Assembly (NCBI GenBank): GCA_025056735.1
Contig: JANWVR010000118.1
Coordinates: 1-64,000 of the forward strand
Length of the DNA: 64,000 nt
Reading direction: 5' to 3'
DNA from: Saprospiraceae bacterium
Lineage (GTDB): Bacteria; Bacteroidota; Bacteroidia; Chitinophagales; Saprospiraceae
Of the stretch, positions 1-64,000 are shown piece by piece (the stretch's first letter is position 1; each line of letters starts with the position of its first letter). The position numbers and the translations under genes were made by a program. The notes under the pieces are model-generated. The model made no database searches. It saw only the letters and a list, made by a program, of their open reading frames with translations, and was not told the DNA's origin.

Positions 1-1
1 C

Positions 2-1600
2 ACACCGCAGGTGTCGGTGGCGGGCACGTACACGGTGACGGTACGGGCGACGAACGGGTGCACCAACACGGCGACGGTGACAGTGGTAGCCGACCAGCAG
101 CCGCCGCAAGGAGTCTCGACGACGGGCGCAACGCTGACGTGCGCACAGCCGACGCGGACGATAACGGCCACTTCAACTACAGCGGGCGTAACGTACTCGT
201 GGACAGGGCCCAACAACTTCACCTCCGCGCTTCAGACGCCGACGGTGAGCACGGGCGGTACGTACACGGTGGTGATTACGAGCCCGTCGAACGGTTGCTC
301 GACAAGCGCGACGGCGACGGTACAGACCGACCAGCAGCCGCCGAGTGTGACGGCGCAAGGTGGGATAGTAACGTGTGCTGCGCCGTCGTTGGCGTTGACG
401 GCGACGTCGAATCCGGTGAACGTGAGCTGGGCCTGGACGGGCCCGGGCGGTTTCAATTCGACGCAGCAGAGCCCTCAGGCGACGGCGGCGGGCGTTTACA
501 CGCTGACGGTAACGAACCCGGCAAACGGCTGCACGGCGAGTGCGACGGCAACGGTGGTATCGGATCAGCAGCCGCCGCAGTTGACGATACCGGCGCCGGG
601 CTTGCTGACATGCAACACCACGCAAGTGAATGTGACGGTACAGGTGTCTCCGACGGGTTCGTACACATACCAGTGGACGACGCAGGGTGGCGTTATCTCC
701 TCGGGCGCCAACAGCGCGACGGCGGTGGCGACAGCTGCAGGCCAGTACGCGGTGCTGGTAACCAGCCAGCAGAACGGCTGCACGGCCACGGCGGCCACGC
801 AGGTAGTGGCAGACTCGGCAACGATACGAGGAGCGCAGTTGGCGCCCAAGGCGGTGTCGTGTTTTGGTCGCAAGGACGGTTCGGTTCGGGTGTTGAGCGT
901 TCAGGGCGGCACGCCGCCGTACCTGTACGGCATCGGCAACAATGCACTATCGCCGCAGATGGAGTTTTCGGCGTTGGCGCCGGGCTCGTACACGCTGAAC
1001 ATTCAGGACGTGAACGGTTGCGAATGGAGCACGACGTTTACAATTGGCGAGCCGGGCGAACTGATTGTAGAGTTGGGAGCGGACACGACGATTTATTTGG
1101 GCGATGTGATCCGCATCAACATAGACGACGTGGTGAATTTCCCGGGTCGCGTGGTTACGCGGCGATTGGAGCCGGTGGAGTGGGCGGACTCGTTGGGCCG
1201 AGAGTTGCGGCCGCTGAAGTCCTTCCGCTACTCGCTGACGGTGGTGGACTCGAACGGATGCCGGGCGTCGGACACTCGGTTAGTGGTGGTAGACAAGACG
1301 CGGTTTGTGTACATTCCGAACGTGTTTACGCCGGAGGTGGCAGGGCCGAATGCGACGTTTTTTATCAGTGCCCGTTATCCCAATCACGTAACTAAGGTCA
1401 AGTCGTTGTTGATTTTTGACCGCTGGGGCAGCGCGGTGTTCGAACGCTTCAATTTTGCACCCAACGACCCGACGCAAGGCTGGGATGGCCAAGTGCGCGG
1501 CTCGAAGGGCCTTCCGGGCGTTTACGTGTACTACGCTGAAATCGAGTTCATTGACGGCGAAACCATCCTGTATAAGGGCGATGTAACCATCATGAGGTGA
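2..1600 (+). CDS. C-terminal part of a large secreted adhesin: repeated Ig/PKD-like modules, a SprB-type repeat and a gliding-motility (type B) C-terminal domain; 5' end lies outside the window
   Basis: Open frame from the window edge. Repeated ...GCT.TATVTV..DQQPP... modules of 78-79 aa, then AVSCFGRKDGSVRVLSVQGGTPPY (SprB-like), then FVYIPNVFTPE...LLIFDRWGSAVFE...GWDGQVRGSKGLPGVYVYYAEIEF (gliding-motility C-terminal domain). Confidence 0.85.
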   Translation, partial: TPQVSVAGTYTVTVRATNGCTNTATVTVVADQQPPQGVSTTGATLTCAQPTRTITATSTTAGVTYSWTGPNNFTSALQTPTVSTGGTYTVVITSPSNGCSTSATATVQTDQQPPSVTAQGGIVTCAAPSLALTATSNPVNVSWAWTGPGGFNSTQQSPQATAAGVYTLTVTNPANGCTASATATVVSDQQPPQLTIPAPGLLTCNTTQVNVTVQVSPTGSYTYQWTTQGGVISSGANSATAVATAAGQYAVLVTSQQNGCTATAATQVVADSATIRGAQLAPKAVSCFGRKDGSVRVLSVQGGTPPYLYGIGNNALSPQMEFSALAPGSYTLNIQDVNGCEWSTTFTIGEPGELIVELGADTTIYLGDVIRINIDDVVNFPGRVVTRRLEPVEWADSLGRELRPLKSFRYSLTVVDSNGCRASDTRLVVVDKTRFVYIPNVFTPEVAGPNATFFISARYPNHVTKVKSLLIFDRWGSAVFERFNFAPNDPTQGWDGQVRGSKGLPGVYVYYAEIEFIDGETILYKGDVTIMR

Positions 1601-1627
1601 GTAGAGGGCCAGCGAAAGGCCTTGATG

Positions 1628-1667
1628 GCAGGGGACGCATCCAGGCGGATGCCTCTCCTGCTTTTTT
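1628..1667 (+). terminator. Rho-independent terminator after the adhesin gene
   Basis: Hairpin gcaggggacgcatcc-aggc-ggatgcctctcctgc followed by tttttta. Confidence 0.75.
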
Positions 1668-1775
1668 ATTGCCCTTGGGCAGGCTTTTTGCCTATTTATA
1701 GCAAAACGGCATTTTGTCTTTTGCTTTCCGGTGGCTGGACTGCTAATTTTGCCCAATCACAAAACCTTGCTTTTT

Positions 1776-3206
1776 ATGAAAAAAATCTACTTGATTTCTG
1801 TTTGGGCGGTGCTTGGGGCCATTCTTTCGGTGTTTGCCCCTTCTTTGCTCGCTCAAGAGTGGACGACCTCTGCTTCGCTTCGGTCTTCAAACGACGATAA
1901 AACACTGCTCTCCGAGGGTGCTTCGGATACGATACGGTTCACCTTTTGCGCGGCGTTTTGGCGCGACACGACGCCTCTGCCGGGCGCTGACTTGTTGTTG
2001 ATGGGCGCGCCATTGAGTTTTGGTTATCCACCCAGGGTGCTCCAGGTATTCTCTTTGCCGTCAGGGCAGCACTGCACGGCAGTAGTGATGCCGCCAACAG
2101 CATACCCGAACGAGTTGATATTTACGTTTGGCGGCACATTGCCCAGTAAGAACTACCGACAGGGTGCAGACGCGGCAGATTTATGCCTGATAGCCAGGTT
2201 CTTGTGGGGGCTTGGCGGGTTTAATGCCTATCAGGGCCTTGCCGCGGATGTCAATACTAACCATTCGGTGGTCTCATCCGACTTCTCTCAGTTGCTTCGC
2301 CTGATACTTGCGCAAACCGATACCCTGGCCCAAGCGCCAGTGTGGTATTTCTATCCCGCGTTATCTCCGGTTTTCCCGAATTACCCGGTGAACAATTACC
2401 CGTATATCCATCGCAACCAATTGGCTGCCTATGAAGGCGATACGCTCTGGGTACTCGGGACGAAGATAGGTGATGTGAATGGGGACTATCATCGCCCGCA
2501 TCCGCCCGTGAAGGGTGTATCTGCGCTTATCCTCCCAAAGAAGCAGCTCGTCGCTGGCCAATCAGATACGCTGTCAGTGGTTTTGTCCGCCTCGCTGCCG
2601 GCGTATTACGCGCAAATGGGCTTTCAGCTGGATACAACGCTGGTGGAATTAGACGACTGCTGGGCCCACAACGGCACTCGCGTATCGCTCAGCTACCACT
2701 ACCGCACGGACGAAGGGCGCCTGAGGGTGGTGCTTGGCCAGTCAGAAGCGGCCTTCCCAGCCGGTACTCCATTATTCTATATGCGCATCCGGGCCAAAAA
2801 GGATGTGCTATCAGAGGAAGCAATTCAACCCTTTGCGGAAAGGCCTGGGCGATTGCCGCTTTTTGCAGTGGGCGGCGATTGTTCGGCGTTCTACGCTCTT
2901 AAATTGGATTTCCAGGAAACGACTTCGGCGCCCATTTCGATAGCTCCAGAGGGCGAGCGCGCCGTGTTTGCTTACACCTCAGACGGGAGCGGCGCTTTGC
3001 TTTATATCTACTCCCCTGCAGAGCAGCCTGCCCGGCTGGCGCTCTTCGATGCTACGGGGCGGCTGATCTACGAGAGCCAGCGCGCGCTGACAAGCGGCGA
3101 CAACCGCTGGGACTTGCCTGCCGAAGTATTCCGCAACAAAGGGCTGTACGCCTGGCAGTTGATGCTAGGTCAGCGCTTGCTGAGTGGCAAAGCCCTCTGG
3201 CGTTAA
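1776..3206 (+). CDS. Secreted protein with dockerin-like and cohesin-like regions and a T9SS type A-like C-terminal sorting domain
   Basis: Signal peptide MKKIYLISVWAVLGAILSVFAPSLLAQ. AADVNTNHSVVSSDFSQLLRLIL...IGDVNGD resembles dockerin type I. C-terminus ARLALFDATGRLIYESQRALTSGDNRWDLP...GLYAWQL. Confidence 0.7.
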   Translation: MKKIYLISVWAVLGAILSVFAPSLLAQEWTTSASLRSSNDDKTLLSEGASDTIRFTFCAAFWRDTTPLPGADLLLMGAPLSFGYPPRVLQVFSLPSGQHCTAVVMPPTAYPNELIFTFGGTLPSKNYRQGADAADLCLIARFLWGLGGFNAYQGLAADVNTNHSVVSSDFSQLLRLILAQTDTLAQAPVWYFYPALSPVFPNYPVNNYPYIHRNQLAAYEGDTLWVLGTKIGDVNGDYHRPHPPVKGVSALILPKKQLVAGQSDTLSVVLSASLPAYYAQMGFQLDTTLVELDDCWAHNGTRVSLSYHYRTDEGRLRVVLGQSEAAFPAGTPLFYMRIRAKKDVLSEEAIQPFAERPGRLPLFAVGGDCSAFYALKLDFQETTSAPISIAPEGERAVFAYTSDGSGALLYIYSPAEQPARLALFDATGRLIYESQRALTSGDNRWDLPAEVFRNKGLYAWQLMLGQRLLSGKALWR

Positions 3207-3280
3207 GCGCTGCAAGCGACGCTGTTTGCGAACGGCAAACCGGGCATTAAACCAGCGCCCGCTGCTGCTGTTTTGGAGGC

Positions 3281-4405
3281 ATGGTAAAAGAAAGTACATC
3301 TTTTCCGTATATTACCTACGGCGCGCGCGTAAGCGCAGAGTCCGTGGCATCGTTGCTGGAGCATGCCTTAGACCGATTGATGCAAAGCGACGAGCGCCCA
3401 ACGCCTATCTGTATTTGGGGCTTGCACGGCATAGGCAAAACGGAGCTGGTGCGCGATGTGGCGCGAGCGCGCGGCTGCGAATTTGTCTATCTTGCACCCG
3501 CTCAGTTTGAGGAAATGGGTGACTTAGTAGGTATGCCGCAGGTGACTGCCGGAGAGAACGGCGAGATGCTCACCCGTTTTGCCCCGCCCGAATGGGTGCC
3601 GCGCCGCCCTGGGCCGGGTATCTTGCTCTTAGACGATGTCAACCGCGCCGACGACCGAATCCTGCGCGGCATCATGCAGCTGTTTCAAAACTATGGCTTA
3701 GTATCCTGGACACTGCCGCCCGGATGGCTCATCGTCTGCACAGCCAACCCCGACGGCGGCGATTACTCCGTCACCACGCTCGACGAGGCCATGCTCACCC
3801 GCATGCTGCACGTAACGATGACCTTCGACCCGCACGTGTGGGCGCGCTGGGCCGAACGCAACGACATTGACCCGCGAGGTATCCACTTTGTACTGGCTTA
3901 CCCGGAACTCATCAATGGCCGCCGAACAACACCGCGCTCACTAGTACAGTTCTTCAACAGCCTACGCGGTATCGAAGACTTGCGCGAAAACATCCCTATC
4001 GTCCGCCTGCTGGCCGAAGCAGCCTTAGATACGGAAACGGCACAGGCGTTTCTGTCCTTCGTTCAATTGAACATGGACAAACTGCCCACGCCCGACGACA
4101 TCCTAATGACTACTCCCTTCGATGGGGTGGCGCGCCGTTTAGAGCGCCTGATAGACGAAGGGCAAACAAAGCGCTTAGACATCCTTTCCGTCCTGGTAAC
4201 ACGCCTTATCAACTACCTGTTGGCGCGCCAGCAGCCTCTGTCGGAAGCAGAGCTGAATAACCTGCGCGCCTTCCTGCTCCTGCCGTTGCTGCCCAACGAC
4301 CTGCGCCTATCTATGGCGCAAGAGCTGGCTCAGGCCAAACGCCCTGACCTATCGAAAATCTATGCTGACCCCCAAATCGGCCAGCTCTTGCTGCGCAAAA
4401 TGTAA
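3281..4405 (+). CDS. MoxR/AAA_5-type AAA+ ATPase
   Basis: Walker A-like GLHGIGKTEL, Walker B ILLLDDVNRAD, sensor-like WLIVCTANPDGGDY. Confidence 0.8.
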   Translation: MVKESTSFPYITYGARVSAESVASLLEHALDRLMQSDERPTPICIWGLHGIGKTELVRDVARARGCEFVYLAPAQFEEMGDLVGMPQVTAGENGEMLTRFAPPEWVPRRPGPGILLLDDVNRADDRILRGIMQLFQNYGLVSWTLPPGWLIVCTANPDGGDYSVTTLDEAMLTRMLHVTMTFDPHVWARWAERNDIDPRGIHFVLAYPELINGRRTTPRSLVQFFNSLRGIEDLRENIPIVRLLAEAALDTETAQAFLSFVQLNMDKLPTPDDILMTTPFDGVARRLERLIDEGQTKRLDILSVLVTRLINYLLARQQPLSEAELNNLRAFLLLPLLPNDLRLSMAQELAQAKRPDLSKIYADPQIGQLLLRKM

Positions 4406-4411
4406 TGCGCC

Positions 4412-4750
4412 TCAGAGAGAACGCCTGCGTGCACGCCTCTCAAAGTACTCTCGCTGCCCCGACGCCAACTGCAGCTGATATTTACCCGCAGGGAGCGCCG
4501 AAATATCGAGCCACCAGCTTTCGCTGCCGGAGCAAAAAGTCTTCTCCAAAAGAATTTTACCATTGCTATCCACCACGCGCGCCTGTACTTCGCCGTGCGG
4601 TGTCTCTTCGGGCAGCAACCAGATCCTGTCGGAGGCTACCACTACTTCGATGTAAGGAACCTGAGAAACGGGTGCTTTGCCATTTTGGGCAGATAAAATA
4701 AGGACACGCAGGAGCCAGCAGGCGAGAATTAGAAATAAGTTTGTTTTCAT
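4412..4750 (-). CDS. Small secreted protein resembling a stand-alone T9SS sorting-domain fold
   Basis: Signal peptide MKTNLFLILACWLLRVLILSAQ; GEVQARVVDSNGKILLEKTF...LPAGKYQLQL. Confidence 0.5.
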   Translation of the reverse strand: MKTNLFLILACWLLRVLILSAQNGKAPVSQVPYIEVVVASDRIWLLPEETPHGEVQARVVDSNGKILLEKTFCSGSESWWLDISALPAGKYQLQLASGQREYFERRARRRSL

Positions 4751-4930
4751 CGCTAAAATGTTGCTGTTTGTTCTAATCTAAAAGACAGCTACGAGCGGCA
4801 TTAAGTTGTATGCTACCCTCTGTATCCCGATGAAAACCAATTAACGGCCTGCCAATAGCGCCATGTTATCGGCCAAAGGCCGGGGTACTCCCGCAGATTT
4901 CAGCCTGAATTAAGGAAGGCCGCGTGACCC

Positions 4931-5467
4931 TCAATGGGCCAACCAACGCCGCAACCTTAGCCCTACGCCCACCATCAGCAAGCCAAAGAAGACAGCATAA
5001 AAGCCCGCCCACCAGGCCAGTGAGACGGCACCGCTGTTAGCGCGAAACAACATGACCACGCCTAGACCCGCTGAGATAACACCGGCTATTGCCAATTGCC
5101 ATTCGTCCTCGATGGCTTTGCGAATGTAGTAAGCCAACCACACTTCAAGCAGGCCGGTCAAGATGCACCACGAGGCAAACAGATACACCAGTCGGTTGTC
5201 GTTCACCGGCCCCAGCCAGATGACAAAAGCCAGCACAATTCCGACCAGACCTTCGGCCATCAGCACTCCACCGGAGTACTCCTCACAGCGCAGGCGCCAG
5301 CCCGAATAGGTGGTCAACACACCATCGGCCAGCAAATAGGCCGCCAGTGACGTCGCTAATGCAACATAGTGTGAGCTAGAGAGGGAGAAAGCAACAACAG
5401 CAAAGAGGAAAGCCACCGCTCCTCTGAGCACAAGCAGCCACCAGTGTTTGGCAAAAATGGACATCAT
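4931..5467 (-). CDS. HdeD-like (DUF308) membrane protein
   Basis: About six hydrophobic segments; WWLLVLRGAVAFLFAVVAFS start typical of the HdeD family. Confidence 0.7.
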   Translation of the reverse strand: MMSIFAKHWWLLVLRGAVAFLFAVVAFSLSSSHYVALATSLAAYLLADGVLTTYSGWRLRCEEYSGGVLMAEGLVGIVLAFVIWLGPVNDNRLVYLFASWCILTGLLEVWLAYYIRKAIEDEWQLAIAGVISAGLGVVMLFRANSGAVSLAWWAGFYAVFFGLLMVGVGLRLRRWLAH

Positions 5468-5707
5468 GGCGCAAGAACTTTATGTGTGAAAGCAGTAAGT
5501 GAAAGACGGCAATGGAGTGAAGCTTTTTGTGAGCGAAGCACGCCGACAAAGGAACGACCGACACGGAGGTTCTCCAAACTTTTCTTTCAGATGTGAACAT
5601 GGTGGAATGCCCCTCTAAATAAACAAGAAATCCATGGTAAAAAGTTGCCCTGGCAGAATGTTGATGGTTTTTGGGAGGAATTTCAGGAAAGTTTTGCGTA
5701 CAACATT

Positions 5708-7450
5708 CTAACGGACAAACTTTCGTTCAAAGATACTCGTATTTTCCCGGTCGTCGGTTACGGTTAATCGCAGCCAGTGTTCGCCGGCAGAGATGCGTTC
5801 GTCGAAGTAGTGCACTAGGCGTTCGCTTTTGCGGTCGTATTCAAATAGCACCCATTTGCCGTCCACCGTGGCGCGATAGCGTAGGTCGCGCGCGCTGCCG
5901 CCGACGGGTAGGTTATCGCTGATGGCAAAGGACATGAGCGATTTGCCGCGCATGTTTGCAGAAAAGGCCACGGGGCGGATGGTGGGCGGGACGGTATCCA
6001 CGACGATGGTGTATCGGCCCAGTTCGCGGACGCGGGTCTCCACAGCGCCGTTAGCCCATTGGCCGCCGACGCTTTCGGGGCGCTTTCCATCCAAGTACAG
6101 AATGACCGCTTTTGAGGCCAGCGCCGGTGGCAATTGCGTTGGGCGCAGGGTCAGGGTGCAATAGCGGTGCAGAGGGGTTTCGTCGCTGTGGATGTGATGC
6201 ACGGGTGCAAAAGCCCCGGCAGGCGGCGGGCTGACGGTGTACTGGAAGTACAGGGTTTCGTATAGGGCGCCATTGGGAAGGGCGAGCGTAAAGTCATCCA
6301 TTTCGATGCGGCTGGGTGCGTCCCAGGGCAGCTGTCGTTGATAGGAAGGAGGCGCTGCCGGCGACACGTCGGCGCGCCGTACCCAGAAGCGCAGGGTTGA
6401 AGTGTTGCCATTGGCGTCGGCAGCCTCGATGAGAATAGCAGTGAGGCGGCCTTGATAAAGAGGTACTACTCCTTGATTTTCAGCACGTTCATACATAGAA
6501 AGGCGGTCGCCAGGCAAAAGGTAGCACCGCTGGAACCACGCACCCGTGCGTTTGCGCGCAGCATAGTCGGTGTGCGCGTTCAAATAACGCGACTCGTCGA
6601 AGTCCAGCTCCTGAGCGCGCCAGCCGAAGACCTGCTGGCCATCGGCCCGCAAGCGGAGCGAAAACAAGCCATTTTTGTTGTAAGGGTTGCCCGTGGCGCG
6701 GTCGAACGCCTGCACGGCAAAGCCCACGCGCCAGGCCGGCAGGGCTATAGTATCGCCGCCCTTCAAGCCGTAGGCCCCATTGGGGCGGCGCTCGACAGGC
6801 CACACGGTGGCTTCCAGCGTCTCATGCCGGTCATTAAGATAATAGACCCTAAGAGCGAGCAACTCGGGCGCCTCGCGGTCGGGTATGGGTAGGTTAAACA
6901 GCAACGGATTGAGCGTCTTCTGGTCGGACGTGCGGCGTATCTCAAAGTGTAAGTGGGCGCCTTCAGAACTGCCCGAATTGCCCATCAAGCCAATTTGCTC
7001 GCCTTTTTTTATAAAAAAAGCCTTCTCTCCTGGATAAAGGTCTACTTCAAACCGCTCCCTTCGGTATTGCTCAGCCTTGACGTAGCGGGCAATTTCGGGC
7101 TTAAACTGATGCAGATGCCCATAGACAGTGGTGTATCCATTGGGGTGTCGGATGTACAGCGCGTTGCCGTAGCCGCCTTCCTGTACGCGAATGCGGTGCA
7201 CGTATCCGTCAGCTGCGGCGTAGATGGGCTGGCCGATATCGCCGCTCAAATCAATGCCCGAGTGAAAGTGATTGGGGCGCAATTCGCCAAACGTGCCCGA
7301 GAGGCGCAGGCTCTGCGCATCTACCGGGAGGCGAAAGTAATTTTGAGGAAGTTCGGAGGGCAATTTGGCGCTATGCGCACCTTGAGGCGCTGGGCGCAGC
7401 GCCAGAAGGCAAAGACCAACAGCAGCAAGCAGCCCCACGTTTTTTCGCAT
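5708..7450 (-). CDS. M23-family metallopeptidase, secreted
   Basis: NHFHSGIDLSGDIGQPIYAAADGYV, VYGHLHQF, GSSEGAHLHFEIR; start moved to MRKNVGLLAAVGLCLLAL (signal peptide). Confidence 0.85.
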   Translation of the reverse strand: MRKNVGLLAAVGLCLLALRPAPQGAHSAKLPSELPQNYFRLPVDAQSLRLSGTFGELRPNHFHSGIDLSGDIGQPIYAAADGYVHRIRVQEGGYGNALYIRHPNGYTTVYGHLHQFKPEIARYVKAEQYRRERFEVDLYPGEKAFFIKKGEQIGLMGNSGSSEGAHLHFEIRRTSDQKTLNPLLFNLPIPDREAPELLALRVYYLNDRHETLEATVWPVERRPNGAYGLKGGDTIALPAWRVGFAVQAFDRATGNPYNKNGLFSLRLRADGQQVFGWRAQELDFDESRYLNAHTDYAARKRTGAWFQRCYLLPGDRLSMYERAENQGVVPLYQGRLTAILIEAADANGNTSTLRFWVRRADVSPAAPPSYQRQLPWDAPSRIEMDDFTLALPNGALYETLYFQYTVSPPPAGAFAPVHHIHSDETPLHRYCTLTLRPTQLPPALASKAVILYLDGKRPESVGGQWANGAVETRVRELGRYTIVVDTVPPTIRPVAFSANMRGKSLMSFAISDNLPVGGSARDLRYRATVDGKWVLFEYDRKSERLVHYFDERISAGEHWLRLTVTDDRENTSIFERKFVR

Positions 7451-7563
7451 AGCCCGTTTTTTAGGGCTAAAATAGGAGCATCGCGTCAGATGTGCTGCAC
7501 CTCTATGAGATGAAATTGACTGCAGCTGTTTTATCGTTGCTGAGTTCAGGCATTTCTCCTGCT

Positions 7564-8439
7564 TCAGCCCACGATTTGCGAGTAGGATGGTCCTGGATCG
7601 TCTTTCTTGGGTGGAGGCCAGCAGATATCGAGCCGCTCCCAAAATTGGAGCAGGCGCTCGATGAGGGCCTCGCGAGCCTCGAACATGCTCATGTGGCCGA
7701 CACCCTCCAGGATGTGTACTTGACGTGAGCGAGCCTGTTCAAGGGCGCGGCGCGTCTCCTCCAATGGAACAAGTTTGTCTTCATCGCCCAAAATGGCCAT
7801 GACAGGGATACTGAACCAGTTTAAGGTTTCGGTGTGGTCTTGTCGGTTTTGCATGGCTTTTATGGCTGTAATAATGCCCTCGGTGGGCTGACGAAGGCCC
7901 ATTTGGATACATTTCTCTACAATGTCGGGGTGCTCTTGAGCAAAGCGCGGTGCGAACAGATTGGGAAAGAGCTGCCGCACAAAGAGTTCCTTATGGCCTT
8001 GCTCCAGAATTTCGAGGCTGCGTCGGCGACTCTCGGCGCGCTCCGGCGTGTCCTGAAAAGGATGCGAATGGATGAGCGCCACCCCGTGAAGCAAGTTCCA
8101 CATGTTGGTCATGGCTTGCAAGGCGACATAACCGCCTAAGGAATGTCCCGCTAAGGCTACACGGTGGATACCGTGATCCTGTACGATGGTTATAATGGCC
8201 CACACATACCACTCCATACCGACTTCGTAGGGCAGTTCAGACTCGCCAAATCCCGGCAGGTCTAAGCAGCAGACCAGCCCATGCGGCTCTAAGGCCGGCA
8301 CGATGTCATCCCACACGGTGTGGTCTTCGCATAAGCCGTGAATAAGAATGAGCGGTGGCCGCAGGGAGTCCCAGTTGCCCGAAATGGTGTAAGTGATCCA
8401 CCGTTTCTGGAACGGCTCCATTAGTGTGCGTTTTTTCAT
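7564..8439 (-). CDS. Alpha/beta-fold hydrolase
   Basis: LILIHGLCEDHTVWDD; nucleophile elbow GHSLGG; C-terminal GVGHMSMFE. Confidence 0.85.
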   Translation of the reverse strand: MKKRTLMEPFQKRWITYTISGNWDSLRPPLILIHGLCEDHTVWDDIVPALEPHGLVCCLDLPGFGESELPYEVGMEWYVWAIITIVQDHGIHRVALAGHSLGGYVALQAMTNMWNLLHGVALIHSHPFQDTPERAESRRRSLEILEQGHKELFVRQLFPNLFAPRFAQEHPDIVEKCIQMGLRQPTEGIITAIKAMQNRQDHTETLNWFSIPVMAILGDEDKLVPLEETRRALEQARSRQVHILEGVGHMSMFEAREALIERLLQFWERLDICWPPPKKDDPGPSYSQIVG

Positions 8440-8509
8440 GCAGCAAATATGGCAAAAAGTAACGACATCCGCGGCATTGGGCGCTCCTTTTCAGGCATCG
8501 GTGCAGCTG

Positions 8510-9184
8510 TCATCGAAAAGGCGATTGTTCCTGGTGCTGGCGGACCAGTCCGCTCAGGAAGTACAGGTACGGATAGAGCGCGGCCACGCCCAGGAACACC
8601 AGCCACTGCGACCACCCCTGGATGACCAGCAGGTCGTACAGCCCATGTACCAGCGCGGCCAGCAGCAGGCCCAGAAATAGCCAATGCCTCTGCCGACCCG
8701 GTTGCGCCTGCGCTTTACCGGCGTAATAGCCCTGCACAATAGCAAACGCCAGGTGCGCCGGCACGGCAGTCAGCGTGCGCGTGAGCAGAATGGGCCATCC
8801 AAAACGGTCGGCATAGGCGATATTTTCCACAGAGGCGAAGCCCATCGCAATCAGCACGGCGTAGACGATGCCGTCCATAGGCTCGTTGAAGGCACGCGAA
8901 GGGAAGGCCACCAACGCCAGCAACAGCCATTTGCTCAGCTCTTCCAAAGGGGCCAATACGCCGAAAGAAAGTATTGCCGCATCCAGCAGACTCGCCGGCG
9001 GATAGCCCAACTGCCGCAACGCCCAGATCTCGGCCCGTACGACAGGGAGGGTCATCAGCCCACCGCCGGCAAAGCACAGCAATAACAACCATAGCGGCTC
9101 GCGCTCGTAGCGGTCGGCCCGAAAGATGGCGTAACTGATGAGCACGCCGGGCAAGGTGGCGGCCAGTAGCACCCAGACATTCAT
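8510..9184 (-). CDS. PrsW-family intramembrane metalloprotease
   Basis: Multiple TM segments; EELSK and late conserved His (HGLYD). Confidence 0.8.
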   Translation of the reverse strand: MNVWVLLAATLPGVLISYAIFRADRYEREPLWLLLLCFAGGGLMTLPVVRAEIWALRQLGYPPASLLDAAILSFGVLAPLEELSKWLLLALVAFPSRAFNEPMDGIVYAVLIAMGFASVENIAYADRFGWPILLTRTLTAVPAHLAFAIVQGYYAGKAQAQPGRQRHWLFLGLLLAALVHGLYDLLVIQGWSQWLVFLGVAALYPYLYFLSGLVRQHQEQSPFR

Positions 9185-9218
9185 ACTAGCAGGTGACGTT
9201 TGCAGGGGCAAAAAAACA

Positions 9219-9250
9219 AAACCCACGGGATAGCGGTATCCCGTGGGTTT
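9219..9250 (-). terminator. Terminator of the rpsF-rpsR-rplI operon
   Basis: Perfect 14-bp inverted repeat aaacccacgggata-gcgg-tatcccgtgggttt; a T-rich tract follows on the minus strand. Confidence 0.85.
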
Positions 9251-9286
9251 CTTATCGCGCCAAAACGCCGGTAAACGGCGTCGTTA

Positions 9287-9796
9287 TTACTCTGTAGGCG
9301 CTACGCCGTCGGGTCGGGTGTCGGCCTCTGTGGCCGTTGTCGTCTGAGCGCCCTCAGCTACCACTTCAAAGCGTACCGTAGGTGTTACTTCTGCGTGGAA
9401 CTTGATGCGTGCCTCGTAGTGGCCCAGTTCTTTCACTTCGTCGGGCATTTCGATGATGCGCCGCTCTACAGCAATACCGGTCTGTGCCAGGATGGCGTCG
9501 GCCAGGTGTTGGGCAGTTACAGAACCAAAGAGGCGCCCGCTTTCACCTGCCTTAGCAGTTACGCGGATAAGCGTCGCTTCGAGTTTGGCCGCGTACTCGC
9601 GATAGGTGCTCAGCAAGGCAGCTTCTTTTTTAGCGTGCTGCTTCTTTAGCCCCTCCACACGGGCCAGATTAGTTTTATTCGCCACAATGGCCAGGCCGCG
9701 TGGGATCAAGTAATTGCGGCCGTAGCCGTCGCGGACTTTTACGACATCGTATTTGTCGCCAAGGCGTTCGATATGGTCTAACAAAATGACGTTCAT
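9287..9796 (-). CDS. rplI: 50S ribosomal protein L9
   Basis: MNVILLDHIERLGDKYDVVKVRDGYGRNYLIPRGLA. Confidence 0.97.
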   Translation of the reverse strand: MNVILLDHIERLGDKYDVVKVRDGYGRNYLIPRGLAIVANKTNLARVEGLKKQHAKKEAALLSTYREYAAKLEATLIRVTAKAGESGRLFGSVTAQHLADAILAQTGIAVERRIIEMPDEVKELGHYEARIKFHAEVTPTVRFEVVAEGAQTTTATEADTRPDGVAPTE

Positions 9797-9842
9797 AGCT
9801 TGTAGTTATGGAAAAGGACTCCTCGTGTTTTGATGATGCCAC

Positions 9843-10112
9843 TTACTTAAGCAGGTCGCCGACGTAAGGCAACAGAGCCAGCTGTCGTGCGCGCTTAATG
9901 GCCGTCGCCACTCGGCGCTGGTACTTGAGGCTATTGCCCGTAATGCGGCGCGGCAAAATTTTGCCCTGTTCGTTAATAAAACTCTTTAAAAACTCCGGGT
10001 CTTTGTAGTCAATGTACTTAATGCCGTATTTGCGAAAGCGGCAGTATTTCTTTTGTCTCAGCCCAATGCGCGGATTGCTGAGAAACTTGACATCTTCTCT
10101 GGATGCAGCCAT
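9843..10112 (-). CDS. rpsR: 30S ribosomal protein S18
   Basis: [20 protein letters not shown]...[34 protein letters not shown]. Confidence 0.97.
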
Positions 10113-10142
10113 GATGTGTGGTGTGTTTTATGCGTTAAAGGG

Positions 10143-10571
10143 TTATTCGCTAATCATAAAATCCTGGTCTAGGTCAACAACGGAGGGTGGCGGCATCTCC
10201 TCTACAGCAGCAGCCTCATGCTGTTCAGCGCGCCGCTTACCGATGCGACCATTGCGCTTGTCATCGTTGTACTTGACGCCGTACTTGTCTAATTTAACGA
10301 TGAGAAAGCGCAGGAGTTTTTCATTGCGCTTCAGGTTCAGCTCGAACTTGGCCAACCAGCTCGCATCGGTGCATGCAAACTCATAGCAGTAGTAAACACC
10401 GCTAGAGCGCTTGTTAATGGGATAGGCCAACTGACGGAGCCCCATTTCCTCCACGGCAACAATACTGCCACCAAATTGCTTGATTTCGTCTAAGATGTGT
10501 TCCGCTGTCGCTTTTACTTCATCGCCCGACAGCACTGGATCTACGATGAAGGTGACTTCGTAATGTCTCAT
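10143..10571 (-). CDS. rpsF: 30S ribosomal protein S6
   Basis: MRHYEVTFIVDPVLSGDEVKAT...; operon with rpsR and rplI. Confidence 0.95.
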   Translation of the reverse strand: MRHYEVTFIVDPVLSGDEVKATAEHILDEIKQFGGSIVAVEEMGLRQLAYPINKRSSGVYYCYEFACTDASWLAKFELNLKRNEKLLRFLIVKLDKYGVKYNDDKRNGRIGKRRAEQHEAAAVEEMPPPSVVDLDQDFMISE

Positions 10572-10686
10572 TTTCAGATACTTGTGATAAAATTCAGGAA
10601 CAATCGCAAAAAGCGGGCACAAAGGTAGCGCTTTGCGGCAGAAGCGCAAAGCAGAAATTTTTCAAACGCGCCTTTTTTAGCGGCCC

Positions 10687-10819
10687 CGTAACGGCCAAAC
10701 TTGTTTGGCCCTCTGAAACGCCATACGTCTGCAGGCCACCCGTAACGGCCAAACTTGTTTGGCCCTCTGAAATGCCCATATGTCTGCAAGCCACCCGTAA
10801 CGGCCAAACTTGTTTGGCC
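10687..10819. repeat. Three tandem copies of a palindromic unit, period about 54-55 bp
   Basis: CGTAACGGCCAAACTTGTTTGGCC at 10687, 10741 and 10796; spacers CTCTGAAACGCCATACGTCTGCAGGCCACC and CTCTGAAATGCCCATATGTCTGCAAGCCACC are also related. Confidence 0.9.
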
Positions 10820-10834
10820 TACTACCGTTGAAGC

Positions 10835-10963
10835 TTACTTCGGAAACTCCATGACGAAGTTCCGATAATAAAGCATGAGCACCAAAGCTACAAAGAAAAA
10901 GATGCCCATAAGCAGATAAAGCAAGCAGTATCCTTTGCCGCGGGCGTTAGAAATGTTCTCCAT
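10835..10963 (-). CDS. Small (42-aa) single-TM membrane protein
   Basis: MENISNARGKGYCLLYLLMGIFFFVALVLMLYYRNFVMEFPK; soluble N-terminus plus one hydrophobic helix. Confidence 0.5.
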   Translation of the reverse strand: MENISNARGKGYCLLYLLMGIFFFVALVLMLYYRNFVMEFPK

Positions 10964-11089
10964 GTCTGTGATATGTCGTGCGATAACGAGCGGCAAAAAT
11001 AAGCACGCAGGCATAAGTGCATGGAACGGGCCGATTTTTTTGCTCGAGACGCACCTGATAGAAGTGGGTCGCGATGCACAAAAACCTGC

Positions 11090-11097
11090 TACCTTTG
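11090..11097 (+). promoter_or_regulatory. Bacteroidota-type -7 element (TAnnTTTG) upstream of mutL
   Basis: TACCTTTG about 80 bp before the mutL start. Confidence 0.5.
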
Positions 11098-11177
11098 CGG
11101 CTGCCATAACCGAACGTTGTTACATCGGCAAGCAGCCGGACAAATAAACTATTGGGCGTCTGACGCCTTCTTTTTTC

Positions 11178-13028
11178 ATGACGAACGTAATCCAGTTATT
11201 GCCCGAAAGCGTAGCCAACCAGATTGCCGCTGGGGAAGTGGTGCAACGCCCGGCCTCTGTGGTGAAGGAGCTGATGGAGAACGCTATAGATGCCGGTGCT
11301 ACGCAGATTCAGCTCATCGTGCGCGAGGCTGGCAAGGCGCTTGTTCAGGTAGTGGATAACGGTTGTGGCATGTCGGAGACGGATGCGCGCATGTGTTTTG
11401 AACGGCATGCAACCTCCAAAATTCGGGATGCGCGCGACCTGTTTGCCATTCGCACCATGGGCTTTCGGGGCGAAGCGATGGCCTCCATTGCTGCTGTAGC
11501 ACAGGTGGAGCTGCGCACGCGCCGCGCTGTGGACGAGTTGGGTACGCGCGTCGTCATTGAGGGCAATGTCGTCAAGGTGCACGAGCCCTGCCAGGCGCCG
11601 GTGGGCACAAGCGTGGCTGTGCGCAACCTGTTCTACAACGTGCCGGCCCGGCGCAATTTCCTCAAGAGCGACCCGGTCGAAATGCGCCACATTATAGACG
11701 AGTTTCAGCGCATTGCTTTAGCCAACCCGGACCTTTCCTTTTCGCTGCACCACAACGACCAGGAGATTTTTCATTTGGTGGCAGGCAGCTTGCGCGCGCG
11801 CATCGTCAAAATTTTTGGCGATGCGGTCAATAAAAAATTGGTGCCCGTTCAGGAGGAGACTGAAATCCTCAACATTAGCGGCTTTGTGGGCAAGCCCGAC
11901 TACTTCCGAAAGGCGCGCGGCGAGCAGATGTTCTTTGTCAATCGGCGTTTCATCAAAAGCGCCTACCTGCACCACGCCGTCATGAGCGCCTACGAGGGGA
12001 TGCTGCCGCCCGATACGTACCCGCTGTACGTATTGTTCCTGGACATTGAGCCGTCGCGCATTGACGTAAACGTGCACCCTACGAAGCAGGAGATCAAGTT
12101 CGACGACGAGCGCTTAGTCTATAACTATCTAAAAGTGGCTGTCCGGCATGCACTGGGCATTCACAATGTGACGCCGACGCTCGACTTCGAGCAGGAGCCG
12201 GCGTTTCTGGCGCGGCCAACGGCCTGGCCCGAAGCATCGTCGGCGCCGGAGCGGGTTTCCGACCGTTTTGTGGGCGACCGCAGCCAGCGGGAGCGATCTC
12301 CTGTGGCCGACGATCCGCTGCGGCACTGGCAACGCCTCTTCGAGGGCTTGGATACGCCGTCCACGCTGCCGTCGAAGGCGACCGATCTGCAGCCCAACGC
12401 TGAAGGCGAGCTGCTGGGAAACATCGTGGAAAGCAGCGATAGCCCGTTGGATACCGCCAAAGGGCAAAAGCCGCCCTACCAGATCCATGGGCAGTACATC
12501 GTCAGCCATATTAAGTCCGGTTTTCTGCTCATTGACCAGCAGGCGGCTAGCGAGCGCATTCTGTACGAGCGTTACTTAGAAGCGCTGCGTCAGCAACCGG
12601 CGACTGTGCAGCAGTTGCTCTTCCCCAGAAACATAGAACTGCCGCCTGCCGACGCCGCACTGCTGCGCAGTATCCTGCCGGAGGTTAATCGCTTAGGCTT
12701 CGATATCGCCGAATTCGGCGGCAACACATTTGTGATCCACGGCATGCCGGCTACCGCCTCGGCCGGGCTGACAGAAGAGGCGTTGTTGGAGCGGCTGTTA
12801 GCACAATACAAAGACAACTTAGACCCCGACGCGGGCATCCACGAGCGCGTCGCCAGCGCGCTGGCGCGCAGCGCTTCTATACGCGCAGGCCAGGCGCTGT
12901 CGGTCGAAGAAATGCAGGCGCTCATAGACCAACTCTTTGCCTGCGAACAGCCCTACCGCAGCCCTTCAGGGCGGCTCTGTTTTATTACCTTTGAATTGGA
13001 AGAACTCCAACGGCGTTTTGCCGGATAG
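11178..13028 (+). CDS. mutL: DNA mismatch repair protein MutL
   Basis: IQLLPESVANQIAAGEVVQRPASVVKELMENAIDAGAT, DNGCGM, GFRGEAMASIAAVAQ. Confidence 0.97.
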   Translation: MTNVIQLLPESVANQIAAGEVVQRPASVVKELMENAIDAGATQIQLIVREAGKALVQVVDNGCGMSETDARMCFERHATSKIRDARDLFAIRTMGFRGEAMASIAAVAQVELRTRRAVDELGTRVVIEGNVVKVHEPCQAPVGTSVAVRNLFYNVPARRNFLKSDPVEMRHIIDEFQRIALANPDLSFSLHHNDQEIFHLVAGSLRARIVKIFGDAVNKKLVPVQEETEILNISGFVGKPDYFRKARGEQMFFVNRRFIKSAYLHHAVMSAYEGMLPPDTYPLYVLFLDIEPSRIDVNVHPTKQEIKFDDERLVYNYLKVAVRHALGIHNVTPTLDFEQEPAFLARPTAWPEASSAPERVSDRFVGDRSQRERSPVADDPLRHWQRLFEGLDTPSTLPSKATDLQPNAEGELLGNIVESSDSPLDTAKGQKPPYQIHGQYIVSHIKSGFLLIDQQAASERILYERYLEALRQQPATVQQLLFPRNIELPPADAALLRSILPEVNRLGFDIAEFGGNTFVIHGMPATASAGLTEEALLERLLAQYKDNLDPDAGIHERVASALARSASIRAGQALSVEEMQALIDQLFACEQPYRSPSGRLCFITFELEELQRRFAG

Positions 13029-13050
13029 ACCCACACCCTCTGGCGCTCTC

Positions 13051-13689
13051 ATGTTTTATCAACCCTTTACTGGCGTCGTCAAGCACTTGATCATTCTGAA
13101 CGTGCTGATGTTTATCGGTTCCTACGTGCTTTTAGGAGAGCCGCAGTCCGATGATCACTTGGGCCGCCTGTCGCTGGCGCTTTTCATGCCCGGCTCGGCG
13201 AATTTCGAGCCTTATCAGCTGGTTACACACATGTTTATGCACGGAAGCTTAGGGCACTTAGCCTTCAACATGCTGTCGCTCTTCTTCTTTGGGCCGATGA
13301 TTGAACTGGTCTGGGGGCATAAACGCTTTCTGTTCTACTACCTGTTCTGCGGCTTTGGCGCTATGGCGCTCCATCTGGGCGTGCAATGGTGGGAGTTGGA
13401 ACGAGCCGGCCTTGACCCACGCCAGTGGAACGGAGCGATGCTGGGCGCTTCAGGGGCTGTCTTCGGTGTTTTCGTCGCTTTTGCCTATTTGTTCCCCAAC
13501 CAGATCATTCAGCTGCTGTTTCCACCGGTGGCGATGCGGGCCAAGTATTTTGTACTCATCATGGCTGTCCTCGAGCTCTTTATGGGAGTGAGGGGCTACA
13601 ACACGGGCATTGCTCATTTTGCCCATCTGGGCGGGGCAATTTTTGGCTTTCTACTGATCCTATACTGGTCCAAGGTGCGAAGGCGATAA
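13051..13689 (+). CDS. Rhomboid-family intramembrane serine protease
   Basis: MFMHGSLGHLAFNM, GASGAVFGVF, HFAHLGGAIFGF. Confidence 0.9.
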   Translation: MFYQPFTGVVKHLIILNVLMFIGSYVLLGEPQSDDHLGRLSLALFMPGSANFEPYQLVTHMFMHGSLGHLAFNMLSLFFFGPMIELVWGHKRFLFYYLFCGFGAMALHLGVQWWELERAGLDPRQWNGAMLGASGAVFGVFVAFAYLFPNQIIQLLFPPVAMRAKYFVLIMAVLELFMGVRGYNTGIAHFAHLGGAIFGFLLILYWSKVRRR

Positions 13690-13691
13690 AG

Positions 13692-13699
13692 TACTTTTG
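13692..13699 (+). promoter_or_regulatory. TAnnTTTG-like element upstream of the second rhomboid gene
   Basis: TACTTTTG about 17 bp before ATG at 13716. Confidence 0.4.
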
Positions 13700-13715
13700 C
13701 GGAACTCATAGCATC

Positions 13716-14621
13716 ATGGCACTGTTGCGATCTATTTGGAACGATTTACTTTATACGTTGCGGGTGTCGAACATCGTAACGCGGCTGATGGTCGTCAATT
13801 TTGCAGTATTCCTGATTGCGAATTTGGCCCTCGGGTTGATGCTACTGACGATGGGGCCGGTTTCGGGGGGCGAGGCGTTTGATACGGGGCTGCACTGGTT
13901 TTGTGTGCCTGCTTCGCCCTACCGGTTGCTTTTTCAGGTATGGTCGCCCATCACGTACATGTTTTTACACCTGAGTCTGTTGCATTTGATTGGCAATTTG
14001 ATTTTTATGCACCTGTTCGGCACGGTGATTAGCGACCTCATCGGTCCGCGGCGGGTGTTGCCCATATATCTTTTGGGGGGGGTGGTTGGCGCGTTGGCTT
14101 TCATGGTTTCGGCGTATGTGTTGCCGTCGGTGGGCGAATACGCGCTGGGGGCTTCTGGGGCTGTGATGGCTTTAGCGGGGGCGGCCTTGCTGTTGGCGCC
14201 AGACTATCGCATTCGTCTGCTTTTGCTGGGCGATGTTAAGCTGAAGTACATTGTGCTGGTGCTGTTGATATTCGACCTCATCGGCATTGCCGGGCAGTAC
14301 AATTCGGGCGGCCATGCGGCGCATTTGGGTGGTTTTGTGCTGGGAATTTCCTTTATCCACGCGATGCGGCAAGGGAGCGATTGGGCGGAGCCTGTAAATC
14401 GGTTGTTAGACCATTTATCTAAGCTATTGAGGCGCCAGTCGGAGCGCCGGCGCCGGGCGGCGGAGCGCTCGCTTACGGTAGTGCGCGGTGGGCGTGCGCC
14501 GGTAGATGAGCTTTCGTTTCAGGAGCGCTTAGACGCCATTTTAGATAAAATAAAAGCCAGTGGATTGGAGAGTTTGACACCCGAGGAGCGGGAGTTCCTT
14601 TACCACGCCAGCAAAAAATAA
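13716..14621 (+). CDS. Rhomboid-family intramembrane serine protease (second tandem copy)
   Basis: MFLHLSLLHLIGNLIFMHLFG, LGASGAVMAL, GGHAAHLGGFVLG. Confidence 0.9.
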   Translation: MALLRSIWNDLLYTLRVSNIVTRLMVVNFAVFLIANLALGLMLLTMGPVSGGEAFDTGLHWFCVPASPYRLLFQVWSPITYMFLHLSLLHLIGNLIFMHLFGTVISDLIGPRRVLPIYLLGGVVGALAFMVSAYVLPSVGEYALGASGAVMALAGAALLLAPDYRIRLLLLGDVKLKYIVLVLLIFDLIGIAGQYNSGGHAAHLGGFVLGISFIHAMRQGSDWAEPVNRLLDHLSKLLRRQSERRRRAAERSLTVVRGGRAPVDELSFQERLDAILDKIKASGLESLTPEEREFLYHASKK

Positions 14622-14637
14622 CGCCTGAAATCGGCCT

Positions 14638-15687
14638 ATGCAGTATCTGTTGAGGCATGCGCTCCAACTGGCGAGTGCCGTTGTCATCCTCTTGACGTTT
14701 TTGTCGTACTTATCGCCGTTTGTCAGTCCGGCCCTTTTTCGGTGGCTGGCTTTCTTTGGCACGGCCTTTCCCTGGTTATTGCTGGCGAATGTGCTGTTGT
14801 TAAGTGGGTGGGCGTTTCGGCTGCATCGGTATGCTCTCTACCACGTAGGTATGCTGGTTCTGGGCTGGAACCATCTGACTGCTTTTATTGGCTTGAACCC
14901 GGGCCGGCATGAGGCGCCCGCCGAAGCGCTTGTGGTGGGCTCGCATAACGTGGGCGGATTGTTTCGCGGTATTCACTTAGAGCCGGAAGAGTGGGAGGGC
15001 CTTGCTGCGAATTATGTCCGCTTCTGGCAGGAGCAGGGCAGCCCGGACGTGCTGTGTGTGCAGGAGACCGCGCGCAAATTTTTCCTCAAATTGGGGCCGC
15101 GCATGGGGCTGCCGCACATCTCCGAATTGGGGCGCTCCGGCACGGCCATTTTGAGCCGCTATCCGGTGCTGCGCGGCGGGCCGCTTCCCTTTGAAGAGGA
15201 GGAAAACACCTCGATGTGGGCCGACCTCCAGGTAGGTCAGCGGGTAGTGCGCGTGTACAATGTGCATCTGCAATCGAACCGGGTAACCCGCGACACCGAG
15301 CGCATCGTCAAAGAGGCGCCTATTGACCGCAAAGACACTTGGAAAGACGTCGGTCACGTCGTGCGCAAGGTGGGCGGCGCAACCGCCGTGCGCGCCCGGC
15401 AGGCCAAAATCCTGCGCGACCTAATAGCCGCCAGCCCGCATCCGGTAATCGTATGCGGCGACTTTAACGACACGCCCACCTCTTACGTCTATGACCAGGT
15501 ATCCGACGGCCTCAAAGACACGTTCCGCGAGCGCGGCTTTGGGCTGGGCACGACGTTTGCCGGCGCCATCCCCTTCCTGCGCATTGATTACATCCTGTGC
15601 GATCCGGCGTTCAAAGTGTATCGCTGCCGCGTGCCGCGCAACGACATTTCCGACCACTATCCGGTGATTGCTGTGCTGGGGCTCTGA
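14638..15687 (+). CDS. Endonuclease/exonuclease/phosphatase-family protein with N-terminal membrane segments
   Basis: VVGSHNVGGLF, VLCVQET, VRVYNVHLQSN, VIVCGDFNDTPTSYVY, ISDHYPVIAVL. Confidence 0.85.
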   Translation: MQYLLRHALQLASAVVILLTFLSYLSPFVSPALFRWLAFFGTAFPWLLLANVLLLSGWAFRLHRYALYHVGMLVLGWNHLTAFIGLNPGRHEAPAEALVVGSHNVGGLFRGIHLEPEEWEGLAANYVRFWQEQGSPDVLCVQETARKFFLKLGPRMGLPHISELGRSGTAILSRYPVLRGGPLPFEEEENTSMWADLQVGQRVVRVYNVHLQSNRVTRDTERIVKEAPIDRKDTWKDVGHVVRKVGGATAVRARQAKILRDLIAASPHPVIVCGDFNDTPTSYVYDQVSDGLKDTFRERGFGLGTTFAGAIPFLRIDYILCDPAFKVYRCRVPRNDISDHYPVIAVLGL

Positions 15688-15738
15688 GACGCCGCGACAA
15701 GAGAAGGGAACGCAATCTTTGGGAACTGACCGGTTGGA

Positions 15739-17040
15739 TTACTGCCCGCGCCGCGAGTTAAGGGTAGAAAACGCCATGAGCCGGTCGGCCCGGCCGCCAA
15801 CAGGGCGATAGTAGAGGAGTATCTGGTAGTCGTTTTCGGTTTCGTACGAGTTGCCCTCGACGCCCACCTCGTCGCGTTCGCTGGTAGTGGGGTTGACCAA
15901 AACGTACTGGTAGTTGTAGTACCCTTGTTTTAGGTAGGCTGCGCCAGTGTAAGCGCGCAGGGCGTCGTTATAGGTCATTCGGAACTCAGGCCGCAGCTGC
16001 CAATCGGTGAACTGGCCATAAAGGTAAACATCCTGGTTTTCAAAGGGTTGGATGGCCCTCAGGGTAAAGCGGACGATGGCGTAGTCGCACTGGTCGAGGC
16101 CGGCGGTGTCGTCTCGGTTTTCGATGCTAAAGCGGCCATTGATGTCGGGCGTTTGGACGTAGGGTTTGAAGGCTCGGCTTTCGTCGGGAGTGATGGCGAC
16201 CTCAAAATAGTCCTGCGCCATGCGAAGGGTCTGGATGAACTCGCCGCGGAATCGGAAGGAGCGCATGTCGAAGTAACGCCATTCCTTGCCTGCCGGGAAG
16301 ACGATGCGGTCCTGGTAGTCATAAACCAATTGGTTCTGGCGCCGGATGAAGGGCGGTAGCGGGCCCAGGGCGCTGTCCCAGCGTCCGTTTTGCAGAACGT
16401 ATGCCTTGACTTCCCGTTCCGGATACTGGATGTAGGCGTCGCCAGTGGTAACGCTGAAGGTGATTTCGTGGTGGGTGTTCATCCGGTCTATGCGCGCCGG
16501 GCGGACAAACTGCGCGCTGACGTCCCAGGTGTTTTCCGTAACGAGGAAGCGACGCACCAAAACGAGCTGTTTGTTGCCGTAGGTAACGTCATAGACCTTA
16601 AGCAGATAATTGCCCGACCGCGTCCAGCGCATGTTTGAGTTGGGCAGCGTTACCCAATAGTGGGCGTAGGGCTGCAGGGTGGTGTTTGAGTTTCGGATGT
16701 TCTGAATGCGGTCTTCGCTAAAGCCTTCAAGGTATTCGATTTCGTTAAGCGCGGAGCGCTGCCAGTCGCTGTTGCAGTGCTCGATGGTATAGACGTAGTC
16801 GTGAATGTCGGTGCCGACGCGGTCGAAGGCTAGCAGCAGAGTTCCGGGAGCAGATTTGAGGTTGACGACCGGGAAGGTCAGCGGCGCATTGCGCAGGTGG
16901 AAGCGCACCGAAAGCACATCGGGGTCATAGTTGCGTTCCTCATTGCGTGGGTTGTCCGTTTGCGCATTCAGCGCGTTGGCTGTCAGAAGTGAAAGGGCTG
17001 CGCCCAGGAAAGAATAAAAACACTGCGTCATTTTTTTCAT
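15739..17040 (-). CDS. DUF5103 / type IX secretion system plug protein
   Basis: DPDVLSVRFHLRNAPLTFPVVNLKSAPGTLLLAFDRVGTDIHDYVYTIEHCNSDWQRSALNEIEYLEGF; signal peptide from MKKMTQCFYS. Confidence 0.85.
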   Translation of the reverse strand: MKKMTQCFYSFLGAALSLLTANALNAQTDNPRNEERNYDPDVLSVRFHLRNAPLTFPVVNLKSAPGTLLLAFDRVGTDIHDYVYTIEHCNSDWQRSALNEIEYLEGFSEDRIQNIRNSNTTLQPYAHYWVTLPNSNMRWTRSGNYLLKVYDVTYGNKQLVLVRRFLVTENTWDVSAQFVRPARIDRMNTHHEITFSVTTGDAYIQYPEREVKAYVLQNGRWDSALGPLPPFIRRQNQLVYDYQDRIVFPAGKEWRYFDMRSFRFRGEFIQTLRMAQDYFEVAITPDESRAFKPYVQTPDINGRFSIENRDDTAGLDQCDYAIVRFTLRAIQPFENQDVYLYGQFTDWQLRPEFRMTYNDALRAYTGAAYLKQGYYNYQYVLVNPTTSERDEVGVEGNSYETENDYQILLYYRPVGGRADRLMAFSTLNSRRGQ

Positions 17041-17274
17041 TAAAATCAGGACAAAATAAGCCGTTCGGGTTGCGGTAGTTCGCGCATTTGAGCGCTTAAA
17101 CGCTGCTTTACAAAGGCGTGGTTTGGCTTTTTGCCCCAAAAATATGGCCCTGCATAGAAAGGCCAAAAGGGGCAGGATGGGCGCTGGGTACTTTTGCTTT
17201 GCTTTTTTAATCGCAGCGAAACAGTGGAGTGTAGCGGCAAACGATGTAAGCGTCGAACCTAAGTCAATAGTACT

Positions 17275-17814
17275 GTGAGAAACCTTCCTTCCATGACCGA
17301 GCCCACAGCCTCTTGGGGATGTGTGCCCACGACCCTGATAGGGTTAGGAGCGGCGCTGGTGCTTCTATGGCTCCTGGCCGGATGCGGTCGAGCGCCTTTT
17401 TATGAGCAGGAAGCGCCCATTGAGGAGGGGTGCTGGGCCTATGACGATACCGTGCGCTTTTCGTTTTCTGTAGCCGACACTTCTTTGCGCTACAACCTGT
17501 ATTTGAGCGTCGAGCATGCCGATACGTTTCCCTATCAGAACATTTACGTTCAGATACACACGACTTATCCCGACGGTCAGCGCTTTGTCAAGTTGCTTCC
17601 CTTAGATTTGTTTGATGCTACGGGCCAGCCCAATGGCGCTTGCAGCGGTGGCGTCTGCTCGACAGAGTTTGTGCTTCAGAAGCGGGCTATTCTGCCGCAG
17701 GTGGGCCAATATGTGATTGCGGTAGAGCAATACATGCGCTACAGCCCTGTAGCGGGCATTCGGGCGTTGCGTTTGCGGATAGAGCCGCCTGCAGCGGCCT
17801 CCGAGGGGCGTTAG
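17275..17814 (+). CDS. gldH: Gliding motility lipoprotein GldH-like
   Basis: Lipobox LLAGC; VRFSFSVADTSLRYNLYLSVEHADTFPYQNIYVQIHTTYPDG. ATG at 17293 is an alternative start. Confidence 0.75.
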   Translation: MRNLPSMTEPTASWGCVPTTLIGLGAALVLLWLLAGCGRAPFYEQEAPIEEGCWAYDDTVRFSFSVADTSLRYNLYLSVEHADTFPYQNIYVQIHTTYPDGQRFVKLLPLDLFDATGQPNGACSGGVCSTEFVLQKRAILPQVGQYVIAVEQYMRYSPVAGIRALRLRIEPPAAASEGR

Positions 17815-18692
17815 TTGCGCATATCAGCGCCCCAGGTGAGTTTTTCGCGCAGGGTTTGGGCAAAGGAGGTGCCTTCTAACTGGACGAGCCGCACGCCGAA
17901 GTCGTTGCGCCGCACGGCCAGCTGTTGTTTGGCGTTGATGATGGTGTGGCGCGAGTCAAGGGTACACACAAACTTATCAATGCGGCCCTCTATCTCGAAG
18001 GAGATGACGGAGCGGTCAGAAAGCACTAAAGGGCGCATGTTGAGGTTGTGAGGCGCCACAGGCGTCAGGACGATATTGCCCGAGTCGGGCATGACAATTG
18101 GGCCGCCGCAGCTGAGCGAATAGGCCGTGCTGCCGGTAGGAGTAGCAATGACGATGCCGTCGGCCCAGTAGGTGTTCAGGTAGTCGCCATTCAGATAGGT
18201 GTGGATGGTAACCATCGAAGAGGTTTCGCTCTTAAGAATGGTGCAGTCATTGAGCGCAAAAGGCAGGTCTCCAAACAGCGGCGGGGCGCTTTCTAAGTAA
18301 AGCATGGTGCGCTCGACAAGGGTATAGCGCCCTTGCGCTAATTTTTGAATGGCGGTGCGAATGTTGTGTTTTTCGATATTGGCCAGGAAACCCAGCCGTC
18401 CTAAGTTGATGCCCAGCATGGGAACGCCGCTATCGCGCACGTGCGTGACGGCGTCCAGCATGGTGCCGTCGCCGCCCAATACGATGACGACATCTATGCG
18501 ATGCACCCGAAAGTCGAGGTGGCCTTCAAAGATGCCGTATGCAGCTGGGAGCCTTATCTGACCTTCGATGAGGTGCAGATAGGGGCGGTACACATATGTG
18601 GTAGCGCCGACCTCTTGAAGGGCGTCGAACAGCTCCTGCACATGAGGCTGATTCTTTTCCTGATATTTAATGCCGAAAACGACGACCTGCAT
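17811..18692 (-). CDS. nadK: NAD kinase
   Basis: IVLGGDGTMLDAV, LGINLGRLGFLANI, NDCTILK, DGIVIATPTGSTAYSLSCGGPI. Confidence 0.95.
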   Translation of the reverse strand: MQVVVFGIKYQEKNQPHVQELFDALQEVGATTYVYRPYLHLIEGQIRLPAAYGIFEGHLDFRVHRIDVVIVLGGDGTMLDAVTHVRDSGVPMLGINLGRLGFLANIEKHNIRTAIQKLAQGRYTLVERTMLYLESAPPLFGDLPFALNDCTILKSETSSMVTIHTYLNGDYLNTYWADGIVIATPTGSTAYSLSCGGPIVMPDSGNIVLTPVAPHNLNMRPLVLSDRSVISFEIEGRIDKFVCTLDSRHTIINAKQQLAVRRNDFGVRLVQLEGTSFAQTLREKLTWGADMRN

Positions 18693-18710
18693 GATAGTAG
18701 GCGGCGTTGA

Positions 18711-21458
18711 TCAGGAGGTTCGGAAGGCTGCCTCCACTAATTCGGCCTGTTCTTTCTCGTGGCGCTTGACAAAGCCAGTAGCTGGACTGGCAGCTGCCGG
18801 GCGGCAGATAGGCGTCCAGCCGTATTCGCCGTGGTGAAGCAGCAGATGGCCCCAGGCACCCATGTTGAACGGCTCTTCCTGTACCCAGTAAAGTTTGGCC
18901 TTAGCATACCTCTTCAGCAGCGCCTCGAACTGTACTTTCGGGAAGGGATATATCTGCTCTAAACGCACGATGGCGACGTCAGTGCGCTTTTCTTCCTGCT
19001 GGCGTTTGCGCAGGTCGTAGTACACCTTGCCCGAACACACCATCAAGCGCTTTACTTTGGAGGGCGTGGCATCGGCGTCGTCTATCAGCTCGCGGAAGCG
19101 GTTGCCCTCGGTAAGTTCGCTCACTAAGCCCAAATTATACGGCGCGCGCAGGGTGGATTTGGGCGACATCACGATGAGCGGCTTGCGGAACGGCCGCGCC
19201 AGCTGGCGGCGCAACAAGTGGAAAAAGTTGCTGGCCGAAGTAACGTTGGCCACCGTAACGTTGTTGCCTGCGCAGCCCTGCAGGTAGCGCTCCAGACGCG
19301 CTGAGGAGTGCTCGGGTCCTTGCCCTTCGTAGCCGTGGGGCAACAGCAGCACTAAGCCGTTCATACGGCGCCATTTAGACTCAGCGGCCAGAATAAACTG
19401 GTCAATGACCGTACTGGCGCCGTTAGCAAAGTCGCCGAATTGGGCCTCCCAGATGACTAAGGCTTCAGGGTTGGCATAGGCGTAGCCGTATTCAAAGCCC
19501 AGCACAGCGTATTCCGACAGCAAGGAATTATACACTAAAAAGCGCCCCTGCTTTTCGGCGATCCCGTCGAGGCGATTGATGTGCCGGTAGGTTTTGGCGT
19601 CCAGGGGACAGGCGTGGCGATGGCTGAAGGTGCCGCGTTTTACGTCCTGGCCGCTCATGCGCACGTCTTTGCCCTCCAGCAGGATAGAGCCGTAGGCCAG
19701 CAGTTCGCCCAATGCCCAATCTATCTGGCCCTTCTCAACTAGGGCGCGCTGATTTTCGAGCATTTTGCTGATTTGCGGCAGCGGCTCGAAGCCTTCGGGC
19801 AGGGTAAGCAGGTGCTGAAGCAGGCGGTCTATGGTGGCTTGTGGGATGCCTGTGTCGGGCGACTCCTGGAAGGCTGCATCGTCGGTAGTGATGGTCAGTG
19901 CTTTCCAGGCCAATTCGGTTTCTTGATAGACGTAGGGCAGTCTGTTTTGCCGGGCATTGTCTAAGCGCGCTTGCAGTTCGTCGCGGAAGGCGCGTTCCAT
20001 CTCTCGGGCCAATTGGGCGTCCACATCGCCGCGCTGCACCAAACGGGCGTTGTAGATCTCGCGCGGGTTGGGGTGATTGGCGATGAGGGCGTAGAGGTCG
20101 GGCTGCGTAAAGCGCGGTTCGTCGCTTTCGTTGTGGCCGTATTTGCGGTAACACACCATATCTACATAAATGTCGGTGTGGAACTTTTGTCGGTACTCAG
20201 TAGCCAGTTCTACAGCGAAGACGACGGCCTCTGGGTCGTCGCCGTTGACGTGAATGACGGGCGCCTGCACCACGTCGGCCACCTGCGTGCAATACATGCT
20301 AGAGCGCCCTTCGTCCCAGTTGGTGGTGAAGCCGATCTGGTTGTTAATGACAAAATGGATGGTCCCGCCGGTGTAGTAGCCGGGCAGCTGGCTCATTTGC
20401 GCAATTTCGTACACAATACCCTGGCCGGCCAGCGCCGCATCGCCATGGATGAGGATGGGCAGAATGCGCTTAAAGTCAGATTGGTAGAGCGCGTCGGCCT
20501 TGGCGCGCGTGAAGCCCAGCACCACCGGGTCTACCGCTTCTAAGTGTGAGGGATTGGGCAGCAACTTGAGGTAAACTTCCCGGCCCGACGGCGTTTTGAC
20601 CTGCGAAGAGAAACCCAGATGGTATTTCACATCGCCATCGCCAAAGCTCAGGTCAGGGATGGTTTTGCTCTCGAACTCGTTGAAAATCTGCTCGTAAGTT
20701 TTGCCCAGCGTGTTGGCCAACACGTTGAGACGTCCGCGGTGGGCCATGCCGATGACGATTTCGGCTACGGGCGCCTCTCCTTCTGTGGCGGTATTAATGA
20801 TGGCATCTAAAGCCGGGATGGTGGCCTCGCCGCCTTCGAGCGAGAAGCGCTTTTGGCCTACGAACTTGGTGTGCAAGAACTGCTCGAACACCACGGCGCC
20901 GTTGAGCTTTTCTAAAATGCGGCGCTTCTTTTCGATGGAAAAGCCAAAGTCGTCGGCCAGGTTGCGGCGCTCAATTTTGTCTAACAGCCAGCTGCGGCGC
21001 TCGTGGTCGTAGATGTGGGCTACTTCGAAGCCCAGGTTGCCGCAGTAGATTTTTTTCAGTCGCTCCACAATGGCACGCAGGGGAGCGTTGGGCAGGCCGA
21101 TCTCAATGCCAGCGGAAAAAGAGCGGTCTAAGTCTGCCTCGGATAGGCCGTAGTCGGCCAGGTCGAGGCGGGGCTTGCGGTCTTTGCGCGGTTTGAGGGG
21201 GTTTGTCGTCGAAAGCATGTGCCCACGCTGGCGATAGCCCTGGATAAGGGCATAGACGGCCAGTTCACGCGTCAGGTCGGCACCTGCACTTACAGGAGCA
21301 GCGGCGCCGTTGCCGTTGGCGGAGGTCAGCGCAAAGTCGAAGCCTTTAAAAAAGGCGGCCCAATCGGCTTCTACCGACGCAGGGTTGTTTTGCCACGCCC
21401 GATAGAGCGACTCAATATACTGAGGATGCGCGTTGAAGACGGCAGAAATATCTTTCAT
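18711..21458 (-). CDS. sucA: 2-oxoglutarate dehydrogenase E1 component
   Basis: IGMAHRGRLNVLANTLGK, LIHGDAALAGQGIVYE, NNQIGFTT, CYRKYGHNESDEPRFTQP, LLPHGYEGQGPEHSSARLERYLQ. Confidence 0.97.
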   Translation of the reverse strand: MKDISAVFNAHPQYIESLYRAWQNNPASVEADWAAFFKGFDFALTSANGNGAAAPVSAGADLTRELAVYALIQGYRQRGHMLSTTNPLKPRKDRKPRLDLADYGLSEADLDRSFSAGIEIGLPNAPLRAIVERLKKIYCGNLGFEVAHIYDHERRSWLLDKIERRNLADDFGFSIEKKRRILEKLNGAVVFEQFLHTKFVGQKRFSLEGGEATIPALDAIINTATEGEAPVAEIVIGMAHRGRLNVLANTLGKTYEQIFNEFESKTIPDLSFGDGDVKYHLGFSSQVKTPSGREVYLKLLPNPSHLEAVDPVVLGFTRAKADALYQSDFKRILPILIHGDAALAGQGIVYEIAQMSQLPGYYTGGTIHFVINNQIGFTTNWDEGRSSMYCTQVADVVQAPVIHVNGDDPEAVVFAVELATEYRQKFHTDIYVDMVCYRKYGHNESDEPRFTQPDLYALIANHPNPREIYNARLVQRGDVDAQLAREMERAFRDELQARLDNARQNRLPYVYQETELAWKALTITTDDAAFQESPDTGIPQATIDRLLQHLLTLPEGFEPLPQISKMLENQRALVEKGQIDWALGELLAYGSILLEGKDVRMSGQDVKRGTFSHRHACPLDAKTYRHINRLDGIAEKQGRFLVYNSLLSEYAVLGFEYGYAYANPEALVIWEAQFGDFANGASTVIDQFILAAESKWRRMNGLVLLLPHGYEGQGPEHSSARLERYLQGCAGNNVTVANVTSASNFFHLLRRQLARPFRKPLIVMSPKSTLRAPYNLGLVSELTEGNRFRELIDDADATPSKVKRLMVCSGKVYYDLRKRQQEEKRTDVAIVRLEQIYPFPKVQFEALLKRYAKAKLYWVQEEPFNMGAWGHLLLHHGEYGWTPICRPAAASPATGFVKRHEKEQAELVEAAFRTS

Positions 21459-21590
21459 TTTTCAATAAAATCAATTATATCAGGCAATTAGAAGTAAAAA
21501 GCGGGGCAAAAGTAGACCTTTAACAACAAACGACTTGCCAAAGAGCACATCAAATTTTCTTAGTCTGCAGCTTTTTCTATTAAAAACCGA

Positions 21591-21598
21591 TACCTTTG
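21591..21598 (+). promoter_or_regulatory. Bacteroidota-type -7 element upstream of rpsT
   Basis: TACCTTTG in gataccTTTGccgcc, about 60 bp before rpsT. Confidence 0.55.
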
Positions 21599-21657
21599 CC
21601 GCCCCTTTTGGGAAAGAGGGTTTTTGAAACGTTCACGACACACGTATTAAGCATTAT

Positions 21658-21912
21658 ATGGCACATCACCGTTCAGCATTAAAGCGCATTCGCCAAAATG
21701 CGAAACGTCGCCTGCAGAACCGCTATTACAAAAAGAGCACACGCACGGCCATCAAAAACTTGCGCAATCTTAAAGACAAAGCTGAGGCCGAAAAGTTTCT
21801 GCCCAAAGTAGTCAGCATGATTGACAAGCTGGCAAAGCGCGGCACCATCCATCGCAACAAGGCTGCTAACCTGAAAAGTGGCCTGATGAAGCACGTCAAC
21901 GCGCTCAACTAA
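21658..21912 (+). CDS. rpsT: 30S ribosomal protein S20
   Basis: MAHHRSALKRIRQNAKRRLQNRYYKKSTRTAIKNL...GTIHRNKAANLKSGLMKHVNAL. Confidence 0.97.
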   Translation: MAHHRSALKRIRQNAKRRLQNRYYKKSTRTAIKNLRNLKDKAEAEKFLPKVVSMIDKLAKRGTIHRNKAANLKSGLMKHVNALN

Positions 21913-21964
21913 AGGACACACCCTTGTATGGCGTTAAGGGGATTGCATGACCCGTTGGCGCGAG

Positions 21965-22000
21965 GTAAAGACATGGGCGTTGCTCGTGTCTTTACTTTTT
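21965..22000 (+). terminator. Terminator after rpsT
   Basis: Hairpin gtaaagacatgggc-gtt-gctcgtgtctttac followed by ttttt. Confidence 0.75.
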
Positions 22001-22080
22001 GGCCTGATGGCCAGGCTTTCTCTGCTTAAACTATCCTGTCGGGCGCCTGTTTTTCGTCGCTCAACGAAACATCAGACGGC

Positions 22081-23160
22081 ATGGCTACCAAGACTCAGTT
22101 TTACTCTTTGCGCGTGCGCGAGGTGCGCCGCGAAACGCCCGACACCGTATCTGTAGCGTTGGAAGTTCCGGAAGATTTGCGCGATATTTTCCAATTTGCC
22201 GCGGGCCAGTACCTTACCCTGCGCGCTCAATTAGGGGGCGAAGACGTGCGCCGCTCTTACTCCATTTGCGCCGCTCCGCATGAGGGCGAGCTGCGCGTAG
22301 CCATTAAAAAAGTGCCAGGCGGCGTCTTCAGCACCTTCGCCAACGAGCGCCTGCACCCGGGCGACGAGCTGCTTGTGATGCCTCCACAGGGTCGCTTCAC
22401 CACCGCGCTCGACCCGGCGCAAAGCCGCCTCTATGTAGCCTTCGCCGCCGGCAGTGGCATCACACCTGTTATTTCCATCCTCAAAAGCGTGTTGCACACC
22501 GAGCCGAGAAGCCGCTTTCTGCTCTTTTTTGGCAATCGCGGCTTCGACCATGTCATCTTCCGCGAAGAGTTGGAACTGCTTAAAAACCAGCATCCTGACC
22601 GGTTAGCGGTCTATCACGTGTTCAGTCGCGAAGCCATTGGCGCCGAACTCTTTTGGGGTCGCCTCAACGCTGACAAATGCCGCGCCTACGCCAGCAAGCT
22701 CTTCCGCCCTGAAGAAGTAGACGCTTTCTTCCTATGCGGACCAGAGGAAATGATTTTTGACATTAAAGCAACGCTGGAAGACATGGGCGTGCCGGCGGAG
22801 AAGATTCTGTTCGAGCTGTTCACGACCGCCAGTTCGGCTCGAAAGCCCCCGCGCCCGATCGTGCCTGCTGCTGATGTCGTTGAGGCCTCCGTAACGGTCA
22901 TCCAGGACGGCATGACGTTCGATTTTGTGCTGCCCTCCGACGGCAGCACCTTACTCGACGCCGCCATGCGCGCCGGCGCCGACCTGCCCTTCTCGTGTAA
23001 AGGCGGCGTGTGTAGCACCTGCAAAGCCAAAGTGCTCGAAGGCGACGTGGAAATGGAAGTCTGCTACGGCCTCGAACCCGACGAAATTGCCGCCGGCTTC
23101 GTACTTACCTGCCAGACACACCCCAGATCGAAGCGCGTGGTGGTGAGCTTCGACGTATAG
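22081..23160 (+). CDS. Ferredoxin-NADP reductase/2Fe-2S flavoprotein, PaaE-like
   Basis: GQYLTLRAQLGGEDVRRSYSI, AAGSGITPVISILK, C-terminal 2Fe-2S motif CKGGVCSTCKAKVLEG...LTCQTHP. Confidence 0.9.
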   Translation: MATKTQFYSLRVREVRRETPDTVSVALEVPEDLRDIFQFAAGQYLTLRAQLGGEDVRRSYSICAAPHEGELRVAIKKVPGGVFSTFANERLHPGDELLVMPPQGRFTTALDPAQSRLYVAFAAGSGITPVISILKSVLHTEPRSRFLLFFGNRGFDHVIFREELELLKNQHPDRLAVYHVFSREAIGAELFWGRLNADKCRAYASKLFRPEEVDAFFLCGPEEMIFDIKATLEDMGVPAEKILFELFTTASSARKPPRPIVPAADVVEASVTVIQDGMTFDFVLPSDGSTLLDAAMRAGADLPFSCKGGVCSTCKAKVLEGDVEMEVCYGLEPDEIAAGFVLTCQTHPRSKRVVVSFDV

Positions 23161-23386
23161 CAGCAACAGATGTGCTCTCCAGGCCAGGACGAAAAGACAT
23201 TTCCTGCATCGCATAAAAAACACCCGGCCTTCTGGTTTGCCTCATCGCGCCTGCGTGGCTTCGATAGCATTTGCGGTTTCAACGGTGGCAGACGCTATGA
23301 CTTTTGTCTCAGGCCCAAATGGGCCGCCTGCTCTTTCTTTGCGGCCTGTTTGGCTTTTTTATTACCCAAAACTGCGCATTTAGCTC

Positions 23387-24448
23387 ATGAATATTGCCCT
23401 CATCACCGGTTCCGCGGGCCTCATCGGAGGGGAGTCCGTAGCTTTTTTTTCCGACAAGTTTGACCTTGTTGTCGGGATTGACAACGACATGCGGGCCTAT
23501 TTCTTCGGCCCTGAGGCCTCCACAGCCTGGAACCGCGACCGCCTGCTGGAGCGCTATGCGAATTACCGCCACTACAACACCGATATCCGGGACTTAGAGG
23601 CGCTGGAACGCATCTTTCAGGAATATGGCTCGGACATTCGCCTCATCGTGCACACGGCCGCCCAACCCAGCCACGATTGGGCTGCGCGCGAGCCGTTTAC
23701 GGACTTCAGCGTCAACGCCAACGGCACGCTCCACTTGTTGGAACTGACGCGCCGCCACTGCCCAGAAGCAGTATTCATCTTCACCTCGACCAACAAGGTG
23801 TACGGCGACAACCCTAATCTGCTGCCGTTAGTAGAGCTCGACACGCGCTGGGAAATAGCTGCCGACCACCCCTACTACGAACGCGGCATTGACGAGCACA
23901 TGAGCTTAGACCACACCACCCACTCGCTCTTCGGCGCTTCTAAAGTAGCTGCCGACGTGCTGGTGCAGGAATATGGGCGCTATTTCAACCTGAAAACGGC
24001 CTCCTTCCGCGGCGGCTGCCTGACGGGTGCTGGTCACTCAGGCGCGCAACTGCACGGCTTTCTCTCCTATTTAATGAAATGCGTCGTCACGGGTCGGGAG
24101 TACACCATCTTCGGCTACAAAGGCAAACAAGTGCGCGACAACATTGACAGCTACGACTTAGTGAACATGTTCTGGCACTACTACCAGAACCCGCGCCCGG
24201 GCGAAGTCTACAATGCCGGCGGAAGCCGGTTTTCCAACTGCTCCATGCTGGAAGCCATTCAGATGTGCGAAGAAATCGCCGGCAAAAAGCTGAATTATCA
24301 GTACAGCCCCATTAACCGAGTGGGCGATCACATCTGGTACATCAGCGACGTGAGCAAATTCCAACGGCACTATCCGGAGTGGTCGTACCAGTACGATCTG
24401 AAAAGCATCTTAGTCCGAATTCATAGCGCCCTGTTGGAGCGCCTGTAA
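23387..24448 (+). CDS. NAD-dependent epimerase/dehydratase (extended SDR; CDP-paratose 2-epimerase-like)
   Basis: [18 protein letters not shown] Rossmann motif; [31 protein letters not shown]. Confidence 0.85.
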
Positions 24449-24461
24449 AAAACTGTGCCGT

Positions 24462-25613
24462 ATGAGCGCCGTTGCGCCCGTCGTTTTTCTTACGCGCCAC
24501 TATCCGCCCAACCCGAACATCAACGGCGAGTCGGTGTGCGACTTCGTGGAGTATTTAGAGCGCGAGCACGGCATCCGCAGCGTTGTCTTGTGCATGGGCC
24601 GCTCCTTTGCCGGCGGTGGGGGGCATCGTCAGCCCGCGGGCGAGGTACACCGCCTTTGGACGCCCTATGAAGGTCCTCGCACTGTGCCGCGTTTGCTGAC
24701 GATGGCCTACGATGGTCTTTCGCTTCTTGTGCACGCCTGGCGCTATCGGCGCAGCTGGATTGTGTGCACCACCAGCCCGCCGCTGCTACCTATGTGGGCC
24801 GCCTGGCTGCTGCCGCGCCGAACGCGCTGGCTGCTGTGGGCCTTCGACCTCTTCCCCGAAGGCTTCCGCGCCACAGGCTGGATCGGCGAACACCATCCCG
24901 TGTATCGCCTCGCCCGAAGCGCCACCTACCGCCGCCCGCCGCACGGCCTTATCGCCCTCGGACCCCGCCAGGCTGAACACCTCCGCAGCGCCTACCAGAA
25001 ACCCGACCTGCCTACCTGGCTGCTGCCCTGTGGCGTGTTCTTCCACACCCTGACGCGCCCCGACACACCACCTCACTGGTATGACCCTACCAAAATCACC
25101 TTAGGTTATTGCGGCAACGTAGGTGACCCGCACAACCCGGACTTCATTCGCGCCGCCATAGACCACCTCGACCCTGAGCGCCACCGCCTCATCCTGGCCC
25201 TGTACGGCAACCAGGCTCCTGCCTTGAAGACCTATGCACAGGGCAAACCTGGCGTCGTGTTGCTCGACCACGTCCCACGCGAACAGCTGGCTTTCATCAG
25301 CGTCCACTTAGTCTCCCTGCGCCGCAGCTGGACGCACGTCGCCGTGCCCTCCAAGGCCGTCAGTGCCATCGCTGTTGGCGGCGCCATCCTCTTCTGCGGC
25401 AGCCCGGAGAGCGACAACTGGTACTTGCTGCGAGACGCCGGCTGGCTCATCGAGGAAAATGACCACATCAAAGAGCAGGTCGCCCAGTTCCTACAGCGCC
25501 TGACCCCGGAGGATGTAAATCAAAAACAGGCCGCTGCGCCGGGCATCTATCAGCGCCTGCAGGGCATGGTGCGGCAGGCGTACCAGGCGTTAGCAGAAAC
25601 ATTTCGGAACTAA
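24462..25613 (+). CDS. Glycosyltransferase (GT-B/WbuB-like)
   Basis: VVFLTRHYPPNPNINGESVCDFVEYLEREHGI; KITLGYCGNVGDPHNPDFIRAAIDHLD; PSKAVSAIAVGGAILFCG. Confidence 0.75.
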   Translation: MSAVAPVVFLTRHYPPNPNINGESVCDFVEYLEREHGIRSVVLCMGRSFAGGGGHRQPAGEVHRLWTPYEGPRTVPRLLTMAYDGLSLLVHAWRYRRSWIVCTTSPPLLPMWAAWLLPRRTRWLLWAFDLFPEGFRATGWIGEHHPVYRLARSATYRRPPHGLIALGPRQAEHLRSAYQKPDLPTWLLPCGVFFHTLTRPDTPPHWYDPTKITLGYCGNVGDPHNPDFIRAAIDHLDPERHRLILALYGNQAPALKTYAQGKPGVVLLDHVPREQLAFISVHLVSLRRSWTHVAVPSKAVSAIAVGGAILFCGSPESDNWYLLRDAGWLIEENDHIKEQVAQFLQRLTPEDVNQKQAAAPGIYQRLQGMVRQAYQALAETFRN

Positions 25614-25680
25614 AAAGCCGCGTAGGGGAGAGGATGCACGAACAAGAGGGCCTCTTTTTCACCCATAAATCCCCAAAAAA

Positions 25681-26667
25681 ATGACCGATATTTGCTCTAT
25701 GACTCCGGAGCGTCGGGCAGAAATCGTGCGTGCCGAAGCCCATCGCCTGGGCTTTGCCCTTGTTGGCTTTGCCCGCGCCGAACGCCTCGATGAGGAGGCC
25801 CGGCGCTTGGAGGCCTGGCTGCGCCAAGGCGCCCACGGCCAGATGACCTACATGGAAAACTACTTTGACCTGCGCATTGACCCCACCCGCTTAGTCCCCG
25901 GCGCTAAAACCGTCATCTGCCTGGCTTATAACTATTTCAATCCGGAAAAACAACAAGACCCGCAGGCGCCTAAGATCAGTCAGTACGCTTACGGAGAAGA
26001 TTATCACCATGTGGTCAAGGAGCGCCTGAAAGCCTTATTGGCCTATATGCAGGAGCAATTTGGTGACATCCACGGCCGCTGCTTCGTGGACAGCGCCCCC
26101 GTGCTCGAACGCGAATGGGCGCGCCGCGCCGGCATCGGATGGAATGGCCGGCACACGCTGACTATACACCCTAAATTGGGCTCCTTCTTCTTTTTAGCCG
26201 AAATCATCTGCGACCTCGAATTCACTTGCGACGACCCCATCCGCGACCACTGCGGCACCTGCCGACGCTGCATTGAGGCCTGCCCCACCGAAGCCATTCA
26301 CCCTAATGGTTACTGGCTCGACGCCTCGCGCTGCATCTCCTACCTCACCATCGAACTGCGCGATGAAATACCCCAAGAATTCCGCGGCAAAATGGACCAC
26401 TGGATGTTCGGCTGCGATGTCTGCCAGGACGTCTGCCCCTGGAACCGCTTCGCTCGCCGACACCAGGAACCGGCCTTCGAGCCGCACCCAGACCTGTTGA
26501 CCATGACCCAACGGGAGTGGTTGGACATCACCGAAGAAGTCTTTCAAAAACTCTTCCGAAAGTCCGCCGTCAAACGCGCCAAATTTCAGGGGCTAAAGCG
26601 CAACATCCGCTTTCTTTTTCCCGAAAATGCCGCTTTCGATGATAAAAATCACCCACCCAAAACCTGA
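25681..26667 (+). CDS. queG: Epoxyqueuosine reductase
   Basis: CGTCRRCIEACPTEAI and CDVCQDVCPWNRFA 4Fe-4S motifs; GWNGRHTLTIHPKLGSFFFLAEI. Confidence 0.95.
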   Translation: MTDICSMTPERRAEIVRAEAHRLGFALVGFARAERLDEEARRLEAWLRQGAHGQMTYMENYFDLRIDPTRLVPGAKTVICLAYNYFNPEKQQDPQAPKISQYAYGEDYHHVVKERLKALLAYMQEQFGDIHGRCFVDSAPVLEREWARRAGIGWNGRHTLTIHPKLGSFFFLAEIICDLEFTCDDPIRDHCGTCRRCIEACPTEAIHPNGYWLDASRCISYLTIELRDEIPQEFRGKMDHWMFGCDVCQDVCPWNRFARRHQEPAFEPHPDLLTMTQREWLDITEEVFQKLFRKSAVKRAKFQGLKRNIRFLFPENAAFDDKNHPPKT

Positions 26668-26843
26668 ACCTTTGCATCTAAAAAGCGTTACCTGTACCGC
26701 TTTAAGCGTTATAATAGGCCCTGTGGAAAAAAATACTTTGCAAAAAGTATTGCGAAATCCTTAACAAAGTCTTAAATTGCAGCGGTTTTTTATTTAATCC
26801 ACCCCAAAGCCAGGTGTCAGGATTAACGCATCACGACTTGCTA

Positions 26844-27260
26844 ATGAGCAACTTACACAAGAACCTGACTCTCCCATCCAGCCCTGAAAATGTGCGCCAG
26901 GTAGAACCGCTTGTTCGAGACGTCGCCAGCCGACTCAACCTTTCGCGCGAGCAGTACGACGATATTTTGCTTAGTCTCACCGAGGCCGTAACGAATGCCA
27001 TGGTGCACGGCAATCAGGGCGACTCCAACAAGCGCGTGTCTATTTCCCTTCGTCAGCAAAAGGACGTGCTTTCCATCCGCGTTTCGGACGAAGGGCCGGG
27101 CTTCAACCCGAAGCAGGTACCCGACCCCACCAGTCCCGAACATCTTGAAGAGTGCGGAGGCCGCGGCATTTTCTTGATGAAACGCCTCAGCGATAAGTGT
27201 CGCTTCACTCATGGAGGCCGCACCGTGGAGATGCGTTTCCACTTGCAGCGCTCTGAGTAA
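26844..27260 (+). CDS. RsbW-like ATP-binding (HATPase_c_2) anti-sigma regulatory protein
   Basis: LTEAVTNAMVHGNQ, VSDEGPGFNPKQVPDP, GGRGIFLMKRLSD. Confidence 0.9.
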   Translation: MSNLHKNLTLPSSPENVRQVEPLVRDVASRLNLSREQYDDILLSLTEAVTNAMVHGNQGDSNKRVSISLRQQKDVLSIRVSDEGPGFNPKQVPDPTSPEHLEECGGRGIFLMKRLSDKCRFTHGGRTVEMRFHLQRSE

Positions 27261-27262
27261 GC

Positions 27263-27742
27263 ATGGACCCGCCTATGCACATCGAATCACCGCTCGAAGG
27301 CCTCGAGCAGGGAAGTATTGCCTTTTGCTTCGAAGACATCCGTGTCGAACTGCCGCCCGAAGCGACACTTAAAGCCTGGCTGCAGGCCATCGCCGAGGCA
27401 GAGGGTACCCCCGTGCTTGAACTGACCTACATCTTCACCTCCGACGAATACTTGCGCCGGATAAACGCGCAGTACCTGAAACACGACTACTATACCGACG
27501 TCATCACCTTTCCCTATACGCCGGGCGCTGCTCATGGCGATGTGTTTATCAGCCTCGAGCGCGTGCGCGAAAACGCCCGGCAGTACGATGTCTCCTTCGA
27601 GCACGAACTGTGCCGCGTCATGGCGCACGGTCTGTTGCATCTGGCGGGCTACACCGATGCTACCGACGCCGAACGCGCCCGCATGCGACAAAAGGAAGAC
27701 GAGTATCTGCGCCAAAACCCACTGCTAAGCCATTCAGACTGA
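27263..27742 (+). CDS. ybeY: rRNA maturation endonuclease YbeY
   Basis: YYTDVITFPY, GDVFISLERVRENA, HELCRVMAHGLLHLAGYTDAT. Confidence 0.92.
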   Translation: MDPPMHIESPLEGLEQGSIAFCFEDIRVELPPEATLKAWLQAIAEAEGTPVLELTYIFTSDEYLRRINAQYLKHDYYTDVITFPYTPGAAHGDVFISLERVRENARQYDVSFEHELCRVMAHGLLHLAGYTDATDAERARMRQKEDEYLRQNPLLSHSD

Positions 27743-27820
27743 AAAGGGCGTTTTGCCCAAACAAGCCGTCTGGCCGGCCCAAAAAGTGTAGATTTGGCCC
27801 CATAAAATCGCTTCTTATTC

Positions 27821-28336
27821 ATGCGCCTGCGAAATACAGCCTTTATCGTAGCCTTCATGGCAACCGCTTGCGCGGCCTTTAGCCAAAAATTCATTCAGTT
27901 AGAGCGGGCCAATCGGGCGCGCACGCTCAAGTTTTACGCCGGCGACGAGATCACCTATCGCTTCAAAGGCGACCGGATGTGGCACAGCGCCCTGATTACT
28001 GACGCCAACATGGACTCCCAGCGCGTGGCCTTAGACGGGCGCTATTGGCCCATCCGCGAGATAGACGCCGTGCGGCTGCAATACCCGGGCGTGCTGCGTA
28101 CCTCCGGGCCTATGCTGATGATTTTTGGCGCTTCGTGGGGAGGCTTTTCGCTCATTGGCGCCCTGTTCGACAACTATCCGCTGACGGCCCAAACCGCTAT
28201 TATCACAGGCTCCGGGTTGGTCGTCGGCTTCGGATTGAAGCAAATCTTTAAACACCGCAACGTCCGCCTCAACGAGCGCCGGCGCTTGCGAGCCGTAGAA
28301 ATACCGGTAAGCATCCCGCTGCGGCCTGGCTACTGA
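27821..28336 (+). CDS. Secreted hypothetical protein
   Basis: Signal peptide MRLRNTAFIVAFMATACAAFSQ; GDEITYRFKGDRMWHSALITDANMD. Confidence 0.65.
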   Translation: MRLRNTAFIVAFMATACAAFSQKFIQLERANRARTLKFYAGDEITYRFKGDRMWHSALITDANMDSQRVALDGRYWPIREIDAVRLQYPGVLRTSGPMLMIFGASWGGFSLIGALFDNYPLTAQTAIITGSGLVVGFGLKQIFKHRNVRLNERRRLRAVEIPVSIPLRPGY

Positions 28337-28346
28337 ACCGGGCAAA

Positions 28347-30827
28347 CTACCCTCGAGCGCTTAGCGCTGCGCTCATGCCGATGACTTCGGCAAACACGCC
28401 CGCCGCCGTAACCTCAGCGCCCGCCCCAGGGCCGCGCACGACCAACGGCCGCTCGGCATAGCGCTCGGTGGTGAAAACCACCATGTTGTCGCTCCCGTCC
28501 AACCCATAAAACGGGTGCTCTGGCCCTACGCGCTGCAGACCAATGCTGGCCTGCCCGTTTTCGATGAGCGCCACCCAGCGCAACACACGACCCTGACCCG
28601 CAGCCTCGGCGCGCAGCGCTTCAAAGTATTCGTCGTACTGGCGCAGTTCCTCCATAAATGCCTCCACGTCAGGCGCTTCAAGGCAGCGCGGAGGCAGGAT
28701 GCTTTCTACCGGAATGTCCTCCAACTCCAGCGGTAGGCCAATTTCGCGCGCTAAGATGAGCGCCTTGCGCCGCACGTCGGCGCCAGACAGGTCGTCGCGC
28801 GGATCGGGCTCTGTCAGCCCTTGCTGACGCGCTTCCTGCACGATGTCGGAAAAGCGGCGGCCTTCGGTGAAGTGATTGAACAAAAACGACAAGGTGCCCG
28901 ACAGCACGCCCTCGATGCGCCAGATGCGGTCGCCCGAAGCCAACAGGTCATTGAGCGTGCTGATGACGGGCAGACCCGCACCCACGTTCGTTTCATAGCG
29001 CCACAGCGCGCCGCGCCGCTCAGCCGTTTCCTTCAGGCGCCGGTATTGCTCCCAGGGCGCCGACGCCGCTAACTTGTTCGGCGTGCTGATGGAGATACTG
29101 GCGTCTAAGATGCGCTCGTAGTACCGCGTTACCTCTTCGGCGGCCGTGTTGTCAATAAAAATGGCGTTTGGCAGGTTGAGGCGTTCCATGTGCTCCACAA
29201 AAGCGGTCATAGAAAACGGCAGCTCCGCATTCTCTAAGAGCATCCGCCATTTTGCTAAGTCTAAGCCTTCTTCGTCGAAACACATGCGGCGGCTGTTGGC
29301 CAATCCGATCACCTTGATTTCCAGACGTCGGCGTTCGCGCAGGAAGGCCGCTTGGCGACGTATCTGCTCCAACAGGGCGCTGCCGATGAGGCCTACGCCC
29401 ACGACGAACAGATGCAGGCTTTTGGTATCAGAAAGGAAAAATGCTTCATGGATGGCGTTGAGCGCTTTCGTCTCGTCGGCGGCCGGCACCACCACTGAAA
29501 TGTTCAACTCGCTGGAACCCTGTGCAATGGCTACCACGTTGATGCCGTTGCGCCCCAGCGCCTGAAATAGCCGCCCTGAAATCCCCGGCGTATAGCGCAT
29601 GCCCTCGCCCACAATGGCAACGACCGACAAGTCGTTTTCCACTCGCATCGGCTCTACCAACCCGCTGCGCAGCTCATACACGAATTCGCGCTCAGCCGCC
29701 TGCCGGGCCAGTTCCGCTTGCTGAGGCGATACGGCAAAGGTGATGCTGCTTTCGCTGGAGCCTTGTGTGATGAGCACCACGTTGACCCCCTCGCGCGCCA
29801 TGGCGCCAAAAAGCCGCGCTGCCATGCCCGGCACGCCAAACAGGCCGCTGCCCTCCAGCGTTAGCAGGCTAATCTGGTTAATGCTGGAAATGCCCTTGAC
29901 TGGATGCCGCCGCTCTTCTTCCGCCGGCAGCGAAGGGCCGATATACGTGCCTGCAAACGAAGGATTAAACGTGTTGCGAATGAGCAGCGGAATGCCCTGC
30001 TCCATGGCGGGCCGTATGGTGGGCGGGTAGATCACCTTAGCGCCAAAGTGGCTCATTTCCATGGCTTCCCGATAGGTCATGGCCGGCAGTGTGAACGCCT
30101 TTTTCACCCGCCTCGGGTCGGCCGTGAGCACGCCGTTGACGTCCGTCCAGATTTCGATGGCCTCGGCCTGCAGCGCAGCGCCCAGAATGGCTGCGGTGTA
30201 GTCGGAGCCGCCGCGGCCCAGCGTGGTCGTCAGGCCGTCTTCGGTACTGCCGATAAAGCCCGTAACGGCCTGCACAGCGCCGTGGTGCTGCGCGTAATGC
30301 GCGCGGATGAGGGCATTTGTTTGCTCAAAAAGCACCTGTGCCTGCCCAAAGCGCGCATCGGTGCGGATAATCCGCCGGGCGTCTAAATATTCGGTTGGAA
30401 TGCCCGCTTGCTGCATAGCATAGGTGAGGATGAGTGCCGAGTTGCGTTCGCCGAAGCTGACTACAAAGTCTAACGAACGGGCCGACACTTCGCGCAGCAG
30501 GTAGATACCGTGCAGGATGTTGCTCAAGTCTTCGAAGTGTTCGGCTAAAGCGGTCTCGAGCGGCGGGCGATTTTCGGGCTTCAGCAGCGCCTCGACGGCT
30601 TCAGCGTGGCGCTGGCGCAGCTTCTCGAACAGCGACAGGTACGTGCCATCGCCCCGGGCAGCGCGTTGGGCGGTCTCGATAAGCGTATCGGTTACTTTGG
30701 AAAAGGCCGAGAAAACAACGCTGAACGCTCGCCCTTGGCGATAATACTCCACCAGCACGGGCAAGAGCAGCTCCTGAATGGTCTGCGGCATGCCTACGGA
30801 GGTGCCGCCAAATTTGAGGATGCGCAT
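28347..30827 (-). CDS. thrA: Bifunctional aspartokinase/homoserine dehydrogenase
   Basis: MRILKFGGTSVGMPQTI, SFGERNSALI, tandem ACT regions (IAQGSSELNISVVV), then VVGVGLIGSALLEQIRR...NVGAGLPVISTLNDLLASGD. Confidence 0.95.
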   Translation of the reverse strand: MRILKFGGTSVGMPQTIQELLLPVLVEYYRQGRAFSVVFSAFSKVTDTLIETAQRAARGDGTYLSLFEKLRQRHAEAVEALLKPENRPPLETALAEHFEDLSNILHGIYLLREVSARSLDFVVSFGERNSALILTYAMQQAGIPTEYLDARRIIRTDARFGQAQVLFEQTNALIRAHYAQHHGAVQAVTGFIGSTEDGLTTTLGRGGSDYTAAILGAALQAEAIEIWTDVNGVLTADPRRVKKAFTLPAMTYREAMEMSHFGAKVIYPPTIRPAMEQGIPLLIRNTFNPSFAGTYIGPSLPAEEERRHPVKGISSINQISLLTLEGSGLFGVPGMAARLFGAMAREGVNVVLITQGSSESSITFAVSPQQAELARQAAEREFVYELRSGLVEPMRVENDLSVVAIVGEGMRYTPGISGRLFQALGRNGINVVAIAQGSSELNISVVVPAADETKALNAIHEAFFLSDTKSLHLFVVGVGLIGSALLEQIRRQAAFLRERRRLEIKVIGLANSRRMCFDEEGLDLAKWRMLLENAELPFSMTAFVEHMERLNLPNAIFIDNTAAEEVTRYYERILDASISISTPNKLAASAPWEQYRRLKETAERRGALWRYETNVGAGLPVISTLNDLLASGDRIWRIEGVLSGTLSFLFNHFTEGRRFSDIVQEARQQGLTEPDPRDDLSGADVRRKALILAREIGLPLELEDIPVESILPPRCLEAPDVEAFMEELRQYDEYFEALRAEAAGQGRVLRWVALIENGQASIGLQRVGPEHPFYGLDGSDNMVVFTTERYAERPLVVRGPGAGAEVTAAGVFAEVIGMSAALSARG

Positions 30828-30980
30828 ACGAAGGCTCTTTGAGGCGCAAAGAACGGGCAAACGCGCGGAAAGGCAGGGCAGAAGCGATGAGGTCGGGAAT
30901 ACGGGCGCGCGGCAGACGAGCTCGCGTTTGGTCAGCTATCTTCGGGGGCAAGGTGGCTGGCCGGGTGTGTTCCTTCAGAG

Positions 30981-31175
30981 TCAGGCTGCTATGTTCAGAA
31001 GAAACCAACTTAAAATAAACAGGAGAATGGCCAGGATAACCATCACAATCAGACAGAATTGAATAATCTTTTTCAGAAAATGCCCTAACGCCTTAACTAT
31101 TATTATTACAAAGACCAGCACACCAAAGGCAAGGGCTGCCATGAGCAGAATACTGATGATTTGTAGAGCAGTCAT
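30981..31175 (-). CDS. Small membrane protein
   Basis: 64 aa with two hydrophobic segments; coding call moderate. Confidence 0.4.
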   Translation of the reverse strand: MTALQIISILLMAALAFGVLVFVIIIVKALGHFLKKIIQFCLIVMVILAILLFILSWFLLNIAA

Positions 31176-31608
31176 AAGAAGGCATTTTTTGATGAAAGGG
31201 TTTTGATAATGAGGCTGTTATCTGTTTGGGCAGGCAAAAGACTCCCCCCTCGCCGCCTGGGGGCAGCTTGCTCAGGTAAAAATTCTTGGGATTAGCTCCG
31301 CGGCAAGGGCTGGCTGGAGTTGGCTCAGTCGCTCCTGAGGAAGGCAAGGATTGTCAACCAGCCGTCTAAACTATGCACAAATTTGGCTATGCCGATGAAA
31401 ACTTACAATACCTTAAACACTAAAGAAGGTCTATTTTACTCCTTCGGCACGGATAAAAAACTATAAAATTTCATCTCGAAACCATTTAAAACCTATGCGG
31501 GATGTTTCAGCGTTTTTATGAAATGGCTGTAGGATTTTTCCATAAAAATTCTGGATAAATTCCGGGTCAAACGAAATTTGGCGCTGAAACTTAATTGTGC
31601 CAAAAAGT

Positions 31609-33561
31609 ATGATTATCCAGCGTAGAACATTTTTGGCTCTTTATGAAAAGATCGAGGCTAAGTTGCAAGAGCTCTCTCCGCCCATATACATCAGGCGGGC
31701 AGATGGCAGGCAGGATACAGTAAGCCTTGGGACGGTTTGGAATCCGTGGGAGGATGCCGACGCGAATCATGCTGCCTGCGTGATCTTGCGAGCATTAGAA
31801 AGGGATGGGTATCTGCCGGAGGGCCAGAACTTTCAATTTGGCAGATTTCTTTACAACAAATACCATGAGCTCCAGAAGAACCCCGGAGCGCAGCAGGTCA
31901 TGGTAAGGGATGAGGAGTATGTTCAACTTTTGTGTAAGTATTTGGGCTGCAATAGCTTAGAAGACTTTGTGCGGAAGTGCGAGAAGGAAGAGGTGCTTCG
32001 CTGGCCTCCGGAATGGATGCCTCAGAACGGGGATGGTTTCACCTATTATATCGGTACCTACTTCTCTTTTCGCAGTTATCGGGTGAATAAGTTCCTGTTG
32101 GGTATTCGTCCCATAAAAGAGCATGGGGCGCCAGTAGATTGTTGGGTATGGGGGTTTCACACCAACGAGCAGATGCACGACGCCGGATTTACACCCGACG
32201 AGCCGGTTAATTCTCCGGTACTCAAAGGCGACGCTGTTGTTCTGGGGCGCTATCTCCATGTTCGGGTGAATGCAGACCCTGCCGAGGCGCGCGAGGTGGC
32301 TTATCCGTTGCAGATGAACCTGATAGGGATTTGCGAGGACGTTATGGGCCGATTTTCGCTAACTCAATCAGTCATCCCGTGCACGTTGCAGACGGTGTCG
32401 CTTTTTGGCTACTTGATTGCTCTGGAGGCATATCTGCTTCGATGCACAACGGAGGAAGCGCGGGCCTTGAAGGCCGATCCTGTAACTTATCGGAGTCCTC
32501 ATCTTGGGGTGGCTGCCATTACCCAGGAGCAGGAGCGGTGTCTGCACTTATACTACATGCTCCAGCGCCGGAATTTCCGGGTCAAGTTGGCGCCCAATGT
32601 TTTTCGGTTGCGCGATTTGGAGTACCGCGGCAATCGTGTGCTCCGTTACGCGAACATGTTGGCGGGTACCTATCGGGTGTGGAATCTGGGGCTTAAACGG
32701 GGCGTTGTGATACAGAGCAAGCTGGTCATTAGTGAGGAGACGCCTTTCAGGGCATTGTTTTATCCTTATTTACCGCAAGAAACGGTCCATTTTGAGGACT
32801 TGGAAGAGCAGCTGGCTGTCATGACCCTCAGCCACGAGGTGCGGCCGCACCATTTGAGCTTTACTACCTATGCCCGCTCCAGGCTGACCTTAGTCAGCAT
32901 GGCTATTTTTGATATCCAGGAGATGGGCAGCCGCGGTTGGGCGGAGGGCATGTTTATATCAACCGGCTACGACTCTAAAGGCATTGTTGGCGGCTATGCC
33001 GTCATGTGCAGGGTAAAAAAAGGCGAAGCATGCGAACCGCGAAGAATGGAGCGCGAAGAGGCAGAGCGGTATGCGCAGGATTTGGGTATTGCAGATATGT
33101 ATAAAGGCTTGCGGCAGTTGTGGAAGCGCAAGCTGTGGAAGCCGAAGACGAATACTCGTTTAGGCTGTTATGGCGTGCTTCGTCGGCCAGATAGTGGCGC
33201 CATTTTGACAGTATTCAGGACAGAAGGCCCGTATTCAGGCGCCCTTGATTTGCCTGGAGGCTTGGTCGAGTTCGGCGAGACGCCCGAGATGGCGCTTCGC
33301 CGTCTGTTCGAGCGAGAGACGGGTCTTCGAGTAAGGGATATTCAACTCTTGGGCAACGAGTCGCATCAGCAAATATGGCGTCGTAAGGACGGCATTGAAG
33401 AAAACATGCACCACATTGGCCTCATTTACCAGGTGGCGGTAGATGACTGGGAGGGAGACCTCCCATTCCCTTATCTACACTGGACAGGCGCTGGCACTCC
33501 TGCCGCCCAGCTCTCCCCCTTTGCCGCCCGCGTTCTTTACGGGCCGGTGGCATCAGAGTAG
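31609..33561 (+). CDS. Uncharacterised N-terminal region fused to a C-terminal Nudix-fold domain with degenerate Nudix box
   Basis: ATG at 31609 (GTG 31597 also possible). C-terminus RLGCYGVLRRPDSGAILTVFRTEGPYSGALDLPGGLVEFGETPEMALRRLFERETGL is Nudix-like; residues 1 to about 510 not recognised. Confidence 0.85.
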   Translation: MIIQRRTFLALYEKIEAKLQELSPPIYIRRADGRQDTVSLGTVWNPWEDADANHAACVILRALERDGYLPEGQNFQFGRFLYNKYHELQKNPGAQQVMVRDEEYVQLLCKYLGCNSLEDFVRKCEKEEVLRWPPEWMPQNGDGFTYYIGTYFSFRSYRVNKFLLGIRPIKEHGAPVDCWVWGFHTNEQMHDAGFTPDEPVNSPVLKGDAVVLGRYLHVRVNADPAEAREVAYPLQMNLIGICEDVMGRFSLTQSVIPCTLQTVSLFGYLIALEAYLLRCTTEEARALKADPVTYRSPHLGVAAITQEQERCLHLYYMLQRRNFRVKLAPNVFRLRDLEYRGNRVLRYANMLAGTYRVWNLGLKRGVVIQSKLVISEETPFRALFYPYLPQETVHFEDLEEQLAVMTLSHEVRPHHLSFTTYARSRLTLVSMAIFDIQEMGSRGWAEGMFISTGYDSKGIVGGYAVMCRVKKGEACEPRRMEREEAERYAQDLGIADMYKGLRQLWKRKLWKPKTNTRLGCYGVLRRPDSGAILTVFRTEGPYSGALDLPGGLVEFGETPEMALRRLFERETGLRVRDIQLLGNESHQQIWRRKDGIEENMHHIGLIYQVAVDDWEGDLPFPYLHWTGAGTPAAQLSPFAARVLYGPVASE

Positions 33562-33568
33562 CCTTTTT

Positions 33569-34321
33569 TTACCGCACCGCTTTCCATTCTTCTACGTATG
33601 AGCGGCGCAGAAACAGCAGCGATAGGGCTTCGCGCAGGTAGATGAGGTTGAGGCGCAAGTAGCCGTATTCCCGAAAGCGGCGCGGCGAGTGGTGGACGCA
33701 CAGGCCACTCAAGTAAGCAATACGCCCTTCGCGGTGGAGGCGATAGAACAGATTGCAGTCTTCGCCGGCAACGATGCGCTCGTTGTATCCCCCGATGCGC
33801 TCGAAGACAGAGCGGCGCACAAACTGGCATTCCCCTTTGCCCAAATAGATACCTACATAAAAGGAGGCGTGGATGGCCCAATTCATGATCTTGTGATAGA
33901 AGCGGTCTATCCACCGGGCTTCGTATGGGTAAACGCGAATAGGCGTTGTGGCCGCCACTACCTCCGGGCGCTGCTCGAACGTGTGCAGAAGGGTGCGGAA
34001 GAAGTGCTCGACATTCGGGATGTGCACATCGGCGTCGGTGTGGAAGAGAAATTCGCCCTGTGCTAAGGCAGCGCCGGCGTTGCGGCCGATAGCGATGTTT
34101 TGCTTTCCCTGGGCCTGTACTAGCTTCAGTCGGCCAAAGGGCCATCCGGTTTGCATTTGCTGAATGATAGTAAACGTATCATCGGTGCTTCCTCCGTCGG
34201 AGACGATGACTTCCAAGCCGAGTTTTTCCACATAGGGTTCGTATTGCGCCAGCGTTGGGCCGATGTAGTGGCCTTCGTTTTTGGTGGGTATGACGATGCT
34301 GATGCGGATGGGTGAGACCAT
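33569..34321 (-). CDS. Glycosyltransferase family 2
   Basis: RISIVIPTKNEGHYIGPTLAQ, EVIVSDGGSTDDT, FLFHTDADVHIP. Confidence 0.9.
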   Translation of the reverse strand: MVSPIRISIVIPTKNEGHYIGPTLAQYEPYVEKLGLEVIVSDGGSTDDTFTIIQQMQTGWPFGRLKLVQAQGKQNIAIGRNAGAALAQGEFLFHTDADVHIPNVEHFFRTLLHTFEQRPEVVAATTPIRVYPYEARWIDRFYHKIMNWAIHASFYVGIYLGKGECQFVRRSVFERIGGYNERIVAGEDCNLFYRLHREGRIAYLSGLCVHHSPRRFREYGYLRLNLIYLREALSLLFLRRSYVEEWKAVR

Positions 34322-34377
34322 ACAGCAGGTGTAGGCGTTGAAACGGCGGACAAAAGTACGCCGATGGCGCTAAAAAA

Positions 34378-34417
34378 ATCAGCACGACGCCCTTCCTGTG
34401 AAGGACGCCGTGCTGAT
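34378..34417 (-). terminator. Terminator of the sigma-factor gene
   Basis: 18-bp arms atcagcacgacgcccttc / gaaggacgccgtgctgat with 2 mismatches; followed by ttttttt on the minus strand. Confidence 0.8.
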
Positions 34418-34446
34418 AACGTCAGGCTCGCGGTTTGTGGGAATGC

Positions 34447-35034
34447 TTATTGAAGGACGACCGATTTTTCGGACATCATTCTTCGGATGTTGATGAGGGC
34501 ATAACGCATTCGGCCCAAAGCGGTGTTGATGCTTACGCGCGTGAGGGCGGCGATTTCCTTGAAGCTCATATCGGCATAGTGGCGCAGGATGACCACCTCG
34601 CGCTGTTCGGGCGGCAAGGCATCCACCAATTGTCGTACACGGTGGTGTGTCTCGCTGCGGATGATGCTGTCATCGGGGCCATCATCGTTGACGCGCAGAA
34701 TATCGAAGATGTCGAACTCTTCGGATTTGCCCACGTGCGCGCGGCGTTTGTTGCGCCGGTGATAGTCCACGCATAGATTATAAGCAATACGCATGGCCCA
34801 CTGTACAAACTTACCTTCGTGGTTGTAGCGGCCCCGGCGCAGAGTATCTATAATCTTGATGAACACCTCCTGGAAGATATCCTCTGCTAAGGCTCTATCC
34901 TTAACAAAAAGATAAATTGAGGTGTAAATTTTCGCCTTGTAGCGGTTGAGGAGCACCTCAAAAGCGCTTTCATCGCCATCCATGTAGCGGGCGATGAGTT
35001 CCTGGTCGTTGACCAAAACAGATACAGCTTGCAT
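34447..35034 (-). CDS. RNA polymerase sigma factor, ECF type
   Basis: DIFQEVFIKIIDTLRRGRYNHEGKFVQWAMRIAYNLCVDYHRR; LPPEQREVVILRHYADMSFKEIAALTRVSINTALGRMRYAL. Confidence 0.93.
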   Translation of the reverse strand: MQAVSVLVNDQELIARYMDGDESAFEVLLNRYKAKIYTSIYLFVKDRALAEDIFQEVFIKIIDTLRRGRYNHEGKFVQWAMRIAYNLCVDYHRRNKRRAHVGKSEEFDIFDILRVNDDGPDDSIIRSETHHRVRQLVDALPPEQREVVILRHYADMSFKEIAALTRVSINTALGRMRYALINIRRMMSEKSVVLQ

Positions 35035-35265
35035 ACGCTAAACTTGTTGTTTTACAGGCAAATAGCGTTTAGTGTGGTGTACAAGCTATATCCGATAGGC
35101 CAAAAAGAGTGAGTGGTGTTGTTTGTTTTTCCGGGTCAAAAGTAGGCGCTATTTTTAAAGCGCCCAAAAAATTTTTCACTTTTAACATTTTTTAACGTTG
35201 CCCTCTACCTGCCTGGTGCTTTATGCGCATACGGCTGGGGCGTTTTATTTTTGCCATGTCTTTTC

Positions 35266-36537
35266 ATGGAGATAGCCATACTTTTAGCTCTTATTGGTCT
35301 GCACGGGTTTTGGGTGCTGGGCAGATCGGCTTTGGCTCCGCGGGGAGGGGCTGCGCCTGCTTCGGCTTCGTCGTCGGAGAGTCCGTATAAGAGTCCGGAT
35401 GTGGTTGAAGAGACGTTGCAGGTTTCCATATTGGTACTAACGCTTGTGGAGGGTGCCTATGCCGGTTGGAAGCTAGGCGATGGGCTGACGCCGTGGGTTT
35501 CCTCTATTGAGTCGTTGGCGCCGTATGCGCAGGGGATATCGGTGGTGCTTGTGCTGATGGTTGTGGCTTGCGTCGTTTTGTTGTTGGGCGAGTGGGTTCC
35601 TAAGTATTTGGCGGCGCAGTATCCGAAAGGTGCAGCTGCGGCGGCGCGTCCGTTTGTGTTTCTGCCGCTGCGCGTGTTTTATCCGTGGTATGTGGCGTTG
35701 CAGCGTACGACAAAGGGGCTGCTGGGTCTTTTCATTCAACGGCCAGTAGTGGAGCCGCACGTGTCGGAGGAAGAGATTAAAAACTTAGTGCTCAAGGCCA
35801 ATCGGCAGGGCGTGCTAGAAGAAAAGGAAAGCGAATTTATCCAGAACATTTTGCGCTTTGCCGATCGCGACGCATACGCGATTATGACGCACCGCAATGA
35901 ATTGGAATGGCTCGACGTGCAGGCTTCTTTAGAGGAAAACGACCGCATCATCCGCGAAAGCGGGTACACCAAGTTTTTACTGTGCGACGGAGCGATTGAG
36001 AATATCTTAGGTGTAGTCAAACTACGCGATTACATTGACAATGTGAACAAACCCGGCTTCGACTTGCGCCAGATAGCCACGCCGCCGCTGTACATCCCAG
36101 AGACGATGAACGCGCTGAAAATCTTAGAGCGCTTTCGCAATGAACGCAACTACTTCGCTGTGGTGGTGGACGAATACGGCTCCATTCAGGGCATCATCAC
36201 GCTGCACGACCTGACGGAAAGCATTTTTGGAAACCTGCCCGATATGGACGACATAGAGGAGCCGCCCATCGTCGTGCGGGAGGACGGCAGCTGGCTCGTC
36301 GAGGGCAGCATCCTGGTGGACGAACTCCGGGAGATTGTCCCTATCTCCGAGTTTGAAGACCCCGATACCGACTACGCCACCTTAGCGGGCTACATTTTGC
36401 ATCGAATGGGCGAAATACCGCGCGCTGGCGACCACTTTACTGCTGAGGGCTTCCGCTTCGAGGTGGTGGATATGGATAAAAGCAAAATTGATAAGGTGCT
36501 GATATCGAAGGTGGAGGCCGCTCCAGAGGAAATGTAA
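35266..36537 (+). CDS. CNNM/CBS/CorC-type membrane protein, GldE-like
   Basis: N-terminal TM domain; VSEEEIKNLVLKANRQGVLEEKESEFIQNILRFADRDAYAIMTHR; CBS pair; C-terminal transporter-associated domain. Confidence 0.8.
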   Translation: MEIAILLALIGLHGFWVLGRSALAPRGGAAPASASSSESPYKSPDVVEETLQVSILVLTLVEGAYAGWKLGDGLTPWVSSIESLAPYAQGISVVLVLMVVACVVLLLGEWVPKYLAAQYPKGAAAAARPFVFLPLRVFYPWYVALQRTTKGLLGLFIQRPVVEPHVSEEEIKNLVLKANRQGVLEEKESEFIQNILRFADRDAYAIMTHRNELEWLDVQASLEENDRIIRESGYTKFLLCDGAIENILGVVKLRDYIDNVNKPGFDLRQIATPPLYIPETMNALKILERFRNERNYFAVVVDEYGSIQGIITLHDLTESIFGNLPDMDDIEEPPIVVREDGSWLVEGSILVDELREIVPISEFEDPDTDYATLAGYILHRMGEIPRAGDHFTAEGFRFEVVDMDKSKIDKVLISKVEAAPEEM

Positions 36538-36539
36538 TT

Positions 36540-37295
36540 CTATCGAAGTCCGATGACCGCCATCATGCGCCCAGTGCGACCGCCCGAAAGCCGGTGGGAG
36601 AAGTAGTCATCGCTGTGCAATACGGTAGAGTAGGGCGACACCTCTATCTGCTCCGCGGGCAAACCGCAGGCGCGCAACTGCTGGACGATGGCGCCCCTCA
36701 AGTCCACAAAATGGCGGCCTTTGGCGGCATTGAAGCGCACAAAAGCGCTGTCAAATTGCGCGGCCACCTCCGGGCCAACCTCGAAGGAGCACTCGTCAAT
36801 GCACGTACCGACATAGGCCAGACAATCGCCGCCACGCGTGCCCATCCACTCCGCCATGGCCTGCAACGTTTTGGGCACAATGCCCGCTACGGCGCCGCGC
36901 CAGCCAGCGTGTATGGCCGCTATGGCCCTTTTCCGCATGTCATACACCAACACGGGCGCGCAATCGGCCACTGAAACACCCAATACAACGCCCGGCTTCC
37001 GCGTAACTAAGGCATCATAACCCGAAGAGCCCCCCGCCGCCTCGACCCACTGAACCTCCGCGCCATGTACTTGATAACTCCAGGCCAATTGCTCCGGGCG
37101 AAAACCCACTGCTGCGCCAAAGCGCCGCCGGTTTTCCTCCACGTATTCGGGTGCGTCGTCGGTGCGCTTACCCAAATTGAGCGAGTCGTAGGGCGCAGGA
37201 CTAACGCCGCCGTGGCGCGTGCTTTCGGCGGCGACCAATTCGGAACGCTGGAACAGCGTTGGCGTGCGAAACATAAGAGGCATTGGGGACGACAT
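36540..37295 (-). CDS. pgeF: Polyphenol oxidase/laccase-domain (YfiH, PgeF-like) protein
   Basis: STRHGGVSPAPYDSLNLG, VSVADCAPVLVYD, AIHAGWRGAVAGI. Confidence 0.88.
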   Translation of the reverse strand: MSSPMPLMFRTPTLFQRSELVAAESTRHGGVSPAPYDSLNLGKRTDDAPEYVEENRRRFGAAVGFRPEQLAWSYQVHGAEVQWVEAAGGSSGYDALVTRKPGVVLGVSVADCAPVLVYDMRKRAIAAIHAGWRGAVAGIVPKTLQAMAEWMGTRGGDCLAYVGTCIDECSFEVGPEVAAQFDSAFVRFNAAKGRHFVDLRGAIVQQLRACGLPAEQIEVSPYSTVLHSDDYFSHRLSGGRTGRMMAVIGLR

Positions 37296-37674
37296 GGGTT
37301 ATCTCGTGTTTTTACTGCAGAGGTACGAATTTTTTGCTAATGTAAAGTTCGTATGTGCAGATTTCATAACTAATGCTATGCACAAGCAGCGTAGAACGTT
37401 TTGTCAGCGCCGAACCTGCTTGGTAAAAGCGCTCGTTGCTAAAATCTTTATTCCTTTAAAAAGCTACCATTCGACATCAAGCATTTCTCCACAGGGTGAT
37501 GTTTGTCAGGAGATTGGATGAGGCGGAGGGGCAGTCTTGCTCCGTTCCGCCCGATAAAGCGGGCAGTTACAGGATGCTCGATCTGCCGGCTTCAATCGAA
37601 TGACAATCCCTAAAGTAGAACGGCATTCCGCCTCGTTTGCATAAAGTCTGTCCATGACCATGACAAAATTACAC

Positions 37675-37704
37675 AGGGCCGCAGAGATTTTTCTCTACGG
37701 CCCT
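37675..37704 (-). terminator. Terminator downstream of the DUF3616-type gene
   Basis: agggccgcagaga-tttt-tctctacggccct hairpin (one wobble/mismatch). Confidence 0.6.
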
Positions 37705-37741
37705 ATGTGGCTTAGAAGAGCCGTTCAGCACAGGCGAGACT

Positions 37742-40281
37742 TTAATAGCCGCTGCAGTTGCCGTTGATGGTTACGTTAAAGGTACAAGAGGCCTCCTCTC
37801 CCAGGTTATTTGATGCGGTCAGGCGAATGGCGACCCTGCCCGGGTTGGCGATGGTGCCGGGCGCCGGCGTCTGCACGATGGGGTTGAGCGTGCCGCCACA
37901 GCCGCCTTCGATGGCTGCTAAGCCGATGTAGTTACCGATGGTCGCCTGACAGCTGCTGTTGGCCGTTAGAGTGGGTACAGTGTTCGGACAGGTAATAGAA
38001 AGCGGTAGCCCGTCGGCCACTTTAATGGTCGTGGTGGCCGTAAAAGTGCAGCCGTCGGCGTCCTGTACCGTATAGGTGATGGTTTGTGTGCCGGCCAGTG
38101 GGTCGAAGTTGTTGCCGGTAACCCCCGTGCCGCTGAAAGTGCCTCCCGGAGGCGTGCCGTTCAGGGCAACTAAGCCGTTGACGCTGCAGGCCGGGCCGTA
38201 TGTGCCAGCGCTCACCGACAGGGTAGTGCCGAGCGTTACAATTTCGCTGCGGAATTTCTTGAAGTTGGGCACGCCGATGTCGCCGCCGAGTACGCCGTTT
38301 TGGTAGATGTCGGTGGAGCCGTTGTCTACGATCAACTGTACGGTGCTACCGGCAGTGAGTGGGGCGGGCACTTCCACGATGCCCTCGAAGCTGCCGCCGG
38401 TCATCAGGGCCGCTAAGTTGGTGTTAATGGGCTTGGGCGCATCGGCGGGGTTGCCGGTCCAGGAATACAATTTGAACAGCGGGTTGGCCGGAGCGCCGGC
38501 TGGGCCGGCAATGATCAGGTATTCGTTAGCGCTGTTGCGCTCAATGCTGCGAATCCCGAGGCCGCAGAGATCGAATTGGATGGGTGGGCCGAATTGGGCT
38601 GAGCCGGGAGTGCCGCCGCCGGGCGCCAGCAGGGAGGCGAAATTATTCACTTGGATCAACAGCGCTTTGGTGCGGTTGGCAGCAGGCACAATGGGCGCCC
38701 GGAAGCCAATGTAGGCCGTAGTACCGTTAGGCGCGATGGTGAGGCCTTCGATGTTGAAGCCGTTGTTTGCTTCGGGCGGCACACCGCCTGCTGAGCTGGC
38801 GGCGAGGCCGAAGAAGTTGGCGCCCAGGCCGTGTCCGTTGCTGGCATCCCAGGCCACCAAGTCGTCTTCCAAAAAGTCGTAGCGGCCGGCATAGGTCAGC
38901 GTAGCGCCGGCGCCCGAGCCGGAGAGGGTGGTGGCGAAAATACGTTCGCGATTAGGGCGGTCAGCGCCATCCGAACGGTTGCTGTGTGAACCCATCCAGT
39001 AGATGGTATTTCCGATGCGGGTAGAGCTCTCGATGTCCACTCCTTGCGAGGGCGGCACCAAGCCGAGCGAGGACGACATGTCGAAGCCCTTGACTGCTAA
39101 GCCGGAAGCGTCGCGGCGGAACAGGCGCAGGATCTGATCTTCGTCGTCGGCCACGAACATGTAGTCATTATCTATGGCTACGGCGGTAGAGCCGCAGGCT
39201 ACGCCCGTGTGGAAACGCGAGGTGGCTGGGTTGACGGAGGCCGGAGAGGCGGCATAGTTCAGCGTGTAATTGGTCGTCGAAGTGCCGTCGCTTACAGCTA
39301 CGGTAATGGTGGCAAAACCGACACCCACGGGCGTAATTTTCAAATTGCGGTTAGCGCCTGCGCCTGTCAGGACGAGGTTACTGTTGGGTACCACGGCAGG
39401 ATTGCTGCTCGTGGCTGTTACCGTCAGGCTGCCCACCGGGTTGTCGCTGTCGCCTATCAGGAAATCCACGCCGTAAATGGCACCCGGGTCCGTCGGGTCA
39501 CTGATGACGCCGCTAATAGAATATGGGCTGGGGATATTGACGGGTGCTCCGCCGTCGAGGAAGTTGGTGGTAGCGGCTACGTCGAGCACAATCGTTGGTG
39601 GGTTGTTGGGTAGCGTGCCGAGCACGGTTACCATGTCGAAGCGCCAGGTGCCCGTGGTGCTGTAAGTACTCCCTGTGTTAGAGGCCGTATAAGAAGTACC
39701 GGGCACGGGGTCGAACGCTGCCAGGATGCGGAAGCCAAAGTTAGGATTGTTGTTCGCGGCGGTAATGCTGGAAAGGTTAACCGTGCGGTTGTTGAACCAG
39801 AAATCACCGGAACTGCCCACGAACAACGCGCCAAAGTCCACCCATGTCGAGCCATCGGTGGTGTATTGAAACTGTACATGGCGAGGCGCCGTATTGGAGT
39901 GGCGTTGGTCCCACCGCACCTGGATGTTCTCGTAGCCGACAGTGCTGACCAAAAATTGTACGCCGCGAGTCTTGTTGCCAGTGCCCTGCGCGGCAAAGGT
40001 GCTGACATTCCAGCCTGAGTCATCGCCAGTGGCCGGGTCAGTGCTGGCATTGTTCGCATCTCCAGAGGCGAAATTGGCTGTGGTGCCGCCAACCAAAGAG
40101 GCCGTACCTGTCCGATATTAGGCGTCAGCGTGCCTGTCGCAACGTTGGCGTCGGGCGGCACAGAGTTGAAATTCCATTGGGCGATGTTGACCTGCGCCAT
40201 TAGAGACGCAGCAGTCGCAGTCAAAAGTGCGACAGAAAACATGCGGCAGATACCTGCCAGACGGCGTGTAAGACTTTTCAT
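37742..40281 (-). pseudogene. Secreted DUF3616-like protein interrupted by a single-base frameshift near 40111 (or a sequencing/assembly error)
   Basis: N-terminal frame MKSLTRRLAGICRMFSVALLTATAASLMAQVNIAQWNFNSVPPDANVATGTLTPNIG runs into a frame that must be left to read TGTASLVGGTTANFASGDANNASTDPATGDDSGWN...; one inserted base restores a single ORF. Confidence 0.8.
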
Positions 40282-40667
40282 GAGCGATTATGGTTAGTGT
40301 ATTGTATGTGAAGCGCGTAAAAGTAGATACAAAAACTTTGAGTAACTCTCGCCAATATTTGCGCCGTTTGCCACCAATGCTTTAATATTTTGAATATCAC
40401 AATTTTATGTATATTAAAGCCTTCGATTTTCTCAAAAACTTAATATTAGAAACCCTCGTGAAGGTCTGCGTCGGAAGATCAATGCCTTGCCTGCGTTTCA
40501 GTATGGATACCATCAAATTGAGGTAGTTCTAAATGCGGATAAGGCACAGGGCAGTCTATTTTATTGCGGATCACGTCGAATAGGCACAGCGCCAGCAGAT
40601 TTTGACCTGAAGCGCTCTCTGCTGATTCAGAGACTACTCTCTATCGCCCGAGAATGCGCCCACTGAC

Positions 40668-40675
40668 TACCTTTG
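40668..40675 (+). promoter_or_regulatory. Bacteroidota-type -7 element upstream of gcvT
   Basis: TACCTTTG in gacTACCTTTGccgct about 47 bp before the ATG. Confidence 0.55.
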
Positions 40676-40721
40676 CCGCTATTCTGCTCACAGCATTCGA
40701 CAGTTACACGAACATTGCACA

Positions 40722-41837
40722 ATGAAAAACACACCACTTACCGAGCGACACATTGCCTTAGGCGCTAAAATGGCCGAATTTGCCGGCTACAACATGCCCA
40801 TATCCTACACGACTATCAGCGACGAGCACCATGCCGTGCGCAACAACGCTGGCGTGTTCGACGTCAGCCATATGGGTGAATTTATTGTTCGCGGTAAAGA
40901 CGCCCTGTGCTTTCTGCAGAGCGTAACTGTCAACGACGTTAGCCGCCTTAAGCCCGGTGATGTGCAGTACTCGTGTCTGCCCAATAAAAAGGGCGGCATC
41001 GTGGACGACCTGCTCATCTATCGGCTCGACGACGTGCCCGAAATGACCGAAGAGGGCGTGCAGACATTCATGCTTGTCGTGAATGCTGCTAATGAAAAGA
41101 AAGACTGGCGCTGGCTTAAGCGCATGTCTAAGGGCTTCGACGTCCAGCTGAAAAACATCTCCGACCGCACGGGTCTTATCGCTGTGCAGGGGCCAAAAGC
41201 AGCAGAAATTCTACAAAAGCTAACAGACATTGACTTAGCCGGCATGAAGTACTACACTTTCAAGCGCGGGCGCTTTGCTGGCTGTAAAAATGTCCTTGTT
41301 TCTGCTACAGGCTACACCGGTGCTGGCGGCTTTGAGATTTACGCGCGCAACCGCGATATCGTCAAAATCTGGGACAAAGTGATGGCCCACGGCGCCAAAT
41401 GGGGCATTAAGCCCGCCGGTTTGGGGGCGCGCGATACGCTTCGCTTGGAGAAAGGTTACTGCCTGTACGGCAACGACATTGACGACAAAACCAGCCCAAT
41501 AGAAGCCGGTTTGGGCTGGATTACCAAACTGGGCAAAGCCGAAGAATTCCCCTCCAAAGACCGTTTTATCGAACAGAAAGAAAAGGGTGTTAAGCGCAAG
41601 TTGGTGGGCTTTGCCGTTGAAGACCGCCGTGTGCCGCGCCACGGTTACGAGATTGAAAGCCGCCGCGGCGCCAAAATTGGCGTTGTTACCTCGGGCACGC
41701 ATTCGCCCACGCTCGACCGGCCCATCGGGATGGGTTATGTGAAGGCGAAACACGCCGAACCCGGCACGCGCATTTTTGTCGTGGCGCCTGGCGGCAAAAA
41801 ATTAGAAGCCACCGTAGTCCAACTACCTTTTGTGTAG
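40722..41837 (+). CDS. gcvT: Glycine cleavage system aminomethyltransferase T protein
   Basis: MAEFAGYNMPISY, GVFDVSHMGEF, GYTGAGGFEIY, GLGARDTLRLEKGYCLYGNDID. Confidence 0.96.
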   Translation: MKNTPLTERHIALGAKMAEFAGYNMPISYTTISDEHHAVRNNAGVFDVSHMGEFIVRGKDALCFLQSVTVNDVSRLKPGDVQYSCLPNKKGGIVDDLLIYRLDDVPEMTEEGVQTFMLVVNAANEKKDWRWLKRMSKGFDVQLKNISDRTGLIAVQGPKAAEILQKLTDIDLAGMKYYTFKRGRFAGCKNVLVSATGYTGAGGFEIYARNRDIVKIWDKVMAHGAKWGIKPAGLGARDTLRLEKGYCLYGNDIDDKTSPIEAGLGWITKLGKAEEFPSKDRFIEQKEKGVKRKLVGFAVEDRRVPRHGYEIESRRGAKIGVVTSGTHSPTLDRPIGMGYVKAKHAEPGTRIFVVAPGGKKLEATVVQLPFV

Positions 41838-41909
41838 GCGCCAGCGTCCCTCTCTGCCTTTTTTGTGCCTTCGCGGCAGAGAAACCCTCTCGAGGTTAGC
41901 GGAATTCGT

Positions 41910-42872
41910 TTATCGAAAGCCGATATAGTCCGACGGGTTGACCGGTCGGCCCCGGTACCACAGCTCAAAGTGGAGGTGCGGGCCTGAAGACTCGATGCCC
42001 GAGTTTCCGATGAGAGCAATAGCCTCACCGGCTTTGACGGGCGTTCCGGCCTTTTTAAGCAGCACCGAGTTGTGCTTGTACAGTGTAACGATGTTGTGCG
42101 GGTGTTGGATGGCGATGCTATAGCCTGTCTCCACGGTGTAGCCTGCCAAGATGACCACGCCGTCGGCTGCTGCTTTGATGGCCGTGTTTCTGGGGGCGGC
42201 TACGTCAATGCCGAAGTGGTTTTTGAGCGGGTCAAAGCGCGCGGTGATTTCGCCCGAGACCGGTGGGATGAACTGCAAACGTTCTATGGGCAGGTCGCTT
42301 CCTGCCGACACAGCGAGTCCGGCTGTTTGCCCGTGCTTGGGCGTTTCTTCGGCCGCAGCTGAGGGCTCGCTGGTGAGGGCCGTTTCGCCCAGCTTCCCCG
42401 CAAAATCAGCCGGCGAAGCGGAAGACTCTGAGCGGGAGGTATCCAATCGGCTTTTGCCTTTTACAGCCTCTTCGGTGAAGTCTGCCAGGTCGCCAGTCAG
42501 GATTTTACGCAGGTTTTCATTGTAAAGGCGCTGAGCATTTATCTCCTTCTCCAGAGCGCTGGCCTTTTGGGAGAGTTCGGCGATCTCGCTATCGCGCTGG
42601 AAGTCGCCGTAACCCGGGATGTAACGCTTGAGCGGTGTGTAAACGATGAGCAGCGTCACCAGAATGGCGGTGCCCACAATGAGCGAACTGAGGAAAATAT
42701 ACACGCTTAAGGGCGAAAGTTTGAGCGAGGAGACTTCCTCGAACGTCTCATCGTTGACAATAACTAAGCGGTACCGGTCGCGCAGCCGCTCTAACCAGCT
42801 GCGCGACTCGCCCTCTGCGCTTCGGCGAAAGGACAGCAAAAAGTTTCTGGCCGCAACGAGGTACTTTTGCAT
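41910..42872 (-). CDS. M23-family metallopeptidase, membrane anchored
   Basis: N-terminal TM, coiled coil, NHFGIDVAAPRNTAIKAAADGVV...IALIGNSGIESSGPHLHFELWYRGRPVNPSDYI. Confidence 0.9.
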   Translation of the reverse strand: MQKYLVAARNFLLSFRRSAEGESRSWLERLRDRYRLVIVNDETFEEVSSLKLSPLSVYIFLSSLIVGTAILVTLLIVYTPLKRYIPGYGDFQRDSEIAELSQKASALEKEINAQRLYNENLRKILTGDLADFTEEAVKGKSRLDTSRSESSASPADFAGKLGETALTSEPSAAAEETPKHGQTAGLAVSAGSDLPIERLQFIPPVSGEITARFDPLKNHFGIDVAAPRNTAIKAAADGVVILAGYTVETGYSIAIQHPHNIVTLYKHNSVLLKKAGTPVKAGEAIALIGNSGIESSGPHLHFELWYRGRPVNPSDYIGFR

Positions 42873-43060
42873 CCGTTTTCAGTAAACAGCGGGCCTTCTA
42901 AAGCCTGTCGCTGCCGCGGCAAAGTTCGGGTAAAAAAACGCGCTTGAAGGCGAAAAAATGCGCAGCCCCCATGCCTCCAAGGCAGGCAACCCAGACCGGC
43001 CACCTTGCGCCATTCTTTACCTGTATAGGTTTTTCTTTGACCAACACCAGACCTGCTTTT

Positions 43061-45898
43061 ATGACAAAGTTCCGGCTCTTTCTCCTCGGCGTGCTGACAA
43101 TCGCGCTTGCTCTCGGTTGCGTAACTACCAAAAAGAAAAATGCCGATGCCGGGTGGCTCAAAAAGAACTACCACAATCTCACCTCTAAATATAATTACTG
43201 GTTCAACGCCGACGAATTACTGCGCCTGACCATAGCTGACCTGTCGGCGCAGCACAAGGACAATTACAACCAGTTGCTTGAACTCTATCCCTACGCCGCT
43301 GTCAATCCCAGCAGTGCTACCAGCAACTTAGACAACGTCATCAAGAAGTCGGCCACCGCTATCGTTCTGCATCGCGTGAGCGACTTTGTGGACGACTGCT
43401 ATACCCTGATGGGCCAGGCCCAATACCTCAAACGCGATTATGAAACGGCAGAGTCCACTTTCCGGTACATCCGCGAGAACTACAACCCTAACACTAAGTC
43501 AAAGCTGAAGAGCGGTAAAAAGAAAAAAGAAGTTAAGAAGAAGAAAAACAAGAAAAAGTCGCCCAAAAAGAAGAAAAAAGGTAAGACCTCGAAAAAGTCC
43601 GACAAGGACAAGAAAGACCCGAAAAAGCAGCCAGGAGGCACCTCGCCCAGCAAACCTGCTGCCGGCGGTGCCAAGGCCAAAAAAGACGATCCGCTTTTGC
43701 CGCTGGAAGACCCTTACGATAAATTCCTGCAGCGCACAGTGGCCTATCCGTTTGCCATGATCTGGTACGGCCGTACGCTGACAGAGCGGCAGAAATACGA
43801 AGAAGCGGACTTCCTCTACCGTAGCTTAGAGCAAGACCCGTTTTTTCCTTCCGAGCTGCGCAAAGACCTCTACACGGCCCAGGCCTATTTAGCCATTAAA
43901 CAGAAGCGCTACGAACAGGCCATCCCTCCGCTGGAGCGCGCTGTGCAAAACGCCCCGCGCAGGCGCGAACGCGCTCGATTGGCCTACATTCTCTCGCAAT
44001 TGTACGAGCAGGCCAATCAGCCCGACAAAGCATACAGCGCCTTAGATATTGCACTTGCTAGCAACCCTACCTATGAAATGGAGTTCAACGCGCGCCTGCG
44101 CCAGGTGCAGGCGGGCTATGCCTACAAGCGCTTCAGCGCCAGTGAGGCGTTGAAACAATTAGAGCGCATGACGCGCGATGAAAAAAACACCGAGTATAAA
44201 GACCAGATTTATTTCGCTATGGCCGGCATCCACCTGCGCGAAAAACAGCGCGAGGAAGGAATTGCGATGCTCAAACAAACACTGGCCAATGCCACCTCGA
44301 ACACTTATATCCGCAGCGAGTCGTACCTGATGCTGGCCGACCTGTACTTCGAGGGCGAAGACTATGTTTTTGCTAAGAAATACTACGACAGCACGCTCAC
44401 TGTGCTTCCCGCCACCGACGCTCGCTTTGCGCGTGTCCAGCGCTATGCCGACAACCTGACGGAAATCGCCCGCCTCATTACCCGCATTACCGAAAACGAC
44501 AGCATCCTGCGTCTTTACAACATGTCGCCTGAAGAGCGCATAGCCTTCGCTAAACGCCTTCAAAAGCAGCGCGAAGAAGAAGCTAAACAAGCCGCTTCTG
44601 GTGCTGGCATTCAGAGCCCAACTACCACTTCAGAGCCGCCTGTGGCGCCCATCGCGGGTCAGCGCTCGTCGTTCTATTTCTATAACGATGCCTTCGTCAA
44701 AAAGGGTAAAAAAGACTTTGTCAAGGTCTGGGGGAACCGAAAATTAGAAGATAACTGGCGGCGCAGCAACCGCCCTCAATCCTTTGCTGCTGCAGAGGGC
44801 GCTGGCATCAGCGGGTCCGACACAACTGCCGCTGCTGCCAGCGAAGACCTCAGCGAAATCCTGAAAGGAATACCGCAAAGCGAAGAGGAATTGGCCGTCA
44901 TTCACGCCTCCACGTACGAGGCCATGTTCAACCTCGGCGTCCTTTATCGGGAAAAATTGGCCCATAACCAGCGCTGTGCCAGCACGCTCGAGGAAATGCA
45001 GCGCCGGTACCCTGACATGACCAAGCACCAGATTGAAACCTGGTATTACTGCTACTTAGCCTTTACAGACTTAGGCAACCGCGAGCGCGCCAAATACTAC
45101 TACGATTTGCTCGCCTCTAAGCATCCGAATAGCCCCTATACGCGCGTGCTGACCGACCCGGAGTTCATCAACAGCGCTCGAGAACGCGAGCGAGAGGCCG
45201 CGCGCTTCTACGACCAGACTTACGAGTTGTTCAAGCGAGGCGACTATCAGACCGCTTTCGAGCGCTGCCAGAAAGCGCCCGAACGCTATGGTGCCACTCA
45301 CCCGCTCATTCCCAAATTTACCCTCCTAAGCGCTATGTGTACGGGCAGCCTACAGGGCCAGTCTGCCTACTGCAGCGCGCTCAAAGAGGTCGTCGCCCGT
45401 TATCCCGAAAGCGCCGAGGCAACTCGTGCCAAAGAAATCATGCGCGTCGTTTCCTGTGACGGCCACGAAGTGGCTGCAGGGACACCTTCCACGCCCTCCA
45501 TTGGCCTCATGGACGATGCCTTTACCTTAGACGACGACAAACTACACTACTTCCTCATTGTCCTCAATGGCAACGACCTGCCCCTCGACGACATCAAAAT
45601 CGCCGTATCTGACTACAACCGCGAACACCACCGCTTAGAGCAATTGCGCCTGTCCAACATCTTTCTCGGCACCGACATCAATACCCCTATTCTCGTTATC
45701 CGAAAGTTCGACAATAAGGAACAGGCCATGCGCTACTATTACGAGGTCAAGGATAAAAAGGAATTTCTCGGCGAAACTGCCAAGAAAAGCTACACCAAAG
45801 AATTTTTTCCCATCACCCAAGAGAACTACCGCCGTGTCTTGAAAAACAAGACCTTAGATGGGTATCGCGAGTTCTTTGGGCAGCATTACCTCAAATAG
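43061..45898 (+). CDS. T9SS/gliding TPR lipoprotein, SprE/PorW-like
   Basis: Lipobox ALALGC; WLKKNYHNLTSKYNYWFNADELLR; multiple TPR-like helices; long Lys-rich insertion near residue 150. Confidence 0.75.
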   Translation: MTKFRLFLLGVLTIALALGCVTTKKKNADAGWLKKNYHNLTSKYNYWFNADELLRLTIADLSAQHKDNYNQLLELYPYAAVNPSSATSNLDNVIKKSATAIVLHRVSDFVDDCYTLMGQAQYLKRDYETAESTFRYIRENYNPNTKSKLKSGKKKKEVKKKKNKKKSPKKKKKGKTSKKSDKDKKDPKKQPGGTSPSKPAAGGAKAKKDDPLLPLEDPYDKFLQRTVAYPFAMIWYGRTLTERQKYEEADFLYRSLEQDPFFPSELRKDLYTAQAYLAIKQKRYEQAIPPLERAVQNAPRRRERARLAYILSQLYEQANQPDKAYSALDIALASNPTYEMEFNARLRQVQAGYAYKRFSASEALKQLERMTRDEKNTEYKDQIYFAMAGIHLREKQREEGIAMLKQTLANATSNTYIRSESYLMLADLYFEGEDYVFAKKYYDSTLTVLPATDARFARVQRYADNLTEIARLITRITENDSILRLYNMSPEERIAFAKRLQKQREEEAKQAASGAGIQSPTTTSEPPVAPIAGQRSSFYFYNDAFVKKGKKDFVKVWGNRKLEDNWRRSNRPQSFAAAEGAGISGSDTTAAAASEDLSEILKGIPQSEEELAVIHASTYEAMFNLGVLYREKLAHNQRCASTLEEMQRRYPDMTKHQIETWYYCYLAFTDLGNRERAKYYYDLLASKHPNSPYTRVLTDPEFINSAREREREAARFYDQTYELFKRGDYQTAFERCQKAPERYGATHPLIPKFTLLSAMCTGSLQGQSAYCSALKEVVARYPESAEATRAKEIMRVVSCDGHEVAAGTPSTPSIGLMDDAFTLDDDKLHYFLIVLNGNDLPLDDIKIAVSDYNREHHRLEQLRLSNIFLGTDINTPILVIRKFDNKEQAMRYYYEVKDKKEFLGETAKKSYTKEFFPITQENYRRVLKNKTLDGYREFFGQHYLK

Positions 45899-46207
45899 TC
45901 GGCTATTTAAAAGCAAAAAGAGCGATGGGAGGCTTCCGTGCTCATTGCAGTGAAAAGCCTGCTTGATTTGTAGACTTGCGAATATTCTTCACGCCGTTTG
46001 CTGGGCAGGGATAGACCAAGCCAACGCGGACACTGAGGCTTAGGGTTGCGCTTCAAAGCCGATTATCCAAAGATAAAACGGCTCTCGCGCCTCCGTTTTT
46101 TACAGAAGCTATAAAAAAATGCGCCATCCAACGCCTCATTTTCAGCAAGTTATCAAAAATTTTCACACAAATTTTGACTTCCTCTTGCAGGCGAAGCGAG
46201 GTCGCGC

Positions 46208-46215
46208 TACCTTTG
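46208..46215 (+). promoter_or_regulatory. Bacteroidota-type -7 element upstream of rplM-rpsI-rpsB-tsf
   Basis: TACCTTTG in cgcTACCTTTGcagcc. Confidence 0.6.
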
Positions 46216-46279
46216 CAGCCGCTTTTGCGGAAGCCTTTATTTTTTATTGGATTTTTACCTTTTCAACGACGATAAAAGC

Positions 46280-46738
46280 ATGGATACGCTGAGTTACCGC
46301 ACCAAGTCGGTCAGCAAAGAGGAAGCCGAGCACAGATGGTATGTTGTGGATGCCGAAAACCAGGTGGTTGGGCGTCTGAGCAGTCGAATTGCGGCCATAT
46401 TGCGCGGCAAGAATAAGCCCACTTACACCCCACACGCCGATACGGGCGACTATGTGATTGTCATTAATGCTGAAAAAGTGCGCTTCACGGGCAAAAAGTG
46501 GGAGCAGAAGGAGTACAAAGATTTCTCGCATTGGCCCGGCGGTCAGAAGCTGACGCCCGCTGAGGCGATGCTGGAAAAGGACCCGCGCCGCATCATTGAG
46601 CGCGCTGTGCGTGGCATGTTGCCCAAAAACAAGTTGGGCCGCCAGATCTTTAAGCGTCTTTTTGTGTATACCGGCCCCACTCACAAACACGAGGCCCAGA
46701 AGCCAGAGGTGCTTTCGCTATCGAAAAAATCATCCTAA
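46280..46738 (+). CDS. rplM: 50S ribosomal protein L13
   Basis: RWYVVDAENQVVGRLSSRIAAILRGKNKPTYTPHADTGDYVIVINAEKVRFTGKKW. Confidence 0.97.
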   Translation: MDTLSYRTKSVSKEEAEHRWYVVDAENQVVGRLSSRIAAILRGKNKPTYTPHADTGDYVIVINAEKVRFTGKKWEQKEYKDFSHWPGGQKLTPAEAMLEKDPRRIIERAVRGMLPKNKLGRQIFKRLFVYTGPTHKHEAQKPEVLSLSKKSS

Positions 46739-46768
46739 TTTTTCTATTTTTAACGTCGGACACACCAT

Positions 46769-47155
46769 ATGGACATGATAAATGCCCTCGGGCGTCGTAA
46801 AACCGCTGTAGCCCGCGTCTATTTGATGAAAGGGGAAGGCAACATTACGGTCAATGGCAGAGATTATCGCGAGTACTTCCCGCAAATCCATGTTCAGCAC
46901 AACGTCATTGATCCCTTTACCGTGGCAGGTGTTGAGCCTGCCTTTGATGTCAAGATCAACGTGCGCGGTGGCGGCTACAAAGGCCAGGCAGAAGCCATTC
47001 GCATGGGCATCAGCCGCGCTTTAGTGAAGCTGAGCGAAGAATACAAAAAGCCGTTGAAAGAAAAGAAGTTCCTCACCCGCGACAGCCGCATGGTGGAGCG
47101 TAAGAAATACGGTCGCCCCAAGGCGCGCAAACGCTTCCAGTTCTCCAAACGCTAA
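46769..47155 (+). CDS. rpsI: 30S ribosomal protein S9
   Basis: INALGRRKTAVARVYL...; C-terminal RDSRMVERKKYGRPKARKRFQFSKR. Confidence 0.97.
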   Translation: MDMINALGRRKTAVARVYLMKGEGNITVNGRDYREYFPQIHVQHNVIDPFTVAGVEPAFDVKINVRGGGYKGQAEAIRMGISRALVKLSEEYKKPLKEKKFLTRDSRMVERKKYGRPKARKRFQFSKR

Positions 47156-47177
47156 CCCTCAACTTCCACACGCACAC

Positions 47178-47909
47178 ATGCAGAAGCCTACCTATAAAGA
47201 GTTGCTCGAAGCGGGTTGCCACTTTGGTCACATGCGCAAGAAGTGGAACCCTAAGATGACGCCTTACATTTTCATGGAGCACAAAGGCGTGCACATCATT
47301 GACCTCAACCGCACGGCCGAATGCTTAGAGCGCGCCGCCCAAGCCATGAAAATTCTGGCTAAGAACGGCAAAAAGATTCTGTTCGTCGCCACAAAAAAGC
47401 AGGCGCGCGAGATTGTGCAGAAAGCTGCCGAAAGCGTGGACATGCCCTTCGTCACGGAGCGCTGGCTGGGCGGAATGATGACCAATTTCATGACCATCCG
47501 CAAATCGGTCAAGAAGATGCAGGCTATTGAACGCATGCTGGCCGACACCACGCTGACCAGCATCACCAAAAAGGAACGCCTCACCCTGGCGCGCGAGCAT
47601 GCTAAACTGAGCAAACAACTTGGCGGCGTGGCCAATCTTAACCGCCTGCCCTCGGCTGTCTATATTGTGGACATCCACCACGAGCACATTGCCTTAGCCG
47701 AAGCCCGCAAACTGGGCATTAAAACTTTTGGCATCGTGGATACCAACTCCGATCCGACGCTGGTGGACTACCCTATACCCAGCAACGACGATGCTTCTAA
47801 GGCCATCGCCTTCATTACCAATTACCTCACCGAGGCCATCCGCGAAGGACTGCAGGAGCGCCAGACCACCCAAATCCAAGAAAACGAAGGCGCTGCCGCA
47901 GAAGCCTAA
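47178..47909 (+). CDS. rpsB: 30S ribosomal protein S2
   Basis: LLEAGCHFGHMRKKWNPKMTPYIF; ERWLGGMMTNF; DTNSDPTLVDYPIPSNDDA. Confidence 0.97.
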   Translation: MQKPTYKELLEAGCHFGHMRKKWNPKMTPYIFMEHKGVHIIDLNRTAECLERAAQAMKILAKNGKKILFVATKKQAREIVQKAAESVDMPFVTERWLGGMMTNFMTIRKSVKKMQAIERMLADTTLTSITKKERLTLAREHAKLSKQLGGVANLNRLPSAVYIVDIHHEHIALAEARKLGIKTFGIVDTNSDPTLVDYPIPSNDDASKAIAFITNYLTEAIREGLQERQTTQIQENEGAAAEA

Positions 47910-47998
47910 GAGAACAGCAACTCAACGCCTGCAGGTCGCATGCCTCTCTTTCTGGCAGCCATGCCAACGCACATTACCAGCCACATAAATTCAGCACA

Positions 47999-48829
47999 AT
48001 GTCCGAAGTAAAAGTTTCTACCGCCGACATCCAGAAGCTCCGTGAAATGACCGGCGCCGGCATGATGGATTGCAAAAAAGCCCTTGCTGAAGCCAACGGA
48101 GATTTCCAGGAAGCCATAGACCTTCTGCGCAAAAAAGGCATCGCCAAAGCGGCTAAGCGCGAAGACCGCGAAGCCCGGGAAGGCGTCGTCGTCGCCTTAG
48201 CCAGCCCCGATCAAAAGCGCGGCATCATCATTGCCCTGCAGTGCGAAACCGACTTTGTAGCCCGCAACGAAGGCTACATCGCCATTGCACGCAAGATGGC
48301 CGAGATCGCTTTAAACAAATTCCCAGCCACCCTGGAAGAACTTCTCAACCAACCCTACGAGAACGGCATCAGCATCCGCGAAAAAGTGGGCGAGCAAAAC
48401 GGCGTCATTGGCGAAAAGATCGAACTCGGCCGCTACGAGCGCCTCGAAGGAGAAAGCATCGTCACTTACAACCACTCCAACAACAAGCGCTCTGTTATCC
48501 TGGCCCTCAACAAGCCCGGCTTCGACGAGGCCGGCCGCAACTTAGCCATGCAAGTGGCTGCCCTCAGCCCGGTATCGGTTAGCAAGGACGACGTCGCTCC
48601 AGAGATCATCCAAAAAGAGATCGAAATCGGCAAAGAACTGGCGCGTAATGAAGGCAAACCCGAGGCCATGCTTGAAAAAATCGCTTTAGGCCGCCTTAAT
48701 AAGTTCTTCCAGGAAAATACCCTCCTGGGCCAGTCTTACGTAAAAGACCAGAGCCAGTCCGTCGAGCAATATCTGAAAAGCTTGGATAAAGACCTGACAG
48801 TTACGGGCTTCAAACTCGTAGCGCTGTAA
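47999..48829 (+). CDS. tsf: Elongation factor Ts
   Basis: IQKLREMTGAGMMDCKKALAEANGDFQEAIDLLRKKGIAKAAKR; QCETDFVARNEGY. Confidence 0.97.
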   Translation: MSEVKVSTADIQKLREMTGAGMMDCKKALAEANGDFQEAIDLLRKKGIAKAAKREDREAREGVVVALASPDQKRGIIIALQCETDFVARNEGYIAIARKMAEIALNKFPATLEELLNQPYENGISIREKVGEQNGVIGEKIELGRYERLEGESIVTYNHSNNKRSVILALNKPGFDEAGRNLAMQVAALSPVSVSKDDVAPEIIQKEIEIGKELARNEGKPEAMLEKIALGRLNKFFQENTLLGQSYVKDQSQSVEQYLKSLDKDLTVTGFKLVAL

Positions 48830-48854
48830 AGAAGGCATTAAGATAGACGCATTT

Positions 48855-48915
48855 AAGCGCTTCCGCAAGGCTAGCCCACAGGCTGCAATTTTGCGGAAGC
48901 GCTTTTGCTTTTTGT
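48855..48915 (+). terminator. Terminator after tsf
   Basis: Perfect 14-bp arms aagcgcttccgcaa / ttgcggaagcgctt followed by ttgctttttg. Confidence 0.8.
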
Positions 48916-49031
48916 TCAAGGGTGAGCAGTGCAGGACAAAGTCAGCCGCTTGTTCATCCCATTGAAATATTCGGACAGGATGAACCGTTGCCCAAATGTT
49001 CGCATTTTTGACCTGTGCAATTCAACGGACT

Positions 49032-50486
49032 ATGAAGCGCTACCGGCTTATCCAATTTTGTTGGACGATAGGGGCATGCGTAACACTTGGCAGCAACGCC
49101 TTTTCCCAGGCGTCGGCGCAAAGCCGCCGCATTTTCGTCTCCGAAGCCATCCCTTTGCGCAACGACTACGGCTACGAAATCATTGGGCGCATGCGCGACC
49201 GAATCCTGTTGTTCCGCGACAAGGCTGAGGATTTTGAAATTCAGGCTTTTGACAACAACATGCGTCCCATGTGGAACCGTGTGCTGGACGACATTGATAA
49301 AAACGGTGTGCAGATACTGGCCGTCGTCGGCAGCGCAGAGACCTTCTCAGTGGTCTTTAAGCAACGCCGGCGCGGTGCCGTGCATTTGCGGGTGCACAAG
49401 TACGACGCTGGTGCCACTCGCGTGGACAGCGTCACCCTGAAAACCTACAGCGAACGCATGCTCGCCACTCCCGAATTAGACATTTTCCGCAGCGAAGACG
49501 GCAACTGCTTTGTCGTAGCCAATATGGCCGAACGCGGGCGCATGGAAACCACTTGCTTCCGTTTAGACCGCCTCCAAGTTCTCTGGGACAAACTGTTGCT
49601 CATAGACGACGTCTATCACGATACCAATATTCGAGGTATGGAAGTAAGCGACGCCGGCGACTTTTTTATGATCACTGAGTGGAACAACCGCCGCAGCCGA
49701 CTGGGCGCTCATGAATATCAGGTCTTGCATGTGCGCGCTGATACCAACCGGGTGCTTCGTGTGCCATTGCCCGACTTTATGACGGTGGACGTTAAGTTCG
49801 CCTATGATAACCTCAATAAGGCCCTCGTCGGCGGCGGCTTTTACGCTGAACGCAACCGTGACCGAGCCAACGGCGTCTTCTATGTGCGCATATCGACACA
49901 CGGCGACCCCATCGTGCGCTATGAGTCTTTTTCCGACCGCCTCATCTCTGCTTTGCGCAAAAAGGACGTCGCCGACGACACCCGCGGCATCCCGAACGTT
50001 ACTGTCAAACAACTCGTCCTGCGCCGAGATGGAGGCGTCCTCGTCGTCGCTGAACTCTACCACGAAATCCAGCGCGGCACCCTCGCCGGACGCGGCATCT
50101 GGCGCGACGGCATGCGCTTGGTCATGGATTACTACTACGACGATCTGATGCTCATCACCCTCAATCCCGATGGCTCAGCACATTGGATGACCGTATTGCA
50201 TAAAAAGCAGTACTCTCAGGACGACGACGCTATATTCTCCTCCTTCTGCCTGCTGCGCGCCCCTGACCGCATTCATTTCCTCTTCAACGACGAGGTCAAG
50301 TACGAAAACACCTGCAGCGAATACATCGTAACGCCGCTGGGGGAATTCGACCGCAACAGCCTCCTCAACACTTATGGCCAGAACCTGCGCCTGCGCTTCC
50401 GCGACGCTCTTCAACTCAACGCCAACGAGTGCGTCGTGCCTTCTGAGTTTCGCAACAAACTGCGATTGGTGCTGATTAAATTCTAA
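49032..50486 (+). CDS. Secreted hypothetical protein
   Basis: MKRYRLIQFCWTIGACVTLGSNAFSQASAQ signal peptide; no family recognised. Confidence 0.7.
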   Translation: MKRYRLIQFCWTIGACVTLGSNAFSQASAQSRRIFVSEAIPLRNDYGYEIIGRMRDRILLFRDKAEDFEIQAFDNNMRPMWNRVLDDIDKNGVQILAVVGSAETFSVVFKQRRRGAVHLRVHKYDAGATRVDSVTLKTYSERMLATPELDIFRSEDGNCFVVANMAERGRMETTCFRLDRLQVLWDKLLLIDDVYHDTNIRGMEVSDAGDFFMITEWNNRRSRLGAHEYQVLHVRADTNRVLRVPLPDFMTVDVKFAYDNLNKALVGGGFYAERNRDRANGVFYVRISTHGDPIVRYESFSDRLISALRKKDVADDTRGIPNVTVKQLVLRRDGGVLVVAELYHEIQRGTLAGRGIWRDGMRLVMDYYYDDLMLITLNPDGSAHWMTVLHKKQYSQDDDAIFSSFCLLRAPDRIHFLFNDEVKYENTCSEYIVTPLGEFDRNSLLNTYGQNLRLRFRDALQLNANECVVPSEFRNKLRLVLIKF

Positions 50487-50541
50487 TACTCGAGCCCCTC
50501 TGCTTCCGACTCCAACAGAGGAAACGGCGCCGTCAATCACT

Positions 50542-50549
50542 TACCTTTG
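50542..50549 (+). promoter_or_regulatory. TAnnTTTG element upstream of the Rpn-family gene
   Basis: TACCTTTG about 20 bp before ATG at 50568. Confidence 0.5.
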
Positions 50550-50567
50550 CCTGAAAACCGCTCCGCC

Positions 50568-51455
50568 ATGCCGTTGCAAGACCGATACGTCAACCCTCTG
50601 ACCGACTTTGGGTTCAAAAAACTCTTCGGAAGCGAACCCAACAAAGACCTCCTCATCCATTTCCTCAACCAACTGCTGCCCGAACACCACCAGATCCAAG
50701 ACCTGACCTATCTCTCGTCCGAAAAATTGGGCTTTGGCGACGACGACCGCCGGGCCATCTTCGACCTGTATTGCACCAGCACCTCGGGCGAGCGCTTCAT
50801 CGTGGAGGTGCAAAAAGCCAAACAAAAGTTCTTCCGCGACCGCAGCGTCTTTTACGCCACCTTCCCCATCCAGGAACAGGCCAAAAAGGGCGAGTGGAAT
50901 TTCTATTTAGACCCCGTGTATTTGGTGGCCATCCTGGACTTTGTCTTCGACGAAGACCGCAACGATCCGTGCGTGTTGCATAACATTCAGCTCAAAGACC
51001 AGGATTGTCAGGTATTTTTTGACAAGTTGACGTTCATTTACATTGAGTTGCCCAAGTTCAACAAGCGGGAGGAGGAGTTGGAGACGACGTTTGATAAGTG
51101 GCTGTACGTGCTCAAGCATTTGCCCGACCTGCAAGACCGCCCGCGGGCGTTGCAGGAGCGGGTGTTTCAGCGGTTGTTTGAGGCGGCGGAGATAGCGCGG
51201 TTCAATCCGGAGGAGCGTCAGTTGTACGAGGAGAGCCTGAAGGTGTATCGGGATTTGAAGAACGTGGTGGACACGGCCAGAGATGAGGGTAAGGAGGAAG
51301 GCCGAGCGGAAGGCCGAGCGGAGAAAGAAAGAGAGGTGGTGCTTAGCGCCTACGCTGCTGGCCTCGATCTGGCGGTCATCGCTCAGGTTTCAGGGATGTC
51401 CATAGAAGACGTGCGCGCCATTTTACGAGAAGCAGGGCATGTCCTTTCCGATTAA
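50568..51455 (+). CDS. Rpn-family recombination-promoting nuclease / PD-(D/E)XK transposase-like protein
   Basis: MPLQDRYVNPLTDFGFKKLFGSEPNKDLLIHFLNQLL; IFDLYCTSTSGERFIVEVQKAKQKFFRDRSVFY; C-terminal EEGRAEGRAEKE repeat. Confidence 0.9.
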   Translation: MPLQDRYVNPLTDFGFKKLFGSEPNKDLLIHFLNQLLPEHHQIQDLTYLSSEKLGFGDDDRRAIFDLYCTSTSGERFIVEVQKAKQKFFRDRSVFYATFPIQEQAKKGEWNFYLDPVYLVAILDFVFDEDRNDPCVLHNIQLKDQDCQVFFDKLTFIYIELPKFNKREEELETTFDKWLYVLKHLPDLQDRPRALQERVFQRLFEAAEIARFNPEERQLYEESLKVYRDLKNVVDTARDEGKEEGRAEGRAEKEREVVLSAYAAGLDLAVIAQVSGMSIEDVRAILREAGHVLSD

Positions 51456-51693
51456 TTTGTGGCACTTTTGGCCGTCTCTCGACTCGAGAACAAGCCGCAT
51501 GACACGGCTGCGTGAATTACTTTCCGAAAGAACCTACTCGCCTGTTGGCAAGGCCCTGATGCTTTCAAACCGTCCCAACATCTTCTTCTGTAAACAATTC
51601 ACAACGTATCTGCATCTTTTCAACTCAGAGTCCGGCTGGCAACGCTGCACCTTCGCGAAGCGGGCTACCGGACTTTAAGCATGTCTTACACAT

Positions 51694-52713
51694 ATGACCG
51701 ATGTAAATACTTTAGGCGAGTTTGGCCTCATTGAACGCCTGACCCGGCCCTTCTTACTGCATCAATCCACCTCGGTAAAAGGCGTGGGCGATGATGCCGC
51801 CGTCCTGAGGCACGAGGGCGACCGCTGCACCTTAGTCAGCACCGATATGCTGGTAGAGGGCATCCATTTCGATCTGGCCTACACGCCTCTCAAGCACCTG
51901 GGCTATAAAGCCATTGTAGTCAACCTCTCGGATATCTACGCCATGAACGCCCATCCGAAGCAGGTGCTGGTATCTATTGCCATCTCCAGCAAATACACTG
52001 TGGAGGCGTTGGAGGAACTCTATGCCGGCATCAAAGCTGCTTGTGACCGCTACGAAGTGGACTTAGTGGGCGGCGACACTACCTCCTCGCCTCGAGGGAT
52101 GGTTATCAGCGTAACGGCCATCGGCGAAGGAAAAAAAGAACGCATCGCCTACCGCAACGGCGCCCGCCCAGGCGACCTCATCTGCATTACCGGCGACTTA
52201 GGCGCCGCCTATTTGGGCTTACAAATCTTGGAACGCGAAAAGCGCATCTGGCAGGAAAATCCCGATGTACAGCCTGACTTAGAAGGCCAGGCTTACCTCA
52301 TCGGTCGCCAACTCAAGCCGGAGGCCCGGCGCGACATGATCGAAGCTTTTGAAAAAAACGACCTTGTGCCCACCTCGATGATTGACATTTCCGACGGGCT
52401 GGCCTCCGAACTCTTTCACCTGTGCAAGCAAAGCGGCACGGGCGCCCTTCTGGAAGAAAGCGGCGTGCCCATCCACCCTGAAGCCCAACTCATGGCCCTT
52501 AAATTCCGTCTTGACCCTATCACCTGCGCCCTCAGCGGAGGCGAAGATTATGAATTACTCTTTACCATCCATCCAAGAGATACCGATAAAATCCGCTTCT
52601 TGCCCGACATTTACATCGCTGGAGAAATGCTCCCGCCCGACGCCGGCATCAAACTCAGCACGAAAGGCGGCAACCTGCACGACCTGAAAGCACAAGGGTG
52701 GCGACATTTTTAA
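51694..52713 (+). CDS. thiL: Thiamine-monophosphate kinase
   Basis: GEFGLIERL, GVGDDAAVL, DMLVEGIHFD, GDTTSSPRGMVISVTAIGE, SGGEDYELLFTI. Confidence 0.95.
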   Translation: MTDVNTLGEFGLIERLTRPFLLHQSTSVKGVGDDAAVLRHEGDRCTLVSTDMLVEGIHFDLAYTPLKHLGYKAIVVNLSDIYAMNAHPKQVLVSIAISSKYTVEALEELYAGIKAACDRYEVDLVGGDTTSSPRGMVISVTAIGEGKKERIAYRNGARPGDLICITGDLGAAYLGLQILEREKRIWQENPDVQPDLEGQAYLIGRQLKPEARRDMIEAFEKNDLVPTSMIDISDGLASELFHLCKQSGTGALLEESGVPIHPEAQLMALKFRLDPITCALSGGEDYELLFTIHPRDTDKIRFLPDIYIAGEMLPPDAGIKLSTKGGNLHDLKAQGWRHF

Positions 52714-52777
52714 AATGGTTTTTTATAACGAAGACACAAACCATTTTTCATTTTTCATTTTTCACTTTTCACTTCCC

Positions 52778-55402
52778 ATGAAACACTCACTACTTGGCTG
52801 CTTTATAGGCTTCCTTGCCTGGTCTGTTTCGGCCCAAGGGCCATCGTGCCAATACCGTTTGGATATGTTCGACCTCTTTGGCGACGGCTGGAATAACGGC
52901 GCTCTGTTGGTGAGCAACGGCGGCCAGGTGCAGTCCTTTTCGTTGTCGAATACGGTAGGCAATGGCTTCGACAGTACCGTCTATATCACCATTCAGGCAG
53001 GTTTGCCTATCGTGTTGGCCTGGTCGGCGGGTTTTTTTGACGATGAAATTTCCTTCGTGTTATACGATAACGATGGCGAGGTGGTGTTTTCTGCTTCTAA
53101 GCCTAAGGCGGGCATACTCCTTTTTTTGCCTTCAGCCAGGTGTTACACCTGCCTGCGTCCGCTTAACTTTCGCGCTGAAAACATTTGGGACAACCGCGTC
53201 CGATTAGCGTGGACGCCTGCTGCAGGCGGCAGCGCTGTGGCCAACTGGCAGGTCGTTTATGGCCCGGCCGGCTTTGATCCCCAAGGCAGCATGGGACAGA
53301 CGGTTTCTACCCCGCAGCCGCGCGTAACCATTACTGGCCTGAAACCCTACACCGAATACGATGCTTACGTGCGTCAGCGCTGCACCGACGACTCGCTCAG
53401 CCGCCTCAGAGGCCCACTGCGCTTTCGGACATACCGCACCAACGATGTGGGTGTCAGCGCCATATTGACGCCCCAAAGCGGCTGCGCGCTGGGAACAGAG
53501 ACGGTTACCATTGCCCTGCGCAACTATGGCGCCGCACCGCAAACGCTTCTGCCATTTAATTTCAGCGTCAACGGTGTACCTGCAGGCGTACCACAGCCGC
53601 AGGACGGCTTCTACACCGGCATCCTGGGCAAAGACAGCACAACCGTCATTGCCTTTGAGACCACCTACGATTTCTCGAAGCCGGGCGAATACCGCATTGC
53701 TGCCTGGACAGACCTGAAAGATGACGAAAACCGCTCGAACGATACCTTCCACCTGCGCATTCTCAATCGCCTCGAACTGCCTTATTTCCAGGATTTTGAA
53801 GAATGGGACGGCGCTTGGACGGTCTCTGGCGAAGGTGAGAACCCGCCCACCTGGCAGTGGGGCAAACCCGGCGGCAAGGTCATCCGCCGGGCCGGCAGTG
53901 GCCAGAGGGCCTGGGTAACCCGCTTAGACAGCACCCACAACAACTTGGAAGTCTCCTACTTGCAGTCGCCTTGTTTCGACTTTTCGGGCCTGACGCGCGA
54001 CCCTGTTGTAGAGTTCTTAATCCAACACGACACAGAAGAAGGATACGATGGCGCCTGGTTGGAAATCTCCACCGATGATGGCGCTACCTGGACGAGCGTA
54101 GGCCAGCTGGATGACGACATCTACTGGTACACCCACCTCCTGTCGCCCTTTTTTGAAGACGAGGCCTGGTCGGGCGATAGTGAAGGCTGGCGCCTGGCCC
54201 GCCATCCGCTGACAGGCGCCGCAGGCCATTCGCAAGTGCGCTTGCGCTTTGTCTTCCAGTCCGACCTCGTCTTGGCGCGTGAAGGCGTGGGCATAGATGC
54301 TGTGCGTATCTACGAACCTAAAGCCCGCGATATGGCCGCTCTGCGGGTGTACAACGCCGCCGCTACTACTGTCTGCGGCGACAAGAACGACCAGGTCATC
54401 CTCGAATTGGCCAATTTTGGCTACGAACCCATCGCGGCTTATCGCGCTGCTTACGCCACGCCCAATCAACCAATAGTTGTGCAAAACGTCAGCTCTACGT
54501 TCCTGGCGCCTAACACCACTTCGCTCCTCGTCTTTTCGCAGCCTTTTGACAGCCGAGATGCCAACTACCTCTTACGCGCCTGGGTGGAATTATCGAACGA
54601 CGCCCAAACCTACAACGACTCGACCCAAACACCACTTCGATATGAAGCGCTGCCACTACCCTTGCGCGAAGACTTCGAGAGTGGACTATTGCCCAGCAAC
54701 TGGACGACTGATGGCGCTCTGACCAACGGCCACGGCAACCTCTCCGTCGTGCTAAGCGCCAACCTTTCTTCGTTTACGCCGTTTTTTACATTGGTTACTT
54801 CTCGATACGGCCTTATTCAGCCCGGTGACTCATTAGCCTTCGACTATCGCATTACGGACTACAACAGCGACGGCAAGACAGCCACTGTGCTGGCCCCGGG
54901 TACGTTCTTTGAGATACTCGTCTCTGATGACTGCGGCGACTCCTACGAGACGCTGCACATCATCAACCACCAGAACCATACGCCAAGCGTCGTCATGCGC
55001 ACCGTACGCCTGAGCATGGCGCCCTACGTTGGCCGCTCGGTCATCCTGCGCATCGAGGGGGTGTGGAGCGCCGGCGACTTCTATTTCGACATAGACAACA
55101 TTCGCCTGCCGAGCCAGATCAGTGTATCAGCACCTGTGCCTGCGGCTGCCGAAGGTTGGACGTTTTCCCTGTGGCCCAACCCTACTACCGGCCTGACGCA
55201 CCTGCGCGGCGAGGGCCAGAGCGCCGCCGACGTGCGTGTGCAGGTGCTTGATGCCATGGGCCGCCTCTGGGAAGAACGCTACTTGCCGCGCGCTGAGCGC
55301 ATTGCCGAAACGCTCCACCTCCAGGCCGCTCCCCCCGGACTGTACTGGCTGCGCATCACTGCTGACGAACACACCTTCACGCGCAAACTCGTCAAACACT
55401 AA
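52778..55402 (+). CDS. Secreted multidomain protein with fibronectin III-like region and T9SS type A sorting domain
   Basis: Signal peptide MKHSLLGCFIGFLAWSVSAQ; GLKPYTEYDAYVRQRC (FnIII-like); C-terminus FSLWPNPTTGLTHLRGEG...VQVLDAMGRLWEERYL...GLYWLRITADEHTFTRKLVKH. Confidence 0.88.
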   Translation: MKHSLLGCFIGFLAWSVSAQGPSCQYRLDMFDLFGDGWNNGALLVSNGGQVQSFSLSNTVGNGFDSTVYITIQAGLPIVLAWSAGFFDDEISFVLYDNDGEVVFSASKPKAGILLFLPSARCYTCLRPLNFRAENIWDNRVRLAWTPAAGGSAVANWQVVYGPAGFDPQGSMGQTVSTPQPRVTITGLKPYTEYDAYVRQRCTDDSLSRLRGPLRFRTYRTNDVGVSAILTPQSGCALGTETVTIALRNYGAAPQTLLPFNFSVNGVPAGVPQPQDGFYTGILGKDSTTVIAFETTYDFSKPGEYRIAAWTDLKDDENRSNDTFHLRILNRLELPYFQDFEEWDGAWTVSGEGENPPTWQWGKPGGKVIRRAGSGQRAWVTRLDSTHNNLEVSYLQSPCFDFSGLTRDPVVEFLIQHDTEEGYDGAWLEISTDDGATWTSVGQLDDDIYWYTHLLSPFFEDEAWSGDSEGWRLARHPLTGAAGHSQVRLRFVFQSDLVLAREGVGIDAVRIYEPKARDMAALRVYNAAATTVCGDKNDQVILELANFGYEPIAAYRAAYATPNQPIVVQNVSSTFLAPNTTSLLVFSQPFDSRDANYLLRAWVELSNDAQTYNDSTQTPLRYEALPLPLREDFESGLLPSNWTTDGALTNGHGNLSVVLSANLSSFTPFFTLVTSRYGLIQPGDSLAFDYRITDYNSDGKTATVLAPGTFFEILVSDDCGDSYETLHIINHQNHTPSVVMRTVRLSMAPYVGRSVILRIEGVWSAGDFYFDIDNIRLPSQISVSAPVPAAAEGWTFSLWPNPTTGLTHLRGEGQSAADVRVQVLDAMGRLWEERYLPRAERIAETLHLQAAPPGLYWLRITADEHTFTRKLVKH

Positions 55403-55417
55403 CCCTCTGCAACGCTC

Positions 55418-56185
55418 ATGCGTCAACGCTACCTCGCCGGCCGGCTCGCCAGCGCCCTGCTTTCCCTGGTCGCCGCCTGTGCTTCCAACGATTACACGGA
55501 CGTTCGCGAATACTACTTCCCCACCCAGGAATTGCTGAGCGGGCGGGTCTATGCCTACGCTGCCGAAATGGGCGACACCACCGAGCGGCGCTACTGGTAC
55601 TACCGAACCTTTCCGCGCGATAGCGGCCTGTTCCTGGCAGGTACCCAATACGACCATTTCTTCCAGATCAACCAGATTGTCCGCGAAAAAATAGAACCTA
55701 CCGGCGCCATAGCCCGCCAGGTGCTGCTCTATGAACCAGACTCCACAGGGCAAAAACGCATCCCTACCGAAGCATTCATCGAGGCCGACGACCTGTTCCC
55801 TTTCCGCGTGCGCGACTCGCTGGGCGTTTTCCTTTACCGCCTCAAGTATCGGCCACCCTCCGATACCTCGGCGGAAATTTACCTCATCCGCAACCGGCGC
55901 TATCTCGGCCCTGGGCCTGATTTTGAATTAGAAGGAAAAAAATATCCCACGATTCGCTTTGCTCTGCGCGAAGCTGTAGGCCATCAGGCGGAAGGCGCCG
56001 CCGAAATCGAGGGCGTTGGTGAAGAGTGGTATGCCAAAGGGCTGGGCTTAGTTTATTTCCGCAAAACTTTCGGCGCCCAGGGGCAAATCCAGTTAGCCTT
56101 CCGCCTGCGCGAGCGCTTCTCCATGAGCGAGTTGGAACGCCGCGCAAACGATATGTGGGAAAACGCCAATCCCCCGCAGAAGTAG
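55418..56185 (+). CDS. Hypothetical lipoprotein
   Basis: Lipobox SLVAAC after hydrophobic N-terminus; directly downstream of the preceding T9SS cargo gene. Confidence 0.6.
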   Translation: MRQRYLAGRLASALLSLVAACASNDYTDVREYYFPTQELLSGRVYAYAAEMGDTTERRYWYYRTFPRDSGLFLAGTQYDHFFQINQIVREKIEPTGAIARQVLLYEPDSTGQKRIPTEAFIEADDLFPFRVRDSLGVFLYRLKYRPPSDTSAEIYLIRNRRYLGPGPDFELEGKKYPTIRFALREAVGHQAEGAAEIEGVGEEWYAKGLGLVYFRKTFGAQGQIQLAFRLRERFSMSELERRANDMWENANPPQK

Positions 56186-56506
56186 AAGAAAACTTCGGTC
56201 TACCAGGCCGCAACTCAGGCAGCTTTAGGAAGGTAGGTACGTGATGCGCTCCGGGCGTCCTCGAAACACCTGCCCCGGGCACCCGGACATTTGGCCCAAC
56301 GAGCAGCGGTCAGGACGGCAGCATCTGAAAGGCGGGCTCCAGCAAGTGGAATTCGCCGATGCGTTGACGAAACTCGCGGGCATTTTCTGCTGAAACGCTT
56401 TTTTAGAAGGGTTTTGGTTGAAAATGGAAAAAAATGGCCACATCAATACTTTAGCATCGGTTTTGGCTTTCGAGGTGTGGTTTTGCTTTTGAAAATATCT
56501 GTCTAA

Positions 56507-56868
56507 AGCGCATTCCCTCAAATCAAGAAAGCGCTGGCCATCTCAGGTGTTTACATAGATAGAGCAATCTGTCTGGCAATATGTTGCCCGGCCTCCGGAG
56601 AAGGGTGTGCAGATTGACTCGCCAATAGACCCACAGGGCAATTGCATCAATCTTTGCGAAGTGAAATTTTACAGCGAGGAATGTGCGCTTGACTAAGAGG
56701 ACGCGATCTAACTGGAGCGGAAGCGCCAGGTTTTTTTATTGAAAAAACGGGCACCAGGAAGAGCGTCTTCGTTGCGCTCGTCACCACGTATAGCGCTAAG
56801 CGGAATGCTATTTCGGACAGACGGTGAAGAGCGAGGTTACCATGGATGTGCTGTTTGAAGCAGCATAA
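56507..56868 (+). pseudogene. Relic of the C-terminus of an AAA ATPase with PD-(D/E)XK (DUF234-like) domain
   Basis: Consecutive fragments in different frames: QIKKALAISGVYIDRA (56519), VWQYVARPPEKGVQIDSPIDPQGNCINLCEVKFYSEECALD* (56571-56696), KTGTRKSVFVALVTTYSAKRNAISDRR* (56744-56827), VKSEVTMDVLFEAA* (56824-56868). Confidence 0.8.
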
Positions 56869-56963
56869 TGCTTGTGCGCCTGGGCCGCTGTTTTTGAGGT
56901 TTGGCATAGCAGAGACTTGCGTTAGGGGTGAGTTTTGGGAATGGGTTTTGGCGGGGTGCTGCG

Positions 56964-58130
56964 CTATTTCATCCGCAGCACGCAGGCGTCGCCCTGCCAT
57001 TCGACCGACAGGGTGCCCTGGTGGCGCAGCCAGCGCACTAAGGGTTCGCCGAGGAGTTCGGCGCGCCAGCCTTCGAGCAGGGCAGCGTCGAAGCCGTCGC
57101 CGTTTTTGAGACGGTTGAAGTCGCCGCGGGGGAGCAGGAGGGCCGGGCTGATTTCGTGCTCCAAGCACTGGTAGCGCACGAAATGGTAAAGCAGTTCCAT
57201 GGTCCACTCGCGTTCAGGGTCGTCGGGCGCGGGAGTGGGTAGGGTGTCTAAGAGGGCTTTTTCGGCGTCGGTGGGCGGCGTTTTCCAGAGGGTTTCCCAT
57301 TCACTTAGGTGGCGGCGCCAGATGCCTTCGTGCAGGACGCGGTTGGCTTTGAAGGCGTTTTGGCCGCCTTTAATGGCCTTCACCACCGCGCTGATGTGGC
57401 GGTTTTGGAGAATGCTCTCTTTGGGTACGTTGAGTTGTTGGGCCTTTTCGCGGCGCCAGCGGTGGAAGCGGAGGTAAAAGATTTTTTCCTTGAAGTCCAG
57501 TTGATAAATGTAATCGTTGCTCAGGGCTTCTTTGTAAGGATCGGTTTGATAGGTTTCAGGGTTTTCCCATTTGCGGCTTTCTTCGCGGGCCCAGGCTTCG
57601 CGATGCAGCAGGCGCAATTTGTGGGTGAGTTTGTGGTAGAGGGCGGGCAGGTATTTGACGTCTTCGATAGCATACTCGAGCGCTTTTGGGTCGAGCGGGC
57701 GGGCTTCCCAATTAGCAACGGTGTGGCTTTTGGCTAAGGACACGCGCAGCTCGCGCTCGACGATTTTGGCAAAGGCGGCCGGATAGTTGTAGCCCACAAA
57801 GCCCGCGGCTATCTGGGTGTCGAAGGTGTTGGCCGGCACGGCGCCGTACAGCGTATGGAGCAGCCGGTAGTCGTTGTCGCCGGCGTGAGTGATTTTCAAA
57901 ATGGCCTCATTTTCTAGGAGTTCGGCAAAACGCCGCAGGTCGCGAATACGCAGGGCGTCTATTAGGTAAATATGTTGCTCGGTTACGACCTGCACCAAAC
58001 AGAGCACGGGCACGAACGTCTTTTCGCCGACGAACTCGGTATCGAAGCCAAACCAGGCGACAGCAGCCAGTTCGTTCATGGCGCGCTCGTAGGCGTCCGG
58101 TCTGTCTAAAAAATGTACTTGGTAATTCAT
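56964..58130 (-). CDS. rnd: Ribonuclease D-like 3'-5' exonuclease with HRDC-like region
   Basis: WFGFDTEFVGEKTFVPVLCLVQV, ILKITHAGDNDYRLL, DTQIAAGFVGYNYP, YAIEDVKYLPALYHKL. Confidence 0.92.
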   Translation of the reverse strand: MNYQVHFLDRPDAYERAMNELAAVAWFGFDTEFVGEKTFVPVLCLVQVVTEQHIYLIDALRIRDLRRFAELLENEAILKITHAGDNDYRLLHTLYGAVPANTFDTQIAAGFVGYNYPAAFAKIVERELRVSLAKSHTVANWEARPLDPKALEYAIEDVKYLPALYHKLTHKLRLLHREAWAREESRKWENPETYQTDPYKEALSNDYIYQLDFKEKIFYLRFHRWRREKAQQLNVPKESILQNRHISAVVKAIKGGQNAFKANRVLHEGIWRRHLSEWETLWKTPPTDAEKALLDTLPTPAPDDPEREWTMELLYHFVRYQCLEHEISPALLLPRGDFNRLKNGDGFDAALLEGWRAELLGEPLVRWLRHQGTLSVEWQGDACVLRMK

Positions 58131-58238
58131 GCGCCAAATGTAGGTTGCTTCCGTTTATGTATTCGGGCGCTTGCGCCGCATCTTTGCACGTGCTTTTCCC
58201 AAGCGCTATTTTATTCAAAAACCGCTCTTTTTTTATCC

Positions 58239-61200
58239 ATGAAAAAAGTCCTCGCCGGCATTGCTGTCATTCTGGTCTTGTTTGTAGGCGCCTTAGTAGC
58301 GCTGCCGTATTTTTTCAAAGATGAAATTATTGCCCAGATTAAAACGGCTGCCAACGAAAACCTGACGGCTAAGTTGGATTTCCGCGACGTAAGCCTATCG
58401 GTCTTTCGGCATTTTCCCAAACTTGCCGTGGGCTTGGACGGGCTGACAATCACCGGTACTGGCCCATTTGAGGGCATTAAACTGATTGACTGCGAGCGCT
58501 TAGACGTGGCCGTTGACCTGTGGTCGGCCATTTTCGGCAGCGAGATTGTGGTCAAAGGTTTTTATTTAAACAGCCCCAAAATCAACGTGTATGTGTTGCC
58601 CGATGGCACGGCGAATTACGACATTGCCAAACCGTCGGCAGAAGAGCCGGAAACGGCTGCTGCCTCGAGCACGCCAATTCGCTTAGAGCGGTACGCCATC
58701 CGTAATGGCGAGGTACACTACGACGACCGCTCGCTGCCCATGCGGGCCGACCTGTGGGACCTCAACCACGAAGGGTCGGGCGAATTCACGGCTGACATTT
58801 ACGACTTAGTTACGCGCACCGATATTGAGCAGCTCTCTGTGCGCTACGACGGCGTGCAGTACCTGAGCAAAGCCAAAGCCAGCTGGAAAGCCACGCTGAA
58901 CGCCAACATGCCGGAAATGAAATTCACCCTCAAAGAGAGCGACCTGCAGCTGAACGCTCTGAAACTGGCCCTCGACGGCTGGTTCCAGATGCCCAACGAC
59001 ACCGACTACCTCATGGACCTGCGCTTCAGCACGCCGCAAAACGAATTCAAAAACTTCCTCTCTCTCCTTCCGGGCGCTTACACGCAGGACTTCGACGGCG
59101 TGCAGGCCAACGGCAAGGTGCAATTCGGCGGTTTTGCCCGCGGACGCTACAACGAGACCACCTATCCGGCGTTCAAAATTGACCTCAAGGTGGACAACGG
59201 CAGTTTCAAATACCCCAGCCTGCCCCTTGGCGTCAGCGGCATCTTTGTGGACATGAGCATCAACAGCCCGTCTGACCACCTGAACGCCATGACAGTGAAC
59301 ATCCCGCGCTTTGCCCTGCGCGTCGGCACCAACCCCATCGAGGGCCGCTTCTTCCTGAAAACACCCGAAACCAATCCAACGGTGGATACCAAAATCACCG
59401 GCCGCCTCAACTTAGCCGAACTCTCCAAAGCCTTCCCCATGGAGGGCGTACAAGAACTGGCCGGCCTCATCGAGGCCGACATTGCGGCCAAAGCCTCTAT
59501 GCAACAGATAGACGCCGGCAAGTACGACGAGGTGAACATGGACGGCCATTTCCGCATCCAGAACATGACCTACCGCGCTGACGGAACGCCGCCCGTGCGC
59601 ATCAACACCCTGACCACCAGCTTCTCGCCGCGCTATGTGGACGTGCCGCTGTTCGACGCTCGTCTGGGCAAAAGCGACCTGCGCGCCTCGGGCCGCATTG
59701 ACAACGTGCTAGCTTACTTCGCGCCTAAAAAAACGATGACCGGCTCGTTCAACCTCCGCTCGGCTTACTTCGACGCCAACGAGTGGCTCACTGAAGACGA
59801 AACCGCCGCCGAACCCACGCCCTCTGCGAACCCGGAGACGACCGAAAAGGTCTTCGACCGCTGGGATTTCACTTTAGACGGGGCCATCGGCAAACTCATC
59901 TACGACGAATACACGCTGACCGACCTGGTGCTTAAGGGCAACTTCACGCCCAACAAGATGACTTTTGACAACTTCGGCCTCCGTATTGGCGACAGCGACC
60001 TGCGGGGCAGCGGACGCCTACTCAACGTGTGGAACTACCTGTTCGACAACCAGACCGTTTACGGCGCCCTTAGCCTCAAGTCGGACTACTTTGACCTCAA
60101 CCCGTTCATGACCGACGAAGCGCCCGCCGCCGAAGAGGCGCCCGCCGAGTCCGTGCTCTTGGTGCCCGAAAACGTGGACATGACCTTGGATGCCGACTTT
60201 AAGCGCATCCGATACACCGAACACGAACTGCGTAACCTCAGGGGCCAGATTGTCGTCAAGGATGGCATAGCCGCCCTGCGCGACCTGACGGCAGATGTCC
60301 TCGGCGGCCAGATTGCCTTGGCCGGCTCGTACAACACCCAACAGCCCGCCAAACCGACCTTCGACGTCAATTTGGCCCTGCAGAACATGGGCTTCCGCGA
60401 CGCTTACCAGAGCTTTGTAACCTTCAAAACCCTCGCCCCCATTGCCCAATACATGGAGGGCAAGTTTAACACTACCCTGACCATGAGTGGCCTCTTGGGC
60501 AAAGACATGATGCCCGACTTCGGCACGCTCAACGCCGCGGGCTTCATCGAAACGCTCAACGCTGCAGTGAACAACTTCAAGCCTTTAGCCGACATCAGCC
60601 AGCGTCTCAACTTAGCCTATCTGAGTCGCTTAGAGCTCCAGAATACCCGCAACTGGTTTGAAATCCAAAACGGTCGCATCACGCTGAAGCCGTTCACCAC
60701 CCAAATGCGCGACGTAACGATGCAAATCGGCGGCTCGCACGGCCTCAATTCGGAAATGAGCTATCAAATCCTGACCAAGACGCCGCGCAAGGCTTTGGAA
60801 AAAACTGCCGCTGGCAGTGCCGCCAACAGCGGCCTGCGCTGGATATCGGGCGAAGCCGCCAAATTTGGCGTCAACGTGGCCCAAGGCGAATACATCAACG
60901 TCCGTTTCGACATCACAGGCACGCTGGCCAACCCTAAGGTGGCGTTTAAAATCCTGCCCAGTGATGGCGAGCGCACCATCCAGGAAGAGGCCAGCAGCGT
61001 AGCGCAAAACCTGGCCCAACAGGCCAGAGACACGCTGCAGACCGTCGTTACCCAAAAAGTAGAAGAAGTAAAAAAGCAGGCCGAGGCCGCCGCCGAAAAA
61101 GCCATAGACTCGGCCAAGCAGGTCGTTACGCAAAAGGTGGAGGAAGCCAAAGAAAAGGCCGTCCAGGAGATAGGCAAGGCTGTCGGCGAAGAAGCCGGCA

Positions 61201-61283
61201 AAAAGGCCGAGGAAATCCTGCGCACCGACGAGGCGAAGAAGAAATTAGAGGAATGGAACCCGCTGAAGAAGCGGAAGAATTGA
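58239..61283 (+). CDS. AsmA-family protein
   Basis: N-terminal TM KKVLAGIAVILVLFVGALVALPYFFKDEI; LDFRDVSLSVFRHFPKLAVGLDGLTITG; AsmA-like C-terminal region and Lys/Ala/Glu-rich tail. Confidence 0.85.
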   Translation: MKKVLAGIAVILVLFVGALVALPYFFKDEIIAQIKTAANENLTAKLDFRDVSLSVFRHFPKLAVGLDGLTITGTGPFEGIKLIDCERLDVAVDLWSAIFGSEIVVKGFYLNSPKINVYVLPDGTANYDIAKPSAEEPETAAASSTPIRLERYAIRNGEVHYDDRSLPMRADLWDLNHEGSGEFTADIYDLVTRTDIEQLSVRYDGVQYLSKAKASWKATLNANMPEMKFTLKESDLQLNALKLALDGWFQMPNDTDYLMDLRFSTPQNEFKNFLSLLPGAYTQDFDGVQANGKVQFGGFARGRYNETTYPAFKIDLKVDNGSFKYPSLPLGVSGIFVDMSINSPSDHLNAMTVNIPRFALRVGTNPIEGRFFLKTPETNPTVDTKITGRLNLAELSKAFPMEGVQELAGLIEADIAAKASMQQIDAGKYDEVNMDGHFRIQNMTYRADGTPPVRINTLTTSFSPRYVDVPLFDARLGKSDLRASGRIDNVLAYFAPKKTMTGSFNLRSAYFDANEWLTEDETAAEPTPSANPETTEKVFDRWDFTLDGAIGKLIYDEYTLTDLVLKGNFTPNKMTFDNFGLRIGDSDLRGSGRLLNVWNYLFDNQTVYGALSLKSDYFDLNPFMTDEAPAAEEAPAESVLLVPENVDMTLDADFKRIRYTEHELRNLRGQIVVKDGIAALRDLTADVLGGQIALAGSYNTQQPAKPTFDVNLALQNMGFRDAYQSFVTFKTLAPIAQYMEGKFNTTLTMSGLLGKDMMPDFGTLNAAGFIETLNAAVNNFKPLADISQRLNLAYLSRLELQNTRNWFEIQNGRITLKPFTTQMRDVTMQIGGSHGLNSEMSYQILTKTPRKALEKTAAGSAANSGLRWISGEAAKFGVNVAQGEYINVRFDITGTLANPKVAFKILPSDGERTIQEEASSVAQNLAQQARDTLQTVVTQKVEEVKKQAEAAAEKAIDSAKQVVTQKVEEAKEKAVQEIGKAVGEEAGKKAEEILRTDEAKKKLEEWNPLKKRKN

Positions 61284-61371
61284 AGAATTAAGGCTCTGCC
61301 CAGGGCGTTACTGCACGCGGCTTTCTCTTGTTCGTTTCGAGTGCTTATGTGCATCTTTGCCCTTGCAAAGT

Positions 61372-61445
61372 GGGGCATTGGCTCAGTTGGCTAGAGCGCT
61401 GCGTTCGCATCGCAGAGGTCGCGGGTTCGAGTCCCGCATGCTCCA
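61372..61445 (+). tRNA. tRNA-Ala (anticodon CGC)
   Basis: Acceptor GGGGCAT/ATGCTCC with G3:U70 identity pair; anticodon arm CTGCG-TTCGCAT-CGCAG; T arm GCGGG-TTCGAGT-CCCGC; CCA not encoded. Confidence 0.95.
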
Positions 61446-61458
61446 CAGGGTTGCCGTT

Positions 61459-61499
61459 GGGAGTTTGTCGTTTTGCGGACAAACTCCCATTCTTTTTTG
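61459..61499 (+). terminator. Terminator after tRNA-Ala
   Basis: Perfect 11-bp hairpin gggagtttgtc-gttttgcg-gacaaactccc followed by attctttttt. Confidence 0.85.
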
Positions 61500-61749
61500 T
61501 AGGCGCTTGTGAGCGCTTGTAAGCGTTTCGTTTGACATACCTTTATGGCAGTTTCCCCCTTGTAATAAGTCGGCTATCGCCCTTTAGCGGTTTTTTTTTT
61601 ACTCCTCTGCACATATACCTGCCCGAGGTCGAAGCGGTTCCAGGTTGTTAAAACGGCATGCGGATGGTATATTTTTTGTTTCCTCTCGTTGCTATCCCTG
61701 CAGGGCCGGTTACATGTGAGGCATTTTCTCGTATTTACTGCAAAATGTT

Positions 61750-62793
61750 GTGCTTGTGAATAGAAAAATACCCTTTTATCGCGTCCTGTGGGTGCTCGCG
61801 CTGCTGATGAGCGGCGCTGGAATGCGCGCGCAGGACATCCACTTTTCCCAGTTTTACAACGCGCCGCTCAACCTCAATCCGGGGCTAAACGGCATTTTTG
61901 GCGGCGATACGCGCTTTGTGGGCAACTACCGCAGCCAGTGGCGCGGGGTGCCGGTGCCGTACACCACGTTTGTGGGCACGGTGGAGAACAAGTTCTACTA
62001 CCGCGCCCATCGCTACGACCGCTATTTCACGGGTGGGCTATCGCTGAGCCACGACCGGCAGGGAGCGCTGGAACTGACGTCGCTTGTGATAGGCATTCCG
62101 CTGGCCCTGACGCAGCCGCTGGCCAAAAACCACTTCCTTTCGGTGGGCGTAACGCCGGCCTTCGGACAGCGGTCGTTCAACACTACGCGCTGGACGTTCG
62201 ATGCGCAGTTTGTAGATTGCATCTTCGACCCCGGCGCCGTTACGCGCGAAGACGGCACGCTTTTCAGCGATAACTTAGCCTACTTCGATCTGAGCGCCGG
62301 ACTGAACTACCGCTTCCAGGCGCGCCAAAAGCGCACCCGCTTCGACGTGGGCGGCGGCATCCACCACATCAACCGGCCGCGACACAACTTCTGGAACAAC
62401 GCCTCCGACGTGCGGCTGGCCGAGCGCAGAGCCCTGTACGGCATCGGTCTGGTGCAGGTTTCAGAGTCTTTCGATGTCCTGGGCCAGGCGTTTTATCAGC
62501 GCCAGGGCGCCTATCGCGAGTTGGTTTACGGGCTGGCGGGTCGCCTGCTGGTCAACGATAAGCCCTACGAAGAACTGGCCCTGCAACTGGGCGTCAGCTT
62601 CCGCCACCGCTACACCGACGCGATGATATGGACGGCCGAAGTGCACTGGAAAACCTGGACGCTGGGCTTTTCGTACGACCTGAACCTGTCCGACTTCGTG
62701 GCGGCCACCAACAACCGCGGCGGTCCCGAAGTGGCGCTCATCTATCGCCTGTATAAAATCAAACCCGTGCAGCGCCCCTGTCCCATAGACTGA
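61750..62793 (+). CDS. PorP/SprF-family type IX secretion membrane protein
   Basis: AQDIHFSQFYNAPLNLNPGLNGIFGGDTRFVGNYRSQWRGVPVPYTTF; GTG start. Confidence 0.92.
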   Translation: MLVNRKIPFYRVLWVLALLMSGAGMRAQDIHFSQFYNAPLNLNPGLNGIFGGDTRFVGNYRSQWRGVPVPYTTFVGTVENKFYYRAHRYDRYFTGGLSLSHDRQGALELTSLVIGIPLALTQPLAKNHFLSVGVTPAFGQRSFNTTRWTFDAQFVDCIFDPGAVTREDGTLFSDNLAYFDLSAGLNYRFQARQKRTRFDVGGGIHHINRPRHNFWNNASDVRLAERRALYGIGLVQVSESFDVLGQAFYQRQGAYRELVYGLAGRLLVNDKPYEELALQLGVSFRHRYTDAMIWTAEVHWKTWTLGFSYDLNLSDFVAATNNRGGPEVALIYRLYKIKPVQRPCPID

Positions 62794-63006
62794 GCATGGG
62801 TAAGCCGTTCCCACTAAAGGCGCCAAGGACTTTGCAAAGACGCCAGGTTTTTTCTTTCACATTACAAGGACACAGGGAGGCTTTTTTATGAGACACAAAA
62901 CGTCAGCGAGCCGTTTCCGAAACCTTGAAAAGTTTTTAAAAAAGCACAATCAACGAAGCGCTTGCCTTTGGCCCAACGGCTGTGTCAACTTAGCCGGAGC
63001 ATTGTC

Positions 63007-64000
63007 ATGAAAAAACATTACATAATCCTGGCCCTTTTGGGCGTCATTTTCACTTCGGGCTTTGCCCAAAAAGGCATTCCCGAGCGCATTGGCGGCGACT
63101 TAGAGCGCGCTCCATCGCCAAAGGCGTTGGAAAACCGCGCCCGGCGCAGCTACTACGAGGGCGACTATTTCGGCGCCATGCAGTACTACCGCCGGCTGCT
63201 CCGTGCGGACGACCGCAATGTGGCGGCCTGGGAAGGGCTGGCTGCCGCTGCTACGGCCCACACGCATTACGCCACCGCTGCCGCGGCTTACGAACATCTG
63301 AGGGCCCATCAGATGGCCTCCGATGAAGCGCTGCTGCTGTTCCGGCTGGCCGAAATCCGCTACCTCAGCGGCCAGTATGCCGACGCGCGCGCCCTGTATC
63401 AGCAGGTCGCCCAACAGGCCGCCCTGCCCGAACTCCGCCAGAAAGCCCTCAACGGCGTCCGAAACTGCGACTGGGCGCTCCAGGTCTATCAGAACACGGC
63501 TGACCTGGCCTTAGACAGCCTGCGCGATTACATCAACACGCCTTTTGCCGAGTACTCCACCCGCTGGTTGAACAACCGCCTCTATTATTCGGCCTACGGC
63601 CACCCGTACAAGCGCGACTCGGCCAGCCCCATGCTGCAAATTTTCAGCGCCGAACCGCGCCCCGACGACAGCGTGGACATCTGCCGCTTAGACATCAACG
63701 AGCGCCGGCGCCACACCGCCTATTTAGCCTACAACCGCGACCAGACCACCGCCTACTACGCCGTAGCGAAATACCGCCGCAGCGGGCGCCTGCGGTTCCA
63801 ACTCTATCGCCGCCAGCGCACCGGCGACGCTACCTGGAGCCGCCCGCACAAATTGCCCAGACACATCAACCTCAAAGACTACACGACCACCCAGCCGCAC
63901 GTAGCGACATTGCCCGGCGACGTCCGCGAAACCCTTTTCTTCGTCAGCGACCGCCCCGGCGGCAAAGGCGGCAAGGACATCTGGTATTGCTACATCGAAA
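63007..64000 (+). CDS. TPR + PD40-type protein, likely OmpA-family partner of PorP/SprF; 3' end outside the window
   Basis: Manual translation: MKKHYIILALLGVIFTSGFAQKGIPERIGGDLERAPSPKALENRARRSYYEGDYFGAMQYYRRLLRADDRNVAAWEGLAAAA...ETLFFVSDRPGGKGGKDIWYCYIE. No stop before the window end, so absent from the ORF track. Confidence 0.85.
   Translation, partial: MKKHYIILALLGVIFTSGFAQKGIPERIGGDLERAPSPKALENRARRSYYEGDYFGAMQYYRRLLRADDRNVAAWEGLAAAATAHTHYATAAAAYEHLRAHQMASDEALLLFRLAEIRYLSGQYADARALYQQVAQQAALPELRQKALNGVRNCDWALQVYQNTADLALDSLRDYINTPFAEYSTRWLNNRLYYSAYGHPYKRDSASPMLQIFSAEPRPDDSVDICRLDINERRRHTAYLAYNRDQTTAYYAVAKYRRSGRLRFQLYRRQRTGDATWSRPHKLPRHINLKDYTTTQPHVATLPGDVRETLFFVSDRPGGKGGKDIWYCYIE

Follow-up and report, generated by a model that had tools for sequence, protein, structure and literature searches.

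Nudix-fold domains serve as enzymes and as ligand binders. Known active Nudix hydrolases strictly conserve the motif GX5EX7REUXEEXGU, whereas in the regulators NrtR and AraR, including those of Bacteroidetes, the motif is impaired and the domain serves ligand binding (PMC4666351). The mycobacterial MsNrtR showed no ADP-ribose pyrophosphohydrolase activity, and ADP-ribose still served it as a ligand (PMC6800001). The protein described here resembles these regulators in carrying a degenerate Nudix motif inside a multi-domain protein, an arrangement also found in Bacteroidota (PMC4666351, PMC6800001). However, a winged HTH follows the Nudix domain in NrtR and AraR, whereas our protein ends with the Nudix domain and gave no HTH match, and its main part consists of an unrelated N-terminal domain and a beta module.

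Three other groups of described proteins bear on this locus. The MutT-type hydrolases (1mut, 7syc) have the fold in common with our protein, as well as some of the Nudix box; our protein differs from them in lacking Glu53 and Glu56 and in bearing a large N-terminal extension. The tandem calycin/lipocalin-like proteins, represented by DUF3598 (2o62), BFA1 (5yvf), kievitone hydratase (7a0t) and Phm7, are built of two consecutive eight-stranded units, as is predicted for our protein; here, however, there is no sequence match, the TM-scores are low and the module is fused to the N-terminal domain and the Nudix domain. Finally, the likeness to the Swarozyc/DUF4062 TIR-like NADases lies in a relative, L053, with a probable DUF4062-like N-terminus; our protein has no TIR-like domain, and the auxiliary domain of Swarozyc is an HTH/winged fold, not a beta module (PMC13174449).

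A selected gene in a stable chromosomal position

The window is a stretch of 64,000 nucleotides of a Saprospiraceae contig (JANWVR010000118.1). The features of the locus are as follows:

30861..31608, no strand: divergent intergenic region between thrA (- strand) and the gene (+ strand), 748 bp, A+T-richer (G+C 0.45), no Rfam match
31609..33561, + strand: whole gene, 650-aa protein (ORF call, relatives, selection)
31609..32010, + strand: N-terminal helical domain, residues 1-134 (model pLDDT about 80-92, alignment, searches)
32020..33060, + strand: beta module, residues 138-484 (strand pattern, model, Foldseek; no Pfam or PDB sequence match)
33061..33147, + strand: conserved linker, residues 485-513 (motif GLRxLWKxKLWK, present also in L004/L005, which have no Nudix domain)
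33148..33558, + strand: Nudix-fold domain, residues 514-650 (PF00293 at 4.6e-12, Foldseek)
33256..33327, + strand: degenerate Nudix box, residues 550-573, GGLVEFGETPEMALRRLFERETGL (alignment with MutT)

The start codon is the ATG at 31609; an alternative in-frame GTG at 31597 would add 4 residues. A homologue with 60% identity (L002) occupies the same place on the chromosome, and between the two genes the beta module shows a dN/dS of about 0.13; the ORF is therefore a genuine gene that is subject to purifying selection. Note that synonymous sites are near saturation in this comparison (pS 0.71, pN 0.24). The gene was not found in most genomes of the genus, as would be the case for a decaying or spurious ORF, but this explanation is hardly conceivable: it is refuted by the dN/dS value and by relatives whose frames are open and 46-60% identical across the same domains.

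As the preliminary description had noted, this is a lone ORF among housekeeping genes, the flanking products being ThrA, YbeY, a glycosyltransferase, an ECF sigma factor and CorC. The gene lies between thrA and the glycosyltransferase gene, and the order is the same in L002. In the close relatives G002 and G011, whose glycosyltransferases are 85% and 78% identical, the order is retained and the gene is missing; the empty sites of L097 and L098 held no gene remnant. The gene is thus a presence/absence polymorphism within a stable locus. The Rfam search identified no RNA elements near the gene. Elsewhere in the window, the product of positions 3281-4405 carries a P-loop-like motif (GLHGIGKTELV) close to its N-terminal end and gave no PADLOC match.

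Profile searches, with the window genome counted, placed the family in at least 11 of 42 genomes of the genus, in at least 14 of 199 and at least 15 of 348 genomes of the Saprospiraceae in separate searches, and in at least 3 of 396 genomes of the phylum, all of these being lower bounds owing to the first-look filter. The relatives occur sporadically among Saprospiraceae and seldom in other Bacteroidota. Plasmid records gave matches to the Nudix part only, and phage records gave no match.

A Nudix-fold domain with a degenerate box, acquired once

The only Pfam match of the protein was NUDIX (PF00293), on residues 522-619 (E 4.6e-12). In agreement with this, Foldseek with the whole model returned MutT-type structures (E 8.7e-7), the PDB sequence matches fell almost exclusively on this region, the NCBIfam matches were all of Nudix type, over the Nudix region and under the curated cut-offs, and PADLOC gave a weak match of this part to PDC-S07. 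The initial observation that only a C-terminal Nudix fold can be recognised was thus borne out.

The motif is not intact, with RLFERETGL standing where REUXEEXGU is expected. When the box was aligned with that of MutT, Glu53 was found replaced by Leu566 and Glu56 by Arg569, with Glu57 retained as Glu570. These losses bear on whether the protein is an active Nudix hydrolase gated by the upstream ligand-binding module. The fold is clear, the GG (including G551), E557, R565, E570 and G572 are retained, and the domain is as well conserved as the remaining protein in the comparison with L002, all of which would suit an enzyme. However, the position of Glu53 is lost in all four Nudix-bearing members (Leu in our protein and in L002, Arg in L003, Cys in L049), and our protein and L002 have additionally lost Glu56. 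L003 and L049 retain the EE pair, L003 with Asn in place of the motif Gly. Against the strict conservation of the full motif in known active enzymes (PMC4666351), we consider an active, gated hydrolase unlikely. Since the key glutamates are missing from the box, nucleotide hydrolysis by this protein is unlikely; and since this loss follows the pattern of NrtR, AraR and MsNrtR, the domain more likely binds than hydrolyses, by analogy with those regulators. If this is right, proteins of this kind should not carry a Nudix hydrolase annotation.

The Nudix tail is present in four members only: our protein, L002/L024, L003/L025 (cut by a contig end) and L049/L026. These form one clade (support 100/100), which requires one change, compared to 3.8 in shuffles, showing that the tail was acquired once in this lineage. 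In L004/L005 the linker leads into a different tail, about 117 residues long. Note that the record of L026 (JAKLJF010000022.1) is titled as a Thermoanaerobaculia MAG; its contig is in G259, of the same genus as the window, and the title looks wrong.

The N-terminal domain, the beta module and its partners

Residues 1-510 gave no family above the cut-offs of Pfam, NCBIfam or PADLOC and no PDB sequence match, in keeping with the original view that this part belongs to no nameable family; an assignment to a known family was consequently dropped. The region had been treated as a single block of about 510 residues, which does not hold: it comprises the N-terminal domain (1-134), the beta module (138-484) and the linker. 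The N-terminal domain represents an undescribed family, common to other Saprospiraceae proteins and to some from other Bacteroidota; it had no Pfam or PDB match, and none of the known DNA-binding families fits it.

An AlphaFold model of the whole protein, built from a seven-row alignment of relatives, was confident for both the N-terminal helical domain (residues 1-124 in the model) and the Nudix domain, and resolved the beta module into two groups of about eight antiparallel strands each (145-279 and 353-468). The AlphaFold and Foldseek analysis of the unassigned region, which the preliminary description had proposed, was carried out on the separately folded beta module (138-484; pLDDT 65, pTM 0.54) because the Nudix domain dominated the Foldseek matches when the complete model was searched. 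The best PDB match was DUF3598 2o62 (E 1.4e-4, prob 0.95), followed by BFA1 5yvf and kievitone hydratase 7a0t and then by 3rwx, a putative outer membrane protein of Bacteroides, with Phm7-type pericyclases and the tick lipocalin LTBP1 ranking lower. We take most of these to be calycin or lipocalin-like barrel proteins, several of them tandem. The module, nearest as it is to tandem barrels, matched with TM-scores of about 0.2 and an rmsd near 19, on a model of pLDDT 65; the low scores probably reflect the comparison of two barrels as one rigid body, together with a rough model. No significant sequence repeat was seen between the two halves. On this model of low to medium confidence, the beta module probably forms tandem calycin/lipocalin-like double barrels.

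Several of the Foldseek matches are themselves tandem-barrel enzymes, and our protein could be one too, comparable to the pericyclases or kievitone hydratase, its Nudix domain being an accessory. We regard this as very unlikely: the neighbours include no biosynthetic genes, the module is found with sensor-type partners, and across the family it has almost no invariant residues.

The borders of the module are held while its N-terminal partner differs, as seen in L053, L082 and L055. Such fixed borders with changing partners are typical of sensors, which is why we read the module as one. In L053 (L053:5242-6855, G260, same genus), the module stands behind a different N-terminus, whose best PDB match, a weak one, was the KpSwz TIR/DUF4062 structure (10wc; E 0.17). 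In this alignment Glu89 of the queried stretch falls on the Ala of the construct, by residue count the E97A position, E97 being the catalytic position of the Swarozyc TIR/DUF4062 protein (PMC13174449). The L053 N-terminus is thus, judging from the alignment, a probable DUF4062/TIR-like NADase domain. No further fusions of the L053 type were found among 180 genomes. L053 itself may be an undescribed defence or signalling protein. The N-terminus of L082 gave weak HTH matches (HTH_3, E 0.048) and possibly carries an HTH, and in L055 (L055:4721-5824, G110) a helix between the N-terminal domain and the beta part, judged by eye, is probably transmembrane.

Ligand sensing, defence and gene arrangement

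The likeness of the beta module to ligand-binding tandem barrels, together with its different partner domains, led us to a tentative reading, which may well be correct, of the protein as a cytoplasmic stand-alone ligand sensor of the one-component type, combining the beta-module barrels with a pseudo-Nudix binder. The two barrels would bind a molecule that is small and probably hydrophobic; the Nudix-fold domain at the C-terminus would be an additional ligand-binding domain that does not hydrolyse, comparable to those of NrtR and AraR; and the N-terminal helical domain would provide output or oligomerisation, possibly DNA binding. The earlier suggestion of ligand sensing or nucleotide signalling thereby finds partial support: sensing is strengthened by the tandem-barrel likeness and the partner swaps, nucleotide signalling is a conjecture, and hydrolysis is unlikely, the box glutamates having been lost. 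If right, this reading names a domain family missing from present libraries (beta module plus N-terminal domain), with the modular partners typical of sensors.

A more specific version makes the beta module an undescribed Bacteroidota small-molecule sensor placed on NAD-linked partners: the probable DUF4062-like NADase of L053 and, in our protein, an inactive Nudix domain that possibly reads ADP-ribose. This is rather improbable; if true, the two would together make up a novel family of proteins for NAD/ADP-ribose signalling gated by ligands.

The preliminary description had also suggested a defence or stress role, to be checked by looking for defence genes beside the homologues. PADLOC had no match among 10 window proteins (8 neighbours and 2 more distant ones) or among 10 neighbours of relatives, and the position is housekeeping and syntenic, so that a defence or stress role for the gene is not supported. 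It is accordingly quite unlikely that the protein acts in phage defence or abortive infection, sensing infection and acting through nucleotide metabolism. Such a protein would fit the sporadic distribution and the empty site in close relatives, and L053 offers a probable DUF4062/TIR-like domain in which a Glu aligns with the catalytic one of Swarozyc (PMC13174449). However, a TIR-like domain with this Glu is probable in L053 only and missing from our protein, so the sole link to defence is indirect; the PADLOC match concerns the generic Nudix part alone, and our protein lacks any effector whose active site is intact.

With regard to the sensor reading, family members were divergent to their upstream neighbour in 17 of 21 cases, compared to 63 of 136 background genes (p = 0.003), as determined with crude ORF calls and with the other genes of the same loci as background. 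L049, which shares its strand with the neighbouring gene, was dropped from this count, which becomes 17 of 22 when it is included. Divergent orientation is usual for lone regulators, though not specific to them. In seven genomes from seven genera (L018, L019, L020, L022, L109, L110 and L112) the divergent neighbour is a TonB-dependent receptor gene, and L057 has the same arrangement; the receptor identity was read from the sequences, without a family search. These relatives, which have the same N-terminal domain, and the divergent TonB-dependent-receptor-like gene are candidate regulator-transporter pairs.

Finally, L063 and L056 lie near genes resembling conjugation coupling proteins, and in L063 a serine recombinase is close by as well; some family members may therefore travel on mobile elements.
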